A stretch of DNA of 64,000 nt from an uncultured Flavobacteriaceae bacterium (GCA_943842245.1 CALTAJ010000001.1:620001-684000), one strand, 5' to 3'; shown: positions 1-64,000, counted from the stretch's first letter. Notes: generated from the letters alone by a model not told the origin. A program made the numbers and translations.

Positions 1-180
1 AATATTCTCGGTTTTAAAAAGATTTATTTTTTTTGAATTTGGTAAAAAAGATTTTTCATTCAGAAAAAAAAGAACTTTGAAGTTCTCTTTTTCTAAATAA
101 TCAATTATAAATCCAATTTTTTTCCTTGGAATCCTCTCTTTATCATATGATTTAGAGAAAGAGGAAAAATTAAATTTCAT
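1..180 (-). CDS. Partial hypothetical protein, N-terminal 60 residues
   Basis: This gene is not in the ORF track because it runs off the left edge. Reading the minus strand from the ATG at 180 gives 60 codons without a stop, beginning MKFNFSSFSKSY. The ATG lies one base after the stop of the STAS gene (TAAAATG), so it looks like the third gene of that operon and is probably translationally coupled. The N-terminus is basic with hydrophobic stretches (GFIIDYL, VLFFL). I do not recognise the family. A weak hairpin with a T run lies inside it (64-86), so it is also possible that transcription usually ends here and the ORF is fortuitous. Confidence 0.45.
   Translation of the reverse strand, partial: MKFNFSSFSKSYDKERIPRKKIGFIIDYLEKENFKVLFFLNEKSFLPNSKKINLFKTENI
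64..86 (-). terminator. Possible weak intrinsic terminator after the STAS gene
   Basis: On the minus strand AGAACTT-CA-AAGTTCT forms a perfect inverted repeat followed directly by eight T residues, about 95 bases after the STAS stop codon. The stem is short and has only two G/C pairs per arm, and it lies inside the open frame at 1-180. It could be an attenuating terminator or simply chance in AT-rich coding DNA. Confidence 0.25.
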
Positions 181-181
181 T

Positions 182-523
182 TTAAGCTAACTTTTGTAGA
201 GCTGCATCTTCATCATCAAAGGTTTCACAATACTTAGTAAGGCCCATTATCTTAAATGTTTTAGCTATAATAGGAGCAAGATTACAAAAATTTAAAGATC
301 CATCAACTGTCTGTAATTCTTCAATTATTTCTATAAGAATTGAAGCTCCGATACTATTTACAATTTTTGATTGATCAAGATTAATCAAAAAACTTTTATG
401 TCCATCTTTTATTTCTTGATCTGTTATTTCCTTAAGTGCTTCTCCTAGATCTTTGTTGAAATATCCCTCAGTAGATACTACAACAACTCCATTTTTTATG
501 TTTTTATCAATAATTTTACTCAT
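182..523 (-). CDS. STAS-domain anti-sigma factor antagonist (RsbV/SpoIIAA-like)
   Basis: A single-domain STAS protein of 113 residues, about the family's usual length. In partner switching such a protein binds the kinase/anti-sigma factor when unphosphorylated and is released when phosphorylated on a serine. The phosphorylation loop reads IVNSIGAS around residues 54-61. The serine matching Ser58 of SpoIIAA is kept (Ser57), but the usual preceding Asp is Asn. Its start ATG overlaps the stop of the upstream RsbW-like gene (GATGAGTAA), so the two are translationally coupled and likely cognate. A SpoIIE phosphatase that could dephosphorylate it is encoded 2 kb away on the same strand. No sigma factor gene is visible, so the final output is unknown. 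Confidence 0.88.
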   Translation of the reverse strand: MSKIIDKNIKNGVVVVSTEGYFNKDLGEALKEITDQEIKDGHKSFLINLDQSKIVNSIGASILIEIIEELQTVDGSLNFCNLAPIIAKTFKIMGLTKYCETFDDEDAALQKLA

Positions 524-941
524 CTGATTCTTTATTTTTAGTCATGGTTAATGTTGTTCCAGAGTTATCTGACTCATAATCTACTTTGTCCATTAATTCT
601 TGAATTAACATTAAACCCCATCCTCTTTTTCTTTCTTGTGTCCCAACCTTTTCTTCAATATTTGGTAATTTGATTGAAGAAGAGTCAAAACCAACTCCTT
701 TATCAATTACTTTAATTGTTAGGTTTTCGTCACTAATAATAAAGTGAATAAAAATATCTTCTTTGGTCTCAGAGTGTTCGAAAGCATTTATACAAGCCTC
801 AATCAAGGCCATTGAAACCTCTGCTGATTTTTCTTCAGGAAGATTCATATGCTTTGCAACAACATCAGATGTGTGAGTTGCAACTAACTCCATATCTTTA
901 AGTATAGGGAGTTTTAACTCGACTGTTGGATTTTTTTTCAT
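516..941 (-). CDS. RsbW-like serine kinase / anti-sigma regulatory factor (HATPase)
   Basis: A 141-residue GHKL ATPase of the RsbW/SpoIIAB type. The N box is seen as EACINAFEH (about 48-56), the G1 box as DKGVGF, the G2 box as RGWGLML and a terminal GTTLTM. There is no membrane segment, so it is cytosolic. Family members phosphorylate a STAS antagonist on serine and, when free, sequester a sigma factor or another effector. It is the first gene of a minus-strand operon with the STAS gene, overlapping it by eight bases. In Bacteroidota such modules often lack an adjacent sigma factor, so an output other than a sigma factor is possible. Confidence 0.87.
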   Translation of the reverse strand: MKKNPTVELKLPILKDMELVATHTSDVVAKHMNLPEEKSAEVSMALIEACINAFEHSETKEDIFIHFIISDENLTIKVIDKGVGFDSSSIKLPNIEEKVGTQERKRGWGLMLIQELMDKVDYESDNSGTTLTMTKNKESDE

Positions 942-1033
942 TTGAAAAAATGATTTATGATTATTTGCATCTAATTTAGATAAAATTTATATTTATTGAA
1001 AATTAACCATAATCCAATTTAAAGCTTTTAAAA

Positions 1034-1972
1034 ATGAGCATATTAAAAAAATTAATTATCCTCTCCTTAATTCTGTTTGTTTCATGTGGAGAAAATTCAA
1101 AAAAAGAAGATGCTAAAAGTGAAATTCCGTTATCCGAAATGGAAGGCTTTTGGAACAGAATAGGAACTATTCAAGTTGTAAATGGTGTCCCAGTTGACAC
1201 CTTGTTGATTAAAAATTCGGAAAATACCGATTATAGACAAATTAAAGTTTATAAGGATGGTAACATGGTCTGGTTAGATAATGTAAAAAGTGAAACCCCT
1301 TGGAAAGGTGGTGGCGGTGGATATGGAAAATTTACTGTAAACTCGGAAAAATCTCTTACAGAGCACATGTCAGCTGGTACAGGCTATATGGCCGGTTGGG
1401 TTGATAATTATAAAGATTCATTAAATGTGCCAGCCATGGATGTTACACTTAGTATTGATTACAAAGATGATATATATTCTCAGATGAATGGACCAAATAG
1501 GCAATTTATGGAATACTGGGAGAGAATGCCAATTCTACCTTCAAAATCAACTAAATTTGATGGTGCATGGAAAAGAGTTTATGAAATTGCATATATAAAC
1601 GATACACCTGTGGACACTTTAGCTGTTCCTAGTGACGTTATTTTAGATGTTAAAGTTATGTCAAACGGAAGATATGCATATCAAGTAGATCAAACTGGAA
1701 ATGCTGAAGTAGACACGCCGCAATATGGTGGATTAGGAGGTTATGGTTACTATGATTATAATGAAGAAGATAATACGCTAAAAGAGTACCCTATTTTTGG
1801 ATCAGGAATGGGTACTTGGAGTAATGATGAGATGCAGAGAACAAACTTTGCAACTCACGAGATAAAATTTTACAATGATGATTTATTTATTCAGATAGAT
1901 AGAGATTATTCGGGTATGGTTTCATATGAAGGAGCTACTGGAAGAGGAGTCGTATACAGAAGGATCAAATAA
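1034..1972 (+). CDS. Lipoprotein with two tandem copies of a Gly-rich beta domain
   Basis: A 312-residue exported lipoprotein of unknown function. The N-terminus is a typical lipoprotein signal ending in FVSC, with the lipidated Cys at 18. The mature part is an internal duplication. Copy one (about 37-165) and copy two (about 176-312) both start with G-x-W-x-R and share the motif N-x-x-PVDTL. Both then have a glycine-rich loop (GGGGGYGKF versus GGLGGYGYY) and a G-x-G-x-M-x-x-W segment. The predicted make-up is beta-rich, reminiscent of lipocalin-like or DUF-type sensor domains, but I cannot name a family. It lies with the next small gene between the two halves of a partner-switching system, on the opposite strand. 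Confidence 0.8.
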   Translation: MSILKKLIILSLILFVSCGENSKKEDAKSEIPLSEMEGFWNRIGTIQVVNGVPVDTLLIKNSENTDYRQIKVYKDGNMVWLDNVKSETPWKGGGGGYGKFTVNSEKSLTEHMSAGTGYMAGWVDNYKDSLNVPAMDVTLSIDYKDDIYSQMNGPNRQFMEYWERMPILPSKSTKFDGAWKRVYEIAYINDTPVDTLAVPSDVILDVKVMSNGRYAYQVDQTGNAEVDTPQYGGLGGYGYYDYNEEDNTLKEYPIFGSGMGTWSNDEMQRTNFATHEIKFYNDDLFIQIDRDYSGMVSYEGATGRGVVYRRIK

Positions 1973-1983
1973 AATTAGAAAGT

Positions 1984-2361
1984 ATGCTTAAAAATTATAT
2001 TTTATTTACAACATTTTTATTGATGTTTATCTTTTGTGAAAACTCTGATAAAACCAAATCCGATTTTAGGGACAACTCTGAAGAGGCTTTTGCTAAAATT
2101 GATAAAAAAAATAATGGCGCTTTTACCAAAGAAGATAGACGAAAAGCTTTCAATAAAAGCTTAAGTTCAATGGAAAAAACAAAAAATTCTCTCAAGAATA
2201 ATGTAAGCTACAATGGCTATGGTGCAAATTTAACTCCTAAAAAGACTGCAATTGTAAGTGATAATGAGGTTAAGCCAAAAAAGCAACGTAAGAAAAAAAG
2301 CGCTTATTCCGCTCCTAACTCTTTAAATGCTCAAGTATTTTCAGCATATTCAACAAATTAG
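1984..2361 (+). CDS. Small exported protein with a degenerate EF-hand-like loop
   Basis: A 125-residue protein of unknown function, 11 bases after the duplicated-domain lipoprotein and probably co-transcribed with it. The N-terminus is hydrophobic and ends in FIFCEN, a weak lipobox with Cys18. Residues around 39-50 (DKKNNGAFTKED) fit an EF-hand loop at positions 1, 5, 6 and 12 but carry Lys at position 3. The surrounding FAKID and RRKAF fit the flanking helices, so this may be a weak Ca-binding or degenerate EF-hand. The C-terminal half is basic and low in complexity (KPKKQRKKK), which suggests disorder. The antisense ORF at 1995-2195 is a shadow. Confidence 0.65.
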   Translation: MLKNYILFTTFLLMFIFCENSDKTKSDFRDNSEEAFAKIDKKNNGAFTKEDRRKAFNKSLSSMEKTKNSLKNNVSYNGYGANLTPKKTAIVSDNEVKPKKQRKKKSAYSAPNSLNAQVFSAYSTN

Positions 2362-2378
2362 AGATATAGTATTTTTAT

Positions 2379-5300
2379 TTAAGCAACTTTTTTTACTATT
2401 ACAAGAGTTACATCATCATCGGGAATTCCCCCATTTAACCACGAATTTAGACTATTAAAGAATTCTGCTTTAATTTCCTCTGGTTCTTTTGTGTAATTTT
2501 TTGTGATTAAATCTACTATTCTATCATAGTCATACATTTCATTATTTTCATCAGATGCTTCAGGCAATCCATCTGAAAGCATAACTAGAACATCACCTTT
2601 TTGAAAAGATTTTTTAAGCATTGTAAATTTTTCATCCTTCAGACCACCTAGTGGAAGTCCTTCAATCATAATTTCTTCACATTTTTTTGATTTTGCATTG
2701 AATAAATAAGACGGTGGCATTGCAGCCGCGCTTATTTCAATTTCATTTTTATTGATTTTGACTACATTTAAACTCATTCTTAACCTACCAAGATTTATTT
2801 TTTTAACAATGTTATTTAAACGTTCTAATATTTCATTGACAGGTAGAACAGGTAATCCGTTTAAAGCTGATTTTATTATGGATACCATCATTCCAGCTGC
2901 TGTACCATGTCCAGTAGCATCTCCACAGATCACATGAATACTGTTGTCTTTATCATTACTCTCAAAAAAATCATAATAATCTCCACCTACTTCAGTTGAA
3001 GTAATAAGGCCTGCAGCTATACTTAATCCCTCAATTTGAGGAAAAGTTTTAGGCAACATACTTTCTTGAATTTGTTTTGCCTCTTCAAGATCTTTCTCTC
3101 TTCTCTCATTCTCTGCTTTACTAAGCGACCTTTTAGCCTGTAATTTACCGAATAACCATATAGAAATGGCAATTATTACTACATATAAAACATATGCAAT
3201 ATAAGATCTATACCAAGGAGGGTTGATTGAAAATTTATGAGTTACTATCTCACTTTCATTAAAATTTGCATCCAATGCCTGTATTTCAAAAGTGTAATCT
3301 CCTTCAAAGAGATTTGTAAATACTCCTTCCATTGTTTTATTCCACTCACTCCAATTTTCATTTAAACCGATAAGCCTATACCTAAAAAGATTTTCCTCAA
3401 CCTTATCAAATGAAGGAAAGCTAAATTTTATCTTAAGATTTCTTGATTTATTATAGGAGTAATCAGTATTATTCAATAATGTATATTGATCATTTAAAGT
3501 TATTTCATCAATTACAGGAAGTACATCAATCTTGTTTTCTTTAGAATATTGATCAGGTAAATAGCTAATAACTTTAGAGTCTTTTGATCCTAGCCACAAA
3601 GTACTTTCTTCTCCTTGAGTATCAGCTAAAATTGCTCCTGAGAGTTCATTTGGATCAATTATACCAAATGGGTATTCAGCCTCTATTTGAAAATCTCCAT
3701 CCAATTTAAAATTAACCTCTAGCAAACCGCCTGAAGTTAAAAACCAATTATTTTTTGTTTTTTGATTAACTGTTGTAAAGTTTTGCCTTCCAGTAATGTT
3801 TGCAAACCTTGCAAAACTGTCAAAGTTTAACAAGTCCCTTTCAAAAATAGGAAGCAAGTTTTTTCCTGTTTCTATCAATTTATATTCTTCAGAAAATTGA
3901 TAAAGATCAAGGGTTTGATCAAAAATCAAAAATCCTATTCCCGTTTCTAGAATATTTAATTCCAATATTTCTATATCCTCATTACTGATATTTGAATTAA
4001 ATAATTGATCTTTTGGATACTCTTCATTGGAAAATACGGTTTCATTATTAGGGGTTAAAAGTCTTGTAAAAGAGATATTCCCGAATTTATCATACTTACC
4101 TATAAATGAACCTTCTCCATTTATAGCTTCTATAAAAAGAACACCCTTAGCAATTTCTTTTATTCCTAGTACACCAACTTGACCAAATATTTTTCTACTT
4201 CTAATTTTCCTTACTGATCCTGAGTTAGAAATTTTAAAGAAGACTACTCCATCATTTGGATGTGACATGATAACAATATCTTTAGCTAGCGTACTTTGAA
4301 CTGGTGATTCTAGCTGGCGATCACTTGAGAATAGTATTTTATTTTTCCCTTTTAATAAAAGCGTGTTTAGATTATTGACAGATAAAATATTATCTCCTAC
4401 TTGAATAAAGTTTTTCGGAATATCATTAAACTCTAAATCTTTAATATTACTATTAAACATTGGCGAATAGCTGCTTTCAACCTTAAAAACATCTTCTGTA
4501 GTACTGAAATAAATATCACCTTTTATCTTTTTTATACTCTGAACTAGACCTTTAATTCCATTTGATTCACCAAAACTTGTAATCGAATTACTTAATCTAA
4601 TTTTTGAGGCAGAAAGCAAGCTGGTGGTATACAAATCATCATTAGTGTCTATATGAATTGAAGTAATTGAATTAGACGACAATCCATCATTTAAATCTAT
4701 TAGATCAATAATTTTTAGTTGATCATCTACAATCATGATACCTCCCTCAAAAGAAATTAGTGGTATTCTTCCATCGGACAATTTTTTTGTTTCAGAAGTA
4801 TTGTAAATTAATTTTTCTTTAACCCAATTATTAAGCACCCTATTTTTCGATGGTATAAATTGACTTTCATTATATGTAATTACTCCTAGAGTACTGCTGA
4901 AAATTGCAATTTTATCTTGACTTAAAGAAACCATTGATTCAATTCGGTTATTTGAATATATTTCTGAATTTTCTATAAACTTAAACTCGTCATTTTTGAG
5001 CTCAAAAAGACCAATACCCCATACTCTTAAAAAGATTCTATCATCAACTTTAATTAGGGTTTGAATAGTTCCGTATGAATCAACTCCTTCCTCTCTTTCA
5101 GATAATTTCCAAACTCTATCAAAGCTATTCCCATCATATCTTAAAACTAAATCTCTAGAGTATAAGTAAATACTGTTTTCTTTATTTACCCCTCCCCAAA
5201 AAACCTGGGTATATGGATTAATAGAATCTGGTATTTTCTCCATAAGAGATAAATATTCTGAATTTCCATATGGTCCATTAACTATTTTTCCAAAAAATCC

Positions 5301-5642
5301 TCTTCCTGCAGCATACAGATTATTTTCAGAATCTTCAACGAGCGTTCTAGTAAATGAAGTGGCAATTTCATTTTCAATTTCACCATCTACCAATATTGTA
5401 TTTACATTTTTACCATCGTATTCTAATATTCCCCCGTATGTCCCAAAGTAGACTTTTTTGGACTTATTTGAGCGTATAACTGACCAAACAGATTCGGGCC
5501 TTTCAAGAAATTTATTCGAATAGTTTTTTATTTCAATATTCCCTAAACTTTTTGATCCTGAAAGTTTAGCGTCTTGTCCTAGAAGATTAAATACTGTAAA
5601 TAGATTTAGTAATAAAAAGAAAAAGTTTATGGTTATTTTCAT
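2379..5642 (-). CDS. Membrane sensor phosphatase: periplasmic propeller, Y_Y_Y domain, TM and SpoIIE PP2C domain
   Basis: A 1087-residue sensor. A signal peptide ending near LLGQ is followed by about 700 residues of beta-propeller-type repeats like the Reg_prop/two-component propellers. A Y_Y_Y-type domain ends in NPPWYRSY (about 800-812). One membrane helix (about 811-831) and a charged coiled-coil linker follow. The C-terminal PP2C/SpoIIE phosphatase (about 870-1087) shows the metal-site motifs GGDYYDF, GDATGHG, LSDGLPEAS and PDDDVTL. In Bacteroidota this periplasmic architecture is usually joined to a histidine kinase; here it feeds a Ser/Thr phosphatase. The likely substrate is the phosphorylated STAS protein encoded at 182-523, an inference from context. 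Confidence 0.9.
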   Translation of the reverse strand: MKITINFFFLLLNLFTVFNLLGQDAKLSGSKSLGNIEIKNYSNKFLERPESVWSVIRSNKSKKVYFGTYGGILEYDGKNVNTILVDGEIENEIATSFTRTLVEDSENNLYAAGRGFFGKIVNGPYGNSEYLSLMEKIPDSINPYTQVFWGGVNKENSIYLYSRDLVLRYDGNSFDRVWKLSEREEGVDSYGTIQTLIKVDDRIFLRVWGIGLFELKNDEFKFIENSEIYSNNRIESMVSLSQDKIAIFSSTLGVITYNESQFIPSKNRVLNNWVKEKLIYNTSETKKLSDGRIPLISFEGGIMIVDDQLKIIDLIDLNDGLSSNSITSIHIDTNDDLYTTSLLSASKIRLSNSITSFGESNGIKGLVQSIKKIKGDIYFSTTEDVFKVESSYSPMFNSNIKDLEFNDIPKNFIQVGDNILSVNNLNTLLLKGKNKILFSSDRQLESPVQSTLAKDIVIMSHPNDGVVFFKISNSGSVRKIRSRKIFGQVGVLGIKEIAKGVLFIEAINGEGSFIGKYDKFGNISFTRLLTPNNETVFSNEEYPKDQLFNSNISNEDIEILELNILETGIGFLIFDQTLDLYQFSEEYKLIETGKNLLPIFERDLLNFDSFARFANITGRQNFTTVNQKTKNNWFLTSGGLLEVNFKLDGDFQIEAEYPFGIIDPNELSGAILADTQGEESTLWLGSKDSKVISYLPDQYSKENKIDVLPVIDEITLNDQYTLLNNTDYSYNKSRNLKIKFSFPSFDKVEENLFRYRLIGLNENWSEWNKTMEGVFTNLFEGDYTFEIQALDANFNESEIVTHKFSINPPWYRSYIAYVLYVVIIAISIWLFGKLQAKRSLSKAENERREKDLEEAKQIQESMLPKTFPQIEGLSIAAGLITSTEVGGDYYDFFESNDKDNSIHVICGDATGHGTAAGMMVSIIKSALNGLPVLPVNEILERLNNIVKKINLGRLRMSLNVVKINKNEIEISAAAMPPSYLFNAKSKKCEEIMIEGLPLGGLKDEKFTMLKKSFQKGDVLVMLSDGLPEASDENNEMYDYDRIVDLITKNYTKEPEEIKAEFFNSLNSWLNGGIPDDDVTLVIVKKVA

Positions 5643-5758
5643 TGGTTAATTTAAAAATCAATACATAAATATAATTAAAATGCATCTATTATTAATTTAT
5701 AGTTCAATTGTTATTTAATCAGTGTTTCTAAGTAATTTGAATTTTATTTAAAATCAAA

Positions 5759-6208
5759 ATGGAATCATTTGTTGAGCTAGGTTTATTAGGCCTTTTTATT
5801 GCAAGTTTTCTTGCAGCCACAATTTTACCGATGAATTCTGAAATTGTCCTAAGTTTTTTGCTTTTAAACAATTACTCTTTAAGTGTATCTCTTTTTGTGG
5901 CCACATTAGGAAATTGGTTAGGTGGAATAACAAACTATGGATTAGGCTATTTAGGAAAATGGGAACTATTAGATCGATTTTGGGGTTTTAAAAGAGAGAA
6001 AATTGAGCAGATGAAAATTAAAATAGACCAATTTGGCAGCTTTCTAGCTTTCTTTTGTTGGATGCCGATAATTGGAGACTTATTCGCAGTTGGTCTTGGG
6101 TTTTTTAAAATTCCTTTCCTAAGAGTTAGTTTTTGGATGCTGGTTGGAAAGGCAGTTAGATATGTAGTTTGGGCAGCTATAACTTATTGGGGGATTTCTT
6201 TTTTTTAA
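5759..6208 (+). CDS. Small DedA/YqaA-family membrane protein
   Basis: A 149-residue polytopic membrane protein resembling the YqaA subgroup of the DedA/SNARE-associated (VTT) superfamily. Visible marks are the early ATILPMNSE segment, a GNWLGGITNYGLGY segment typical of the family core, and FFCWMPIIGDLFAVGLGF in the second half. There are roughly four hydrophobic segments. DedA proteins are linked to membrane lipid recycling (some flip undecaprenyl phosphate), but the substrate of the YqaA branch is not established. It is 21 bases upstream of a methyltransferase gene, likely in one transcript. Confidence 0.8.
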   Translation: MESFVELGLLGLFIASFLAATILPMNSEIVLSFLLLNNYSLSVSLFVATLGNWLGGITNYGLGYLGKWELLDRFWGFKREKIEQMKIKIDQFGSFLAFFCWMPIIGDLFAVGLGFFKIPFLRVSFWMLVGKAVRYVVWAAITYWGISFF

Positions 6209-6229
6209 CTTGGCCAAAAGAATTTAAAT

Positions 6230-6841
6230 ATGAAACGAAATCCAATTGAGATTTTTAGTGAATGGGCAGATTTAGATAAGGATTTTGGGATGGAAAAAAA
6301 TCATAAAGCATCTGTTGATGAAATGCTTGCAAATGTATCAGAATACAAGACACCATATACTTTTATTGATGCAGGATGTGGTAATGGTTGGGTGGTGAGA
6401 TCAGTTGTAAAAGATAATTTATGTAAAAAAGCAATGGGAGTGGATGGTTCTAAAAAGATGATAGATAAAGCAAATAAATTAGATCCGTCTGGATCTTATG
6501 TTTGTGCTGATTTAATTTCATGGTTACCGAAAAAAAAAGTTGATATTGTTCATTCTATGGAGGTATTTTATTACTTAATAAATCCAAAAAAAATGATTCA
6601 ACAAATTTTTGATTCGTGGTTAAAGAAAAATGGAAGACTTATTATAGGTATTGATTTTTATTTTGAAAATAAAGTTTCTCATAATTGGTCAGACAATTGT
6701 GGTATTTCAAACATGAAGCTCTACAGCGAAGAAAGTTGGATTAATTTTTTTAAAATTGCTGGCTTTAATTCTGTAAAATCTTGGCGTTTTGGAGCTAAAA
6801 AAGATTGGGCTGGAACTCTTATTGTTAGAGGGGTAAAATAA
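6230..6841 (+). CDS. Class I SAM-dependent methyltransferase
   Basis: A 203-residue cytosolic methyltransferase. Motif I is seen as FIDAGCGNGWVV (about 44-55), the acidic residue ending strand 2 as MGVDGS, and a post-motif VDIVHSMEVFYYL. The substrate cannot be read from the sequence. The gene follows the YqaA-type gene closely on the same strand and converges with the SDR gene, whose stop lies two bases beyond its own. Confidence 0.82.
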   Translation: MKRNPIEIFSEWADLDKDFGMEKNHKASVDEMLANVSEYKTPYTFIDAGCGNGWVVRSVVKDNLCKKAMGVDGSKKMIDKANKLDPSGSYVCADLISWLPKKKVDIVHSMEVFYYLINPKKMIQQIFDSWLKKNGRLIIGIDFYFENKVSHNWSDNCGISNMKLYSEESWINFFKIAGFNSVKSWRFGAKKDWAGTLIVRGVK

Positions 6842-6842
6842 A

Positions 6843-7643
6843 TTAATTATTTTCATATCTCCCTGGTGCAAGCCTTTTGCTAAATAATGGAAACAATGAA
6901 TGGGGTAATAATTTTAATAAAAAAACAATAACCTTATAAGTCTTTGTTGGGACACATATTCTTTTACCCTTTAAAGTGTCATCAACAGCCTCTTTCGCTA
7001 TCCTATTAGCAGGTTTTTTCATGAAAGAAGGTACACTATCCATTTCTTGTTGAACACCACTTGCAGTATGAAAGTTTGTAACAGTATAACCTGGACAAAC
7101 GGCAGTTGAAGTAATACCAAAAGAATTGTAACTTAAATTTAAGCCCTCACTAAATCTATTTATAAAGGTTTTAATTGGTCCATAAAGAGTTTGAATAGAG
7201 GAAGGAGGAGCAAAAGCTGCGACAGAAGAAATCATCATTATTTTCCCTTGTTTAGCCTTAATCATATCTATTAAAAATAATTTAGTCAAAGCTATTACAG
7301 AGACTCCTAGAACTCGTAAAAACTTTTCTTCAGCTTCCATTGAAGTCTTATGAAAAGTGTCTGGAAGAGCATATCCTGCATTATTGACCAATAACCTAAT
7401 AAAATATCCCTTTTTATGACAAAAATCATAGATTATCTGGGGAATATTTGGGTTTTCTAAATCACCTACACAATAATCAGCTGTGATGTCATATTTATTG
7501 ATTAAGGTTTTAGTTACTTCTTTTAATTTATCTTCCCTTCTAGCAACCAAAACCAAAGAAAATCCAATACTTGCTAATATTTTTGATATTTCGAGACCAA
7601 TCCCCGAGGAGGCTCCTGTAACTAAAGCATATTTTTTTATCAT
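6843..7643 (-). CDS. Short-chain dehydrogenase/reductase
   Basis: A 266-residue classical SDR. The cofactor loop is TGASSGIG (about 9-16), with an Arg-rich segment after strand 2 (VARREDK) that favours NADP(H). The NNAG motif is present (LLVNNAGYA). The catalytic Ser lies in MMISSVAAF and the catalytic pair is Y-G-P-I-K. The C-terminal hydrophobic stretch resembles the membrane-associated DltE/YqjQ-like group. The substrate is not predictable; a lipid or fatty alcohol/ketone is plausible. It stands alone on the minus strand. Confidence 0.87.
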   Translation of the reverse strand: MIKKYALVTGASSGIGLEISKILASIGFSLVLVARREDKLKEVTKTLINKYDITADYCVGDLENPNIPQIIYDFCHKKGYFIRLLVNNAGYALPDTFHKTSMEAEEKFLRVLGVSVIALTKLFLIDMIKAKQGKIMMISSVAAFAPPSSIQTLYGPIKTFINRFSEGLNLSYNSFGITSTAVCPGYTVTNFHTASGVQQEMDSVPSFMKKPANRIAKEAVDDTLKGKRICVPTKTYKVIVFLLKLLPHSLFPLFSKRLAPGRYENN

Positions 7644-7733
7644 AATGTTTAGACTTTGAATGGGGAAGTTAATGATTATCTATTTGAGTACTTAATCAAA
7701 TTATCATGCTATGGTATATAATTTAAGACTTCA

Positions 7734-7741
7734 TATCTTTA
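7734..7741 (+). promoter_or_regulatory. Candidate -7 promoter element (TATCTTTA)
   Basis: TATCTTTA is one mismatch from the Bacteroidota -7 consensus TAnnTTTG and lies 24 bases before the ATG at 7765. The same 17-base string TATCTTTATAAAAAAAT occurs upstream of HMG-CoA reductase (60560). No clear -33 TTTG is present. Its position favours the ATG at 7765 over the 7711 start in the track. Confidence 0.4.
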
Positions 7742-7764
7742 TAAAAAAATCATCTTTAGATTCA

Positions 7765-8265
7765 ATGAGGCTTTTATATTTTTTTATTCTTCTTTTTAGT
7801 TTAAATTCTGATGCGTACTCACAAAAACTTTTTAAGTCATTTGTTTTTCAAATGCCAATGCAAGAAGCAAAATTAATCCTAAATAAAGATTCTAAAATTT
7901 TAAAAAATCTAGCTTTTGGAGAGGGTACAGTTTATGCTGTTAGAAAAAAATCTCTTGTAGGTAAGGATGATAGATTAGTAAGTATGAATTTAGGAAGTAA
8001 GAAAAACTTGAATCTGGAACAGGCTGGGACTTATATGAAGAAGAGTCGTGCTTATTTCGAGTCTAAAAAATTTAAAACTGTTTATGCCCAAGAAAACTGG
8101 TCTAATCCTATTTTAGTCAAAAAGAATCTTCCTTGTATTCGTTTTGTAGATACAGAAAAAACAGTAGTTGTGGAGGTAGATCCACGTGGTCAAGGCAGTG
8201 TATATAATGTTTTTGTTACTTTTTATAACTATGATTGGTTTCTTAAAAAAGCTCTAGGGAAATAG
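7765..8265 (+). CDS. Hypothetical secreted protein
   Basis: I do not recognise a family. The ORF track starts at 7711, but I prefer the ATG at 7765. From there the protein starts with a clean signal peptide (MRLLYFFILLFSL, cleavage near AYSQ), and a candidate -7 promoter element lies between the two ATGs. The mature protein is about 148 residues, mixed alpha/beta and basic, without membrane segments or cysteine pairs. It is probably periplasmic or surface-exposed. The next gene is convergent, three bases away. Confidence 0.7.
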   Translation: MRLLYFFILLFSLNSDAYSQKLFKSFVFQMPMQEAKLILNKDSKILKNLAFGEGTVYAVRKKSLVGKDDRLVSMNLGSKKNLNLEQAGTYMKKSRAYFESKKFKTVYAQENWSNPILVKKNLPCIRFVDTEKTVVVEVDPRGQGSVYNVFVTFYNYDWFLKKALGK

Positions 8266-8268
8266 ACA

Positions 8269-9207
8269 TTATAAGTCAATGTTAATTCCCAAGCCCAAAA
8301 GTTCGCGGACTTGTAAATCACTCAACAAATCGTCATCATACAATAGGTGAATGATGAAATTTCCAGAAACTTTGCTATTTACTTTAAATCGAATATTAGA
8401 ATTCCAGTCAAAATCTACATTTTGAATTTTTTCAAGATAATTTATATAAATACTAAAATTATTCTCCCATATTATATTCTTCATTATTTCTCTTTTATAA
8501 AATCCAGAAATTAAAGCTCCAAAAAATAGCTTACTTCGCTTTTGAGCATCTACACCAAAATATTTAGCTCCTTGATCTAGATTTTCAGTATATTTTTTGG
8601 ATACTACAATTGCACGACCCGTAACTGGTGAAAGGTTAATTCTAAAATCATTATTCTTCTTGTAATACCAACCCAAACCTGCCTGAAGAATCATAGGGGA
8701 TAAAAACTGGGAAACTTTTTCACGCATTTCCACATCATTTTCATTATAAAATCTGTATCCTGGAAGTAATTGTGTTTTTATATTTAATAACCCAGAGTAG
8801 CTCCAATATTGATTGATTTGCTTACCGACTAAAGATCCTATTTCGAAGCGATCATCTGCTTTTTTTAGAAATTTAGATCCAGAAATATAAGTCGTACCTA
8901 AAGAAAAAAGTAAATTAGAATCCCAAACAAATCCATTTCTATCCGAGTAGTTAAAGTTATAATCTAGCCCGTACAGGAAGGTCAGACTACTTTCACCTCC
9001 TGATATCCAATTTGAAAAATACGCCTGATTAAAGTTAAATCTAGTATTGCCGTAAAACTTCATTCGTTTTCCCCCCATTTCGGATTGGATAACGGCATCA
9101 AATGGAATTTCTTCCTCTAGGACTTCTTCTTTTTCCTCCTGAGCAAACATTAAATGTGAAAACATCAGAAATAAGAGGCTGAGGAATAATTTAGCTTTTG
9201 AAGACAT
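8269..9207 (-). CDS. DUF3078-family outer-membrane-type protein
   Basis: A 312-residue exported protein matching the DUF3078 family of Bacteroidota. It has a signal peptide ending in LMFAQ followed by an acidic stretch. Alternating beta-strand sequence follows, containing the family-typical WISGGESS and a YKKNNDFRINLSPV segment, and it ends in a strand-like GLGINIDL. The pattern suits a small outer-membrane beta-barrel. The molecular function of the family is not established. Confidence 0.8.
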   Translation of the reverse strand: MSSKAKLFLSLLFLMFSHLMFAQEEKEEVLEEEIPFDAVIQSEMGGKRMKFYGNTRFNFNQAYFSNWISGGESSLTFLYGLDYNFNYSDRNGFVWDSNLLFSLGTTYISGSKFLKKADDRFEIGSLVGKQINQYWSYSGLLNIKTQLLPGYRFYNENDVEMREKVSQFLSPMILQAGLGWYYKKNNDFRINLSPVTGRAIVVSKKYTENLDQGAKYFGVDAQKRSKLFFGALISGFYKREIMKNIIWENNFSIYINYLEKIQNVDFDWNSNIRFKVNSKVSGNFIIHLLYDDDLLSDLQVRELLGLGINIDL

Positions 9208-9317
9208 AGAAAGCTGTATTTTTAAAATATATTTAGATTTTAAAAAGGTATTAATTCATTTTGTTAAAAACGAGATCTTTATGGTTATATTGTTTTTGAA
9301 AAATACAAATTATCCCT

Positions 9318-10571
9318 ATGAGAGTAGCAATTTTTACTTTTTTTATCCTTTTTATAATATTGCCTAATAATTTAAAAGCTCAGCGTTTAAGTGATACTCT
9401 AAAACTTGACTTAACATCAAAGGTTGATTCTTTAATTAATTTTGGAATCCAAAGAAAAGCTTTTCCTGGTGCACAGGTTCTGATTTTTAAAAAAGACTCT
9501 ATTCGAGTAAATAAGACTTATGGATATCACACTTACGATTCTTTAATTCCTGTTTCAAAAAATGACCTCTATGATTTAGCTTCTGTAACCAAAGTCTTGG
9601 CAAGCACACTTGCTATAATGAAGCTTTATGAACTTTATGGTTTTAATATTAAGGATCCTGTTTCAAAATGGATTCCATCCCTTAAAAAAAGTAATAAACA
9701 AAATCATAGCTTTAAACAAATATTGAGTCATAGTGCTGGCTGGTTGCCATATGTCACACATCAAAATTTAGTCTTCAATAAAAGAGGCGAATTCAAAAGA
9801 AACACCTTATCAAATACTAGAGATAGTCGTTTTCCAGGCTATGTAAGTGACTCTTTGTATGTTCATAAACGTTATCAAAAAAAGATTTTTCGTCGCATAA
9901 AAAAAACGAAACTCACTCCTATGGGAGAGATGGTTTACTCTGGTATGTTTTATTTTTACTTGCCACAATTAGTCCAAAGAATGAGTGGTTTATCTTTCTC
10001 TAAATTTTTAGATACTCACTTTTATGATTCTATGAAATTGGAACGAATCACTTTTTTACCTACTTCAAAATTTTCAAAAACCGACATAGTTCCTACAGAA
10101 TACGACAGCATATTTAGAAAACAACTTGTTCATGGTTGGGTACACGATGAGGCAGCTTCTCTGATGGGAGGAATTTCAGGTAACGCAGGGCTATTTGCTA
10201 ATGCAAATTCAATAGCGCCTTTGTTACAGATGTTACTTCAAAAAGGGAACTATAAAGGAAGACAATTTTTAAACCCCAAAACCATAACTCTTTTTAGTCA
10301 AAGAACTTATCCCAAAGGATCTAATCCAAGAGGTCTTGGCTTTGATAAACCTTCTTTAGATCTAAAAGATAATCCCCGATATCCTTCTACTTTAGTAAGT
10401 CATAAAACTTTTGGTCATACCGGTTACACAGGAACCATGGTTTGGATAGATCCTGAATATGATTGTTTCGTTATTTTATTGACTAATAGAGTATATCCCA
10501 ATAGAGAACAAAGAGGTTTATATGAACTCAACATTCGCCCTAGACTATTAAACTATGCGATTAAAGATTAA
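9318..10571 (+). CDS. Beta-lactamase-fold serine hydrolase (class C-like/EstB)
   Basis: A 417-residue exported serine hydrolase of the AmpC/esterase/PBP4* superfamily, with a signal peptide ending near NLKAQ. The nucleophile motif S-V-T-K is at 89-92. The Y-x-N box is replaced by a YSG-type motif near residue 213, and the third box is HTG (GHTGYTG) rather than KTG, as is common in the esterase/peptidase members. A periplasmic role on peptidoglycan-like or ester substrates is more likely than true antibiotic hydrolysis. It appears to be a single-gene unit. Confidence 0.83.
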   Translation: MRVAIFTFFILFIILPNNLKAQRLSDTLKLDLTSKVDSLINFGIQRKAFPGAQVLIFKKDSIRVNKTYGYHTYDSLIPVSKNDLYDLASVTKVLASTLAIMKLYELYGFNIKDPVSKWIPSLKKSNKQNHSFKQILSHSAGWLPYVTHQNLVFNKRGEFKRNTLSNTRDSRFPGYVSDSLYVHKRYQKKIFRRIKKTKLTPMGEMVYSGMFYFYLPQLVQRMSGLSFSKFLDTHFYDSMKLERITFLPTSKFSKTDIVPTEYDSIFRKQLVHGWVHDEAASLMGGISGNAGLFANANSIAPLLQMLLQKGNYKGRQFLNPKTITLFSQRTYPKGSNPRGLGFDKPSLDLKDNPRYPSTLVSHKTFGHTGYTGTMVWIDPEYDCFVILLTNRVYPNREQRGLYELNIRPRLLNYAIKD

Positions 10572-10659
10572 AATATTTTATTTTATCATTTAAAAATTAC
10601 TTTAAAAAACTCCATAGAATTATTATTTCTTTATATTTCGATAAATTAAATGAATTCAA

Positions 10660-11349
10660 ATGAAAAAATTATCACTAATAATCCTTGTAATAATGACTGC
10701 TTGTAATAATTCAACTAAAGTTATTTTTTTAGGAGATTCTATAACTCAACAGGGTGAAAATTCTGAAGGTGAAGGAACATATAAAGGGTTTATAACTTCA
10801 TTAAGAGAAAACGTAAGTCAGGAAGTAGAATTAATCAATAAGGGGATTGGGGGTAACAAAGTTTCAGACTTACTTTTAAGGTATAATGATGATGTATTAA
10901 AGTTGAAGCCTAACATCGTATTTATTTATATTGGAATTAATGATGTTTGGCATAAATATGATTGGGGCACCGGATCAGACATCGATATATATGAAAAGGG
11001 ATTGAGAAAAATTATTACTGATATTAAAGCTGTGGGTGCAAAAATAATTTTATGTACGCCAACAGTTATTGGAGAAAATAATGGTGAATTTAAATTGAAC
11101 AATAATTTTAAAGATATTGATACAATGGAGATAATGAATAAGGATTTAGATGCTTTCTCTGATGTTGTTAGAAATTTGTCATCTGAGTTTAATACTGACT
11201 TATTGGACTTAAGAAAAAAATTTAAGGAATATATTTCTGAAAACAATGATCAAAATATGCCTAAAGGAGTTTTGACATCCGACGGTGTGCATTTAAATAA
11301 TGAAGGAAATAAATTAATTGCTGATGAGATGATAAAATTCTTGAATTGA
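10660..11349 (+). CDS. SGNH/GDSL hydrolase lipoprotein
   Basis: A 229-residue lipoprotein (signal ending MTACNN) with a complete SGNH hydrolase fold. Block I is FLGDSIT with the catalytic Ser, block II is the Gly in GIGGNKV, block III is GIND with the oxyanion Asn, and block V is SDGVHLN with the Asp-His pair. Family members deacylate lipids, acetyl-sugars or peptidoglycan; the substrate is not readable. The lipid anchor places it at the periplasmic or outer surface. A possible -7 element (TATATTTC) lies at 10632. Confidence 0.86.
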   Translation: MKKLSLIILVIMTACNNSTKVIFLGDSITQQGENSEGEGTYKGFITSLRENVSQEVELINKGIGGNKVSDLLLRYNDDVLKLKPNIVFIYIGINDVWHKYDWGTGSDIDIYEKGLRKIITDIKAVGAKIILCTPTVIGENNGEFKLNNNFKDIDTMEIMNKDLDAFSDVVRNLSSEFNTDLLDLRKKFKEYISENNDQNMPKGVLTSDGVHLNNEGNKLIADEMIKFLN

Positions 11350-11354
11350 ATTTA

Positions 11355-11804
11355 TTATTCATTTGAGGAAGATGTATGGTCTGAAATAATGTACCATTGA
11401 TTTTTAACTTTTATCCAGTTTAAAGTAAAATATCCGTAGGTATCTCCTATTGTTCTTGCCAAATAATACCTCCCCTGTAATTGAATCACTGTTGGACTCA
11501 GACTGAAAATATTCAAGACGTCAAACTTCAATTTACCCATTTTTTCAAGATCTGAATAATTTTTTTTATAGCGGTTGCGAGTTGCCTCCCATCCATAAAC
11601 TGGTCCATTCGAACCTGAAAAAATTAAATTTTCAGATTTTAGATAGCCTTCCATAAAAGAATCTATGTCCCCACTATTCCAATCACTTTGTTGTTTGTGA
11701 AGTACATCTATCACGGCTATAGAATCTTTTTTATTTATTTTTTGTTGAGAAAAAATTGAATAATTAAAAAAAACTAAGAAAATAATTGATAAAAATGACT
11801 TCAT
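11355..11804 (-). CDS. Exported NTF2-like/SnoaL-fold protein (DUF4440-like)
   Basis: A 149-residue protein with a signal peptide ending in IFSQQ and a cone-like NTF2 fold. An N-terminal helix (VIDVLHKQQSDWNSGDIDSFM) precedes strands including LIFSGSNGPVYGW and WYIISDHTS. This is the usual DUF4440/ketosteroid-isomerase-like pattern. Such proteins bind small hydrophobic ligands or act as accessory subunits. It starts seven bases after the M20 amidohydrolase gene and probably shares its transcript. Confidence 0.75.
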   Translation of the reverse strand: MKSFLSIIFLVFFNYSIFSQQKINKKDSIAVIDVLHKQQSDWNSGDIDSFMEGYLKSENLIFSGSNGPVYGWEATRNRYKKNYSDLEKMGKLKFDVLNIFSLSPTVIQLQGRYYLARTIGDTYGYFTLNWIKVKNQWYIISDHTSSSNE

Positions 11805-11811
11805 AAGATGT

Positions 11812-13410
11812 CTAATTAAGAGTAGGATAGATTATACCTAGCTGTTCCAAATACGAATCATATTTTGTTTCATCATAATAAAACTTTTCAAGTTTCTCGC
11901 GGAATTCACTCTGAATTTCTTTATTTAAATAAATTGGGGGTGGTGCATCTTCAGGGACAAATTTTATATACTTACCATTCTTTTTCTGAACATTTTCAAA
12001 ATAATCTTTTGCTTTTTCTAAAAATGATGGTTTAGTTAAAAAATCAATGACAGTAGTTGCCACAACTTTTGCCCCCGCAGTTCCACCTTTATGTGCAATT
12101 GGAGTTGCCATTGTTATTGCATTTGACCAGTGATGGCCCTGAAGTCCAGGAATATTTGATGGATAACGGAGTGTTACTGTAGGGATTGTCCAAGAAATGT
12201 CTCCTATATCGTCTGATCCGCCACTTTTAGGCTCAGCTCTTGGTATACCTATTTCTGAAATGACTGTAGCTAAGCCATTTGTGTTTTCTGAATCAACTTC
12301 TTTTTGAACTGCCTTTGCAAGCATTTGATCTTCGTTTGTCCATTTTGGCAATCCTACGGTCTTAATATTTTCATACATAACTTCAGCAATTACTTTATTA
12401 TAATGTCTAGGTGATGCAGCACCAATTATTCTTGAACTTACTTTTGTGTCAGTCATAAGTGCCGCACCTTTAGAAATATTATTTGCATCATTATACATGT
12501 CTAAAATACCTTCAGATGTTATATCCCTTAAGAAAAACCAAATTGATGCTCTTGACGGCACAACATTTGGTTGGTCCCCTGCATCTGTAAATATAGAATG
12601 AGATCTCCTTAAGGGATGCAAATGCTCTCTTTTATAATTCCATCCAATATTCATTAGTTCAGCAGCGTCAAGTGCACTTCTACCTCGCCATGGAGCGCCG
12701 GCAGAATGGGCTGCTTCACCAAAAAAAGTATACTCTACAGAAACTAATCCTGTTCCAGTAGAAGGACCATAAGATACATCTAAGTTACTCCCTACATGAG
12801 TAAAAATACACATATCAATATTATCAAAGTAACCATCTTTAACATACCAAGCTTTGGATGCCAATTGCTCTTCAGCAATTCCAGGCCAAATAACAAGGGT
12901 TCCACCTAAATCATTTTCTTTCATTTGTTGTTGAATCACTAAAGCAGACGTAATTACAACAGGAAGTCCAGAATTATGCCCTTCGCCGTGTCCTGGAGCT
13001 CCCTCAACCATTGGTTTGTGATATGCTACTCCTGGATATTGGGATGCTTTTGGAATACAATCTACGTCACTTCCAAGAGCAATTACAGGACCTTTTCCAT
13101 AGTTCCACTTTGCCATCCATGCAGTAGGTATTCCAGAAATTCCATACTCAACTTCAAATCCGGCAGATTCTAAGATTCCTGTTAGATATTTTGACGTTTC
13201 GAACTCCTGATGACCAAGTTCAGCAAAACTGAACACTTTATCTATCATTACTTGTGTTTGTTTAAATCTGTTCTGAACTAAATCAACGGTTTCTAATTTA
13301 ATTTTTTGGATTTGCCTTTTTGAAAATTTTTGCTGAGCATTAATTATTGAAAATTGAAAAATGGCTATTATTAAAAAAATTTTAGTGGAAAATGATAATG
13401 TAAATCGCAT
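11812..13410 (-). CDS. Exported M20-family amidohydrolase (AbgB-like)
   Basis: A 532-residue metallohydrolase related to the M20D/AbgB aminobenzoyl-glutamate hydrolase group. It has a signal peptide (FSIINAQQ), then FAELGHQEFETSKYL, a metal-site Asp in GSDVDCIPK, a GHGEGHN segment, a Glu pair in GIAEEQ, and the dimerisation domain with AHSAGAPWRGRSALDA. The late GSDDIGD and GHHWSNAI motifs fit the family. The likely reaction is hydrolysis of an N-acyl or aminoacyl amide in the periplasm; the export signal makes a peptide-like nutrient plausible. Length is slightly above E. coli AbgB. Confidence 0.82.
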   Translation of the reverse strand: MRFTLSFSTKIFLIIAIFQFSIINAQQKFSKRQIQKIKLETVDLVQNRFKQTQVMIDKVFSFAELGHQEFETSKYLTGILESAGFEVEYGISGIPTAWMAKWNYGKGPVIALGSDVDCIPKASQYPGVAYHKPMVEGAPGHGEGHNSGLPVVITSALVIQQQMKENDLGGTLVIWPGIAEEQLASKAWYVKDGYFDNIDMCIFTHVGSNLDVSYGPSTGTGLVSVEYTFFGEAAHSAGAPWRGRSALDAAELMNIGWNYKREHLHPLRRSHSIFTDAGDQPNVVPSRASIWFFLRDITSEGILDMYNDANNISKGAALMTDTKVSSRIIGAASPRHYNKVIAEVMYENIKTVGLPKWTNEDQMLAKAVQKEVDSENTNGLATVISEIGIPRAEPKSGGSDDIGDISWTIPTVTLRYPSNIPGLQGHHWSNAITMATPIAHKGGTAGAKVVATTVIDFLTKPSFLEKAKDYFENVQKKNGKYIKFVPEDAPPPIYLNKEIQSEFREKLEKFYYDETKYDSYLEQLGIIYPTLN

Positions 13411-13521
13411 AATAAACTTGTTTTAACCTAATGTACAAATAAATTAAAACAGTTAATTATTGAGCTCTATATATACAATCAGATAGTTGAGGAATTAAGA
13501 CTTTATTAATCTCCCTATTAG

Positions 13522-15456
13522 CTAATAAAAATAGCGCTTAAAGGCCTCCATTGCTGCATAATCAGCCATTCCCAAGGATTTATATTTTTTTGCAGTATCT
13601 GCATTACGTTCTTCAGCTCGGATCCAAAATTCACGATGATCATTGCCTTGGAACATAACTCCATCTTTTTGAGACTGGTGATAAAAAATAGCGTTTCGCT
13701 TTCTCAGAACCTGATCAGGACTCATGGGTACTGCCATTTCAATTTCATGAATTTCCCATTCGTGCCACGCTCCGCGGTAAAGCCACACCCAACAATCTTT
13801 CATAAAACTTTTAGACTTGAGTCGCTTTAAAGATTCAAAAACGATATCTAAGCAAACCCTATGAGTTCCATGAGGATCTGCTAAATCACCAGCGGCATAA
13901 ATTTGATGTGGTTTAATCAATTCAATAAGTTCCATGGTTTTAATAATGTCCTTATCTGAAATTGGATTTTTAGCAATTGTTCCCGTTTCGTAAAACGGAA
14001 GATTCATAAAGTGAACTTGATTGTCTGGGATTCCAAAATATCTTGTCGCTCCAAAAGACTCTCCCTTTCTAATACTGCCCTTAAGATTGCAGATGTCTCT
14101 GGAAGCAGGCTTTTCAGGATAACTGTTTTTTAGCAGTTTTTTTAAAGATTCTATTTCAGGATTTGGATTCTCTTTATTTAAATCAGAGTTGACCTCAAGA
14201 TATTTTAATGCTTCTTGATCCGAAACTGCAATATTTCCAGATGTCTGATAGGAAATATGAACCTCATGTCCTTGAGAAACTAACCTATCAAAAGTACCCC
14301 CCATAGAAATAACATCATCATCTGGATGTGGACTAAAAATTATAACACGTTTTTTATCCGGACTTTTACGTTCCGGTCGATGATTATCATCAGAATTTGG
14401 TTTGCCCCCAGGCCAGCCAGTAATTGAATGCTGCAGACGATTAAACATCTGTATGTTTATATCATAAGAAGATCCATTGAGAGCTAATAAGTCAGACATT
14501 CCATTTTGATTATAATCCTCATCTGTTAATTTTAAAATGGATTTGTTCTTTTTTTCACAAAGCCATATAATTGCTTTTGAACTGATGGCATCTTTCCAGT
14601 CACAACTCCCAACTAACCAGGGAGTTTTTATTCTTGTCAACTCTGAGGCAGCTTGTTCATCAAGAATTAAAGTAGTATTCTTATGATACTGTAAGTACGT
14701 TGTAGGTATTTTATCTGAAATTTGACCTTCTACAGCTTTTTGAATAATTTCTGATTTGTTGGTCCCCCATGCCATTAAAATAATTTTTTTAGCACTAAGG
14801 ATAGATTGAATACCCATAGTGACTGCTTTTCTAGGGACATTTTCGATACCCTGAAATGTAGAAATTGCATCAAACCGGGTTAGATGATCAAGAGTTATAG
14901 TTCTCGTTTGAGAATTTAAATGAGATCCTGGTTCATTAAAACCAATATGTCCTGTGCGACCAATTCCTAATATTTGAAGATCTATGCCACCTAATTCTTT
15001 AATTTTTCTTTCATAAGCTATGCATGAATCTCTCAATTCTTCTGCCTTTACGTTTCCATTAGGAATGTTAATATTTTCTGATTTAATATCTACTAAATCA
15101 AATAAATTTTTATGCATAAAGTTGAAGTAACTTTGGACATCTTTTTTTTGTATGGGATAATATTCATCAAGATTAAAAGTGATGACATTATTAAAACTCA
15201 ATCCATCCTGCTTATGAAGACGAACAAGTTCTCTGTAAACACTTAATGGACTCGAGCCTGTGGCAAGACCTAAAATACAATGTTGATTTTTTTTCTGTTT
15301 TTGAAGAATTAAATTTGCGATACAATGTGCTATTGCAGTTGAACCTTCCACTGAACTACCAACGATAACATTGTGTAACTTCTCATAACGAGTCTCCTCA
15401 AAACTCCCAGGGGTTTTATAATCAAGAAGACTGACTTTTGCTTGATCTATCATCAT
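13522..15456 (-). CDS. nagB: Glucosamine-6-phosphate deaminase fused to a PIG-L/LmbE-type deacetylase domain
   Basis: A 644-residue two-domain protein. Residues about 30-290 are NagB, converting glucosamine-6-phosphate to fructose-6-phosphate and ammonia, with FNLDEYYP (about 94-101) and GIGRTGHIGFNEPGS (about 164-178). The Asp of E. coli GNDGH is Thr168 here, while the His and Glu are kept. Residues about 365-640 are a PIG-L/LmbE domain with the metal motif SPHPDDD (375-381) and DPHGTHR. This fusion is characteristic of Bacteroidota. The second domain may de-N-acetylate a GlcNAc compound and feed the first, but this is inference. Together they point to amino-sugar catabolism. Confidence 0.9.
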   Translation of the reverse strand: MMIDQAKVSLLDYKTPGSFEETRYEKLHNVIVGSSVEGSTAIAHCIANLILQKQKKNQHCILGLATGSSPLSVYRELVRLHKQDGLSFNNVITFNLDEYYPIQKKDVQSYFNFMHKNLFDLVDIKSENINIPNGNVKAEELRDSCIAYERKIKELGGIDLQILGIGRTGHIGFNEPGSHLNSQTRTITLDHLTRFDAISTFQGIENVPRKAVTMGIQSILSAKKIILMAWGTNKSEIIQKAVEGQISDKIPTTYLQYHKNTTLILDEQAASELTRIKTPWLVGSCDWKDAISSKAIIWLCEKKNKSILKLTDEDYNQNGMSDLLALNGSSYDINIQMFNRLQHSITGWPGGKPNSDDNHRPERKSPDKKRVIIFSPHPDDDVISMGGTFDRLVSQGHEVHISYQTSGNIAVSDQEALKYLEVNSDLNKENPNPEIESLKKLLKNSYPEKPASRDICNLKGSIRKGESFGATRYFGIPDNQVHFMNLPFYETGTIAKNPISDKDIIKTMELIELIKPHQIYAAGDLADPHGTHRVCLDIVFESLKRLKSKSFMKDCWVWLYRGAWHEWEIHEIEMAVPMSPDQVLRKRNAIFYHQSQKDGVMFQGNDHREFWIRAEERNADTAKKYKSLGMADYAAMEAFKRYFY

Positions 15457-15578
15457 TAAAATAATTGCGAATTCAAATTTACGATTTCTTTATAATAGAA
15501 ATTTTTAATTTCTGATTTTTTTATCTTAATTAAAACTCAGTTTTTTCTAATTGTTAAGCTTAAAAAAATTAGTTTTTC

Positions 15579-15586
15579 TATTTTTG
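15579..15586 (+). promoter_or_regulatory. Candidate -7 promoter element (TATTTTTG) for SulP 1
   Basis: TATTTTTG is an exact match to TAnnTTTG and lies 33 bases before the ATG of the SulP gene. A TTG at 15551 could be the -33 element, although the spacing (25) is longer than usual. The same octamer precedes SulP 2 and miaB. Confidence 0.4.
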
Positions 15587-15619
15587 AATTTTATTTTTAA
15601 TTTATAACAAAAAAAAACT

Positions 15620-17419
15620 ATGTTTTCTAATATTAAAGGTGATATTTTAGGTGGACTAACTGCAGGAATAGTTGCACTTCCTCTTGCTTTAGCATTTGGT
15701 GTGAGTTCAGGTCTAGGGCCAAGCGCAGGTCTTTATGGAGCAATTTTTTTAAGTTTTTTTGCAGCTTTATTTGGTGGAACTGCAACTCAAATTTCAGGAC
15801 CAACTGCGCCAATGACAGCTGTAAGTATGGTTGTTATTGCAACAATAATTGGTGTTCATAATGGATCTGTAGAGAAAGCATTACCTTATATATTAGCAGT
15901 TTTTCTTTTAAGTGGTTTATTTCAAATTGGTCTTGGATTTCTTGGTCTTGGTAAATACATTAAATATATTCCTTACCCGGTAGTTTCGGGTTTTATGACT
16001 GCTATAGGAGTAATAATTTTAATTACTCAAATTTTGCCAGTAATTGGATATGATGCCAAAAAAGACATTGAACTTGTTGATTCCTTCAAGCCTATGGCCG
16101 AGCAAAGTCTATTAGAAAAAATTCTTGCTGACGAAACAAAAGATGGTGTGCTAGTGATTGAAGACTTTGAACAGACTATAGATCGGGCTAATAAAATTGA
16201 TAAATTTGAAATAACTGAAGAAGCAGAAAACTTAGCAAAAAACAACTCATCAGGTGTTGTAGGAACAATTAAATCTATTCCTAGAGCTATTGGTCTTATT
16301 AATTGGATTGAGGTCATTCTGGCATTCGCAACTATTTTTATAATTTACGGTTTTAAAAAAATTACTACAGCTGTGCCCAGTACTTTGGTAGCATTGATTG
16401 TTGTATCTGGTGTTGCAATTGGTTTTGGTATTGACTATATCTCAATACAACAAATCCCTAATGGATTTCCAAAAATACAGTGGACCCTTTTTACAGACTT
16501 TAATTTTCTTGAGGTTCTTCCATATCTTTTCACTGCACTTACGCTTTCACTTTTAGGTGCTATTGACTCTTTGTTAACATCTGTTGTTGCGGATAACTTA
16601 ACTAAAACTAGGCATCTTCCTAATAAAGAATTAATTGGCCAAGGAATTGGTAACTCTATAGGTGCCATTTTTGGAGGTCTACCTGGAGCTGGAGCAACTA
16701 TTCGTACTGTTGTAAATATCCAATCAGGAGGAAAAACAAGATTATCCGGTATGATAGCTGGAATAGTTTTACTTCTTATTCTTCTAGTTTTAAGCCCCTT
16801 AGCTTCTAAGATACCTGCCGCAGTTTTAGCTGGTATTTTAGTTACTGTAGGAATAGGAGTTATGGATTATAAAGGATTGAATGTGCTTTCAAAAATACCT
16901 AGGACTGAAATTATAATAATGGTTGTTGTTCTTTTGTTATCAGTTTTTTGGAATTTAGTTTATGCTGTTGGTATAGGTCTTCTATTAGCATGTCTATTTT
17001 TTATGAAGAAAATGGGTGATATATCAAAAGATAATTCAAAAGTAGATCTTCTTTTGAATGAAAAAGATCTAAATGAAACCTCTAAAGCAAATGTTTATGT
17101 AAAGCATATTAATGGACCTTTATTTTTTGGATTTACATCAGAATTTGTAAGTATAGCAAATAAAATTCCTGAATCAGCTAGTATTATAATTGTTGATATG
17201 GAAAAGGTACCGTATATGGACCAATCAGGAGTATTTGCACTTGAGGATGTCCTTTTAGATTTAGATAAAAAAAATATAAAAATTCTGATAGCTGGAATTC
17301 AACCACAGCCTATGCACTTAATGAAAACTATTGGAATTTTTGGGGAACTAATACCAAAAGAAAGAATCTTTGATACTCTATCAGATTCTAGAGCCTTTAT
17401 AATAAATGGAGAGGAATAA
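15620..17419 (+). CDS. SulP/SLC26 inorganic anion transporter with STAS domain
   Basis: A 599-residue inner-membrane transporter. The SulP signature is seen at the start (GGLTAGIVALPLALAFGVSSGLGP), followed by GGTATQISGPTAPMTAV and about ten further hydrophobic segments. A roughly 60-residue hydrophilic insert lies after the TM block near 155-220. The C-terminal STAS domain (about 485-595) contains VPYMDQSGVFALED. SulP proteins move sulfate, bicarbonate or related anions, often with Na+ or H+; the substrate cannot be told from sequence. A second, clearly diverged SulP lies at 30901. It has its own promoter-like element upstream and no cytosolic partner gene next to it. Confidence 0.9.
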   Translation: MFSNIKGDILGGLTAGIVALPLALAFGVSSGLGPSAGLYGAIFLSFFAALFGGTATQISGPTAPMTAVSMVVIATIIGVHNGSVEKALPYILAVFLLSGLFQIGLGFLGLGKYIKYIPYPVVSGFMTAIGVIILITQILPVIGYDAKKDIELVDSFKPMAEQSLLEKILADETKDGVLVIEDFEQTIDRANKIDKFEITEEAENLAKNNSSGVVGTIKSIPRAIGLINWIEVILAFATIFIIYGFKKITTAVPSTLVALIVVSGVAIGFGIDYISIQQIPNGFPKIQWTLFTDFNFLEVLPYLFTALTLSLLGAIDSLLTSVVADNLTKTRHLPNKELIGQGIGNSIGAIFGGLPGAGATIRTVVNIQSGGKTRLSGMIAGIVLLLILLVLSPLASKIPAAVLAGILVTVGIGVMDYKGLNVLSKIPRTEIIIMVVVLLLSVFWNLVYAVGIGLLLACLFFMKKMGDISKDNSKVDLLLNEKDLNETSKANVYVKHINGPLFFGFTSEFVSIANKIPESASIIIVDMEKVPYMDQSGVFALEDVLLDLDKKNIKILIAGIQPQPMHLMKTIGIFGELIPKERIFDTLSDSRAFIINGEE

Positions 17420-17465
17420 TATTTTAAACATCTCTTTTTATAAAAAAATTATGTTTTAATACAAT

Positions 17466-18209
17466 TTAGTGAACATCTACCTTGATTTTTTTATTTTCAA
17501 TTATAGATACAATTTCAAGTTTATTCTTTTCAAAAAGAATAGGTAGACTGTCTAAAGGAGTAAATTTATCTTTTGATTTATAATTTACATAGTCTTGAAA
17601 TAAAAAACCATTTATATTTCTAATATTTCGAGCTTCCCTGAAACGAACTCCTCCACCGTCGGTCAAATAATGATATGCAAAAAAAGTAATTTGATTATTC
17701 TCTTGATCAATCCAATAACGATACTCATCCTGAAAGTCCTCCCCCCCGCTAACTTGATTAAAGTTGATTTTTATGGTCCAATAAGTTTTTCCTAAAATTA
17801 TGGTTGTTCCCAATAGCTCAGAAATCACAGCATCATCTCTTAGAATTAGAGGAAGTTGAAAAAAATACATTACTGAGTTCAATGAGTTTGAATATAAGTT
17901 GGTGATACTATCATTAAGTTTAAGTAGTCTATTATTTTTATATCGCTTTAATTGATCTTTTGAAGTCATAATATCAAGAAAAGCTGTTCCCTCTATTAAT
18001 TTTGAACGTTGGTAGGAATAGAAAAAAGGTTTTCGAATCAATTTATAAGTATAATCTCTAAAATCAAATGAGATAGAAAACTCTTTTTGATTCCATCCAC
18101 AGGCAGATATCGATTGTTCTATAATTTGATCTGAAGTAATTGTTTTAGATTGTGAACAGGCTATTAGATAAAAACAAAAAAAAGGAATAGTTTTTTTTAT
18201 AAATAACAT
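17466..18209 (-). CDS. Hypothetical lipoprotein
   Basis: The track begins at a TTG (18290) that overlaps the trxB start. The ATG at 18209 is preferred because the protein then begins with a standard lipoprotein signal (MLFIKKTIPF...LIACSQ). The mature protein is about 227 residues with strand-rich segments such as FDFRDYTYKL, TYWTIKINFNQ and QDEYRYWID. This resembles the LolA/DUF-type outer-membrane lipoproteins that follow changes in a substrate after a reaction. I cannot assign a family with certainty. It is divergent from trxB. Confidence 0.7.
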   Translation of the reverse strand: MLFIKKTIPFFCFYLIACSQSKTITSDQIIEQSISACGWNQKEFSISFDFRDYTYKLIRKPFFYSYQRSKLIEGTAFLDIMTSKDQLKRYKNNRLLKLNDSITNLYSNSLNSVMYFFQLPLILRDDAVISELLGTTIILGKTYWTIKINFNQVSGGEDFQDEYRYWIDQENNQITFFAYHYLTDGGGVRFREARNIRNINGFLFQDYVNYKSKDKFTPLDSLPILFEKNKLEIVSIIENKKIKVDVH

Positions 18210-18289
18210 TGATAAATTATTGATAAATCCAATATAAAACGAATATACAACTAAAAGATATGGTTTACATTTGAATAAATTAATTGACA

Positions 18290-19240
18290 ATGAAAATTCT
18301 CAAGACTTTAATTATTGGAAGTGGTCCAGCAGGATACACAGCTGCAATTTACGCAGCACGCGCAGACTTAAATCCAGTCCTTTATACCGGTATGGAACCT
18401 GGTGGACAACTAACTACTACAACTGAAGTAGATAATTTCCCAGGCTACCCTGAAGGTGTCGATGGACCGACCATGATGGTTCAATTACAACAACAAGCTG
18501 AACGGTTTGGAACCGATGTTCGTATTGGATTTATTGATAAAGTTGAGTTTTCAAAAGATCCAGGAGAGACTCATAAAGCATATACTGAGGATGGAACTGA
18601 GTTACGTGCTAGTACAATTATTATTAGTACGGGAGCTACAGCTAAATATCTTGGTTTACCAAGTGAACAACGCTTACGTGGCGGTGGAGTTTCTGCATGC
18701 GCTGTTTGTGATGGATTTTTTTACAAAGGTCAGGAAGTTGCAATTGTTGGTGGTGGAGATACAGCAGCTGAAGAAGCTACATATCTGGCTAAAATTTGTT
18801 CTAAAGTAACTATGTTAGTTCGAAAAGATACAATGCGTGCATCCAAAGCCATGCAACACCGTGTAACCAGTACAAAAAATATTGATCTTAGATACAATAC
18901 TGAGATTGATGAAGTTCTCGGAGATCAAGTTGTAGAGGGACTCCGTATGAAAAATAATAAATCTGGATTCACCGATGAAATTTCTATAACTGGTTTGTTT
19001 ATTGCTATTGGTCACAAGCCGAATACTGATATTTTTAGAGGACAATTAGAAATGGATGATTCGGGGTACTTAATCACTAAAGGGAAAACAACAGCAACAA
19101 ACGTTCCTGGGGTTTTTGCTTCTGGCGATGTTCAAGATAAAGAATATCGTCAGGCGGTTACCGCTGCTGGCACAGGCTGTATGGCTGCATTAGATGCAGA
19201 ACGATATTTGCAAAACGTAAAAGAGCTTGTAAAAAGCTAA
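18290..19240 (+). CDS. trxB: Thioredoxin reductase
   Basis: Uses NADPH and FAD to reduce thioredoxin in the cytosol. With the ATG at 18290 (the track uses a TTG two codons upstream) the protein has 316 residues, normal for the low-molecular-weight type. The FAD-binding loop is GSGPAGYTAA (10-19). The redox-active pair is CAVC (137-140). The NADPH loop is GGGDTAAEEA, and the C-terminal FAD motif is GVFASGDVQD. It converges with the ABC-F gene, seven bases apart. Confidence 0.95.
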   Translation: MKILKTLIIGSGPAGYTAAIYAARADLNPVLYTGMEPGGQLTTTTEVDNFPGYPEGVDGPTMMVQLQQQAERFGTDVRIGFIDKVEFSKDPGETHKAYTEDGTELRASTIIISTGATAKYLGLPSEQRLRGGGVSACAVCDGFFYKGQEVAIVGGGDTAAEEATYLAKICSKVTMLVRKDTMRASKAMQHRVTSTKNIDLRYNTEIDEVLGDQVVEGLRMKNNKSGFTDEISITGLFIAIGHKPNTDIFRGQLEMDDSGYLITKGKTTATNVPGVFASGDVQDKEYRQAVTAAGTGCMAALDAERYLQNVKELVKS

Positions 19241-19247
19241 ATTTATA

Positions 19248-21149
19248 TTAATCCAAAAGTAGTTGGAGTTTTTCCCACTTTTTCATCAAGTTTTCTAAAT
19301 CTCTCTTTTTTGTTTGATATGTATCAAAAAAATTGGTTTGACTAATAGTAGTTTCATAATTTATTTCAAGATCAAAATCTATTTTTTTAATCTCTTTTTC
19401 CAAGTCTGAAATTTGTCGTTCTAGTTTTGATATTTTTTGTTGTGCTCCACGAATTTCTTTTTGCCTCTTGTAGGAGTTTTCCTTTTCTTTAATCGGTTTT
19501 TTTATTTGGTCTTTACTCTTTTTTTCTAGTTCTTTTATGGAAGAAAATTTTTGATCTTCCAGATATGCATTTATATCTCCTAAAAAAGTTTTGACTTCGC
19601 GTTGTTTAAATGAAATCACCTTTTCACAAAGTCCTTGAACAAAGTCACGATCGTGTGAAACCAAAATTAGGGTTCCTTTAAACTTCTTCAAAGCTTGCTT
19701 GAGTACGTTTTTAGAAGCAATATCTAAATGATTGGTTGGTTCGTCCATCACTAGAACATTAAAAGGCTGAAGTAGTAATTTACATAAGGCTAAACGATTT
19801 CGCTCTCCTCCAGATAGAACATGAATCTTTTTATCAACTGCATCTCCTGGGAAAAGGAATGCCCCTAATAAATCACGAACCTTGATCCTGTTCTCTGGAG
19901 TTGCAGAGTCTTGAGCAGATTCAAGTACTGTTTTTTTACCATCTAAATAGGTTGATTGATTTTGAGCAAAATAGCCAATTTGAACATTGTGTCCCAATCT
20001 TACTTTTCCCTTACTTTCAAGTTCTCCTACTAAAATTTTTGCAAGAGTAGACTTCCCTTGGCCGTTCTGACCGACAAAAGCGATCTTTTCACCTCTTTCA
20101 ATATCTATATTTACTGAATCAAGTACATGTTTATCACCAAAAGACTTAGAAATGTCTTTAGCTTCTAAAATTATTTTTCCTGGTTGATGTGAAATAGAAA
20201 ATTCAAATTTAATTTTTCTACTCTCCTCAGGGTCAATCTCTATTCGATCAATTTTATCCAATTTTTTTATTAGTGATTGAGCCATACTTGCTTTTGATGC
20301 TTTAGCACGAAAACGTTCAATTAGTTTTTCTGTTTGTTGAATCTGTTTTTCCTGATTCTTTTGAGCGGCTAGCTGTTGAGTACGAAGTTCTTTTCGAATT
20401 TCCATATACTTCGAATATGGTTTTTTAAAATCAAAAATGCGCTGATGAAGAATTTCTATAGTCCTATTTGTAATTTGATCAAGAAACATCCTGTCATGAG
20501 AGACCATTACTAAAGCACCCTTAAAATTTTTTAGGAATTGCTCTAGCCAAATAATAGATTCTATATCCAAATGATTAGTTGGTTCGTCAAGTAAAAGAAT
20601 ATCGTTGTCTTTCAAAAGGAGTTTAGCTAATTCAATTCGCATTCGCCATCCTCCAGAAAAAGTATCTGTTGAAGCATTTAAATCATTCATCGTAAATCCA
20701 AGTCCTAAGAGTATTTTTTCAGTTTGAGACTGGTAGTGATACCCTCCAATCATTTCAAAACGATTGTTTAATTCATTCAACTCGTCCAATACTTCCATAT
20801 ATGATTGACTTTCGAAGTCTTGGGTTTCCTCCATAATTTTATGGATTTCTTCCTGTCGTATCTCTACTTTTTTAATTTCTTCAAAAGCTAAATAGGCCTC
20901 TTCTATAACTGAACGCCCGTTGTCAAAATCAAGGTCTTGAGGTAAATACCCGATTTTACAATTTTTTTCTAATGCAAAGCTTCCTGATGTTGGCTGATTC
21001 TCAAGAGTCATTAACTTTAACAAGGTTGATTTGCCAGCACCATTCTTTCCAATTAAGCCAACATGGTCTCCTTTTGCTAAACGAAAAGATATTTGATCAA
21101 AAAGAGTTTCTCCTCCAAAGCTGACCGTAATATTATGTGCGTTAAACAT
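19248..21149 (-). CDS. ABC-F family ATPase (translation factor type)
   Basis: A 633-residue soluble protein with two ABC ATPase domains and no membrane domain. The first domain has GKNGAGKST and FSGGWRMR; the second has GQNGQGKST and LSGGERNR. The linker between the domains is rich in Lys/Gln, as in the P-site tRNA interaction motif region. A charged coiled-coil C-terminus (about 530-633) resembles Uup/YheS. ABC-F proteins act on ribosomes to resolve stalled or perturbed elongation complexes, and some protect against antibiotics. It overlaps the upstream FAD oxidoreductase gene by eight bases. Confidence 0.92.
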   Translation of the reverse strand: MFNAHNITVSFGGETLFDQISFRLAKGDHVGLIGKNGAGKSTLLKLMTLENQPTSGSFALEKNCKIGYLPQDLDFDNGRSVIEEAYLAFEEIKKVEIRQEEIHKIMEETQDFESQSYMEVLDELNELNNRFEMIGGYHYQSQTEKILLGLGFTMNDLNASTDTFSGGWRMRIELAKLLLKDNDILLLDEPTNHLDIESIIWLEQFLKNFKGALVMVSHDRMFLDQITNRTIEILHQRIFDFKKPYSKYMEIRKELRTQQLAAQKNQEKQIQQTEKLIERFRAKASKASMAQSLIKKLDKIDRIEIDPEESRKIKFEFSISHQPGKIILEAKDISKSFGDKHVLDSVNIDIERGEKIAFVGQNGQGKSTLAKILVGELESKGKVRLGHNVQIGYFAQNQSTYLDGKKTVLESAQDSATPENRIKVRDLLGAFLFPGDAVDKKIHVLSGGERNRLALCKLLLQPFNVLVMDEPTNHLDIASKNVLKQALKKFKGTLILVSHDRDFVQGLCEKVISFKQREVKTFLGDINAYLEDQKFSSIKELEKKSKDQIKKPIKEKENSYKRQKEIRGAQQKISKLERQISDLEKEIKKIDFDLEINYETTISQTNFFDTYQTKKRDLENLMKKWEKLQLLLD

Positions 21150-22209
21150 CTATATTTTTTGGATTGCTAAAATAAGTTTCAAATCGATCAATCGCTAGTT
21201 CAGGATATAATTTTTTTTTCTCAAACACAAACTTATACATCCATTTTGCCAGTAAGGGCCCCATTAAAACCCCTCTAGATCCTAAACCATTAAAAATATA
21301 AAGATTCTTTTGTTTTGGATGAGCTCCTAACAAAGGACGACGATCTTTGACTGTGGGTCTAATGGCTGCTTTATGGTCAACTACCTCGAATGGGGAGTCT
21401 AAAAAACTTTTTAACTTTACCAAAATCCAATCTTTTCCTGATTTAGTTGGTTTTGAAGTTTTATCTTTTCGATCAAAATTTGCACCTACCCAAAACAGGT
21501 CTTTTTCAATTGGCACAATGAAAAGTCCAGCTTTTATTATTTTTTTTTGAGATAACACTTTTGAACGGATATGTAAAAACTCTCCTTTAGATCCCTCTAA
21601 TGGAAGGTACGAAAACCAGGGATTCCTTTTGAGTTGAAAGCCTTCACAAAAAACAATATATCTAGCTTTAACATTCTTATATTCAATTTTATTATTAATA
21701 AATTTTAATTCCCCGTAGTCAAATTCTTTTTGGCTAAATGAATTTGAATCTAATTTTTTTTTAAACCCTTCTAATGTTTTACTAATATCTAATTTTCCTA
21801 CATTTTGAAGTTTTGCATATCCAAAATTATCATTTATCCCTTTATTGGCATCAGTGTTAATTAATGGAGATAAAAAACGATCCAATCCCTTTCTATTTGA
21901 TGCTACAGTCCAGTCATTGTGATTAGATAATTGATTAAAATAATAAATGATAGGTATTTTTTGAAATACATTTATATTATATTTTTCTTCAAAAAAGCTA
22001 TAAGTAGAAATTGCTTGATCAAAAAATTCTTCTCCTCGCCATGACATTGTGTATCTCTTCAGTACAGTTGGATTAAAAACTCCACCTGCGTTTTTACTTG
22101 CTCCTTCTCTTTCATTAGTTATAATAAGAAAGTCTTTTTTATGTTTTTGTAATTCAAGAGCACAGTGAAATCCTGCTAAGCCAAAACCTACAATTATAGC
22201 GTCTTTCAT
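21142..22209 (-). CDS. FAD-dependent amino-acid oxidase-type oxidoreductase (DAO fold)
   Basis: A 355-residue flavoprotein of the D-amino acid oxidase/glycine oxidase superfamily. The N-terminal FAD loop is IIVGFGLAGFHCALEL (about 5-20), followed by GGVFNPT, a substrate domain, and a C-terminal IFNGLGSRGVLMGP that matches the FAD/substrate-closing motif of DAO enzymes (compare MnmC C-terminal domain and ThiO). The substrate is unknown; a modified tRNA base or a small amine are both possible. It overlaps the following ABC-F gene and lies after the terminator of the gld operon, so those two form a separate unit. Confidence 0.8.
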   Translation of the reverse strand: MKDAIIVGFGLAGFHCALELQKHKKDFLIITNEREGASKNAGGVFNPTVLKRYTMSWRGEEFFDQAISTYSFFEEKYNINVFQKIPIIYYFNQLSNHNDWTVASNRKGLDRFLSPLINTDANKGINDNFGYAKLQNVGKLDISKTLEGFKKKLDSNSFSQKEFDYGELKFINNKIEYKNVKARYIVFCEGFQLKRNPWFSYLPLEGSKGEFLHIRSKVLSQKKIIKAGLFIVPIEKDLFWVGANFDRKDKTSKPTKSGKDWILVKLKSFLDSPFEVVDHKAAIRPTVKDRRPLLGAHPKQKNLYIFNGLGSRGVLMGPLLAKWMYKFVFEKKKLYPELAIDRFETYFSNPKNIDV

Positions 22210-22224
22210 ATCTCTATAAATATC

Positions 22225-22257
22225 AAAAAAAAAGCGCTATTGTTTCCAATAGCGCTT
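22225..22257 (-). terminator. Strong intrinsic terminator of the gldKLMN operon
   Basis: AAGCGCTATTG-TTTC-CAATAGCGCTT forms an 11-base-pair perfect hairpin (22232-22257). On the minus strand it is followed by a run of T (the A run at 22225-22231). It lies 20 bases after the gldN stop and just before the FAD oxidoreductase start, cleanly separating the two units. Confidence 0.88.
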
Positions 22258-22276
22258 CAAGTTATATTGTAAAAAT

Positions 22277-23185
22277 TTAATTGTTCCACATATCTTGTTC
22301 AAAATCACGAATGACTGACTTGATTCGCTCTGATTCAATTAATTGACGTAATGCATCCTCGTATATATATTCTTTGACCTCACGGTCTTCATAAACATTT
22401 TCTTCCTTATAAATTGAAGAGTTAAAGCGTCTTGAATTAAGCATCATATCAAATGTTATTGACTTTGAAGAATTTTTGGTGTTAAAAACTCGATGCTTGT
22501 TTAAGCTTTCTCTAGCATCTGGGAACCATACCCAAAATAATGGAAGAATATCCGGATCCTCCGAACTTTCTGAAAGAGTTGAAACATCCTGTGCTCCAGG
22601 GGCAATTCCTAATAAACGATATCTAAGTTCTCCCAAACGTTTGTTAAAGTACCATGTCCCTTTTATGAAATATTGAACTACTTTAAATGAATCAATTATA
22701 TAAACATCATAGTCATCTTCTGTTAATTCTTCTTCAGAAATAATACCAGAATTTATTTTTTGTCTAGCTTCTTCTGTAATTTTTCTGTCTTCAAGTTTTA
22801 CTGCCAAATCATCGTAAGTAAGTTTTTCATTGAAATAATCTGTTTCATAGATTTCTGTAATATTCCCTTCTTGAATATTATCCATTAAAACTCTAAATAG
22901 TGATTGTCGATCACTTGACAAATAGCCATTATTTACAGAAGGATAATAATATGGAAAGTTAATTCTTTCGTCTAAATCAATAACCTCCCAAATTGTTTTT
23001 GACCAAAGAATATCTCTATCATCAACATAACCATACTCAACGGGATTTGAATTATTTGCTAAAGTCTGTTCGTAAAGTAGCCCAACTTCTTGAGGTACTT
23101 TAGCGTTTAACAAGTTTGACTGACCAATGGCACTGTTAAAACCAATTAAAGCGAAGATTGAAGTTAAAAATAAAATATTCTTCAT
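22277..23185 (-). CDS. gldN: Gliding motility / type IX secretion protein GldN
   Basis: A 302-residue periplasmic protein, matching GldN (PorN in Porphyromonas) in length and position. It has a signal peptide ending in NSAIGQ, an N-terminal SKTIWEVIDLDERINFPYYYP segment typical of GldN, and a central WYFNKRLGELRYRLLGIAP. GldN forms the periplasmic ring with GldK that couples to the GldLM motor of the type IX secretion system. It is the last gene of gldK-L-M-N, 12 bases after gldM and before a strong terminator. Confidence 0.94.
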   Translation of the reverse strand: MKNILFLTSIFALIGFNSAIGQSNLLNAKVPQEVGLLYEQTLANNSNPVEYGYVDDRDILWSKTIWEVIDLDERINFPYYYPSVNNGYLSSDRQSLFRVLMDNIQEGNITEIYETDYFNEKLTYDDLAVKLEDRKITEEARQKINSGIISEEELTEDDYDVYIIDSFKVVQYFIKGTWYFNKRLGELRYRLLGIAPGAQDVSTLSESSEDPDILPLFWVWFPDARESLNKHRVFNTKNSSKSITFDMMLNSRRFNSSIYKEENVYEDREVKEYIYEDALRQLIESERIKSVIRDFEQDMWNN

Positions 23186-23197
23186 AAGTGGAACAAA

Positions 23198-24775
23198 TTA
23201 ATTAACTGTAATTGATATTGGAGATGTTTGTCCTAGTTTATAACTCGGATTTGATGGAATTATTACTTCGATATCAGAAATAATTACAGTTTGTCCGTTT
23301 TTGATTCTACTTAACATAGATTTTGCCTTTTTATCTAACCTATTCCCTTGAATAACAATACTAGTTTGTCCTGGCGCTCTAAAACGAAAGGATTTTGTGC
23401 GTAAGGGTAAATCAAAATCAAAATCTTCTAATCTAGCTTCCACTGTACCCCTTTCTAAGCTTGATTTTGGGATTGAAAAAGATCCAGATTTTCCTCTGAA
23501 ATATCCTGCAGGCTTTGGAATTTCCTTGATTCTAAAAGTTGAGACTGATGAGACTCGTTTACCATCAGGAAGTGTTCCTGAAACGTTTATTTTTACTTCT
23601 GTTCCCTTAGATGGAAACACATTATATTTACTCCCGCGGACACGTTTTAAACCAGGCGCTGATGCTTTCACTTTACTATCTTGAATACCAGGAATTGAAA
23701 TAGTCATTGGGTTTTGAACACCTCTGTAAACAACATTCATTTTATCAGCTGAAATTACTGCTGAATTAGGTTTGGAAATTACAGTATATGTCTGGCTAAC
23801 ACTGATTTTAGATTCCTCACCATCATTTAAAAAAATTAAATCCCCTTCAATTAAATGATCTCCAGGATTTCCAGCTTTCACATTTAATTTCACCCCTCCA
23901 GGGATCAAATCATAATCCTCTTCATTAAGTTCTCTTCCATCCAGTGTAAGAGCAACACCATTTGGATTTTGAGCACCTCCTTTTCTTCCTAAAATTACGC
24001 TTCCATCAAATTTTTCTCCTTGATAATAAGCTCCTTTTTCAGTAACAAGTAAACTAGTATAATTAGACTGATTAACCTTAGAAGACATCTTCAATTCCTT
24101 ACCCATTAATGTTGCAAAAACATCATGTTCAGTTTGACGAATATCATTTTGCATCATTGTAAGTTTTGCTAAAGATGATATTAAAGGAAAACCTTTAAAG
24201 CTTGCATCTAACCATGGCTCATCAATATCATCCCTATTTTTGATGTTATTGTTTTGGTCACCAGTAAAAAACCGTGCTTCAACCATATCAATTGATTCAG
24301 GGTACCGACTACCAAATACTTGAATTACATGCATCTTGTATTCTTGAATCATATCAATAAAATTATTTTTTGATTCTTCTGATCCTTCTTTGAACCAAAT
24401 AACATCTAAGGCTTCTCCTTTGTCCATTTGAGCAAATTCTTTAAGGTCAGGATCTTTTTCTCTTTGCTTCTCTGTGATGGTAGTTTTTATTTCTTCGATT
24501 GAATTAAAGAAAGCATCAGATTCTTTTTTTATTTGTTCAGCGGTTCTTTTATGTGCAATCCACTTACCTCCTTTTTCTTCTGCATTTACAAGAATATTTT
24601 CTAAAAGTGCATTATTACTTTCATCTACACGAACATTGGCATCTGATATCTTTTCATACATTTGACCAAATCCATCAAGTACTTCTTTGCTTACATTAAG
24701 TGCAAGCATGGTAATAAACACCAAATACATCAGGCTAATTAGTTTCTGCCTTGGGGTTTCTTTAGCTCCAGCCAT
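23198..24775 (-). CDS. gldM: Gliding motility / type IX secretion protein GldM
   Basis: A 525-residue protein with a short cytosolic start (MAGAKETPRQKL), one membrane helix (LISLMYLVFITMLALNVS) and a long periplasmic part of several beta domains. It is the rotor/shaft of the proton-driven GldLM motor, reaching across the periplasm to the GldKN ring. Length and N-terminal sequence are those of the family. The start lies six bases after the gldL stop, so the motor pair is tightly coupled. Confidence 0.95.
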   Translation of the reverse strand: MAGAKETPRQKLISLMYLVFITMLALNVSKEVLDGFGQMYEKISDANVRVDESNNALLENILVNAEEKGGKWIAHKRTAEQIKKESDAFFNSIEEIKTTITEKQREKDPDLKEFAQMDKGEALDVIWFKEGSEESKNNFIDMIQEYKMHVIQVFGSRYPESIDMVEARFFTGDQNNNIKNRDDIDEPWLDASFKGFPLISSLAKLTMMQNDIRQTEHDVFATLMGKELKMSSKVNQSNYTSLLVTEKGAYYQGEKFDGSVILGRKGGAQNPNGVALTLDGRELNEEDYDLIPGGVKLNVKAGNPGDHLIEGDLIFLNDGEESKISVSQTYTVISKPNSAVISADKMNVVYRGVQNPMTISIPGIQDSKVKASAPGLKRVRGSKYNVFPSKGTEVKINVSGTLPDGKRVSSVSTFRIKEIPKPAGYFRGKSGSFSIPKSSLERGTVEARLEDFDFDLPLRTKSFRFRAPGQTSIVIQGNRLDKKAKSMLSRIKNGQTVIISDIEVIIPSNPSYKLGQTSPISITVN

Positions 24776-24781
24776 TTCTTT

Positions 24782-25429
24782 TTATTTTTTTGACATAGCA
24801 TTTAGCATGCCACCATAAACATTATTCAATGCTGCTAAATTAGCAGATAAACTTTCCATTTGAGCTCTGAGTTGTTGAGCGTCTTGATTTATCTTTTCTT
24901 TTAACTCTGAATTTCCTTTAGCATTTGAAACTTGCTGCTGATAATTTGCATTCAACTTTTCCAATTGTCCAGCAGCTTTAGATAGTTCTTGAGAATAATT
25001 TTCAGAGGCGTTAATTGCATCAGAAGCTGGTGATAAAGCTTTTGCTGAATTTTCTAAGCCTTTAATACTTTTAGCCAATGAATTCATCAAATTAACATCA
25101 AGTTTAGCTTCTTGCATTAATGCATCAATTTTCGATGAAAGACCCTCTTCTCCGCCACCTGAGGTCTTGGTTGGTCCTCCTGCTTTAACCTTTTTTACAA
25201 AATCAGTGTGTTCTTCTTTAATCTCACCTGTATTTAAAGCTGAGACTGTAAATATAAGTGCTTCAGTTCCTAATCCTAATCCTAGAACTAGTCCTCCTGT
25301 GATAGGACCTATTTCAAGGTGTAATATTTTGAAAAGCGCCCCAATAATTACAACGGCTCCTCCGAGTCCAAATAGCATATGCATAGCTACTTTACTTCTT
25401 AAACGTTTGTTTAAAGCTTTATCTGTCAT
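24782..25429 (-). CDS. gldL: Gliding motility / type IX secretion motor protein GldL
   Basis: A 215-residue inner-membrane protein with two N-terminal membrane helices (about 17-35 and 41-65) and a cytosolic coiled-coil tail. GldL forms the stator that uses the proton gradient to power type IX secretion and gliding. In the helices Lys34, His37 and Glu56 are spaced like the conserved protonatable residues described for GldL, while Phe20 stands where a Tyr is common. It lies between gldK (94-base gap) and gldM (six bases). Confidence 0.94.
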   Translation of the reverse strand: MTDKALNKRLRSKVAMHMLFGLGGAVVIIGALFKILHLEIGPITGGLVLGLGLGTEALIFTVSALNTGEIKEEHTDFVKKVKAGGPTKTSGGGEEGLSSKIDALMQEAKLDVNLMNSLAKSIKGLENSAKALSPASDAINASENYSQELSKAAGQLEKLNANYQQQVSNAKGNSELKEKINQDAQQLRAQMESLSANLAALNNVYGGMLNAMSKK

Positions 25430-25523
25430 TTTAATTTATTTTTTATTTTTTAAATATAGGTGAAATAATTATATTTTTATTTAATGATTAACTTATAAAT
25501 TACTGCAAAAATACTGCACTTTA

Positions 25524-26912
25524 CTATTTAACTTTAACTTCTTGAGTACCCAAATAATCCTGAACTGTTCGAAAGCCTATATAACTTCTTGATGTATCAG
25601 AATATTCAAAGTCTCTAGAGCTTACTCGTAAAAAATAAGCTACATCTTTCCATGAACCTCCTCTTACAACTTTTCGTTCTTCTTCAGTATTAGACATATT
25701 TGGATTTAAAGAAGATACATATTCATAAGCTCCGGCGTTGTAAGAAGAATTAGTCCATTCAGCTACATTTCCAGCCATATTATATAAATTGTAATCATTA
25801 GGAAGATACGATTTGGCTTCAACAGTATACACCGCTTGGTCTACAGCATAATCTCCCCGTAAGGGTTTAAAATTTGCAAGAAAACAAGCCCTATCATTGA
25901 GCAAATATGGGGATCCCCATGGATATGTTCCAGAAGGAATTCCACCTCGTGCAGCGTATTCCCACTCTGCTTCGTTAGGTAAGCGGAAACGACTAACATT
26001 TGGTTGTCCTTTTTCACGTTGATAGCCATTTTTAAATTTAGTTCTCCAATTACAAAATGCAACTGCCTGAGTCCAAGAAACACCAACAACGGGATAATCT
26101 TGATAAGCAGGGTGAGAAAAATAATCGTTATGCATCGGTTCATTGTAAGAGTATGTGAAGTCTTTAATCCATACAGTTGTATCAGGATATATTTGAACTT
26201 CTTCTCTTTTAATAAAAGGCTCTCTATCAATAAATTGCTGACGATTTCTCTTTGATTCAGCAGCAGCCCCTTCAGCATCAAACCAAGTATATAAATATTT
26301 TATTTTTTCAACATCTAACTTCATTTCACCATTATACCACAAATCTGGTGGTAGATAGAGTGAATCCATAATTCTGGCATAATTTTTATCTGTGTAATCT
26401 TCTGTATCCCAAGTTAAATCAGCATCCCAATTCAAAGCCCTCCCAGCATACAAGTCTTCATTCACATCGTAATATGATTCACGCATATACTTTTGGTATT
26501 CGCTTAACTTTGTAGTATCGGAGTCTTGAAAAACAAATTCACCTATACCGTCTTTATTATCTTCTCCGAGTCCTAAATCTTCTGCTTCTCTTGCAAGCAT
26601 AGCCAAGGCTATAGAATCCTTAACCCAATAAACAAACTGGCGATATTCGCTATTGGTAATTTCTGTTTCATCCATATAGAAAGATGGGACCGTAACAGTT
26701 TTTGCTGGGGCGTTTTGCAATTGCGCTAAATCCTCATCTGATTTTCCCATTATATAAGCTCCACCTTCAACAAGGACCATCCCATAAGGCTTGTCTCCAA
26801 ACCACTTTTTTTGTTTTACTCCAATGAGTTCACCTCTGTTTTTGTTACCGCATGAAACTACTGTAGAACAAAGTGTTAATAAAACTAAAAGTTTTTTCAT
26901 TAAAAATCTCAT
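25524..26912 (-). CDS. gldK: Gliding motility / type IX secretion lipoprotein GldK
   Basis: A 462-residue lipoprotein (signal ending STVVSCGN) with a formylglycine-generating-enzyme/SUMF1-like fold. Visible are PSFYMDETEITNSEYRQFV, VVGVSWTQAVAFCNWR, RLPNEAEWEYAARGG, GNVAEWTNSS and VVRGGSWKD near the end. GldK makes a ring with GldN at the outer membrane and is required for secretion of T9SS cargo and adhesins. It heads the gldKLMN operon. The start could also be the Met four codons downstream, closer to the lipoprotein signal. No T9SS sorting-domain cargo protein was recognised in this window. Confidence 0.95.
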   Translation of the reverse strand: MRFLMKKLLVLLTLCSTVVSCGNKNRGELIGVKQKKWFGDKPYGMVLVEGGAYIMGKSDEDLAQLQNAPAKTVTVPSFYMDETEITNSEYRQFVYWVKDSIALAMLAREAEDLGLGEDNKDGIGEFVFQDSDTTKLSEYQKYMRESYYDVNEDLYAGRALNWDADLTWDTEDYTDKNYARIMDSLYLPPDLWYNGEMKLDVEKIKYLYTWFDAEGAAAESKRNRQQFIDREPFIKREEVQIYPDTTVWIKDFTYSYNEPMHNDYFSHPAYQDYPVVGVSWTQAVAFCNWRTKFKNGYQREKGQPNVSRFRLPNEAEWEYAARGGIPSGTYPWGSPYLLNDRACFLANFKPLRGDYAVDQAVYTVEAKSYLPNDYNLYNMAGNVAEWTNSSYNAGAYEYVSSLNPNMSNTEEERKVVRGGSWKDVAYFLRVSSRDFEYSDTSRSYIGFRTVQDYLGTQEVKVK

Positions 26913-27029
26913 TAAACGCGTATTATGCTTTTAATAACATAAAACTACTTATTTTTTCTTTATAAACTATTATGCACAACAAATGACTTCAAATTAAGTA
27001 AGTCTTGATACTAATTTAATATATAAATA

Positions 27030-28181
27030 TTAGTTAATCCTTTTGATTGCATTGAACCATCTTTCTGGAATGAAATCATTAACTGTGGACTCATAATCAT
27101 TTTTTGTGCATGCTATTAACGCTGAAGTTTTTATTTTATTATCCAAATGGGTATCATTTGTTAATTCCATCCACCAACGATTACTTTTTTCACTTTTATA
27201 AAAAACAATGGTTTGATCAGAAAGAGTTACTGAATATTTTAAAAATCCTTCCTTAATATTAACCGGGTATTCATCAAATCGATATTGGACACCTTCTATA
27301 AAATACCAAACAATCTGGGCTGCTAACTGGTTCATCATGGGAGTAGATGGCAACTCATATAATCCAATAAATCCGACCCGATCACTAATTCCAGCATATC
27401 TGCTTAATGCGCAAATAGTTCTTGAATCTATTCCATTGGGCTGACCTTTGAGTGGATCAGCAGTAGCCTCCCAGGACAAACATTTCATGTCAAAACCTAC
27501 AATATCAGCATCTCTAAAAACAGGTTCTACCAATTGCGTGTCGTCCAAAACTTGCCCTAATCTAATTCCCTCGAAATATAATTTATCCATTAGGTCTTTT
27601 TCCTCGATAGCACAATAATAATTCTGAAAACCTAAATTGGTATAGTTATTTAACACATTTGGTTTCTCCATAATAATTTTACTCATGTAAGAACGACCTG
27701 AAATCAATTCATCTTCTTGGGAAAAGTCAAATGATCGATCAACTGAAACCATGTTGACTAACTGGTTAAACTCCTGAAAAACTTGGTATAAAGGAAAAAT
27801 AAGATCATGGCTGCCGCCAATAAATACAGGGATAATATTCATTTGTTTTAAATGATATCCAATCTCTTTAATTGCAAAATAAGTATCCTTAATCTTAGCC
27901 CCATTAGATAAATCTCCTAAATCGGCAATCTTTATATTCCAATTTCCAGGATATAATTCATAAAATGTTCGCCGGAATTGATTTACATCATATACAGGAT
28001 TTGCAAAAAAACTATTTCGCTGTTCAGACAAACCAATGATTGCTATCTCTAATCCTTTTAACTCGGGCAAACCAGATTCTACCGTGTGAATATCAATATT
28101 TTTACCTACTACTTGCTTGGGAAGCATAGAAAGACCTGAAATAACTTCATTATTTACAGGAAGTAATAAATCTAAACTCAT
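27030..28181 (-). CDS. Arginase/formiminoglutamase-fold protein with eroded metal site
   Basis: A 383-residue member of the ureohydrolase (arginase/agmatinase/HutG) superfamily. The first metal motif is kept as GGSHD (122-126). The second, normally DAHxD, reads DRSFD (148-152), with Ser in place of the His. The third, normally SxDxDxxDP, reads FDMKCLSW, keeping only one Asp. The rest of the fold is recognisable (IPVFIGGSH, RYAGISDRVGFIGLYE). Such homologues next to gldK and topA are common in Flavobacteriia, often annotated formimidoylglutamase. The ligand changes argue against ordinary Mn-dependent hydrolysis. Its ATG overlaps the stop of topA (ATGA), so it is co-translated with topA. Confidence 0.8.
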   Translation of the reverse strand: MSLDLLLPVNNEVISGLSMLPKQVVGKNIDIHTVESGLPELKGLEIAIIGLSEQRNSFFANPVYDVNQFRRTFYELYPGNWNIKIADLGDLSNGAKIKDTYFAIKEIGYHLKQMNIIPVFIGGSHDLIFPLYQVFQEFNQLVNMVSVDRSFDFSQEDELISGRSYMSKIIMEKPNVLNNYTNLGFQNYYCAIEEKDLMDKLYFEGIRLGQVLDDTQLVEPVFRDADIVGFDMKCLSWEATADPLKGQPNGIDSRTICALSRYAGISDRVGFIGLYELPSTPMMNQLAAQIVWYFIEGVQYRFDEYPVNIKEGFLKYSVTLSDQTIVFYKSEKSNRWWMELTNDTHLDNKIKTSALIACTKNDYESTVNDFIPERWFNAIKRIN

Positions 28182-30658
28182 TTTTTCTTTGATGACTTAT
28201 TCTTAGCTCTTCCCTTCTTTGGAGATCCAAGATATTTTTCTGCATCTGATAAGCTAATTTTTGTTGCATCTATTTCTTTTCCAATCTCTACTTTTTGCTT
28301 TCCTCGAATGATTTGGTGTCTTCCCCATCTTGCTTTTTCAACGCGAATTCCCGCCTCACTCCAATCATGAATAAGCTTATCTTTCTCTTTTTGAATCTTT
28401 TCTTCAATTAAAATGATAATATCTGAATCGCTCAAATTATCAAAATCATATTTTTTGTTAACATTAATAAATAAACCACTCCATTTCAAAAATGGCCCGA
28501 AACGACCTATACCCTTAGTTACTGGCAATCCATTGAAGATATATATGGGAGCGTCTGCTTTTTGCTTTTCATCAATCAGTTCAATTGCTGTATCTAAATC
28601 AACCTCTGTAGGCAACACTCCTTTTGGTAAAGAAACAAAACCATCTTTATGTTTAATATAAGGACCGAATCTTCCATTATTAACTGTGACTTCTTCTTCT
28701 TGATAAGATCCTATAGTCTTTGGCATTTCAAATAGCTGCATGACTTGTTCAAAAGTTATACTTTCTAATTGTTGATTAGGACCTAAACTCGCATAAATAG
28801 GCTTTTCTTCGTCATCAGGGTTACCAATTTGAGCCATTGGTCCAAATTTACCTAATCTGACTTTTACTGATCTCCCTGAATTTGGATCAACTCCTAATAC
28901 GCGTTCTCCAGATTCACGCTGTGCATTTTCTTTTACGTTTTCAACTGTTTCATGAAATTTTCCGTAAAAGCCTTTAAGCATTTCTGTCCAATCTTTTCCA
29001 CCATTAGCGATATCATCAAAGTTTTGCTCAACTTGGGCAGTAAAGTTGAAATCCAAAATATTTTTAAAATTTTCAACTAAAAAATCATTAACAATTAACC
29101 CTATGTCAGTAGGAATTAGTTTTCCTTTATCTGCACCCACCAATTCATTAAGTTTTTTACTTTTGATTTCTTTACCTTCAAGTATGATTTGATCATAATA
29201 TCTACTTATCCCTTCGGAAGAGCCCTTATCGATATAGTTTCGATTTTGAATAGTCGAAATTGTAGGAGCGTAAGTCGAAGGCCTCCCAATTCCGAGTTCT
29301 TCCATTTTTTTAACTAAAGAAGCTTCTGAAAAACGAAAGGGAGGACGTGAGAAACGTTCGGTAGCTAACATTCGATTTAAATAGATTGGATCTCCTTGAG
29401 AGACTTTTGGTAATAAAGAGTTGTCCTCATCAACCTGGTCATCTACACCTTCCATATAAAGTTTTAAAAAACCATCAAAAGTTATTACTTCACCTTTAGC
29501 ATTGAAAGGGTTGTTATGCGTATCTGCTTTAATACTGATCTGTGTTCGTTCCAAAATAGAATCACTCATTTGTGAAGCTACTGTTCTTCGCCAAATAAGT
29601 TCATAAAGTCTTGCTTGGTCATAATCAATATTTAGTTTCTGCTTTGAAAAATCCGTAGGGCGAATGGCCTCGTGAGCTTCTTGTGCACCCTTATTTTTTG
29701 ATTTGAAATGCCTTGGCTGTAGATATTTATCTCCATAGTCTAAACCTATTTGTACATTAATATTTTTCCTGGCTTCTTCTGATAAATTTACACTATCTGT
29801 TCTCATGTAGGTGATGTATCCAGATTCATAAAGTCTTTGAGCCATATTCATAGTTTTTGAAACAGAAAAATATAGCTTTCTTGAAGCTTCTTGCTGTAAA
29901 GTAGAAGTTGTAAAAGGTGGAGCTGGACTTTTCTTTGCAGGTTTCTTTTTAACCTCACCTACCTTGAACTTTGCTGAAGTATTTTGTTCTAAAAACCTGA
30001 TTGCTTCTTGCTTTGAAGAAAATAGTTTAAGTAACTGAGCTTGAATAATTTTTTTACTTTCAGTTTGAAAAATTGCTTGAGTCTTAAAATTAGGCTTAGA
30101 TGAAAAATTTCTGATTTCGCGTTCACGTTCTACGATAATTCTTACTGCAACAGATTGAACCCTACCTGCAGATAAACCCCCCTTTACTTTACGCCAGAGG
30201 ACAGGTGAAAGCTCGTAACCTACAAGTCGATCTAAAATTCTTCTTGCTTGCTGAGCATTCACTAAATTATAATCAATTTCTCTAGGTTTTTCAATTGCTT
30301 TAAGGATTGCATTTTTTGTAATCTCAGAAAAAACAATACGTTTAGAGTTAGCTTCTGTAAGGTTTAAAGTGTTTGCTAAATGCCATGCAATTGCCTCTCC
30401 TTCTCGATCTTCATCACTGGCTAGCCAAATCATTTCTGCATTTTTAGCAAGACTCTTAAGTTCGCTAACAAGTTTTTTCTTATCACTACTAACAATGTAT
30501 TTAGCAGAAAAATCCCCTGAAACATCGACCCCTAATTCTTTTGCTGGAAGATCGGCGATATGCCCAAAACTAGATGCAACTTTAAACTCTTTTCCCAAAA
30601 ACTTTTCAATAGTTTTTGCTTTTGCAGGAGATTCTACGATTACCAAATTTTTAGCCAT
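28178..30658 (-). CDS. topA: DNA topoisomerase I
   Basis: An 826-residue type IA topoisomerase that relaxes negative supercoils. The Toprim domain has VESPAKAKTIEKFL (about 7-20) and the acidic triad in ASDEDREGEA. The catalytic tyrosine is in YITYMRTDS. The C-terminus has TopA repeat units (GRFGPYIKHKDG, IGRFGPFLKWSG) without the Cys4 zinc ribbons of E. coli TopA, as usual in Bacteroidota, and ends in a basic tail. It is the first gene of a minus-strand unit with the arginase-fold gene. Confidence 0.96.
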   Translation of the reverse strand: MAKNLVIVESPAKAKTIEKFLGKEFKVASSFGHIADLPAKELGVDVSGDFSAKYIVSSDKKKLVSELKSLAKNAEMIWLASDEDREGEAIAWHLANTLNLTEANSKRIVFSEITKNAILKAIEKPREIDYNLVNAQQARRILDRLVGYELSPVLWRKVKGGLSAGRVQSVAVRIIVEREREIRNFSSKPNFKTQAIFQTESKKIIQAQLLKLFSSKQEAIRFLEQNTSAKFKVGEVKKKPAKKSPAPPFTTSTLQQEASRKLYFSVSKTMNMAQRLYESGYITYMRTDSVNLSEEARKNINVQIGLDYGDKYLQPRHFKSKNKGAQEAHEAIRPTDFSKQKLNIDYDQARLYELIWRRTVASQMSDSILERTQISIKADTHNNPFNAKGEVITFDGFLKLYMEGVDDQVDEDNSLLPKVSQGDPIYLNRMLATERFSRPPFRFSEASLVKKMEELGIGRPSTYAPTISTIQNRNYIDKGSSEGISRYYDQIILEGKEIKSKKLNELVGADKGKLIPTDIGLIVNDFLVENFKNILDFNFTAQVEQNFDDIANGGKDWTEMLKGFYGKFHETVENVKENAQRESGERVLGVDPNSGRSVKVRLGKFGPMAQIGNPDDEEKPIYASLGPNQQLESITFEQVMQLFEMPKTIGSYQEEEVTVNNGRFGPYIKHKDGFVSLPKGVLPTEVDLDTAIELIDEKQKADAPIYIFNGLPVTKGIGRFGPFLKWSGLFINVNKKYDFDNLSDSDIIILIEEKIQKEKDKLIHDWSEAGIRVEKARWGRHQIIRGKQKVEIGKEIDATKISLSDAEKYLGSPKKGRAKNKSSKKK

Positions 30659-30699
30659 TTAATAAAATTTTAGGTCGTAAAAGTAGTTAAGTTTTTTTG

Positions 30700-30721
30700 G
30701 AACTTTCAAATTTTAAAGTTC
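30700..30721. repeat. Inverted repeat in the topA / SulP 2 intergenic region
   Basis: GAACTTT-CAAATTTT-AAAGTTC is a perfect 7-base inverted repeat with an 8-base spacer, 40 bases upstream of the topA start. It may be an operator or the base of a stem in the topA leader. The whole 242-base gap (30659-30900) otherwise shows only the promoter-like element at 30877. Confidence 0.3.
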
Positions 30722-30876
30722 TGTTCTTTTAAATTTTCTTTATGTCTATTAGCTAAATATTATTAAGTCTGTCATTTTATTATTAAAAAAAATTAAGTTT
30801 TTATCTTTATTCTTTATCAAAGTTCTTTATTGATATAAGTTGTGACAAAAGTTACATCTGTTATATAAAAGTGCCT

Positions 30877-30884
30877 TATTTTTG
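30877..30884 (+). promoter_or_regulatory. Candidate -7 promoter element (TATTTTTG) for SulP 2
   Basis: An exact TAnnTTTG match 16 bases before the TTG start of the SulP 2 gene. No good -33 TTTG is present at the usual distance. Its closeness implies a very short leader and supports the TTG at 30901 as the true start. Confidence 0.4.
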
Positions 30885-30900
30885 TTAATATGCAATTTAA

Positions 30901-32619
30901 TTGAAAACTTTTATTCCCATATTAAATTGGTTGCCAGATTATAAATCTGAATATCTGAAAGACGATTTCATTGCTGGTGTCACTGTTGCTGTTTTGTTAA
31001 TTCCGCAAGGGATGGCATATGCCTTAATCGCAGGTTTACCACCTATATATGGTCTGTATGCGGCACTTACTCCCCAAATAATATATGCGTTTTTAGGTAC
31101 CTCAAGACAGCTTGCTGTTGGACCTGTTGCAATGGATTCCCTTCTTGTAGCTGCTGGGCTTGGAGCACTCAGCATCGTAGATTCAAATCAATATATTCAA
31201 ATGGCTATATTATTGGCTCTAACAATAGGAGCTATCCAGTTTCTTTTGGGTTTATTGAAGATGGGCTTTATAGTAAACTTTTTATCAAAGCCAGTAATAA
31301 GTGGTTTTACCTCCGCAGCAGCAATAATAATATGCCTAAATCAATTAAGGCATATTTTAGGAATTTCAATTTCACAAAGTAATAAAATTCATGTTTTCAC
31401 TTCGGCATTAATGCAGTCAGAAACCCCAATAAATCTTCATTCACTTATAATTGGGATTGTTAGTATAATCCTTTTAATTTTAATTAAAGGTTGGAGTTCT
31501 AAAATTCCTTCAGCTCTCGTCATAGTTGTTATTGGGATTTGTTGGGTTACTTTCACACATCAGATTCAACCCTCGGTTGCTATTGTTGGAAATATACCCG
31601 ATGGACTTCCAAACTTTTCTTTTCCACCTTTAAAGTGGGAAATAATAAAAGAGTTAATACCTATTTCCCTTACAATTGCATTAGTTGCCTTCATGGAAGC
31701 TATCTCTATTGCAAAATCAATTCAAGAAAAACACAAAACCTATGAAATTAATCCTAATCAGGAACTTCTAGCTTTAGGTGCATCAAATATGATTGGCTCT
31801 TTTTTTCAATCTTATCCAACCACTGGGGGCTTTTCAAGAACTGCTGTAAATAACGAAGCAGGAGCAAAAACTGGAGTTGCTGCTTTGATAAGTGCATTAA
31901 TAGTTGCAATCATATTGACTTTTTTTACTGATTGGTTTTATTATTTACCCAAATCTGCATTAGGAGCCATAATTATTGTAGCTGTTATAAAACTTATTGA
32001 TTATAAATATGCTATTCGTTTGTATAAGATTCGAAAAGATGAATTTTTAGTTCTTTTGATTACATTCATAGCCACTCTTTTTATTGGAATTACTGAAGGA
32101 ATTCTATTTGGAATTATTTTCTCTTTTATTTTATTGGTTTATCGCACTTCAAAACCTCACTATGCTTTTTTAGGTCGAATAGGATCTACAAATTATTTTA
32201 AAAATATTAAGCGTTTTCCAGATGAGGTTGTTTTGCGTGATGATCTAATTATACTTAGATTTGATGCACAACTGTTTTTTGGAAATATTCATTTTTTTAA
32301 AAAACTTGTCTTTGATTCTTTAAATAAAAATCCCAGAAAGGTTAAAGGATTTATAATTAATGCTAGATCTATGAATTATATAGACAGCACTGCAATAGAA
32401 CAGCTTATCGATATAATTGAGAAGATTCAAGAAAAAGGAATACGAGTAATGTTGGTTGGTGCTACTGGACCAACACGTGATTCCGTAATAAAAAGTAAAT
32501 TAATTAATGTTGTAAAAAAAGGAAATCTATTTATAACATCAGGCGATGCCACAGATAGTTTTGATAAAGTTTGCAAAAAATCTTCCATTCAAAAAAAATT
32601 AAGTAGACAGACTAATTGA
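30901..32619 (+). CDS. SulP/SLC26 inorganic anion transporter 2 (TTG start)
   Basis: A 572-residue SulP transporter with the family start FIPILNWLPDYKSEYLKDD followed by AGVTVAVLLIPQGMAYA. A later GSFFQSYPTTGGFSRTAVN and a C-terminal STAS domain (about 440-560, NYIDSTAIEQL) complete it. The start codon is TTG: an in-frame stop lies directly before it, and the first residues (KTFIPILNWLP) are standard for the family. It is only modestly similar to SulP 1. The MBL/rhodanese gene starts 18 bases downstream, suggesting a sulfur-compound function (sulfate/sulfite movement), though SulP substrates vary. Confidence 0.9.
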   Translation: MKTFIPILNWLPDYKSEYLKDDFIAGVTVAVLLIPQGMAYALIAGLPPIYGLYAALTPQIIYAFLGTSRQLAVGPVAMDSLLVAAGLGALSIVDSNQYIQMAILLALTIGAIQFLLGLLKMGFIVNFLSKPVISGFTSAAAIIICLNQLRHILGISISQSNKIHVFTSALMQSETPINLHSLIIGIVSIILLILIKGWSSKIPSALVIVVIGICWVTFTHQIQPSVAIVGNIPDGLPNFSFPPLKWEIIKELIPISLTIALVAFMEAISIAKSIQEKHKTYEINPNQELLALGASNMIGSFFQSYPTTGGFSRTAVNNEAGAKTGVAALISALIVAIILTFFTDWFYYLPKSALGAIIIVAVIKLIDYKYAIRLYKIRKDEFLVLLITFIATLFIGITEGILFGIIFSFILLVYRTSKPHYAFLGRIGSTNYFKNIKRFPDEVVLRDDLIILRFDAQLFFGNIHFFKKLVFDSLNKNPRKVKGFIINARSMNYIDSTAIEQLIDIIEKIQEKGIRVMLVGATGPTRDSVIKSKLINVVKKGNLFITSGDATDSFDKVCKKSSIQKKLSRQTN

Positions 32620-32637
32620 TAAAAATAAATTTAAAAT

Positions 32638-34026
32638 ATGATCATTGAACAAATTTATACTGGATGCCTTTCCCAGGGTTCATATTACATAGAAAGTCAA
32701 GGTGAGGCTGCAATTATAGACCCTTTGCGTGAAACTGGACCTTACATTGAAAAAGCAACAAAGAATAATTCCCAAATTAAATATGTTTTTGAAACTCATT
32801 TCCATGCAGACTTTGTAAGTGGTCATATTAGCTTAGCAAAAGAAACTGGTGCAACTATAGTCTATGGTCCAAAAGCAGAAACGGGTTTTGATGCCTTGAT
32901 TGCAAAAGATCAACAAGAATTTAAAATTGGTGATATTACCCTAACAGTACTTCATACGCCTGGCCACACTATGGAGAGTACTACTTATTTACTTCGTGAT
33001 TCTTCCAATAAAGATGTTGCGATTTTCAGTGGTGATACTTTATTTTTAGGAGACGTAGGTCGCCCTGACTTGGCACAGAAATCTGGAAAAATTACGCAAG
33101 AAGATCTTGCAGGAATTCTTTTTGAAAGCTTAAGAACTAAAATTATGCCTCTTGCAGATAACGTCCTTGTTTATCCTGCTCATGGATCAGGATCTGCATG
33201 TGGTAAAAACCTTAGTAAGGAAACTGTAGGAACTTTAGGAGAACAAAAAAAAACAAATTATGCTCTTCGTGCTGATATGACAAAAAAAGAGTTTATACGT
33301 GAAGTTACCGATGGACTCCTTCCTCCACCACAATATTTTCCTTTGAATGTCAAAATGAATAAAGATGGATATAAAGACATTGATAAAGTACTTAAAACCG
33401 GAACCACCGCATTGGATCCGGATTCATTTGAAAAACTTGCGAATCAAAATAGAGCAATAATTCTAGATGTCAGACATCAAGACGATTTTGCAAAAGAACA
33501 TATTCCTCAATCTATTTTTATAGGTCTCGACGGGGGATTTGCTCCTTGGGCAGGCACAATGATTGGTGATATTACGCTACCCATACTTTTGATTACTCCA
33601 AATGGCCAAGAAGAAGAAACCGTGACAAGACTTGCTCGCGTTGGATTTGACAATACACTAGGATACTTAAAAGGTGGGTTAAAAGCATGGAAAAAAGACA
33701 AAAGAGTTACAGATTCAATAAATTGTATTGGTGCTAAAAAATTTTTTGAATTAGATAAAAATGAAGAACTAGATATTTTTGATCTTAGAAAACAAGATGA
33801 ATACGCTTCTGAGCATATCCCTTATTCCCAAAACATTCCTCTTGATGTTATCAATCAAAACATGAATTTATTACCAAAAGTTTCTTCTTTTTATATTCAC
33901 TGCGCTGGTGGTTACCGGAGTATGATTGCTGCTTCAATTTTAAAAAGTAGAGGAATTCATAATTTTATTGATGTCAAAGGTGGTTTGGGTGCTATCAAAA
34001 AAACTGGCATCGCGCTTATAAATTAA
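32638..34026 (+). CDS. Persulfide-dioxygenase-like MBL hydrolase with two rhodanese domains
   Basis: A 462-residue cytosolic protein. Residues 1-240 are a metallo-beta-lactamase fold of the ETHE1/Blh group, with THFHADFVSGH (53-63), TPGHT and the signature GDTLFLGDVGRPD. Two rhodanese domains follow. The first (about 255-355) has no cysteine in its active loop (TPNGQEE) and should be inactive. The second (about 365-462) has HCAGGYRS with the catalytic Cys. The enzyme type oxidises glutathione or protein persulfide to sulfite with O2 and transfers sulfane sulfur. It lies 18 bases after SulP 2, which could export or import the resulting anion (inference). Confidence 0.88.
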   Translation: MIIEQIYTGCLSQGSYYIESQGEAAIIDPLRETGPYIEKATKNNSQIKYVFETHFHADFVSGHISLAKETGATIVYGPKAETGFDALIAKDQQEFKIGDITLTVLHTPGHTMESTTYLLRDSSNKDVAIFSGDTLFLGDVGRPDLAQKSGKITQEDLAGILFESLRTKIMPLADNVLVYPAHGSGSACGKNLSKETVGTLGEQKKTNYALRADMTKKEFIREVTDGLLPPPQYFPLNVKMNKDGYKDIDKVLKTGTTALDPDSFEKLANQNRAIILDVRHQDDFAKEHIPQSIFIGLDGGFAPWAGTMIGDITLPILLITPNGQEEETVTRLARVGFDNTLGYLKGGLKAWKKDKRVTDSINCIGAKKFFELDKNEELDIFDLRKQDEYASEHIPYSQNIPLDVINQNMNLLPKVSSFYIHCAGGYRSMIAASILKSRGIHNFIDVKGGLGAIKKTGIALIN

Positions 34027-34163
34027 ATTATCTAGTAATATTAAACTTGTTATTAAGTTACAGTGATAATCTAAATCAAACAAAAATTTACCAAAAAACT
34101 ACTTAATGAAATTTAATCCTTCTGTGTTATTTAAAGGTTAAAAAATCTTCTATGTGATTTAAG

Positions 34164-34189
34164 ACTGACAAAATGACAATATATTTTTG
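34164..34189 (+). promoter_or_regulatory. TGACA direct repeat plus -7 element upstream of miaB
   Basis: ACTGACAAAATGACA (34164-34178) is followed at once by TATTTTTG (34182-34189), an exact TAnnTTTG. The 15-base motif ACTGACAnnnTGACA recurs at 38567-38581 upstream of groES. In a 214-base gap it is the only strong signal. It is a candidate operator overlapping the promoter of the miaB/sigma-54-activator/lptE unit. Confidence 0.45.
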
Positions 34190-34240
34190 TTTTTTGTAAT
34201 TTTACCAATAGTTAATTTTCAAATGTCTATTTAAATATTT

Positions 34241-35710
34241 ATGCCCATAAAAGAATTACAATATTTGAAAAATGATCCTTTAGAACATAACGGCACTCCA
34301 AGTCAAAGCTCTTCTAATATAAATAAAGCTTCTAAAAAAGCCTATATAGAAAGTTATGGTTGTCAAATGAATTTTTCTGATAGTGAGGTTGTGGCCTCTA
34401 TACTTATCAAAGATGGCTATACTATTACCGATAAATTAGACCAGGCCTCATTAGTCCTTGTCAATACATGTTCAATAAGAGACAAAGCAGAGCAAACTGT
34501 TCGTAAACGTCTTGAATACTTTAACTCCAAAAAAAAGGAACATTCTAGTATGACTGTTGGAGTTTTGGGGTGTATGGCCGAACGCCTTAAACATAAATTC
34601 TTGGAAGAAGAAAAAATTGTTGATTTAGTTGTAGGACCAGACGCATACAAAGATATTCCAAATCTATTAAAAGAAGTTGCAAATGAAAAAGAAGCTGTAA
34701 ATGTTCTCTTATCTAAAGATGAAACTTATGGAGATGTTTCTCCAGTAAGATTAAACTCAAACGGAGTCTCTGCTTTTGTATCTATTACTAGGGGTTGTGA
34801 TAATATGTGTACATTTTGTGTTGTGCCTTTTACCAGAGGAAGAGAGCGAAGCCGTGATCCTAAAAGTATTTTAACTGAAATTAAAGAATTAGTATCAAAA
34901 GATTATAAGGAGATTACCCTCCTTGGACAAAACGTAGATAGCTACCTCTGGTATGGAGGAGGTTTAAAAAAAGACTTTAATAAAGCCACCGAATTGCAAC
35001 AAAAGACTGCATTAAGATTTGAAAATCTTCTGAGTTTGGTAGCGAAAATGCATCCAAAAGTCAGAATTCGTTTTTCAACTTCTAATCCCCAGGACATGTC
35101 TTTAGCCGTTTTGAAAGTAATGGCTAAATACGAAAATATATGTAATTATATCCATCTACCTGTTCAGTCAGGAAGCAATTCAATTCTTAAAAAAATGAAT
35201 CGTCAACATACAAGAGAAGAATATTTTCAGCTCATTGATAATATTAGGAAAATAATTCCTGACTGTGGAATATCACATGATATGATCGCTGGTTTTCCAA
35301 CTGAGACAGATCAAGATCATCAAGATACACTAGAGTTAATGGAATATGTAAAATATGACTTCGGCTTCATGTTTGCTTATTCTGAGCGGCCTGGTACATT
35401 AGCAGCAAGAAAAATTGAAAATGATATTCCTGAAACAATAAAAAAGAAAAGATTAAGCGAAATCATTCAAAAACAACAAAATCACAGCCGCTTCAGAACT
35501 GAAAAGTTTGTTGGAAAAACAGTTTGTGTTTTAATTGAAAAAACCTCAAAACGATCAGAAGATTATTGGAGTGGAAGAACTACTCAAAATACAGTGGCTG
35601 TTTTTCACAAAAAAAACTATCAAATAGGAGATTTTGTAGATGTAAAAATTACAAGTTGTACATCAGCTACCCTTATTGGAGACGCAGTACAACTTTCAAA
35701 CCACATTTAA
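34241..35710 (+). CDS. miaB: tRNA-2-methylthio-N6-dimethylallyladenosine synthase MiaB
   Basis: A 489-residue radical-SAM methylthiotransferase acting on i6A37 of tRNAs. The UPF0004 domain shows YGCQMNFSDSE (about 38-48), NTCSIRDKA and LGCMAERLK, which carry the auxiliary-cluster cysteines. The radical SAM motif is CDNMCTFC in RGCDNMCTFCVVPFTRG. A C-terminal TRAM domain covers about 425-489. The protein is longer than E. coli MiaB owing to an N-terminal extension and a small central insert. The next gene's ATG lies one base after its stop. Confidence 0.96.
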   Translation: MPIKELQYLKNDPLEHNGTPSQSSSNINKASKKAYIESYGCQMNFSDSEVVASILIKDGYTITDKLDQASLVLVNTCSIRDKAEQTVRKRLEYFNSKKKEHSSMTVGVLGCMAERLKHKFLEEEKIVDLVVGPDAYKDIPNLLKEVANEKEAVNVLLSKDETYGDVSPVRLNSNGVSAFVSITRGCDNMCTFCVVPFTRGRERSRDPKSILTEIKELVSKDYKEITLLGQNVDSYLWYGGGLKKDFNKATELQQKTALRFENLLSLVAKMHPKVRIRFSTSNPQDMSLAVLKVMAKYENICNYIHLPVQSGSNSILKKMNRQHTREEYFQLIDNIRKIIPDCGISHDMIAGFPTETDQDHQDTLELMEYVKYDFGFMFAYSERPGTLAARKIENDIPETIKKKRLSEIIQKQQNHSRFRTEKFVGKTVCVLIEKTSKRSEDYWSGRTTQNTVAVFHKKNYQIGDFVDVKITSCTSATLIGDAVQLSNHI

Positions 35711-35711
35711 T

Positions 35712-36977
35712 ATGGATTCATTACAAGGTATAAAGCAACGTTTTGGAATTATTGGAAATAATTTAGGCCTTAACCGAGCATTAGAAAAAAGTCTTCGTGT
35801 TTCCAATACTGATATATCCGTATTGGTTATTGGAGAGAGTGGCGTAGGAAAAGAAAGTATTCCTAAAATTATTCACCAGTATTCTCATCGAAAACATAAT
35901 AAATATATTGCCGTTAACTGTGGAGCGATCCCAGAAGGAACTATAGATAGTGAACTATTCGGTCACGAAAAAGGCGCGTTTACTGGTGCAACTCAAACAC
36001 GCGGAGGCTATTTTGAAGTTGCTGATGGAGGAACCATTTTTTTAGATGAAGTAGGGGAATTACCATTGCAAACTCAAGTCCGTCTTTTGAGAGTATTGGA
36101 AAGTGGAGAATTTATGAAAGTAGGATCTTCGAAAGTTCAAAAGACTAATGTTCGGATTGTGGCAGCTACAAACGTTAATATAATGGATGCTATTGATAAA
36201 GGAAAGTTTAGGGAAGATCTTTACTATCGCTTAAGCACTGTAGAGATTAGTCTTCCTCCTCTTAGAGAGAGAAAAGAGGATATTGTTTTATTATTCCGAA
36301 AATTTGCCTCTGACTTCGCTCAAAAATATCACATGCCTCCTATTCAGTTGGATGAACACGCACGTGAATTATTAGCAGATTATCGTTGGAGTGGAAACAT
36401 CCGCCAGTTACGAAATGTAGCTGAACAAATATCAGTTTTAGAGAAAGAGCGAAAAATAAATGCTGCTCGAGTTCGTTCTTATCTTCCTAATCGAGAATCG
36501 CAACTTCCTGCTTTAGTAAATAAAAAAGGTGGAGAAAGTGATTTCTCTTCAGAAAGAGAAATACTTTATAAAGTCCTTTTTGACATGAAGAGTGATCTCC
36601 ACGATTTAAAAAAAGTAACGTTGGATTTAATAAATAATGGTTCTGAAAATAAAGTGACTGAAAAGAATCAAAATCTAATTGAAAAAATTTATGGTAAAGA
36701 ATCATATCCTGAAGAAAATTCAAGTCTTGATTCTGTTCCAATAAATCAAGAGGTTCAAGATATTTCTAAAGTAAAATCAAATGAAAAATATGATTACGCT
36801 GAGACTATTGAAGAAGAGGAACCTTTGTCATTACACGAAAAAGAACTTGAAATGATTAAACAGGCATTAATTAGAAGTAAAGGAAAACGTAAATTAGCAG
36901 CAAAGGAATTGGGAATTTCAGAAAGAACCCTTTACCGAAAAATCAAACAATTTGATCTTAATGATATCGAATCTTAA
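35712..36977 (+). CDS. Sigma-54-dependent activator lacking an N-terminal receiver domain
   Basis: A 421-residue bacterial enhancer-binding protein. The track's TTG start lies inside miaB; I choose the ATG at 35712. The AAA+ domain begins almost at once, with Walker A GESGVGKES, the sigma-54 contact loop GAFTGA, Walker B TIFLDEVGEL and an arginine-finger region PLRERKED. A variable linker (about 270-370) precedes a Fis-type helix-turn-helix (KLAAKELGISERTLYRKI, about 395-412). With no receiver, GAF or PAS domain, activity must be set by expression or a partner. It sits in the middle of miaB-activator-lptE-secG, and the TGACA motifs near miaB and groES are candidate binding sites. Confidence 0.92.
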   Translation: MDSLQGIKQRFGIIGNNLGLNRALEKSLRVSNTDISVLVIGESGVGKESIPKIIHQYSHRKHNKYIAVNCGAIPEGTIDSELFGHEKGAFTGATQTRGGYFEVADGGTIFLDEVGELPLQTQVRLLRVLESGEFMKVGSSKVQKTNVRIVAATNVNIMDAIDKGKFREDLYYRLSTVEISLPPLRERKEDIVLLFRKFASDFAQKYHMPPIQLDEHARELLADYRWSGNIRQLRNVAEQISVLEKERKINAARVRSYLPNRESQLPALVNKKGGESDFSSEREILYKVLFDMKSDLHDLKKVTLDLINNGSENKVTEKNQNLIEKIYGKESYPEENSSLDSVPINQEVQDISKVKSNEKYDYAETIEEEEPLSLHEKELEMIKQALIRSKGKRKLAAKELGISERTLYRKIKQFDLNDIES

Positions 36978-37485
36978 TAAGTTATTTGTATTGTTTTTAT
37001 TGATGATTATTGTGGAAGGATGCGGTATTTATTCATTCACAGGAGCTTCAATTCCCCCTGGAGTCACAACTTTTCAAGTCAATTTTTTTGAAAATCTTGC
37101 AGGAAATCGTCCAGGATCTACAGTAGAACCAGGTTTAGATAATGACTTTACCAATGCCCTTCAGGATATTATTATTAATCAAACAACCTTAAACTTGGTA
37201 AGTGAAGATGGTCAATTAGTTTACGAGGGAGAAATAATCAAATATAGTGTAACACCAATGTCGGCTACTGCAGAAATTACAGCTGCTCAAAATCGTCTTG
37301 AAATGACAGTTGATTTTAGATTTTTTAATATCAAAAAAGAGGAAGATAATTTTGAGAAAAAATATTCTTTTTTTTATGATTTTCCTGCAGAATTACAAGT
37401 TTATGATGTAATTGACACCGCTCATAAAGAAATTTTTGATCGAATAACTCAAGATATTTTTAATGATACTTTAGCAAAATGGTAG
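36961..37485 (+). CDS. lptE: LPS assembly lipoprotein LptE
   Basis: A 174-residue outer-membrane lipoprotein of the Bacteroidota LptE family. With the ATG at 36961 (the track starts at a TTG three codons upstream) it has a signal ending in IIVEGCGIYSFTG, the typical Cys-Gly-x-Tyr-Ser-Phe start. ASIPPGVTTFQV and LQVYDVIDTAHKEIFDRITQDIF are also characteristic. LptE plugs the LptD barrel and helps place lipopolysaccharide in the outer leaflet. It overlaps the end of the sigma-54 activator by 17 bases and the start of the next gene by seven, so it is translationally linked to both. Confidence 0.9.
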   Translation: MISNLNKLFVLFLLMIIVEGCGIYSFTGASIPPGVTTFQVNFFENLAGNRPGSTVEPGLDNDFTNALQDIIINQTTLNLVSEDGQLVYEGEIIKYSVTPMSATAEITAAQNRLEMTVDFRFFNIKKEEDNFEKKYSFFYDFPAELQVYDVIDTAHKEIFDRITQDIFNDTLAKW

Positions 37486-38195
37486 TAGATGACGCACATT
37501 CCTTGTTTAAATTATTAGATAAGTTCGATCCTTACAATAAGCAACACTTTGAAATTTTAGAAGGACTTGTTAAAAAATATCCTAATTTTCATTTGATTCA
37601 AGCATATTATCTCAAGTCTGTTCAGCAATTAAAACCAAAAATTTTTGACAAAAACCTATCTCATACTGCAATTGCAACTTATGATCGTGGATTGTTATAC
37701 GAATTTATCGAAGATCAATTTAACAGGTCTAAAGCAAATCATAAATCTAAAGAAGTTGTTTCTGCTTCTGAAAAAAAGAAAAAGCAAATTGAAAAAAATA
37801 ATCAAAAAGAGAAGTCTAAGGAAAAAAACAATCAAACTATAACCCCAAAGGCCTTGCGTTTTTATGAATGGGCGACTTATCTTAAAACAAATCAAACTCT
37901 CGTAAAAACTTCAAATATTGAAAATAAATTTGAATTAATAGATTCCTTTTTAGCTAAGCAGCAAAAAATTGTTCCTGATAAAAGTAAAATTAATAATGAA
38001 GACTTAAGTGAACAAAGTTGGGTTAATTCTAACGAATTAATGACCGAGACTTTGGCTAAAGTATTTATTAAACAAAAAAAATATGTAAAGGCCCTCGAGG
38101 CCTATCAAATATTAGGCTTGAAATATCCAGAAAAAAATAGTTTCTTTGCAGACCGAATTAAAGAAATTAAAGATTTACAAAAACTGAAAAATTGA
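37479..38195 (+). CDS. Hypothetical TPR-like protein between lptE and secG
   Basis: A 238-residue protein without signal peptide or membrane segment. The N-terminal 80 residues are helical (LFKLLDKFDPYNKQHFEILEGLVKKYPNF). A highly charged Lys/Gln/Glu linker follows (about 88-120). The C-terminus has a TPR-like helix pair (TLAKVFIKQKKYVKALEAYQILGLKYPEK). Similar proteins recur at this position in Flavobacteriia but I know of no assigned function. It overlaps lptE by seven bases and secG begins four bases after its stop, suggesting an envelope-biogenesis link. Confidence 0.75.
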   Translation: MVVDDAHSLFKLLDKFDPYNKQHFEILEGLVKKYPNFHLIQAYYLKSVQQLKPKIFDKNLSHTAIATYDRGLLYEFIEDQFNRSKANHKSKEVVSASEKKKKQIEKNNQKEKSKEKNNQTITPKALRFYEWATYLKTNQTLVKTSNIENKFELIDSFLAKQQKIVPDKSKINNEDLSEQSWVNSNELMTETLAKVFIKQKKYVKALEAYQILGLKYPEKNSFFADRIKEIKDLQKLKN

Positions 38196-38199
38196 TCTA

Positions 38200-38547
38200 A
38201 TGAGTACATTTTCAATATTTATAGCTCTAATAATTGTAGTTTGCTTCCTTCTTGTGTTAGTTGTAATGGTTCAAAATCCAAAAGGTGGTGGACTTTCATC
38301 TTCTTTTGGTGGAGGAACACAACAAGTTGGAGGAGTTCAAAAAACATCAGACTTTTTGGATAGAAGTACTTGGATCTTAGCGACGCTTTTGCTCGCTTTG
38401 ATATTGATTTCAAATGTGACTTTGTCAACTGGAGAAGGGATATCGGACTCAAAGTTAATAGATGACGGTTCATTGCAACAAACAATCCCTGAAATACCTG
38501 AGCAATCGATAGACGAAATTCCTGAAATTCCTGAAGTAGATAACTAA
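38200..38547 (+). CDS. secG: Preprotein translocase subunit SecG
   Basis: A 115-residue inner-membrane protein with two helices (about 3-22 and 52-70) separated by the SecG signature VMVQNPKGGGLSSSFGGG. The C-terminal tail is acidic and Pro-Glu-Ile repetitive (IPEIPEQSIDEIPEIPE), longer than in E. coli SecG. SecG assists SecYE in protein export. It closes the miaB-lptE unit; groES follows after a 105-base regulatory gap. Confidence 0.93.
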   Translation: MSTFSIFIALIIVVCFLLVLVVMVQNPKGGGLSSSFGGGTQQVGGVQKTSDFLDRSTWILATLLLALILISNVTLSTGEGISDSKLIDDGSLQQTIPEIPEQSIDEIPEIPEVDN

Positions 38548-38566
38548 CCTTTTATTAAATATTCTG

Positions 38567-38628
38567 ACTGACAGGCTGACATTTTTACATCAAATTGACA
38601 GAATTAAATAGCTTGGCATAATTTGTGA
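38567..38628 (+). promoter_or_regulatory. groESL control region: TGACA repeats and sigma-54-like promoter
   Basis: Three TGACA copies are seen: ACTGACAggcTGACA (38567-38581), the same motif as upstream of miaB, and TTGACA (38595-38600). TTGGCATAATTTGTGA (38613-38628) fits a sigma-54 promoter (TTGGCA, then G at the right distance), although the -12 dinucleotide is GA instead of GC. The same stretch can also be read as TTGACA-N16-CATAAT, a sigma-70-like pair less usual in this phylum. The ATG of groES is 24 bases downstream of this region. A sigma-54 activator is encoded less than 3 kb upstream. Confidence 0.5.
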
Positions 38629-38652
38629 GAAATAAAAATTAAAATTTAAAAT

Positions 38653-40583
<1,931 letters not shown>

Positions 40584-40596
40584 TAACAGTTTTTCC

Positions 40597-40637
40597 TTCA
40601 ATAAAAAAGGCTCCTAAAAGGAGCTTTTTTTATTGAA
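40597..40637. terminator. Bidirectional intrinsic terminator (groEL / metal cassette)
   Basis: GGCTCC-TAAA-AGGAGC is a strong GC stem flanked by A and T runs that themselves pair (TTCAATAAAAAA ... TTTTTTTATTGAA), so the hairpin works in both directions. On the plus strand it ends groESL. On the minus strand it ends the metal cassette, overlapping the last codons of the HMA gene (stop at 40630-40632). Confidence 0.9.
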
Positions 40638-40968
40638 TTGTTCGCCTATAAATACAGCAGATTGGAAGTTCATTATAAATCTCATCAGGTGCTTTAGCTA
40701 ATGCAGTATCGTGACCTACTTGAGCTATAGAGTTTTGTATTTTTAATAAAGTGGCTCTATTTGGGTTATATACTATTGAAATTAAGTTTGAAGGGATATC
40801 CCAATTCGCAGCTTTTACACCCTTTACAGTAAGTGCTGATTTCTCAATGCGTTTTTTACACATCTCACAATTTCCAGTGACTTCAAAGCTTACTTTTTCT
40901 GTATTTTTATTTTGTGCTACAAGAACAAAAGGACTTATCAGCAAATAAATTATAAATACTTTTTTCAT
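40630..40968 (-). CDS. Exported heavy-metal-associated (HMA) domain protein
   Basis: A 112-residue protein with a signal peptide ending in LVAQN and an HMA fold of about 70 residues. The metal motif is GNCEMC (Cys34, Cys37). A second cysteine pair lies at the C-terminus (LPICCIYRR, Cys104-105), outside the HMA core. Members of this group are periplasmic binders of soft metals such as copper or mercury. It is the last gene of a four-gene minus-strand unit and starts 18 bases after the TonB-dependent receptor stop, so it may take metal from that receptor (inference). Confidence 0.85.
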   Translation of the reverse strand: MKKVFIIYLLISPFVLVAQNKNTEKVSFEVTGNCEMCKKRIEKSALTVKGVKAANWDIPSNLISIVYNPNRATLLKIQNSIAQVGHDTALAKAPDEIYNELPICCIYRRTIQ

Positions 40969-40986
40969 TTTTTTCTTTAAATATAG

Positions 40987-43215
40987 TTATAAATTCCAAC
41001 GAAGGCCAGCATAAACCATTCTCCCAAAGATTGGCGCGTAAATTTGTGCAGTATCAAAATTAATACCAAAAGGATCCTCTACTCCAATAATTGGTGATAG
41101 TTGTTTGTAATTCCCTAGATTCTCAATTCCAGCGTATAGCTCAAATTTACTACTAAAAGCGCGGGTCAATTGACTATTCCATAGACTGTAAGCTGGGCTA
41201 TAACTCCCAGCGGGATCTCTTTGGTTACTTACCAAACGTTGTTTACCTAGTGCATGACAAGTCAAATCCCATCGCCATTGAGCTTGTTTTGCGTTTCGTT
41301 TAGATTCCCAACCAAAATTGGCGAAAAATCGATTTTGTGCCTGTAAAGGTAGTTGTAAAAAACCTGAATCATAAGTAGTTTTAACATTATAATTTTTATA
41401 AGCAAAACGCAGACTCATCGATTGTGAAAGATTATAATCAATTGATAGTTGAAAACTATTTGCTCGACTTAAACCTTCCAAATTATAAAACAATATTTGA
41501 CCTTCCGATTCCCAATCCGCTACCACTTGATCAGTAAAATTGGTGATATAATAGTCTACGGTAATGTCTCCCCCACTTCCTAAAAGATTAAAGATCTGAC
41601 GTATACTTGCCCCATAATTCCATGCTTTTTCTGGATTTAAGCCATAAATAGAACCTCCATTTTTAAGAATATTAATCTGACGATTAGTTCCAAAAAGCGT
41701 CTGGTTTTCTGCAAAAATATTAGCTGCTTTTCGACCACTTCCTAACGAAAAGCGAATGATGGTATTTTCCTGAGGTAGATACCTCAGATGCAAACGTGGG
41801 GTAACAAATGTTCCCAAGCGGTTGTGAATATCCAGACGGACTCCGGCTACTAGAGTAAAGTTTTCCAAATTGTCGTAACTGTACTCTAAGAAACTTCCTA
41901 AAGAGCTATCACTCCTGTTGAAGTAAAAAGTATCCACTGTTTCCAGATAACGATCATAGGAAAAGTTAAGCCCAGCTTTGAATTTATTTTTTGTATTTCC
42001 AATTATAGAATTATATAAAAAATTTGTGTATAGGCTTTGGTGATCGATATCATAAACTCTAAAACCGTAATATGCTTCTTGTTTATGTTGACTGTAAGCT
42101 GATTGAAAACCAAAACTTCTAAAAGAAAATTCTGGAAATACATACCCTATTTTTAAAGAGGCATCTATTCGATTGGTACTAATTTCACTTCCCCAAAGAC
42201 GGTTTTGCCCTCTATCATTTTCATTATTAAATTCTAAAGCTCCAACTTGCTTTTGGTCTTGCATCAGACGAATTGTTCCAAAACCAACCCAGCCTTTTTC
42301 ACTATTAATATATTGCCAACGATTTAAAAAATTTATTTGTTTAGTCAGAGGAACGTCTAAAAAATCATCTCCATTTCCGTCGATCTTTTCAGTTCGCTGA
42401 TTTCCATGCACAAACATACCGCTACTCCATTTATCATTAATTTTCCAATTTCCCTGTAAATTAGCTTCCTGTCTTCCATTAGCAGAAGTAAAAAAGTTGA
42501 AAAAAAAAGGTACATCAGAAAAAGGTTTTTTAATTTCAGTATTAATTTGACCTGCGATACTTTCGAAACCATTAACCACACTTCCTGTTCCTTTAGTAAT
42601 CTGTATACTCTCTATCCAGGTTCCTGGTGTGAATGATAATCCGTAAGCCTGAGAAGCTCCTCGTACCATTGGAATATTTTCCTCAGTAATTAATAAGTAG
42701 GGACTTGAGAGTCCCAACATGCGGATTTGTTTTGTTCCAGTTAACGCATCTGAAAAGTTAACATCTATAGAAGGATTGGTTTCAAAACTTTCCGAAAGAT
42801 TACAACAGGCTGCTTTTAATAATTCATCACTGTTGACATATATAATATTTTGGGCTTCAAAATAAGATTTTTGTATAGCTTTTCGCCTTTTCGTTAGGGT
42901 CACCTCATCTAAAGATTCTGAATCGCTTTCGTCTAAAAAATGAATTAATAATCGATTCTCCTTGATGCTGAGCGTATCTGATTTAAAACCAATATAACTC
43001 ATCACGAGAAGTTCTTCAGTGCCAAGATAAGGGAGAGAAAATTTTCCCTCTTCATCTGTAATTGTTCCAATTTGAGTGTTTAACCAAAAAACATTTGCTC
43101 CAATCAGTGGAATAGTTTCTCTGGCTTCTTTGGCAAGTACTCTTCCGTCAAGATTCTCTTGGGCAAAAGGTTTTAGACTGAAGAAAATTAATAATAATAG
43201 AATGTGTTTTTTCAT
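40987..43215 (-). CDS. TonB-dependent receptor with a Cys-Cys plug motif, probably for a metal
   Basis: A 742-residue outer-membrane receptor. A signal peptide (FSLKPFAQ) is followed by a carboxypeptidase-like regulatory domain (LDGRVLAKEARETIPLIGANV, to about 95). The plug domain contains AACCNLSESFETNPS, with adjacent Cys137-138. The beta-barrel ends in MVYAGLRWNL, a typical C-terminal strand with an aromatic near the end. The Cys pair together with neighbours rich in CxxC/CC motifs suggests import or sensing of a soft metal or metal-chelate instead of a sugar. No SusD-like lipoprotein is present, which also argues against a glycan system. Confidence 0.9.
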   Translation of the reverse strand: MKKHILLLLIFFSLKPFAQENLDGRVLAKEARETIPLIGANVFWLNTQIGTITDEEGKFSLPYLGTEELLVMSYIGFKSDTLSIKENRLLIHFLDESDSESLDEVTLTKRRKAIQKSYFEAQNIIYVNSDELLKAACCNLSESFETNPSIDVNFSDALTGTKQIRMLGLSSPYLLITEENIPMVRGASQAYGLSFTPGTWIESIQITKGTGSVVNGFESIAGQINTEIKKPFSDVPFFFNFFTSANGRQEANLQGNWKINDKWSSGMFVHGNQRTEKIDGNGDDFLDVPLTKQINFLNRWQYINSEKGWVGFGTIRLMQDQKQVGALEFNNENDRGQNRLWGSEISTNRIDASLKIGYVFPEFSFRSFGFQSAYSQHKQEAYYGFRVYDIDHQSLYTNFLYNSIIGNTKNKFKAGLNFSYDRYLETVDTFYFNRSDSSLGSFLEYSYDNLENFTLVAGVRLDIHNRLGTFVTPRLHLRYLPQENTIIRFSLGSGRKAANIFAENQTLFGTNRQINILKNGGSIYGLNPEKAWNYGASIRQIFNLLGSGGDITVDYYITNFTDQVVADWESEGQILFYNLEGLSRANSFQLSIDYNLSQSMSLRFAYKNYNVKTTYDSGFLQLPLQAQNRFFANFGWESKRNAKQAQWRWDLTCHALGKQRLVSNQRDPAGSYSPAYSLWNSQLTRAFSSKFELYAGIENLGNYKQLSPIIGVEDPFGINFDTAQIYAPIFGRMVYAGLRWNL

Positions 43216-43265
43216 TACGTATTTTTTATGTGTTAAGGACCCCTATTCTTAAAAATGAGGTGGAC

Positions 43266-43685
43266 TTAGCCATAAAAAATAAAAGACTGCTGTGTCAAAA
43301 AAAGTTTATCTGATTTTGGAGGCGGAGGGTTCCAGTTTGGAAACACTTTTGAAATTAAAATGAGTTTTGAATCAAAATAATAAATTGGAAAAAGAATTGA
43401 TGCATTAATAGCAATTACTTTTTGAAAAGATTCTAAATTAACTTTTTGATATTGTTGATTTTGAAAAAGTAAAGTATTGTCTTTACAGCATGATTTTTTT
43501 GAAAATTCTGTTTTAAACGGGATTTTAGAATCCTGAGGAGATTCCATTTCGCATTTAGCAGAAATAAAAGCCAAAGACACCTCTGCTATATGATTTCCAC
43601 AATAATGAACATTTAATGCGTAGCTCACCTTTGTCCCAAGAATTAGGATGGCTAGTGTGAAACATACTAACTGTTTTATTTTCAT
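43266..43685 (-). CDS. HYC_CC_PP-family small exported protein
   Basis: A 139-residue protein matching the HYC_CC_PP pattern: signal peptide, then HYCGNH (27-32), a further Cys45, SCCKD (65-69) and a C-terminal proline run (NPPPPK). The molecular function is not established to my knowledge. The invariant His and Cys pairs look like a soft-metal site, and members occur beside TonB-dependent receptors and HMA proteins. Here it lies 50 bases upstream of the receptor and 17 bases after the HMA-MauE gene in the same operon. Confidence 0.82.
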   Translation of the reverse strand: MKIKQLVCFTLAILILGTKVSYALNVHYCGNHIAEVSLAFISAKCEMESPQDSKIPFKTEFSKKSCCKDNTLLFQNQQYQKVNLESFQKVIAINASILFPIYYFDSKLILISKVFPNWNPPPPKSDKLFLTQQSFIFYG

Positions 43686-43702
43686 TTTTTAAAGTTACTA
43701 TT

Positions 43703-44413
43703 TTAATTAATATATCCCACTAGAAGAATAATGGCCATAGTGAGCATAATTCCATTTTCAATTAAAGTAGCTTCTGTCATTGGAAGTTTTAGTGCCGTAC
43801 CTAAACAAGCACAATCAATTTGAGATTTTTGAGTCAAAACTCGAAGTACTCCAAAAGTAGTAATAGATAAAATTATTAAAGTAAATAAAATAATTATGGG
43901 CAAATACCATTCCATTAAAAAGGCAATACCCAAAACTGTCTCAAGAAAAGGGTATAATTTAGCATATCTAGGGATTTTTTTTGCTAAGGGGTCATAGCGC
44001 TTAAATGAATTTGGAAAACCTTCATAATCTAAAAATTTAAAAAAACTAAATACAATAAAAAACATCCCCATAAATATTTGCATTTTTCTTTCCATATTAG
44101 CATTTAGTTGATAGGATAAAAAAAGTGTCCCCACAATTAGATAGATAAAAATTAAAAACAGTGGAGTCAATTGTTTTAATTTTGAGGTTTTAATTCTTTT
44201 TGAGTTAGAAACAGATTTTTGAGCAGAATATTTTGAGCCCAAAAGCATCGATATTTCTCTACTAGTAAGTTGATTTTTAGATTGAATTTCAGCAATACCT
44301 GTTTCCAAAGACACTTGAACTGAAAGCACATCTTCAAGGGTATTTATCTTATCTGAAACAGTCTTTTGACAACTCATACAGGTCATCCCAGAAATGTGAA
44401 ATATATTTTCCAT
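43703..44413 (-). CDS. HMA domain fused to a MauE/DoxX-type membrane domain
   Basis: A 236-residue protein. Residues 1-65 are an HMA domain with GMTCMSC (Cys12, Cys15), and a basic linker follows. Four membrane segments (about 85-235) resemble the MauE/DoxX-like redox-associated family, with a DCACLG motif (about residues 197-202) in the second half. The layout suggests metal binding on the cytosolic side coupled to a membrane redox or transport step. It is the first gene of the four-gene metal cassette. Its exact reaction is unknown. Confidence 0.83.
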   Translation of the reverse strand: MENIFHISGMTCMSCQKTVSDKINTLEDVLSVQVSLETGIAEIQSKNQLTSREISMLLGSKYSAQKSVSNSKRIKTSKLKQLTPLFLIFIYLIVGTLFLSYQLNANMERKMQIFMGMFFIVFSFFKFLDYEGFPNSFKRYDPLAKKIPRYAKLYPFLETVLGIAFLMEWYLPIIILFTLIILSITTFGVLRVLTQKSQIDCACLGTALKLPMTEATLIENGIMLTMAIILLVGYIN

Positions 44414-44511
44414 AGAATGAATTAGGTGTAAATTTAATACTATCTAACCATATTAGGAATTCAAATAAAGATAATTCAGTTTCAATATATAAATGGCTCT
44501 TTAAATTTAAC

Positions 44512-44539
44512 TTTGTAAGTTAGAGATTGCTTACTTTTG
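44512..44539 (+). promoter_or_regulatory. Candidate promoter for the GAF protein / purH unit
   Basis: TACTTTTG (44532-44539) exactly fits TAnnTTTG, with TTTG (44512-44515) 16 bases before it as a possible -33 element. The ATG follows seven bases after, which would imply an almost leaderless transcript. An alternative -7 is TAACTTTG at 44508-44515, giving a normal leader. Confidence 0.35.
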
Positions 44540-44546
44540 GTTGATT

Positions 44547-45032
44547 ATGTCATTATCAAAACAGTCAATTTTACTAGAAAAAGTCAAAAAAGCTTTATCA
44601 ATCTCTAATAAAGATATTTTAAATGATTTAAAAAAATGTTGTGCTCTACTTAGAGAAAGTTTTGACCACTTCAGCTGGGTAGGCTTTTACTTTGCTGACT
44701 TTGATGCTAAAACCCTGCATCTTAAAGCTTTTTCTGGTGCCCCCACAAAACACACCTCTATACCTTTTGGAAAAGGAATTTGTGGTCAAGTAGCTATTTC
44801 CAATCAAAATTTTATGGTTCCTGATGTTAAATATCAAGACAATTATATTTCATGTAGCGTTGAGGTCAAATCTGAGCTTGTTGTTCCTCTCTTTTTTGAG
44901 GAAAAAAATATTGGCCAAATTGATATTGACTCTGATAAAATTAATCCCTTTACAATAGAGGATGAGCTTTTGCTTGAAGCTTGTTGTGATCTTATATCAA
45001 AGACCTATGGCTCCTCACTTTTAAGTTTATAA
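44547..45032 (+). CDS. GAF-domain protein, free methionine-R-sulfoxide reductase-like
   Basis: A 161-residue GAF protein (ATG at 44547; the track uses a TTG two codons upstream). Its overall pattern (WVGFYF, IPFGKGICG, YISCSVEVKSELVVPL, IGQIDIDSD) is that of MsrC/fRMsr, which reduces free Met-R-sulfoxide. Two of the three cysteines of the E. coli enzyme are conserved (Cys79 and Cys103, 24 apart). The third, matching Cys84 of E. coli, is His69 here. It may therefore use a different resolving step or be a non-catalytic relative. purH follows after six bases. Confidence 0.78.
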   Translation: MSLSKQSILLEKVKKALSISNKDILNDLKKCCALLRESFDHFSWVGFYFADFDAKTLHLKAFSGAPTKHTSIPFGKGICGQVAISNQNFMVPDVKYQDNYISCSVEVKSELVVPLFFEEKNIGQIDIDSDKINPFTIEDELLLEACCDLISKTYGSSLLSL

Positions 45033-45038
45033 ACTGTT

Positions 45039-46562
45039 ATGCAAACTAAAAAAATTAATTCTGCACTTATATCTGTTTTTGATAAAACCGGATTAGAGCC
45101 TTTAATACAATTGTTGGTAAATAACGACGTTTCTTTGTATTCCACAGGAGGCACAGAAAGCTTTATTCGTGATTTAGGACATGATGTAAATGCGGTAGAA
45201 AACCTGACTGGCTACCCATCAATTCTTGGTGGGCGTGTAAAGACCTTACATCCAAAAGTGTTCGGTGGAATTCTAAATCGATCTGAAAACAGTTCAGATC
45301 AAAATGAACTCAAGACCTATGAAATTCCAGCTTTTGACTTGGTGATTGTAGATCTTTATCCTTTTGAAAAAACGATAGCAGGTAATTCTACTGAAAGTGA
45401 AATCATAGAAAAGATTGATATTGGTGGGATTGCACTGATTCGCGCAGCTGCTAAAAACTTTAACGATGTGCTATGCATATCTAACAAAAAGGACTACACT
45501 AACTTTATGAATATATATATGTCTTCAAATGGCGCTCCTTCTCTTGAAAATCGTAAAGAATTTGCAGTAAAAGCATTTCACACTTCCTCTCACTATGATA
45601 CCACAATTTTTAATCACTTTAATGAAAAAGAAAATCTTTTAAAACTTAGTATCAATGATTCAAAAGTACTTCGCTACGGTGAAAATCCACACCAAGAAAG
45701 TGTCTTTTACGGGCCACTTTCAAAATTGGTAGAACATATTCATGGTAAAGAGATTTCTTATAATAATTTATTAGATATTGATGCTGCGGTAACTTTAATG
45801 TCTGAATTCTATGATGGTGATCCTGCTTTTGGAATATTAAAACACAACAATGCTTGTGGTTTTGCTATAAGGCAAGTTTTGGTGGATGCTTATCAAGATG
45901 CTTTAGCAGGAGACCCTATTTCCGCTTTTGGTGGGGTCTTAATTAGTAACAAAACGATTGATCTTGCCACGGCCAATGCAATCCATGAGCTTTTCTGTGA
46001 AGTGGTAATTGCACCAGCTTACCAGGAAGAAGCACTTAAGCTACTAAAGGGGAAAAAGAACCGCATTATCTTAATTCAAAAAGCAAATAAATTACCCAAA
46101 GAAAGTTATAGAAGCTGTCTAAATGGAATCTTAGTTCAAGATCGAGATTTGAAGACTGATCAAGAAAATGATTTGACTACAGCCACAAAAATAACTCCAA
46201 GTGCTAAAGAAATAAAAGACCTATTATTTGCTTCTAAAATTTGTAAACACACAAAATCGAATACCATTGTTATAGCAAAAAACCAACAACTTCTAGCTTC
46301 AGGAACAGGACAAACATCTCGAGTTGATGCATTAAATCATGCAATACAGAAAGCACAAAATTTTGGTTTCGATATAGACGATGCCGTAATGGCAAGTGAT
46401 GCCTTCTTCCCTTTTCCTGATTGTGTTGAGATTGCAAATAAAGCTGGAGTAAATTCAGTAATTCAACCAGGAGGTTCTATTAAAGATAATCTTTCGATTG
46501 AATACTGTGATTTACACGGAATGCGAATGGTTTTAACAGGAACGCGGCACTTTAAACATTAA
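45039..46562 (+). CDS. purH: Bifunctional AICAR transformylase / IMP cyclohydrolase
   Basis: A 507-residue enzyme for the last two steps of de novo IMP synthesis. The N-terminal IMP cyclohydrolase domain (1-200) has STGGT and GRVKTLHPKVFGGI. The C-terminal transformylase has RYGENPHQ, a KHNNACGFA active-site loop (usually HxNPCG), GQTSRVDA and DAFFPFPDCVE. Length is normal for the family. It is upstream of mreB with a 31-base gap; the purH-mreB adjacency is common in Flavobacteriia. Confidence 0.96.
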   Translation: MQTKKINSALISVFDKTGLEPLIQLLVNNDVSLYSTGGTESFIRDLGHDVNAVENLTGYPSILGGRVKTLHPKVFGGILNRSENSSDQNELKTYEIPAFDLVIVDLYPFEKTIAGNSTESEIIEKIDIGGIALIRAAAKNFNDVLCISNKKDYTNFMNIYMSSNGAPSLENRKEFAVKAFHTSSHYDTTIFNHFNEKENLLKLSINDSKVLRYGENPHQESVFYGPLSKLVEHIHGKEISYNNLLDIDAAVTLMSEFYDGDPAFGILKHNNACGFAIRQVLVDAYQDALAGDPISAFGGVLISNKTIDLATANAIHELFCEVVIAPAYQEEALKLLKGKKNRIILIQKANKLPKESYRSCLNGILVQDRDLKTDQENDLTTATKITPSAKEIKDLLFASKICKHTKSNTIVIAKNQQLLASGTGQTSRVDALNHAIQKAQNFGFDIDDAVMASDAFFPFPDCVEIANKAGVNSVIQPGGSIKDNLSIEYCDLHGMRMVLTGTRHFKH

Positions 46563-46593
46563 TTCTTAATTTTACTAATATTTAATAATTGGA

Positions 46594-47613
46594 ATGGGAC
46601 TTTTTACTGAAGAAATAGCAATAGATTTAGGTACAGCAAATACGCTTATTATTCACAATGACAAAGTAGTTGTAAATAGTCCATCAATAGTAGCGATAGA
46701 CCGCACTACAAATAAAGTTATTGCCATAGGTCAGGAGGCTAGCATGATGCAGGGGAAAACTCATGAAAATATTCGTACTGTCCGTCCTCTAAAAGACGGA
46801 GTTATTGCAGATTTTAATGCATCTGAACAGATGATTAATCGGCTAATTAAAAGTATTCCTGCCCTACACCGTCGCTTTTTTTCACCCTCACTGCGTATGG
46901 TAATTTGTATTCCATCAGGAATTACTGAAGTTGAAATGAGGGCTGTTAAAGAATCAGCTGAAAGAGTAAATGGGAAAGAGGTTTATCTTATACATGAACC
47001 AATGGCAGCTGCTATAGGTATCGGAATTGATATTATGCAGCCTAAAGGTAATATGATTGTGGATATTGGTGGAGGGACAACAGAAATTGCTGTTATTGCA
47101 CTTTCAGGTATTGTTTGTGATAAGTCTATTAAAATTGCTGGTGATGTGTTTTCTAGTGATATTATAAATTATATGCGAAGTAAACATAATCTTTACATAG
47201 GAGATCGTACCGCTGAAAAAATAAAAATTCTTGTTGGAAGCGTTATTGAAGATCTTGAGAATCCTCCAGAAGATATGTCAGTTCAAGGAAGAGATTTAAT
47301 GTCAGGTAAGCCTAAACAAGTAATGATTAACCACTCTGAAGTTGCAAAAGCCCTAGATAAATCAGTTATTCGCATTGAAGATGCTATAATGGAAGCTCTT
47401 TCTCAAACACCTCCAGAACTATCAGCAGACATATACAATACAGGGATTTATTTAGCAGGTGGAGGTGCTCTTTTGCGCGGTTTAGATAAACGCCTTTCTC
47501 AAAAAACAGACTTACCTATATATGTCGCAGAAGATCCACTTCAAGCAGTTGTTAGAGGTACTGGTATTGCTCTAAAAAACACTGAAAGATTTAAGACTGT
47601 CCTAATAAAATAA
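46594..47613 (+). CDS. mreB: Rod-shape determining actin homologue MreB
   Basis: A 339-residue actin-fold ATPase that forms membrane filaments guiding lateral cell-wall synthesis. Phosphate-1 is seen as IAIDLGTANTLI (about 8-19), phosphate-2 as MIVDIGGGTTEIAV, and the adenosine motif as YLAGGGALLRGLD. It is followed by mreC, mreD, mrdA and rodA in one tight plus-strand operon. Confidence 0.97.
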   Translation: MGLFTEEIAIDLGTANTLIIHNDKVVVNSPSIVAIDRTTNKVIAIGQEASMMQGKTHENIRTVRPLKDGVIADFNASEQMINRLIKSIPALHRRFFSPSLRMVICIPSGITEVEMRAVKESAERVNGKEVYLIHEPMAAAIGIGIDIMQPKGNMIVDIGGGTTEIAVIALSGIVCDKSIKIAGDVFSSDIINYMRSKHNLYIGDRTAEKIKILVGSVIEDLENPPEDMSVQGRDLMSGKPKQVMINHSEVAKALDKSVIRIEDAIMEALSQTPPELSADIYNTGIYLAGGGALLRGLDKRLSQKTDLPIYVAEDPLQAVVRGTGIALKNTERFKTVLIK

Positions 47614-47619
47614 TCTGGT

Positions 47620-48441
47620 ATGAGGCGAATCATTGAAGCGCTCGTACAATTTAGAAATCCTGTACTGTATTTTGTGCTTTTGGTCCTTTCTCTATTATTT
47701 TTAAACGGTAGAAGTCATTTTCATCAATATTATCTTGAAAAATATAGCTTGTACTTTTCACAAAGCTTTTATAATATTAGCAGTGACATAGTAAACTATT
47801 TTCGCCTAAAAAAAATAAATGTTAAGCTAATAAAAGAAAATAAAATCCTAAAAGATTTTCAACTCAAATCAAATTCAATATCCCTTTATCCAAATGCCAT
47901 TAAAGCAAAAAGACGATTTTCATTTAAGGTGATAGATGCTAATGTGATTAAAAACAGCTATTTAAATCAACGGAATTATCTCATTATAGATAAAGGTCAT
48001 GAAGATGGAATAACTTCAGAAATGGGTGTTATATCAGATCAAGGAATTATAGGTGTTGTTAAGTCTGTTTCTAAGAACTACTCCAGTGTAATTTCCATTT
48101 TAAATCAAGATTTAAAAATAAACGTGAGGCTAAAAAATAGCTCTGCTTTTGGATCTTTATCTTGGAAGGGAACAAACCCAAACGATTTTCAGATTGATGA
48201 TGTGGTTATAAGTAGCTCTGTTATAAAAGAAGATACTATAATAACTGGGGGAATGTCGTCTTTTTTCCCTCTAGGCATCCCTTTGGGAAAAATTTCAAAC
48301 TACGAGGCTAATACAAAAAGTGGGTATTATAAAATAAACGCATCACTTTTTGAAGATCCTTCTCAAGTATATTATGTATATGTAGTTGAAAATTTTGATA
48401 TTGAGGAAATAAAAAAAATAAAAAAAGATATTTTGAAATGA
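47620..48441 (+). CDS. mreC: Rod-shape determining protein MreC
   Basis: A 273-residue periplasmic scaffold. It has one N-terminal membrane helix (about 15-30), a coiled-coil segment (about 55-95), and the two beta domains of MreC with YLIIDKGHEDGI, MGVISDQGIIGVV and PLGIPLGKIS. It links MreB filaments to PBP2. It starts six bases after mreB and overlaps mreD by four bases. Confidence 0.93.
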   Translation: MRRIIEALVQFRNPVLYFVLLVLSLLFLNGRSHFHQYYLEKYSLYFSQSFYNISSDIVNYFRLKKINVKLIKENKILKDFQLKSNSISLYPNAIKAKRRFSFKVIDANVIKNSYLNQRNYLIIDKGHEDGITSEMGVISDQGIIGVVKSVSKNYSSVISILNQDLKINVRLKNSSAFGSLSWKGTNPNDFQIDDVVISSSVIKEDTIITGGMSSFFPLGIPLGKISNYEANTKSGYYKINASLFEDPSQVYYVYVVENFDIEEIKKIKKDILK

Positions 48442-48947
48442 ATAGTAATATAATCACTTTAATTATTTCGTTTTTTATTATTGTATTAGCACAAGTATTT
48501 CTTTTTAATAATATGTTCATCTTTGGCTTTATCAACCCTATGATCTACTTACTATTTCTAGTTGTATATCGTTTTGATGATGATCAAACACTATTTATTC
48601 TCTTGAGTTTTGTTCTTGGCTTTTGTATTGACTTTTTATCTCAATCTGGAGGTGCTCACACAATTGCTTCATTAACTATTGGTTTTGTAAGACCTTTGCT
48701 TATAAAATACTCTTTTGGAGTTACCTCTGAAGCTCCCTCTACATTTCAAAATGATTTAAGAAGAAGAAATAAATATATTTTTTTGGCTCTTTTAATATTA
48801 ATTCATCATCTGCTTTATTTTATTATTGTTTATTTTAATTGGAATGCAACATATCTTATTTTAAAGAATACCATCCTTACATCGCTATTTTCATTAATTT
48901 TAATTGCATTGATGTCCCAATTTTACAAGAAATTAAATGATACGTAA
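48438..48947 (+). CDS. mreD: Rod-shape determining membrane protein MreD
   Basis: A 169-residue polytopic membrane protein with about five helices. Its position between mreC and mrdA and the segment FVLGFCIDFLSQSGGAHTIASL are typical of MreD. It overlaps mreC by four bases and mrdA by eleven. It takes part in the elongasome, but its molecular role is not well defined. Confidence 0.9.
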   Translation: MNSNIITLIISFFIIVLAQVFLFNNMFIFGFINPMIYLLFLVVYRFDDDQTLFILLSFVLGFCIDFLSQSGGAHTIASLTIGFVRPLLIKYSFGVTSEAPSTFQNDLRRRNKYIFLALLILIHHLLYFIIVYFNWNATYLILKNTILTSLFSLILIALMSQFYKKLNDT

Positions 48948-50940
48948 AATAGTCTTATTGGCATTTACACTTGTAAGTTGCTTACTTTTTATCTTCCAAT
49001 TGATGGCTTTGCAGTTATTTAATTCAGAATACTCTGAACGTTCATTAAATAATGCTATAGAAAAACGTCCTGTATACCCCACTCGAGGATTAATCTATGA
49101 TAGAAATGGAACTCTTTGGGTTGCAAATAAACCAGTTTATGACCTGATGATTGTTCCAGAAAATTTGAATTCTTTTGACACGCTTGAATTGACATCAGGA
49201 TTAAATATTTCCAAAGAAGAACTGCTGAATCAAATAAAGGATGCTAAAAATTTTTCTAAAAAACTTCCCTCTGTCATTTTAAGACAATTATCTATGGCTG
49301 TAGCAGCAAAACTTCAAGAAAAGATGTGGAAATTTCCAGGATTCTATTTTCAAAAAAAGTCTACTCGAGACTATTTACTGCCAATAGGATCAAATATTTT
49401 AGGCTATACAAGTGAAACCAATAGGCATGAAATAAAACCTTCCGCTTCGAAAGTTTTAGAAGTTGATAACCTTAAGCTGTTAGGGGTTAATTATGCCGTC
49501 AATGATTCTGAAAAGTCCGCCCGTGAAGAGAAAAATCTTTTGAGTAAAAAAAATAATAAATCAAAAGATTCTTTTTCACCAATAAATGAAATTTTAGAAA
49601 ATTATGATCCTGGAGAGATGATAGGTAGGCAAGGGATTGAAAAAACCTATGAAAAAAAATTACGTGGAAAGAAAGGAATTCAATTTTTTCAAAAAGATCG
49701 ATTCAATCGAATTATTGGACCCTACGATGAAGGAAAATTCGATATAGAGCCAGAAGCTCCTGAAAATATCATTTTAACAATAGACGCCATACTTCAAGAC
49801 TATGGGGAATCACTTATGATGAATAAAAGAGGAGGTATAGTGGCAATAGAGCCTCAAAGTGGAGAAGTTTTAGCTTTAGTGACTGCTCCTAGCTATGATC
49901 CAAATACGCTAATCGGTAGAGATCGATCTAAGTATTTTAATAAATTGATTAAAGATACAATAGCTAAACCTCTTTTTGACAGAAGCCTTCAGGCAGAATA
50001 CTCCCCGGGTTCTCCTTTTAAAACACTCAACGCACTAATTGGTCTTCAAGAAAAAGTCATTTCACCAGAAACAGTTTTTACATGTGATAAAGGACATTAT
50101 TATGGACGGGGAGCATTTATGGGATGTCATAATCCTATTGGAACTAAAAGTGATTTAATCAAAGGAATTTATAGTTCTTGTAATAGTTATTTTGCTAAAA
50201 CTTTTGTTCGTATAATAAATAGTCAATCTACTCCTTCAGAAGGAGTGGATCTTTGGAAAAAACATTTAGAAAAATTTGGATTAGGTGATTTTTTGGGATA
50301 TGACCTGCCTATTGGAAAAAGAGGGTTTATCCCTGATAGCAACTATTATAACAATTGGTATCCAAGGGGAAGTTGGGGCCCAAATACTTTAATTTCAAAC
50401 TCAATTGGTCAAGGAGAAATTCTAACCACTCCAATTCAAATGGCTAATTTTACTGCCACTATTGCTAATCGAGGTTTCTTTAAAAAACCACATTTTAAAA
50501 AAACAATAAATGACTCTTTATATCCAAAAAATCAAACCCTTATCGATGCTAAACATTTTGAGACAGTAATCGAAGGAATGCACCAAGTGGTTGAACGTGG
50601 AACTGCTCGCATTGCAAAAATTAGAGGGATTGATGTCTGTGGTAAAACTGGAACTGTTGAAAATTTTATCAGATTAAACAATGAAAAAACACAACTCACA
50701 GATCATTCAATTTTTATTGCTTTTGCACCCAAAGATAATCCTAAAATAGCTATTGCTGTATTTATTGAAAATGGCTATTGGGGTGCAAGATGGGCTGCTC
50801 CAATTGCAAGTTTAATGATCGAAAAATATCTAACAGGTGAAGTGAAACGTAATTGGCTAGAAAATAAAATGCTCAAAGGAAGCCTTATGGCTGAATATGA
50901 AAAACCTCTCTTAGATAAACCCTTTAGTATTAATGACTAA
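48937..50940 (+). CDS. mrdA: Penicillin-binding protein 2 (elongasome transpeptidase)
   Basis: A 667-residue class B PBP that cross-links lateral peptidoglycan. One N-terminal membrane helix is followed by the pedestal domain with RPVYPTRGLIYDRNG. The transpeptidase has the Ser nucleophile motif S-P-F-K within YSPGSPFKTLN, SCNS for the SxN box and CGKTGT for the KTG box. It overlaps mreD upstream and rodA downstream, coupling it to its glycosyltransferase partner. Confidence 0.95.
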   Translation: MIRKIVLLAFTLVSCLLFIFQLMALQLFNSEYSERSLNNAIEKRPVYPTRGLIYDRNGTLWVANKPVYDLMIVPENLNSFDTLELTSGLNISKEELLNQIKDAKNFSKKLPSVILRQLSMAVAAKLQEKMWKFPGFYFQKKSTRDYLLPIGSNILGYTSETNRHEIKPSASKVLEVDNLKLLGVNYAVNDSEKSAREEKNLLSKKNNKSKDSFSPINEILENYDPGEMIGRQGIEKTYEKKLRGKKGIQFFQKDRFNRIIGPYDEGKFDIEPEAPENIILTIDAILQDYGESLMMNKRGGIVAIEPQSGEVLALVTAPSYDPNTLIGRDRSKYFNKLIKDTIAKPLFDRSLQAEYSPGSPFKTLNALIGLQEKVISPETVFTCDKGHYYGRGAFMGCHNPIGTKSDLIKGIYSSCNSYFAKTFVRIINSQSTPSEGVDLWKKHLEKFGLGDFLGYDLPIGKRGFIPDSNYYNNWYPRGSWGPNTLISNSIGQGEILTTPIQMANFTATIANRGFFKKPHFKKTINDSLYPKNQTLIDAKHFETVIEGMHQVVERGTARIAKIRGIDVCGKTGTVENFIRLNNEKTQLTDHSIFIAFAPKDNPKIAIAVFIENGYWGARWAAPIASLMIEKYLTGEVKRNWLENKMLKGSLMAEYEKPLLDKPFSIND

Positions 50941-52186
50941 AAGCATCGTTTTCCGAATGGACTGGTTGAGTCTCATAATCTATTTATTATTAGTAATATT
51001 CGGAATTATAAATATTTATTCGACAACTTTATCAGAAGTTACAGTTTCTTTGTTTGATATGAACTCTCCTGCAGGAAAACAATTCTGGATCTTTATTTTT
51101 TCCCTTATATTTCTGCCAATTATATTATTTATCAATTCCAATTTCTTTGAACATCTATCTTTAATCTTTTACATTCTATCAATATTGAGTTTACTTGGGC
51201 TGTTTTTTTTTGGTCAAAAGATTTCAGGCGCAACTTCTTGGTATTTCATAGGGGGTTTTAGCATACAACCTTCTGAATTTGCCAAGATTACAACTTCTCT
51301 ACTTGTAGCCTCAACCTTGAGTTCAATTCAAGCAGATATAAAGAAAATTTCTTTTATAACTAAATTATTATTAATTATTGGGCTACCTATGATTCTCGTG
51401 ATATTTCAGCCTGATGCTGGAACGGCTCTTGTTTTTTTGGGTTTATTTTTTGTATTACTTCGCGAAGGTATGGATATGAAAACTCTTTATTTTGGAATGG
51501 GTTTTATATCACTTTTTATTCTGACTTTAATTTTTGGCCCATTAATCTTGAGCATTGCATTATTCTTTATTCTTATTTTAGTTTATCGACTAATTCTTCA
51601 ATACTATCCTAAAACAAAAAAAACTCCCTTTGTCCTTTTATACGGTATTTCCGTTCTTTTTAATATTTCAGTAAACTTTATTTTTAACTCTGTTTTTGAG
51701 CAAAGACATAGGGATCGATTTAATATTATGTTAGGCTTAGAAAATGATTCCCAAGGGATCGGTTATAATATCAATCAATCTAAAATTGCCATTGGTTCGG
51801 GGGGTTTTTCTGGAAAAGGCTTTTTAAATGGGACTCAAACTAAAGGAGGATTTGTTCCAGAGCAGCACACAGATTATATATTTAGTACTGTTGGTGAAGA
51901 ATGGGGATTTATCGGAAGTAGTGGCTTAATAATCCTTTTTACAGTTCTAATTTCAAGAATTCTTTATAGAGCTGAAAAGCATACTCAATCCTTTCCAAGG
52001 ATGTTTTCCTACTGTTTTGCCAGTATGCTGTTTGTTCATTTTTTTGTAAATGTAGGCATGACATTAGGATTAGTTCCAACAGTAGGTATACCATTAACCT
52101 TTATTAGTTACGGAGGTACTAATTTAATGGCATTTAGTTTAATGCTTTTTATTTATTTAAATCTAGATGCAAATCGTTTAAATTAA
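50933..52186 (+). CDS. rodA: SEDS peptidoglycan glycosyltransferase RodA
   Basis: A 417-residue polytopic SEDS protein (about ten helices) that polymerises lipid II with PBP2. Characteristic are GFSIQPSEFAKI, FQPDAGTALVF, GSGGFSGKGFLNGTQTKGGF followed by PEQHTDYIFSTVGEEWGF, and GIPLTFISYGGTNLM near the end. It overlaps mrdA by eight bases and is the last gene of the mre operon. Its TAA stop shares bases with the stop of the convergent ABC permease gene. Confidence 0.95.
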   Translation: MTKSIVFRMDWLSLIIYLLLVIFGIINIYSTTLSEVTVSLFDMNSPAGKQFWIFIFSLIFLPIILFINSNFFEHLSLIFYILSILSLLGLFFFGQKISGATSWYFIGGFSIQPSEFAKITTSLLVASTLSSIQADIKKISFITKLLLIIGLPMILVIFQPDAGTALVFLGLFFVLLREGMDMKTLYFGMGFISLFILTLIFGPLILSIALFFILILVYRLILQYYPKTKKTPFVLLYGISVLFNISVNFIFNSVFEQRHRDRFNIMLGLENDSQGIGYNINQSKIAIGSGGFSGKGFLNGTQTKGGFVPEQHTDYIFSTVGEEWGFIGSSGLIILFTVLISRILYRAEKHTQSFPRMFSYCFASMLFVHFFVNVGMTLGLVPTVGIPLTFISYGGTNLMAFSLMLFIYLNLDANRLN

Positions 52187-53259
52187 CTCCTAACATCTAA
52201 AGCATCCCTTAGACTATTTCCAAGCATCATAAAGGCTAAAACTAGACTCATTATTGCAAAACCAGGTAAAATTGCTAGATAGGGCTTCCCTAAAAGTAGA
52301 TATCTGAAGTGGTCTTTTACCATGCCTCCCCAACTTGGCATTGGTGGTTGGGCTCCAATTCCCAAAAAACTTAATCCACTTTCCATCAATATAGCACTAG
52401 CGAAATTTGCTGTTGAAATAACGATCAATGGGGCAATTAATATAGGAAGTATGTGGTGTATTAACAATCTTAATTTAGAAAATCCAAGAGCAATACCTGC
52501 TTGAACAAATAATTCTTCTTTTGTAGATTTTACTAAACCACGAACTAACCTAGCAACTTCGACCCACATAGTAAGTCCGACTGCAACAAAAACCTGCCAA
52601 AAACCACGTCCTAAAGCTAAGGTTATTGCTATAACCATTAAAAGTGTTGGAATCGACCATACTACATTGATTATCCACATAATTAATTGATCGATCCTTC
52701 CTCCAAAAAAACCTGCTATAGACCCCAGAAAAATACCAATGAGTAATGAAATTGTTACGGCTACAAATCCAATTGAAATTGAGATTCTAGAACCAATAAT
52801 TAAACGACTTAGTAGGTCTCTACCGTATTTATCCGTCCCTAATATAAAATACTTTTCTTTTAAATACTTTGCTTCTACTTCTTTTCTAGTAGTACCTGGA
52901 GGAAACTGACTAAACAGTTTTTCTTCGAAATAGTTTGTTGCATTTCCATGTCGTTTAAAAGTTAAACCTTTATTATGCCAGCGAATTTCTTTTATTGGAA
53001 TTTCTTCACTAATATTTCGATCTCCAAAAAAAAAACTTCTATTGTCATAAGACTTAAGGCCAGGAATAATTAAGACTTTACAAGAAAACCCTGGAAGTTG
53101 AGAGTGAATAGAAAGATGCATTTGATTTGCAAATTGGGTTTTATCCGAAGAAAGAGGATAAGCAAAAATTGCTATTAAGCTAATTCCTATAATAAACAAA
53201 GCGCTGGACATAGCCCAAACGTCCTTTTTTAATCGCTTAAAAGTACGCTTTAGCTCCAA
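52183..53259 (-). CDS. Peptide/nickel-type ABC transporter permease (DppC/OppC-like)
   Basis: A 358-residue inner-membrane permease of the binding-protein-dependent type. An N-terminal helix is followed by an unusually long periplasmic loop (about 40-145). The core begins with LGTDKYGRDLLSRLIIGSRISISIG and has the EAA-like cytosolic loop EELFVQAGIALGFSKLRLLIHHILP, which contacts the ATPase. A GLSFLGIGAQPPMPSWG ending is typical of DppC. The partner DppB, binding protein and ATPases are not in the window. The protein probably takes up oligopeptides or a related solute. It is seven bases from prc on the same strand. Confidence 0.88.
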   Translation of the reverse strand: MELKRTFKRLKKDVWAMSSALFIIGISLIAIFAYPLSSDKTQFANQMHLSIHSQLPGFSCKVLIIPGLKSYDNRSFFFGDRNISEEIPIKEIRWHNKGLTFKRHGNATNYFEEKLFSQFPPGTTRKEVEAKYLKEKYFILGTDKYGRDLLSRLIIGSRISISIGFVAVTISLLIGIFLGSIAGFFGGRIDQLIMWIINVVWSIPTLLMVIAITLALGRGFWQVFVAVGLTMWVEVARLVRGLVKSTKEELFVQAGIALGFSKLRLLIHHILPILIAPLIVISTANFASAILMESGLSFLGIGAQPPMPSWGGMVKDHFRYLLLGKPYLAILPGFAIMSLVLAFMMLGNSLRDALDVRS

Positions 53260-53265
53260 TTGAAT

Positions 53266-55416
53266 CTATTCTTTTTTGATTTGGGCTATGGGTTGTTCTG
53301 ACTTTATTGGTGAAGATAGATCTTTAAGAATTTGAACAGCTTCTGATATATAAATATCTTTTTGTAAATACTCTTGAGCACGTTCACGCTTTTTGATAGT
53401 TTCTTCATTGGGTGGATTCTTAGCTCCAGCTTCAGGTAGCCACTGAAATCTATATGATGATTTAAATTCTGATAATTTATCGAACCGCTTAGCATATTCT
53501 TTTTTATTATCTCGCTCTGACTTAAATGAGTCGTAATCTAAAGAATAACTAAAATCATTTTGTTGTTGTTTTACCCAAAGTGCTTGCTCATGAATTAATT
53601 GAACTATTGGATTTTCTTGAAGGCGCTTTTTACTTCGATTAACTGCATAATCGAAGTTAGATAATGATGATGAGGGTTTGTAAAAAGTTGGGGATATACT
53701 ATCCCATTCTAAGGGATTATCTTGATCTTTCTCACCCATCTCAACGTAAGCATATCGGTCTGGAAAAACAACATCACTTTTGACACCTTCTAATTGAGTA
53801 GATTGTCCATTAACACGATAAAATTTGTCTGTGGTAACTTTTAGAGCTCCTAAATCACCATAAGTGCTTCCAGAAATCATACGGTTGAGATCTACAATGT
53901 TTTGGACAGTCCCTTTACCAAATGTCTGTTTACTTCCCAAGACAATTGCTCTTTTGTAATCTTGAAGAGCTGCTGCAATAATTTCTGAGGCAGAAGCGGA
54001 AAACTCATTTACCAAAACCACAACAGGTCCATCCCAAACAACAGAGGAATCGGTGTCTTTTAATACTTCTTTTTTCCCTCCTGTGCTTTTTACCTGAACT
54101 ACGGGACCGTCTTTTATAAAATAACCGGTCATGTCAACAACTGTTTTTAAAGATCCACCTCCGTTATTCCTCAAGTCAAGTATAACTCCCTTAACATTTT
54201 TCTGTTTTAGTTGTTCTAATTCTTTTTTAACATCAGTAGCCGCATTTCTTTTGTTATAATCTTCAAAATTGATATAAAATTTTGGCAACTCTATTAAACC
54301 GTAATCTCCAGTTTCGTCTTTTATGAGCGTTGACTTAACATAAGTTTCCTCTAGCTCTACTACATCACGTGTAATACCAACTTCTTCTATATTCCCTTCT
54401 ACTCGTTTGATAGTCAAAAATACTTGTGAGCCTTTAGGTCCTTTAATAAGTTTTACCGCATCGTCAAGTACCATTCCTGAAATATCTATAGCTTCTTCTT
54501 CATCTGCTTGCCTAACTTTCAAAATAGCATCTCCTACTTCTAAAAGGTTTTCTCTCCAAACTGGACCACCAGAAATAACCTCGACTATTTTGACTTGCTG
54601 ATTTCGTTTACTTAATCGTGCACCAATTCCTTCAAACTTTCCAGAAATTGACATATCAAAGCGGTCTTTGTCTCTTGGTGCGAAGTAATAGGTGTGAGGA
54701 TCAAACTGAACTACAATAGAATTAACATAAATAGAAAACCAATCCTTTCGCTTGATGTCATTATAATTTTCAAAGAAATAACTCATGTTTTCTAGAATAT
54801 CTTTACGAGCATTTTTTTCTAGCTCAATATCTGATTGCATTTCGTAGACTTCATCTTGTTTTTTCTTTTGAAATTCTTCATCTTTTTTGGTTGTAAAAGT
54901 TTCTAAAGCACTTAGCTTAAAGCGCTTTCTCCAAATAGATTTTAGTTCCAAAATATTGTTAGTGTATGGTGCTTTTTTATAATCCAAATTAATTTCGTCC
55001 TTAATAGAAAAATCAAAAGATTGGTCTAATAATTCTTTATAAAATCCCTCAACCTGTTTCATGCGTTGCATAAGCTTGGTAAAAGTTACGGTGAAGAAGT
55101 TTATTTCAGTGTTTTTTAATTCATCATCAATTTTAAAACGATAAGTTTCAAAGCTTTTAATATCAGAGTTAAGGAAAAATCGATGTTGCCCATCAAGATT
55201 TTCTAAATAATTCATAAAAACATTTTCAGAAAATTTATCATTAAAATCTTTTGGGTCATAATGTCCACGATCCAAAACATAAGAAATGATTTCTAATAAA
55301 AGTTTGTCTTTATTAGGGTCTTGATTTTTTAGGGTATATCCAAATACAAATCCGCTAATCAAAATAAATGATAAGATCCAAAAATATTTGCGCATTAGGG
55401 TATGTTTATTTCTCAA
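53266..55416 (-). CDS. prc: Carboxy-terminal processing protease (Prc/Tsp, S41A)
   Basis: A 716-residue periplasmic protease. It has a signal/anchor (about 10-27), an N-terminal helical domain, a PDZ domain (about 250-340, GKFEGIGARLSKRNQQVKIV) and the S41 catalytic core. The Ser nucleophile is in EFSASASEI and the Lys base in TFGKGTVQ. The C-terminal part is Lys/Glu-rich (about 600-716). Prc trims or degrades envelope proteins from their C-termini, including lipoproteins and PBP-processing factors. Length matches the long Tsp subtype. Confidence 0.93.
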   Translation of the reverse strand: MRNKHTLMRKYFWILSFILISGFVFGYTLKNQDPNKDKLLLEIISYVLDRGHYDPKDFNDKFSENVFMNYLENLDGQHRFFLNSDIKSFETYRFKIDDELKNTEINFFTVTFTKLMQRMKQVEGFYKELLDQSFDFSIKDEINLDYKKAPYTNNILELKSIWRKRFKLSALETFTTKKDEEFQKKKQDEVYEMQSDIELEKNARKDILENMSYFFENYNDIKRKDWFSIYVNSIVVQFDPHTYYFAPRDKDRFDMSISGKFEGIGARLSKRNQQVKIVEVISGGPVWRENLLEVGDAILKVRQADEEEAIDISGMVLDDAVKLIKGPKGSQVFLTIKRVEGNIEEVGITRDVVELEETYVKSTLIKDETGDYGLIELPKFYINFEDYNKRNAATDVKKELEQLKQKNVKGVILDLRNNGGGSLKTVVDMTGYFIKDGPVVQVKSTGGKKEVLKDTDSSVVWDGPVVVLVNEFSASASEIIAAALQDYKRAIVLGSKQTFGKGTVQNIVDLNRMISGSTYGDLGALKVTTDKFYRVNGQSTQLEGVKSDVVFPDRYAYVEMGEKDQDNPLEWDSISPTFYKPSSSLSNFDYAVNRSKKRLQENPIVQLIHEQALWVKQQQNDFSYSLDYDSFKSERDNKKEYAKRFDKLSEFKSSYRFQWLPEAGAKNPPNEETIKKRERAQEYLQKDIYISEAVQILKDLSSPIKSEQPIAQIKKE

Positions 55417-55519
55417 ATTTATAGCCTTTAAATATAAGCATATTCTAAAACAGTTTTGTTAATATTGTTTTAAAAGAAAGCGCATAAAGATTTCTTACTT
55501 TAGCACATAACTAAAACCC

Positions 55520-56290
55520 ATGAAGAAAAAACCGCTAATATTAGTTGTAAACGACGATGGAATTACTGCACCAGGACTGAGAACATTAATTACAATAATG
55601 AATGAAATTGGAAAAGTAGTTGTTGTTGCTCCAGACTCTCCTCAATCAGCAATGGGTCATGCTATTACAATAAATTCTACATTACATTGCCAAAAAATGA
55701 ATTTAACAGATGGCCCTCAATTAGAATATAGTTGCTCGGGGACCCCTGCAGATTGTGTCAAGCTTGCTGTAAATGAACTTTTAGACCGTAAACCTGATCT
55801 TTGTGTTTCTGGTATAAATCATGGCTCTAACTCTTCTGTAAATGTGATCTATTCAGGAACCATGAGCGCTGCTATCGAAGCGGGTATAGAGGGTATTCCT
55901 GCAATTGGTTTTTCACTTTTAGATTTTAGCTGGAATGCGGATTTCAAACCCTTGAAAAGTTTCATTCATGAAATTACAATTAAAGCATTAAAAAATGGCA
56001 TCCCAAAAGGTGTAGTTCTTAATGTTAATTTCCCAAAACTTAAGCTAAAGGAAATAAAAGGTATTAAGATTTGTAGACAAGCAAAAGCGAACTGGGTAGA
56101 AGAATTTGACAAACGAACCAACCCAATGGGAAAAGAATACTTCTGGTTAACTGGAACTTTTATTAATGAAGATAAAGGAGAGGATACTGATGAATGGGCC
56201 TTAAGTCAAGGCTACATTTCTATAGTTCCAACACAATTTGATTTGACAGCCCATCACACTATTCAAGAACTAAATACATGGGATTTATAA
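55520..56290 (+). CDS. surE: 5'-nucleotidase SurE
   Basis: A 256-residue metal-dependent nucleoside monophosphatase. The active site is seen in VVNDDGITAPGL (about 9-20, with the Asp-Asp pair), the Ser in APDSPQSAMGHAIT, and SGINHGSNS carrying the Asn ligand. Length is normal. The gene starts 103 bases after prc on the opposite strand and leads surE-(membrane protein)-lpxB, overlapping the next gene by 13 bases. Confidence 0.94.
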   Translation: MKKKPLILVVNDDGITAPGLRTLITIMNEIGKVVVVAPDSPQSAMGHAITINSTLHCQKMNLTDGPQLEYSCSGTPADCVKLAVNELLDRKPDLCVSGINHGSNSSVNVIYSGTMSAAIEAGIEGIPAIGFSLLDFSWNADFKPLKSFIHEITIKALKNGIPKGVVLNVNFPKLKLKEIKGIKICRQAKANWVEEFDKRTNPMGKEYFWLTGTFINEDKGEDTDEWALSQGYISIVPTQFDLTAHHTIQELNTWDL

Positions 56291-56571
56291 AAGATAAATA
56301 TTTTTTTTGGGGAATCTTAACTGGTGTGCTTTGGACTGGTTTTGGAGTATTAATACTCCTTTTTTTTCTTTCAAATAAATCTATAGAAGACAGTTTATCA
56401 AGTCTTTATTATCAAAATAAACTTGGCGGCTTGATCTCTATATCTGCTTTAATAAATCTGCCAGTTTTTTTTATAGCACTTCAGAAAAATAAGTTTGCTT
56501 TTGCAGCTGGACTTGTGGCCATTTCGTTGGTATTAGTTTTACTTGTAGCTTTTTTAAAACTAAATAATTAA
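56278..56571 (+). CDS. Small membrane protein between surE and lpxB
   Basis: A 97-residue protein with three likely membrane helices (about 10-31, 47-65 and 71-92) and few charged residues. No family is recognised. It starts within the last codons of surE (13-base overlap) and lpxB follows 11 bases after its stop. Similar small membrane proteins occur at this position in Flavobacteriia, so a link to lipid A or envelope synthesis is possible but not shown. Confidence 0.72.
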   Translation: MGFIKDKYFFWGILTGVLWTGFGVLILLFFLSNKSIEDSLSSLYYQNKLGGLISISALINLPVFFIALQKNKFAFAAGLVAISLVLVLLVAFLKLNN

Positions 56572-56582
56572 AAACAAACCCT

Positions 56583-57692
56583 GTGAAGTATTATCTTATT
56601 TCTGGTGAGGCCTCAGGTGACCTTCATTGCTCCCTTCTAATTAAAGCTTTGAAAAAATTAGATTCCAAGGCTCAATTTAGGGGTTGGGGTGGTGATTTGA
56701 TGGCAAAAGAAGGAACAGTCTTGGTAAAACACTACAAGAAATTAGCATTTATGGGTTTTTGGGAGGTAATATCTCATCTACCTGCTATTTTAAGAAATAT
56801 TTCTTTGTGTAAAAAAGATATCTTAAAATATGTTCCAGATGTGATCATTTATGTTGATTACCCTGGTTTTAATCTCAGAATTGCAAAGTGGGCAAAAACT
56901 AAAGGTTTTAAAAATCATTATTACATAAGTCCTCAGATATGGGCTTGGAAGGAAAGTCGAGTAAAACAAATGAAACTAATTTTGGATGCCCTATATGTAA
57001 TTCTTCCCTTTGAAAAAAACTATTTTGAACAAAGACATCAATTCCCAGTTCACTATGTAGGACACCCTTTAATGGATGAATTATCTAAATATTTAAAGGA
57101 TTCTAAATTTCATAAAACATATAATTTAAATCCAGAAAAACCTATAATTGCTTTACTTCCAGGAAGTAGACTTCAAGAGATTAAAAAAATGCTCCCTCTT
57201 TTTATTCAAATTTCTAATCACTTTAAGAAGTTCCAATTTGTAATTGCTGGAGCCCCTGGAATTAATCCTAAATATTACAACCCTTTTATCAAATTTTCTT
57301 CCTTAAATATTGTTTATAAAAACACGCACCAGCTTTTGCAAAATAGTTGTGCAGCCTTGGTTACAAGTGGTACAGCTACTCTGGAAACTGCACTATTTAA
57401 TGTGCCTCAGCTAGTTTGTTATAAAACCACCCCAATAACTTATTGGATTGGGAAAAAGATAATTAAACTTAAATATATTTCTTTAGTAAATTTAATTCTT
57501 GAAAAAGGGGCTTTAGTTGAACTTATTCAAAATGACTGTAGCTTTGAAAAATTGGTGTATCATTTAGAAATACTTTTGAAAAAAAATTCTCTTAAAAAAG
57601 TAAATGAAGACTATCATCTATTAAGAAGTAAAATTGGTGGTAAGGGGGCAAGTAAAAAAACTGCAGAATTAATTTTTGATGCTATTAAGTAA
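56583..57692 (+). CDS. lpxB: Lipid-A-disaccharide synthase LpxB (GTG start)
   Basis: A 369-residue peripheral membrane glycosyltransferase (GT19) joining UDP-diacylglucosamine and lipid X. Present are YLISGEASGDLH (about 3-14), FRGWGGDLM, VDYPGFNLRIAKWAK, YYISPQIWAWKESR, ALLPGSRLQEI and VTSGTATLETAL. The start is GTG at 56583, since the SGEASGD motif must lie close to the N-terminus. With lptE in the same window it indicates a lipid A/LPS-bearing outer membrane. Confidence 0.95.
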   Translation: MKYYLISGEASGDLHCSLLIKALKKLDSKAQFRGWGGDLMAKEGTVLVKHYKKLAFMGFWEVISHLPAILRNISLCKKDILKYVPDVIIYVDYPGFNLRIAKWAKTKGFKNHYYISPQIWAWKESRVKQMKLILDALYVILPFEKNYFEQRHQFPVHYVGHPLMDELSKYLKDSKFHKTYNLNPEKPIIALLPGSRLQEIKKMLPLFIQISNHFKKFQFVIAGAPGINPKYYNPFIKFSSLNIVYKNTHQLLQNSCAALVTSGTATLETALFNVPQLVCYKTTPITYWIGKKIIKLKYISLVNLILEKGALVELIQNDCSFEKLVYHLEILLKKNSLKKVNEDYHLLRSKIGGKGASKKTAELIFDAIK

Positions 57693-57711
57693 CATATAAA
57701 AATATTTATAA

Positions 57712-58257
57712 CTAACCTCTGAAACGAGGAACAAAATTCTTTTTATAGTTTTCAAAATCTTCTGGCTTAGAAAACACCTGATAATCCCCTTGTTTTATCA
57801 TTTTTAAAAAAAGTTCTATTTGTTTAGGCTTTTGATACCCAACTAAGGGCATTATTGGATCCCCATTTTCACTAAAAAAAACCATTGTTGGATATCCTTT
57901 TACACCTAGGAATTGTGTAAACTGGTGGGTTGCATTTCTCCCTTTTCTATTGGGATCATAGTTGGGATTGGTAAAAATCTGGTCATAATATTTAATTTCC
58001 TCTATCCCTTCGGCGTTAAACTTAACTGCATAATAATTTTCAATTATATAGCGAGAAACATCAGGATTTTGGAAAGTATTTTTATCTAATAATTTACATG
58101 GTCCACACCATTCTGTATAGACATCCATAAAAATTTTCTTGGGTATGTTTTTTTGAGCTTCTTGAGCTTCGCCCATTGACATCCACTTGATTTCTTGAGC
58201 AAAAATACTATTAGAATTAAAAATCAAGATTAGAATAATTAAAAAGTAAAACTTCAT
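57712..58257 (-). CDS. Exported thioredoxin-like protein
   Basis: A 181-residue protein. The track starts 12 codons upstream, but the Met at 58257 gives a clean signal peptide (MKFYFLIILILIFNSNSIFAQ). The thioredoxin fold carries WCGPCK and the cis-Pro loop VKGYPTMVFFSENG. A family-typical insertion with NPNYDPNRKGRNATHQFTQFLG lies between them. It is likely periplasmic, reducing or isomerising disulfides. It starts about 50 bases downstream of the S9 peptidase stop on the same strand and converges with lpxB. Confidence 0.85.
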   Translation of the reverse strand: MKFYFLIILILIFNSNSIFAQEIKWMSMGEAQEAQKNIPKKIFMDVYTEWCGPCKLLDKNTFQNPDVSRYIIENYYAVKFNAEGIEEIKYYDQIFTNPNYDPNRKGRNATHQFTQFLGVKGYPTMVFFSENGDPIMPLVGYQKPKQIELFLKMIKQGDYQVFSKPEDFENYKKNFVPRFRG

Positions 58258-58306
58258 ACTTAAAATTTTTAAACATTTATCTTTTAGTCCCATAAAATTA
58301 AGTTTG

Positions 58307-60481
58307 CTATAAATTTTTAAATATAAAGTTAGTCATTTTGGTGTATAAATGTTTTCGGGTATTTCCACCAGATATACCATGATTTTTATCAGGGTAGATC
58401 ATCCATTCAAATTGTTTGTCGGCCTGGATTAATGCCTCAACCATCCGCATAGTATTTTGAACGTGAACATTATCATCCCCAGAACCATGTATAATCAAAA
58501 AGTCTCCTTTTAGTTGATCTGCATAATTTATTGGAGAATTTAAATCATAGCCTTCTGGATTTTCTTGAGGAGTTCTCATAAAACGCTCAGTATATATAGT
58601 ATCGTAGAAACGCCAATTGGTTACCGGAGCAACTGCAATAGCAAAAGAAAAAATATCATTCCCTGTAAGCAAACAATGAGTTGCCATATGCCCTCCAAAA
58701 CTCCATCCCCAAATACCGATTCTATTATGATCCACATAAGGTAATTCTCCCAAAGTTTTAGCTGCAGCTATCTGATCTAAAGATTCATATTTCACTAAAT
58801 TTAGATAGGTGGATTTCTTAAATTTTGAACCTTTAAATCCTGTGCCCGTTCCGTCTACACAAGCAATAATAAAACCCTGGTTTGCAAGATCTTTATGCCA
58901 CAGCGTCCTCGAGTCACCCCATCTATTTGAAACTTGTTGTGAACCTGGGCCTGAATATTGAAACATTAATAGCGGATATTTTTTATTAGCATCAAAATCA
59001 GCAGGTTTAATCATCCACATGTTAAGTTCTGATCCATTAATTTGAATTGTTGAAAATTCTTTTTCTGAAAAATTATAAGATTCAAGTTTTTCAATTAATG
59101 ATTTGTTATTCATTAATTGACGAATTGGCCTATTTTTTCTTGTTTCATATAGTGTATAAATTGGAGGGGTTAATTCATCAGAGTAAGAATGAATATAGTA
59201 ACTGTTATTAGTGCTAAAAGTAGCACCATTAAAACCACGGGTTGGCTGGAGTTTACGCTTACCTCTACCTGAAATATCAATTGCGTAAATTCCTCTTTCA
59301 ATACTGCTTCCTTCAACAGATTGAAAATAAATCTCCTTACTTTTAGGATTATAATTATAAATAGTTGTTACCTCCCAATCTCCTTGGGTGACTTGATTGA
59401 TAAGTTTTCCATCTTTATCAAAGTGATATATATGTTTATAGCCATCTTTTTCACTGGTCCATAAAAATCGATCATCTTCAATAAATTTCAAATCATCATT
59501 AATACTTACATAAGCTTCATCTATCTCAGTTAATAGTAGTTGAAGATTCTTTTTTTTAGTATTCCACCGCCACAATTTTAATTTATTTTGATGTCGATTT
59601 AGAGTTTGAATAATCAAACTATGTCTTCCACCAATAAATTGAATTCTTGGAATGTAATATGGGGTTTCATTTTCAAAATCAATAGTTTCTTTAGTTTGAG
59701 AGGAGGTGTTATAAATAATGAGTTCTATTTTAGAATTTTCTTCACCCGCTTTGGGGTAGCGAAACATATATGGAAAAGGATAAGTTTGATTGCCGTATAC
59801 ATCCATAGAAAAAATAGGAACATTGGATTCATCAAAACGCATATAAACAATCTGATTTGAATCTTGACTCCAATCAAAAGCGCGAACAAAACCAAATTCC
59901 TCTTCATAAACCCAATCCGTTATACCATTTATGGTTTGATAGTCGCCATCATATGTTATTTGTTTAACAATATCAAGCTCTAAATTTTTGATGAAGAGAT
60001 TTCTTCTATAAACATAGGCTACTTTTAACCCATCTGGAGAAAAAAGTGGTTCTTGAACTTTTTGATCAAGAAGCTTCTCTAGAGAATTAGTTTTAATATC
60101 ATAAATCCAATAAATAGCTTGTTTCGATCTCCTATAAATATTATCAATCAAGGTTTCCAATAGGATTTTTTGTTCATCATTTGAAAAAATATAACCTGAA
60201 AATTTATTTTTCTCAGGAAATCTATTTGAATCTATTATAACTTTTCGCTCTAAGGTATTTGAATATGCATAGGAAACTAATGAATTGGTATTTAAGGTTT
60301 TATCTTCTTCTAAAACTGTATAATATTCACCATTTCTCATTGATCGGATGGCTTCAAGTCGGTTTGGATCATATTTGCCTTCAATCAACTCACCTAAATC
60401 AAGCGATAAATCTTGGGCGCCTATCAAATTAAAGAAAAGTAAAATGAAACAAAAAGAAGATATACGAAGATAAAGAATCAT
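58307..60481 (-). CDS. S9B dipeptidyl-peptidase IV-like serine protease
   Basis: A 724-residue exported peptidase with a signal peptide ending in LIGAQ. An N-terminal eight-bladed propeller (about 40-470) includes the EEEFGFVRAFDWS segment; the Glu pair of DPP IV that grips the substrate N-terminus falls here (YEEEFG). The C-terminal alpha/beta hydrolase carries the nucleophile GWSFGG, the Asp in GSGDDNVHVQ and the His in PDKNHGI. It removes Xaa-Pro or Xaa-Ala dipeptides from peptide N-termini, probably in the periplasm. Length is normal. Confidence 0.93.
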   Translation of the reverse strand: MILYLRISSFCFILLFFNLIGAQDLSLDLGELIEGKYDPNRLEAIRSMRNGEYYTVLEEDKTLNTNSLVSYAYSNTLERKVIIDSNRFPEKNKFSGYIFSNDEQKILLETLIDNIYRRSKQAIYWIYDIKTNSLEKLLDQKVQEPLFSPDGLKVAYVYRRNLFIKNLELDIVKQITYDGDYQTINGITDWVYEEEFGFVRAFDWSQDSNQIVYMRFDESNVPIFSMDVYGNQTYPFPYMFRYPKAGEENSKIELIIYNTSSQTKETIDFENETPYYIPRIQFIGGRHSLIIQTLNRHQNKLKLWRWNTKKKNLQLLLTEIDEAYVSINDDLKFIEDDRFLWTSEKDGYKHIYHFDKDGKLINQVTQGDWEVTTIYNYNPKSKEIYFQSVEGSSIERGIYAIDISGRGKRKLQPTRGFNGATFSTNNSYYIHSYSDELTPPIYTLYETRKNRPIRQLMNNKSLIEKLESYNFSEKEFSTIQINGSELNMWMIKPADFDANKKYPLLMFQYSGPGSQQVSNRWGDSRTLWHKDLANQGFIIACVDGTGTGFKGSKFKKSTYLNLVKYESLDQIAAAKTLGELPYVDHNRIGIWGWSFGGHMATHCLLTGNDIFSFAIAVAPVTNWRFYDTIYTERFMRTPQENPEGYDLNSPINYADQLKGDFLIIHGSGDDNVHVQNTMRMVEALIQADKQFEWMIYPDKNHGISGGNTRKHLYTKMTNFIFKNL

Positions 60482-60559
60482 AATTTTTTATATTATTTTT
60501 TATGTGAGACAATTTAGGAAAAATGCTCCAACCATAATTTTAATGGGATTCAAATTCTT

Positions 60560-60567
60560 TATCTTTA
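60560..60567 (+). promoter_or_regulatory. Candidate -7 promoter element (TATCTTTA) for HMG-CoA reductase
   Basis: TATCTTTA is one base off TAnnTTTG and ends 13 bases before the ATG. The extended string TATCTTTATAAAAAAAT is identical to that upstream of the hypothetical gene at 7765. Confidence 0.35.
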
Positions 60568-60580
60568 TAAAAAAATAAAC

Positions 60581-61900
60581 ATGAGTAAAAAGATCGAAGG
60601 CTTTTCCAAATTTACTAAATCGGAAAAAATAGACTGGATCACTAAAACTCATTTTAAAAATGCTAAACAAGCAAAAAAACAACTTGAATCTTATTGGAGT
60701 TTAGATTCGAAACTTCAAGCTCGACATGAAGAGTTTATAGAAAATACTCTTTCAAACTTTTATTTACCATTAGGTGTAGCTCCTAATTTTTTAATCAACG
60801 GGGACATTTATACCTTACCTATGGTAATTGAAGAAAGTTCTGTAGTCGCAGCAGCAGCAAATGCTGCAAAGTTTTGGAGTAAACGAGGGGGATTTAAAAC
60901 TAAAGTAATAAATTCATTAAAAGTTGGGCAAATTCATTTCTTTTATGAAGGAAATCCAAAAGAATTATCAGCTTTTTTTAAAAACAGAAAATCAGATTTA
61001 CTCAAAACTTTAGTCCCTTTAACAAAAAATATGGAAGCTAGGGGAGGGGGGGTTATGTCTCTTGATCTAATAGATAAATGTGATATTTTAGAAAATTATT
61101 ATCAATTACACTTGAGATTTAAAACAGGAGATGCAATGGGTGCTAATTTTATCAATTCTTGTTTAGAACATTTAGCTAAATCTCTAATTCAATTTGCAAG
61201 TAAAGATCAACTTTCTAATGAGAATAATAAGCCTATTGATGTTTTAATGAGTATTCTATCAAATTATGTACCTGAATGTTTAGTTCATGCAGAAGTTAGC
61301 TGTCCTATAAAAGAATTTAATCTTGATAATCATAATTTAAATCTTGAAACTTTTACAAAACGTATGATACAGGCAGTTGCTATAGCTAAATACGATCCAT
61401 ATCGAGCAGTAACTCACAACAAAGGAATTATGAATGGTGTAGATTCGCTTGTTATTGCTACAGGTAATGATTTTAGAGCTATAGAAGCTGGAGTACATGC
61501 TTATGCTGCAAGCTCAGGTCAATATCGTTCTCTTAGCGACGCATACATAAAAGATGATAAATTTGTTATGGAACTTTCAATACCTCTTGCACTTGGAACT
61601 GTCGGAGGGCTAACTAAGCTTCATCCTATGGTAAATTGGTGTATGGAACTTCTAGGAAACCCTTCCTCTGAAAAATTAATGGAAATTATTGCTGTTGCTG
61701 GTTTAGCTCAAAATTTCTCAGCATTAAGATCTTTAATTACAACAGGAATTCAAAAAGGACATATGAAAATGCATTTACTTAATATCCTCAATCAGTTGAA
61801 TGCAAATGATACTCAAAAAATAGCAGCAATAAACTATTTTAAAACTGAACAGGTCTCTGTTCAGGCAGTACATAATTTTTTAAAAAAAAATAAACTTTAA
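60581..61900 (+). CDS. mvaA: Hydroxymethylglutaryl-CoA reductase, class II
   Basis: A 439-residue class II (Pseudomonas mevalonii-type) HMG-CoA reductase, without membrane domain. The catalytic Glu is in VIEESSVVAAAANAA, the NAD(P)-site Asp in FKTGDAMGANF, the Lys in HNKGIMNG and the terminal His in GHMKMH. TVGGLTKLHP is also diagnostic. In Bacteroidota that use the mevalonate route this enzyme makes mevalonate for isoprenoids, although class II enzymes can run in reverse. The GHMP kinase gene starts directly at its stop (TAAATG), which favours the biosynthetic direction. Confidence 0.93.
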   Translation: MSKKIEGFSKFTKSEKIDWITKTHFKNAKQAKKQLESYWSLDSKLQARHEEFIENTLSNFYLPLGVAPNFLINGDIYTLPMVIEESSVVAAAANAAKFWSKRGGFKTKVINSLKVGQIHFFYEGNPKELSAFFKNRKSDLLKTLVPLTKNMEARGGGVMSLDLIDKCDILENYYQLHLRFKTGDAMGANFINSCLEHLAKSLIQFASKDQLSNENNKPIDVLMSILSNYVPECLVHAEVSCPIKEFNLDNHNLNLETFTKRMIQAVAIAKYDPYRAVTHNKGIMNGVDSLVIATGNDFRAIEAGVHAYAASSGQYRSLSDAYIKDDKFVMELSIPLALGTVGGLTKLHPMVNWCMELLGNPSSEKLMEIIAVAGLAQNFSALRSLITTGIQKGHMKMHLLNILNQLNANDTQKIAAINYFKTEQVSVQAVHNFLKKNKL

Positions 61901-62806
61901 ATGTTTTCTTTTTATAGCCATGGAAAACTATTAATTACAGCTGAATATGCTGTCCTTGCTGGAGCAAAAGCCCTAGCAATTCCATGCAAAAAAGGGCAGT
62001 TATTAAACTTTCATTTAGAAGGAGGATCTAAAGAACTTTCTTGGAATAGTTTTGATTGTTATGGGAAAAAATGGTTTGAAGTTAATTTCCAATTACCATC
62101 TCTTATGATTACTAAAACTTCTGATAAAAAAACTGCTGAGCGTCTTCAAAAAATTTTAATTTTTTCTACAAAACAAAATCCTTTTTTTTTATCTGAAGGA
62201 GGTAAGATAGAAACTTTTTTAGAATTTGATCGCCATTGGGGGCTTGGGAGTTCTTCTTCGTTAATCGCAAATATTGCATCTTGGGCAAAAATAAATCCTT
62301 ACCACTTATTAGATTTCAGTTTTGGAGGGAGTGGATATGATGTTGCATGTGGACTCTCTGAGGGGCCCATTTTCTATTCAAAAAAACAAAATAAACCAAT
62401 AATAGAGCCTGTCACTTTTTCACCTATTTTTTTTGAAAAATTATATTTTGTCTATTTAAATCAAAAACAAAACAGCCAACAAGCTGTGAAAGATTTTGAT
62501 TTAAAAAAAGTGAATAAATACATAATAAAAAAATTGAATAATCTTACTGAGGTGATATCATCAACAGTTGATTTTAATGAATTTGAAAAAGCAATAGATG
62601 ATCACGAAACGATAATAGGAGATTTAATCAATCGAAAACCTATAAAAGATGTATTATTTTCTAATTTTTCTGGAAGTATTAAAAGCTTAGGAGCCTGGGG
62701 AGGTGATTTTATTTTAGTTACAAAATCTGGAGATACGGTAAAATATTTTAAAGAGATGGGTTATACTACAATAATTCCTTGGAAGAAAATGGGTTTGGTT
62801 ATCTAA
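61901..62806 (+). CDS. GYDIA-family GHMP kinase (mevalonate-pathway kinase-like)
   Basis: A 301-residue GHMP-fold kinase. The N-terminus has SHGKLLITAEYAVLAGAKALAI, as in mevalonate kinases. The ATP loop is GLGSSSSLIAN, and the family signature reads GSGYDVACG (GYDVA instead of GYDIA). A GAWGGDF near the C-terminus replaces the usual GAGGGG loop. Its place directly after HMG-CoA reductase points to phosphorylation of mevalonate or a later intermediate, but which one is not fixed by sequence. Confidence 0.87.
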   Translation: MFSFYSHGKLLITAEYAVLAGAKALAIPCKKGQLLNFHLEGGSKELSWNSFDCYGKKWFEVNFQLPSLMITKTSDKKTAERLQKILIFSTKQNPFFLSEGGKIETFLEFDRHWGLGSSSSLIANIASWAKINPYHLLDFSFGGSGYDVACGLSEGPIFYSKKQNKPIIEPVTFSPIFFEKLYFVYLNQKQNSQQAVKDFDLKKVNKYIIKKLNNLTEVISSTVDFNEFEKAIDDHETIIGDLINRKPIKDVLFSNFSGSIKSLGAWGGDFILVTKSGDTVKYFKEMGYTTIIPWKKMGLVI

Positions 62807-62887
62807 ATACTCTTTATAAATCTTTTGAGAATGATTCGTTATCAAAAATTTAAATACTGACTTTTAAAAATTATTTAAGGTTTTAAA

Positions 62888-64000
62888 TTAGTAATACAAA
62901 GATCTATTATCATGAATTTCAGAAACAGATTCAAGAGCTAGGTAAACACTTTCCATCATTTTAGTACTTGTGTCTTGTCGAATTTTTTCAGCATAAGTAC
63001 TGTAGTCTTCCAAATCATCAACAATATTCTTTTGTTTCAGTAATAATTTATAAACTCCTTTTTGTCCCTTTATTAATCCAGATTCCTGACCAGGATTTAA
63101 AGAAAATGCAACTCCTAAGACTGAAGGTTCATTTCCTGCTCCAGCAATAGTGGGGTTTTTTTGATTTACTGCTGATGCTGTTTCAATTGATAATTTTTCA
63201 TGTTCAGCCAAATCTTTTAGGGTAAGTTTATTTGCAAATTGATTTCGGATGAGAGTCCCTTTTTTATCTCTACTAATAATATCACGAACTTCGTCTCCTA
63301 CCTGTTCAATAGTTGCTAAGCCTTCTTTTAAATTGTCTGTTAGTTGAACTATAACATACCCTCCTTTACTTAGCGAAAAACGACGAATATCACCAGTTTT
63401 AGTACTTTCTTCAAAAACCCATCTAACTATGTTTCTTTGTTGAGTGAGACCAGGAAGATTTTCTTCTAAACTTGTAATTTGTTTAACAGGACGAACTTCA
63501 TAGCCGTTTTGCTTAGCGATGATATTAAATTCTTTTTTTTCTCTTGTATCCATTTCAAATTGTGTGGCTTTTCTAAAAACTTCATTGGATGTTTTATCAG
63601 AGGGTATTGCTTCAGCAACTATATCAGCAATTAATGCTAAATCGTCTTTATCGGTTACTTTAATGACATGAAATCCAAATTCAGTTTCAACAAGGCCTAC
63701 TTTCCCAACTCTATTTTTATTTACAAAATTGAAGAATTCTACAGCCATATCACCTTCTTGGAAAAATCCTAAATCACCCCCACGATTTTTTGTTGGACCA
63801 TCAGAGTTTTCTCGAGCTAATGCCTCAAAATTAGAAGAAGCTCTTCTAGCTAAACGAAATACTCGGTTTGCCTTAAGCTTTGCTTTTTCTTTTGTAAGGG
63901 ATATGCCAGATGGGGAACGAGTGGACCCTTCATATGCTATAAGGATATGACTTGCACGCAATGATGCATTTTTTTTACGTTTTATAAGTCTTGAAATTTT
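62888..64000 (-). CDS. Peptidyl-prolyl isomerase/foldase, parvulin type (PpiD/SurA-like), 5' end missing
   Basis: The track start at 63961 is an internal TTG (Leu); the frame stays open to the window edge, so this is the C-terminal 370 residues or so of a longer protein. The parvulin domain begins at RASHILIAYEG, and includes ALARENSDGPTKNRGGDLGFF and GFHVIKVTD, the usual active-site strands. It is followed by a second, diverged parvulin-like segment (about 220-330). A periplasmic, inner-membrane-anchored PpiD-like chaperone is the best guess; the N-terminal anchor and SurA_N part would lie beyond 64000. Confidence 0.88.
   Translation of the reverse strand, partial: KISRLIKRKKNASLRASHILIAYEGSTRSPSGISLTKEKAKLKANRVFRLARRASSNFEALARENSDGPTKNRGGDLGFFQEGDMAVEFFNFVNKNRVGKVGLVETEFGFHVIKVTDKDDLALIADIVAEAIPSDKTSNEVFRKATQFEMDTREKKEFNIIAKQNGYEVRPVKQITSLEENLPGLTQQRNIVRWVFEESTKTGDIRRFSLSKGGYVIVQLTDNLKEGLATIEQVGDEVRDIISRDKKGTLIRNQFANKLTLKDLAEHEKLSIETASAVNQKNPTIAGAGNEPSVLGVAFSLNPGQESGLIKGQKGVYKLLLKQKNIVDDLEDYSTYAEKIRQDTSTKMMESVYLALESVSEIHDNRSLYY

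Follow-up and report, generated by a model that had tools for sequence, protein, structure and literature searches.

On the minus strand of the window, a 64,000-nucleotide stretch of DNA from an uncultured Flavobacteriaceae bacterium, four co-directional genes form a cassette that most likely represents a previously undescribed copper uptake and handling system. We hold with moderate confidence that in Bacteroidota it serves as a module for acquiring and handling copper. Reading of the open reading frames gives the order HMA-MauE, HYC, TonB-dependent receptor and exported HMA, separated 5' to 3' by gaps of 17, 50 and 18 bases, and the domains of the encoded proteins pass the curated cut-offs in Pfam and NCBIfam (Table 1). 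The original prediction of a four-gene co-directional set with gaps of 17-50 bases and one terminator was reproduced in all its coordinates and in the hairpin, and each of the cysteine motifs it had listed (GMTCMSC, DCACLG, HYC, SCC, AACC, GNCEMC and LPICC) is present. The 160-base upstream regions of 80 loci hold no conserved palindrome above shuffled controls, only A/T-rich words, and sigma-70-type matches upstream of the cassette do not rise above shuffles.

Table 1. Features of the cassette; positions are counted from the first letter of the window.
Feature	Position	Strand	Details
HMA-MauE membrane protein	43703..44413	-	236 aa; N-terminal HMA with CxxC, MauE-type membrane domain with CxC
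HMA-MauE domains			PF00403 38.7 bits (cut-off 24.8); PF07291 67 bits (cut-off 27)
HMA-MauE CxxC, residues 12-15, GMTCMSC	44369..44380	-	C12 in 39/40, C15 in 40/40 homologues
HMA-MauE CxC of the MauE part, residues 201-203, DCACLG	43805..43813	-	each Cys in 39/40
HYC_CC_PP family small exported Cys protein	43266..43685	-	139 aa; NF047658 67.4 bits (cut-off 28)
HYC protein vicinal Cys pair, residues 66-67 (SCC)	43485..43490	-	92/92 for each Cys
TonB-dependent receptor	40987..43215	-	742 aa; CarbopepD_reg_2, plug and barrel
Receptor domains			PF13715 over cut-off; Plug PF07715 32.9 bits (cut-off 23.9)
Receptor plug vicinal Cys pair, residues 137-138	42802..42807	-	AACC = residues 135-138
Exported HMA protein, candidate periplasmic metallochaperone	40630..40968	-	112 aa; PF00403 28.2 bits (cut-off 24.8)
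HMA protein CxMC motif, residues 34-37, GNCEMC	40858..40869	-	C34 in 94/96, C37 in 95/96; putative metal-binding
HMA protein C-terminal vicinal Cys pair, residues 104-105, LPICC	40654..40659	-	94/95 and 94/96
Terminator-like hairpin followed by T's	40610..40624	-	between the cassette and convergent groEL, common to both
Upstream intergenic region, presumed promoter	44414..44540	-	without conserved palindrome

Conservation of the cysteine pairs in homologues had been set beforehand as one of two tests on which the prediction could fail, the other being co-occurrence of the four families. The pairs of HMA, HYC and HMA-MauE are kept in 97-100% of homologues, and the AACC plug pair is found in 150/150 aligned receptors, a set that was itself chosen by a CC motif. 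Evidence free of this selection comes from 19 receptors from across the order, in which both cysteines of AACC are invariant at identities down to 29%, and from phylum-wide matches to the receptor, where the 45 best-scoring sequences fetched carry the pair and 14 lower-scoring ones lack it. Across the 150 sequences no other receptor cysteine, and no methionine beyond the start residue, is conserved at 80%, and 127 of 149 receptors have no further cysteine between the plug pair and the C terminus. In sister receptors without AACC, a CxVC pair lies some 28 residues beyond that position. When about 85,000 species genomes were scanned with ACC[ND]L[SA][EG][SC]F, at least 592 genome stretches matched; since all matches listed encode relatives of the receptor, this motif marks the receptor family. 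In the HYC protein C29, C45 and C66-C67 are kept in 91-92 of 92 sequences, which together with the HYC and CC motifs and an NF047658 score over cut-off places it in the HYC_CC_PP family. HMA-MauE of the window is assigned to the MauE family by PF07291; its homologues (n=40) retain CxxC and CxC in 39-40 cases and also conserve five methionines (M111, M115, M212, M223 and M226).

The cassette is present in nearly all congeners of the window's genus, the exceptions being one group with HMA-MauE elsewhere and three genomes with HMA-MauE alone at the site. Among 80 named Flavobacteriaceae loci, the receptor is adjoined on the same strand and within 1.5 kb by HMA in 77 and by HYC in 67; HMA-MauE proper, counted by clustering, is present in 27, a figure that leaves aside six long matches that are P-type ATPases. 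Receptor and HMA genes are a median of 21 bases apart. Of the partners, HMA-MauE occurs least consistently and is missing from the operon in many relatives. Many of the 80 loci lie between the same flanking genes, with groEL at one end and purH and a GAF protein gene at the other, so that inherited synteny at one chromosomal site in much of the family could explain part of the co-occurrence.

Given this conserved purH-groEL site, the four genes might be taken for coincidental neighbours held by synteny with no common function. The discriminating test is the phylum-wide set, as its 45 AACC receptors lie outside the family and have other flanks. In these, drawn from many Bacteroidota families, HYC accompanies 32, an HMA neighbour or fusion 27 and a small CC protein 41; at least one of the three lies beside the receptor, on the same strand within 1.5 kb, or is fused to it, in 43/45 cases as against 0/14 of the nearest receptors without the pair. 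With shared ancestry ignored, Fisher p values for the 45 versus 14 are 1.5e-6 for HYC, 3.7e-5 for HMA and 2.3e-10 for the small CC protein. L257, a receptor lacking the pair, likewise has a CPC ATPase and a Cys-rich protein next to it. Overall, the association of the four families extends far beyond chance, and neither of the refuting outcomes named with the original prediction was observed. The persistence of the association in other families with different flanks, the existence of fusions and the control receptors that lack it make mere coincidence barely credible.

Fusions join HMA to the receptor N terminus in three of the loci, with one domain in L051 and two in L052 and L053, and HMA-receptor fusions also occur in six phylum loci. 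These gene fusions are direct evidence that the receptor and the HMA protein function together, and they indicate that the HMA domain sits on the periplasmic side. They also support the first step of the metal relay originally proposed, the hand-off from receptor to HMA protein.

The receptor combines a plug domain over the PF07715 cut-off with a barrel fold, and its structural model (mean pLDDT 82) is that of a standard TonB-dependent transporter. Foldseek places PirA, Cir and BtuB closest (E down to 7.5e-24), with XusA and OprC further down (OprC at rank 33, E 1.6e-20). The AACC segment lies within residues 99-159, where pLDDT is below 50, and so the position of the pair was taken from alignment, which sets it immediately ahead of the first helix in the XusA plug. 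The receptor shares an N-terminal CarbopepD_reg domain and plug with SusC/RagA-type receptors; it differs from them in scoring far below the TIGR04056 cut-off (55.2 bits versus 368.25) and in having no SusD-like gene adjoining it, as the original prediction had noted. Lack of SusD is ordinary for metal receptors. With OprC/NosA it has in common the TonB-dependent transporter fold and the proposed copper cargo. However, the CxxxM and HxM residues of OprC/NosA are not conserved in the 150 receptors, which have a plug cysteine pair instead, and no curated copper-receptor model is among the NCBIfam matches of the receptor up to E 1. Partners like HMA, HYC and HMA-MauE are not known from the OprC system.

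Several related loci contain copper genes. A copper-type P1B-ATPase with a CPC motif adjoins the receptor in six loci at 3-22 bases, and in a seventh at 482 bases; two members tested against TIGR01511 scored 592 and 583 bits (cut-off 397). Genes for Csp1-like copper storage proteins, with matches below the model cut-off, follow in three receptor loci, and in L237 a distance of 70 bases separates CusA from the receptor. The HYC gene stands beside CusA in L067, L069 and L080, accompanied in L067 by HMA-MauE and an AraC-type regulator with a Cys pair. In L225 and L232, regulators of this type directly adjoin the receptor gene. The soft metal of the original prediction is narrowed by the neighbouring CopA-type ATPase, Csp and CusA genes, and copper is our best guess for the cargo. 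Sites made of HMA, Cys or Met can hold Ag, Hg, Zn and Cd too, and silver, mercury or zinc may be bound here.

Mercury or another soft metal, handled by a set working like a TonB-fed mer system, was considered given that the HMA matches include the MerP and MerTP models. HMA-MauE resembles MerTP importers in joining membrane helices and a loop of the CxC type to an HMA domain. Its membrane part, however, is MauE rather than MerT, with no MerT-type TM1 Cys pair and no cysteine in its TM helices, and its MerTP score is 43.3 bits against a cut-off of 180. The neighbours are copper genes, and a MerT-HMA/ArsR/cation-efflux island exists separately in the genome. We rejected this reading, which we regard as very unlikely, on the basis of scores, motifs and neighbours.

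Since the neighbours CopA, CusA and Csp serve detoxification, the signal for the operon may be an excess of copper and not a shortage. The receptor, HMA and HYC would then buffer or sense envelope copper, with the operon induced by toxic copper and the N-terminal HMA acting like a signalling domain instead of a carrier. The Cys-pair AraC-type regulators, both those touching the receptor gene and the one with HYC, HMA-MauE and CusA in L067, agree with this. Yet TonB-dependent receptors are known only as importers, an operon purely for detoxification would have no need of one, and the window's own operon is without an efflux gene. We therefore consider a copper-excess role unlikely and prefer copper acquisition and handling.

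The role of HMA-MauE was evaluated from the genome content of the window's genome and its congeners, established by family profile searches. PF00122, which finds P-type ATPases in 14/14 control genomes, detects none in the window's genome or in seven congeners, one of them 98% complete. With TIGR01525 none was found in the window's genome or in 35/36 congeners, the exception scoring below cut-off. The absence of a P-type ATPase noted in the original prediction thus holds for the window's genus; it does not hold for the cassette generally, given that seven related loci have one. No CusA-type pump over cut-off was found in the window's genome (~90% complete), and some congeners have one. Each of the eight congeners tested (8/8) has one heme-copper oxidase, indicating that copper is needed.

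In a set of 251 Flavobacteriaceae genomes, for the most part one from each genus, HMA-MauE is present in 51 of the 163 that have a strong P1B-ATPase (31%) and in 58 of the 88 that do not (66%), an odds ratio of 0.24 (p 1.6e-7) that is uncorrected for ancestry and uses a strong/weak threshold set from a score gap after the data were seen. In addition, the operon slot before the receptor is occupied by an ATPase in some loci and by HMA-MauE in others. This pattern and the common slot suggest that HMA-MauE is able to do the work of a P1B-ATPase, and the protein may stand in for a copper P1B-ATPase, as an exporter, rather than importing. Import into the cell through HMA-MauE, the last step of the proposed relay, is thereby reversed or at least weakened, as the gene-presence pattern fits exporter replacement at least as well. 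More tentatively, HMA-MauE could transport Cu(I) independently of any ATPase, take the place of CopA-type P1B-ATPases and, with the receptor, HMA and HYC, complete a two-membrane copper route via vicinal Cys pairs in the window's genus.

The HMA-MauE model (pLDDT 89) has an HMA fold and TM helices, and Foldseek returned no solved MauE-like fold, only HMA domains and a weak, partial match to ATP7B. The distribution of positive residues suggests that the HMA domain and the CxC both face the cytosol. MauE/DoxX proteins are redox-associated membrane proteins, and HMA-MauE might instead be a thiol redox relay that keeps periplasmic Cys pairs reduced without itself carrying copper. The CC pairs of three periplasmic partners would be oxidation-prone, and the CxC and CxxC of HMA-MauE are nearly invariant. 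Its predicted cytosolic Cys motifs argue against this, however, and both the conserved methionines in or near its membrane helices and its enrichment where strong P1B-ATPases are absent point to copper. A redox relay is accordingly improbable in our estimate, and we retain a copper role for HMA-MauE.

Two further TonB-dependent systems bear comparison. CrtA (BfrG) of Bordetella/Pseudomonas is likewise operon-encoded and copper-linked (PMC12914433). CrtA lacks any conserved Cys or Met, and a PepSY_TM gene usually lies downstream of it (PMC12914433), whereas the cassette receptor is marked by its vicinal Cys pair and HMA/HYC neighbours; downstream of the window's receptor lie HMA and then groEL. 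Most CrtA proteins belong to beta- and gamma-Proteobacteria. The copper receptor proposed for Bizionia argentinensis resembles the one described here in being TonB-dependent, from Flavobacteriaceae and proposed for copper uptake (PMC11213822). It is OprC-like with CxxxM-HxM, the other receptors of that genome have no similarity to OprC, and we did not find the cassette described in that paper (PMC11213822). Open-access papers yielded no description of the cassette, the HYC_CC_PP family, MauE with copper, or a Bacteroidota copper receptor of this type. These sequences are best read as encoding a TonB-dependent receptor for copper and, with it, a periplasmic chaperone of the HMA type, a form of TonB-dependent copper transport that we have not found described.

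These data allow us to propose a mechanism, in which we infer copper as the cargo, import through the receptor and the order of hand-off. The receptor would carry copper, free or chelated, across the outer membrane, and on its periplasmic side the adjacent cysteines where the plug starts would bind Cu(I). As a periplasmic chaperone, the exported HMA protein, fused to the receptor N terminus in some species, would then receive the Cu(I), with the HYC protein acting as a further periplasmic copper-binding protein. In the inner membrane HMA-MauE would exchange Cu(I) with the cytosolic side.

Copper acquisition in Gram-negative bacteria is poorly known. If the receptor is a copper receptor, it is a widespread one, with at least 592 motif-bearing loci. 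For Bacteroidota, in which we found no recognised copper receptor of this type, it would be one that brings along a dedicated periplasmic chaperone, in some cases as part of the receptor itself. If true, the system would be a candidate for copper management without P1B-ATPases in streamlined Flavobacteriaceae that have a heme-copper oxidase.

Sister receptors that lack the vicinal AACC cysteines of the plug (L090, L058 and L245-L259) mostly carry a C-x-V-C pair about 28 residues deeper in the plug. A DtxR/MntR-type regulator is among their neighbours, as is a ZIP-like transporter in L057/L058, which suggests that the sister receptors handle a different metal. The L257 receptor lacks AACC, yet its neighbours include a small Cys-rich protein and a P-type ATPase with the CPC motif; it is an exception to the otherwise clean contrast between receptors with and without the pair.

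Within the genus of the window, no P1B-type ATPase was found in 36 of 37 genomes, and P-type ATPases of any kind were absent from all eight genomes tested. A metal island distinct from the cassette lies 11-13 kb past the window's end, with an integrase-like and a ParB-like gene a few kb away.

Receptors beside the single-Cys HMA-like partners retain ACC, while the metal site of these partners is degenerate. At the site beside the purH/GAF genes of three congeners HMA-MauE is the sole cassette gene, the HYC, receptor and HMA genes being absent there, and the cassette can therefore be lost in parts. Small AraC-type regulators with an MVCxxC segment adjoin the receptor or HMA-MauE and are candidate copper sensors.

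Coordinates of receptors, partners, regulators and the metal island
Feature	Location	Details
Sister receptor	G000:C2:732606-734699 (L090)	Without AACC
Metal island distinct from the cassette	G000:C1 ~694800-697300 (L086:4815-7257)	ArsR-type regulator; MerT fused to HMA, with a Cys pair in the TM part; cation-efflux protein
HMA-like partner	L062:7046-7393	One loop Cys, GVTCSTDL
HMA-like partner	L066:10438-10791	One loop Cys, GIKCKNGV
Lone HMA-MauE	L088:6370-7086	
Lone HMA-MauE	L082:480-1196	
Lone HMA-MauE	L081:1299-2018	
AraC-type regulator	L225:4418-4984	N-terminal MVCxxC
AraC-type regulator	L232:7277-7846	N-terminal MVCxxC
AraC-type regulator	L067:8920-9507	N-terminal MVCxxC
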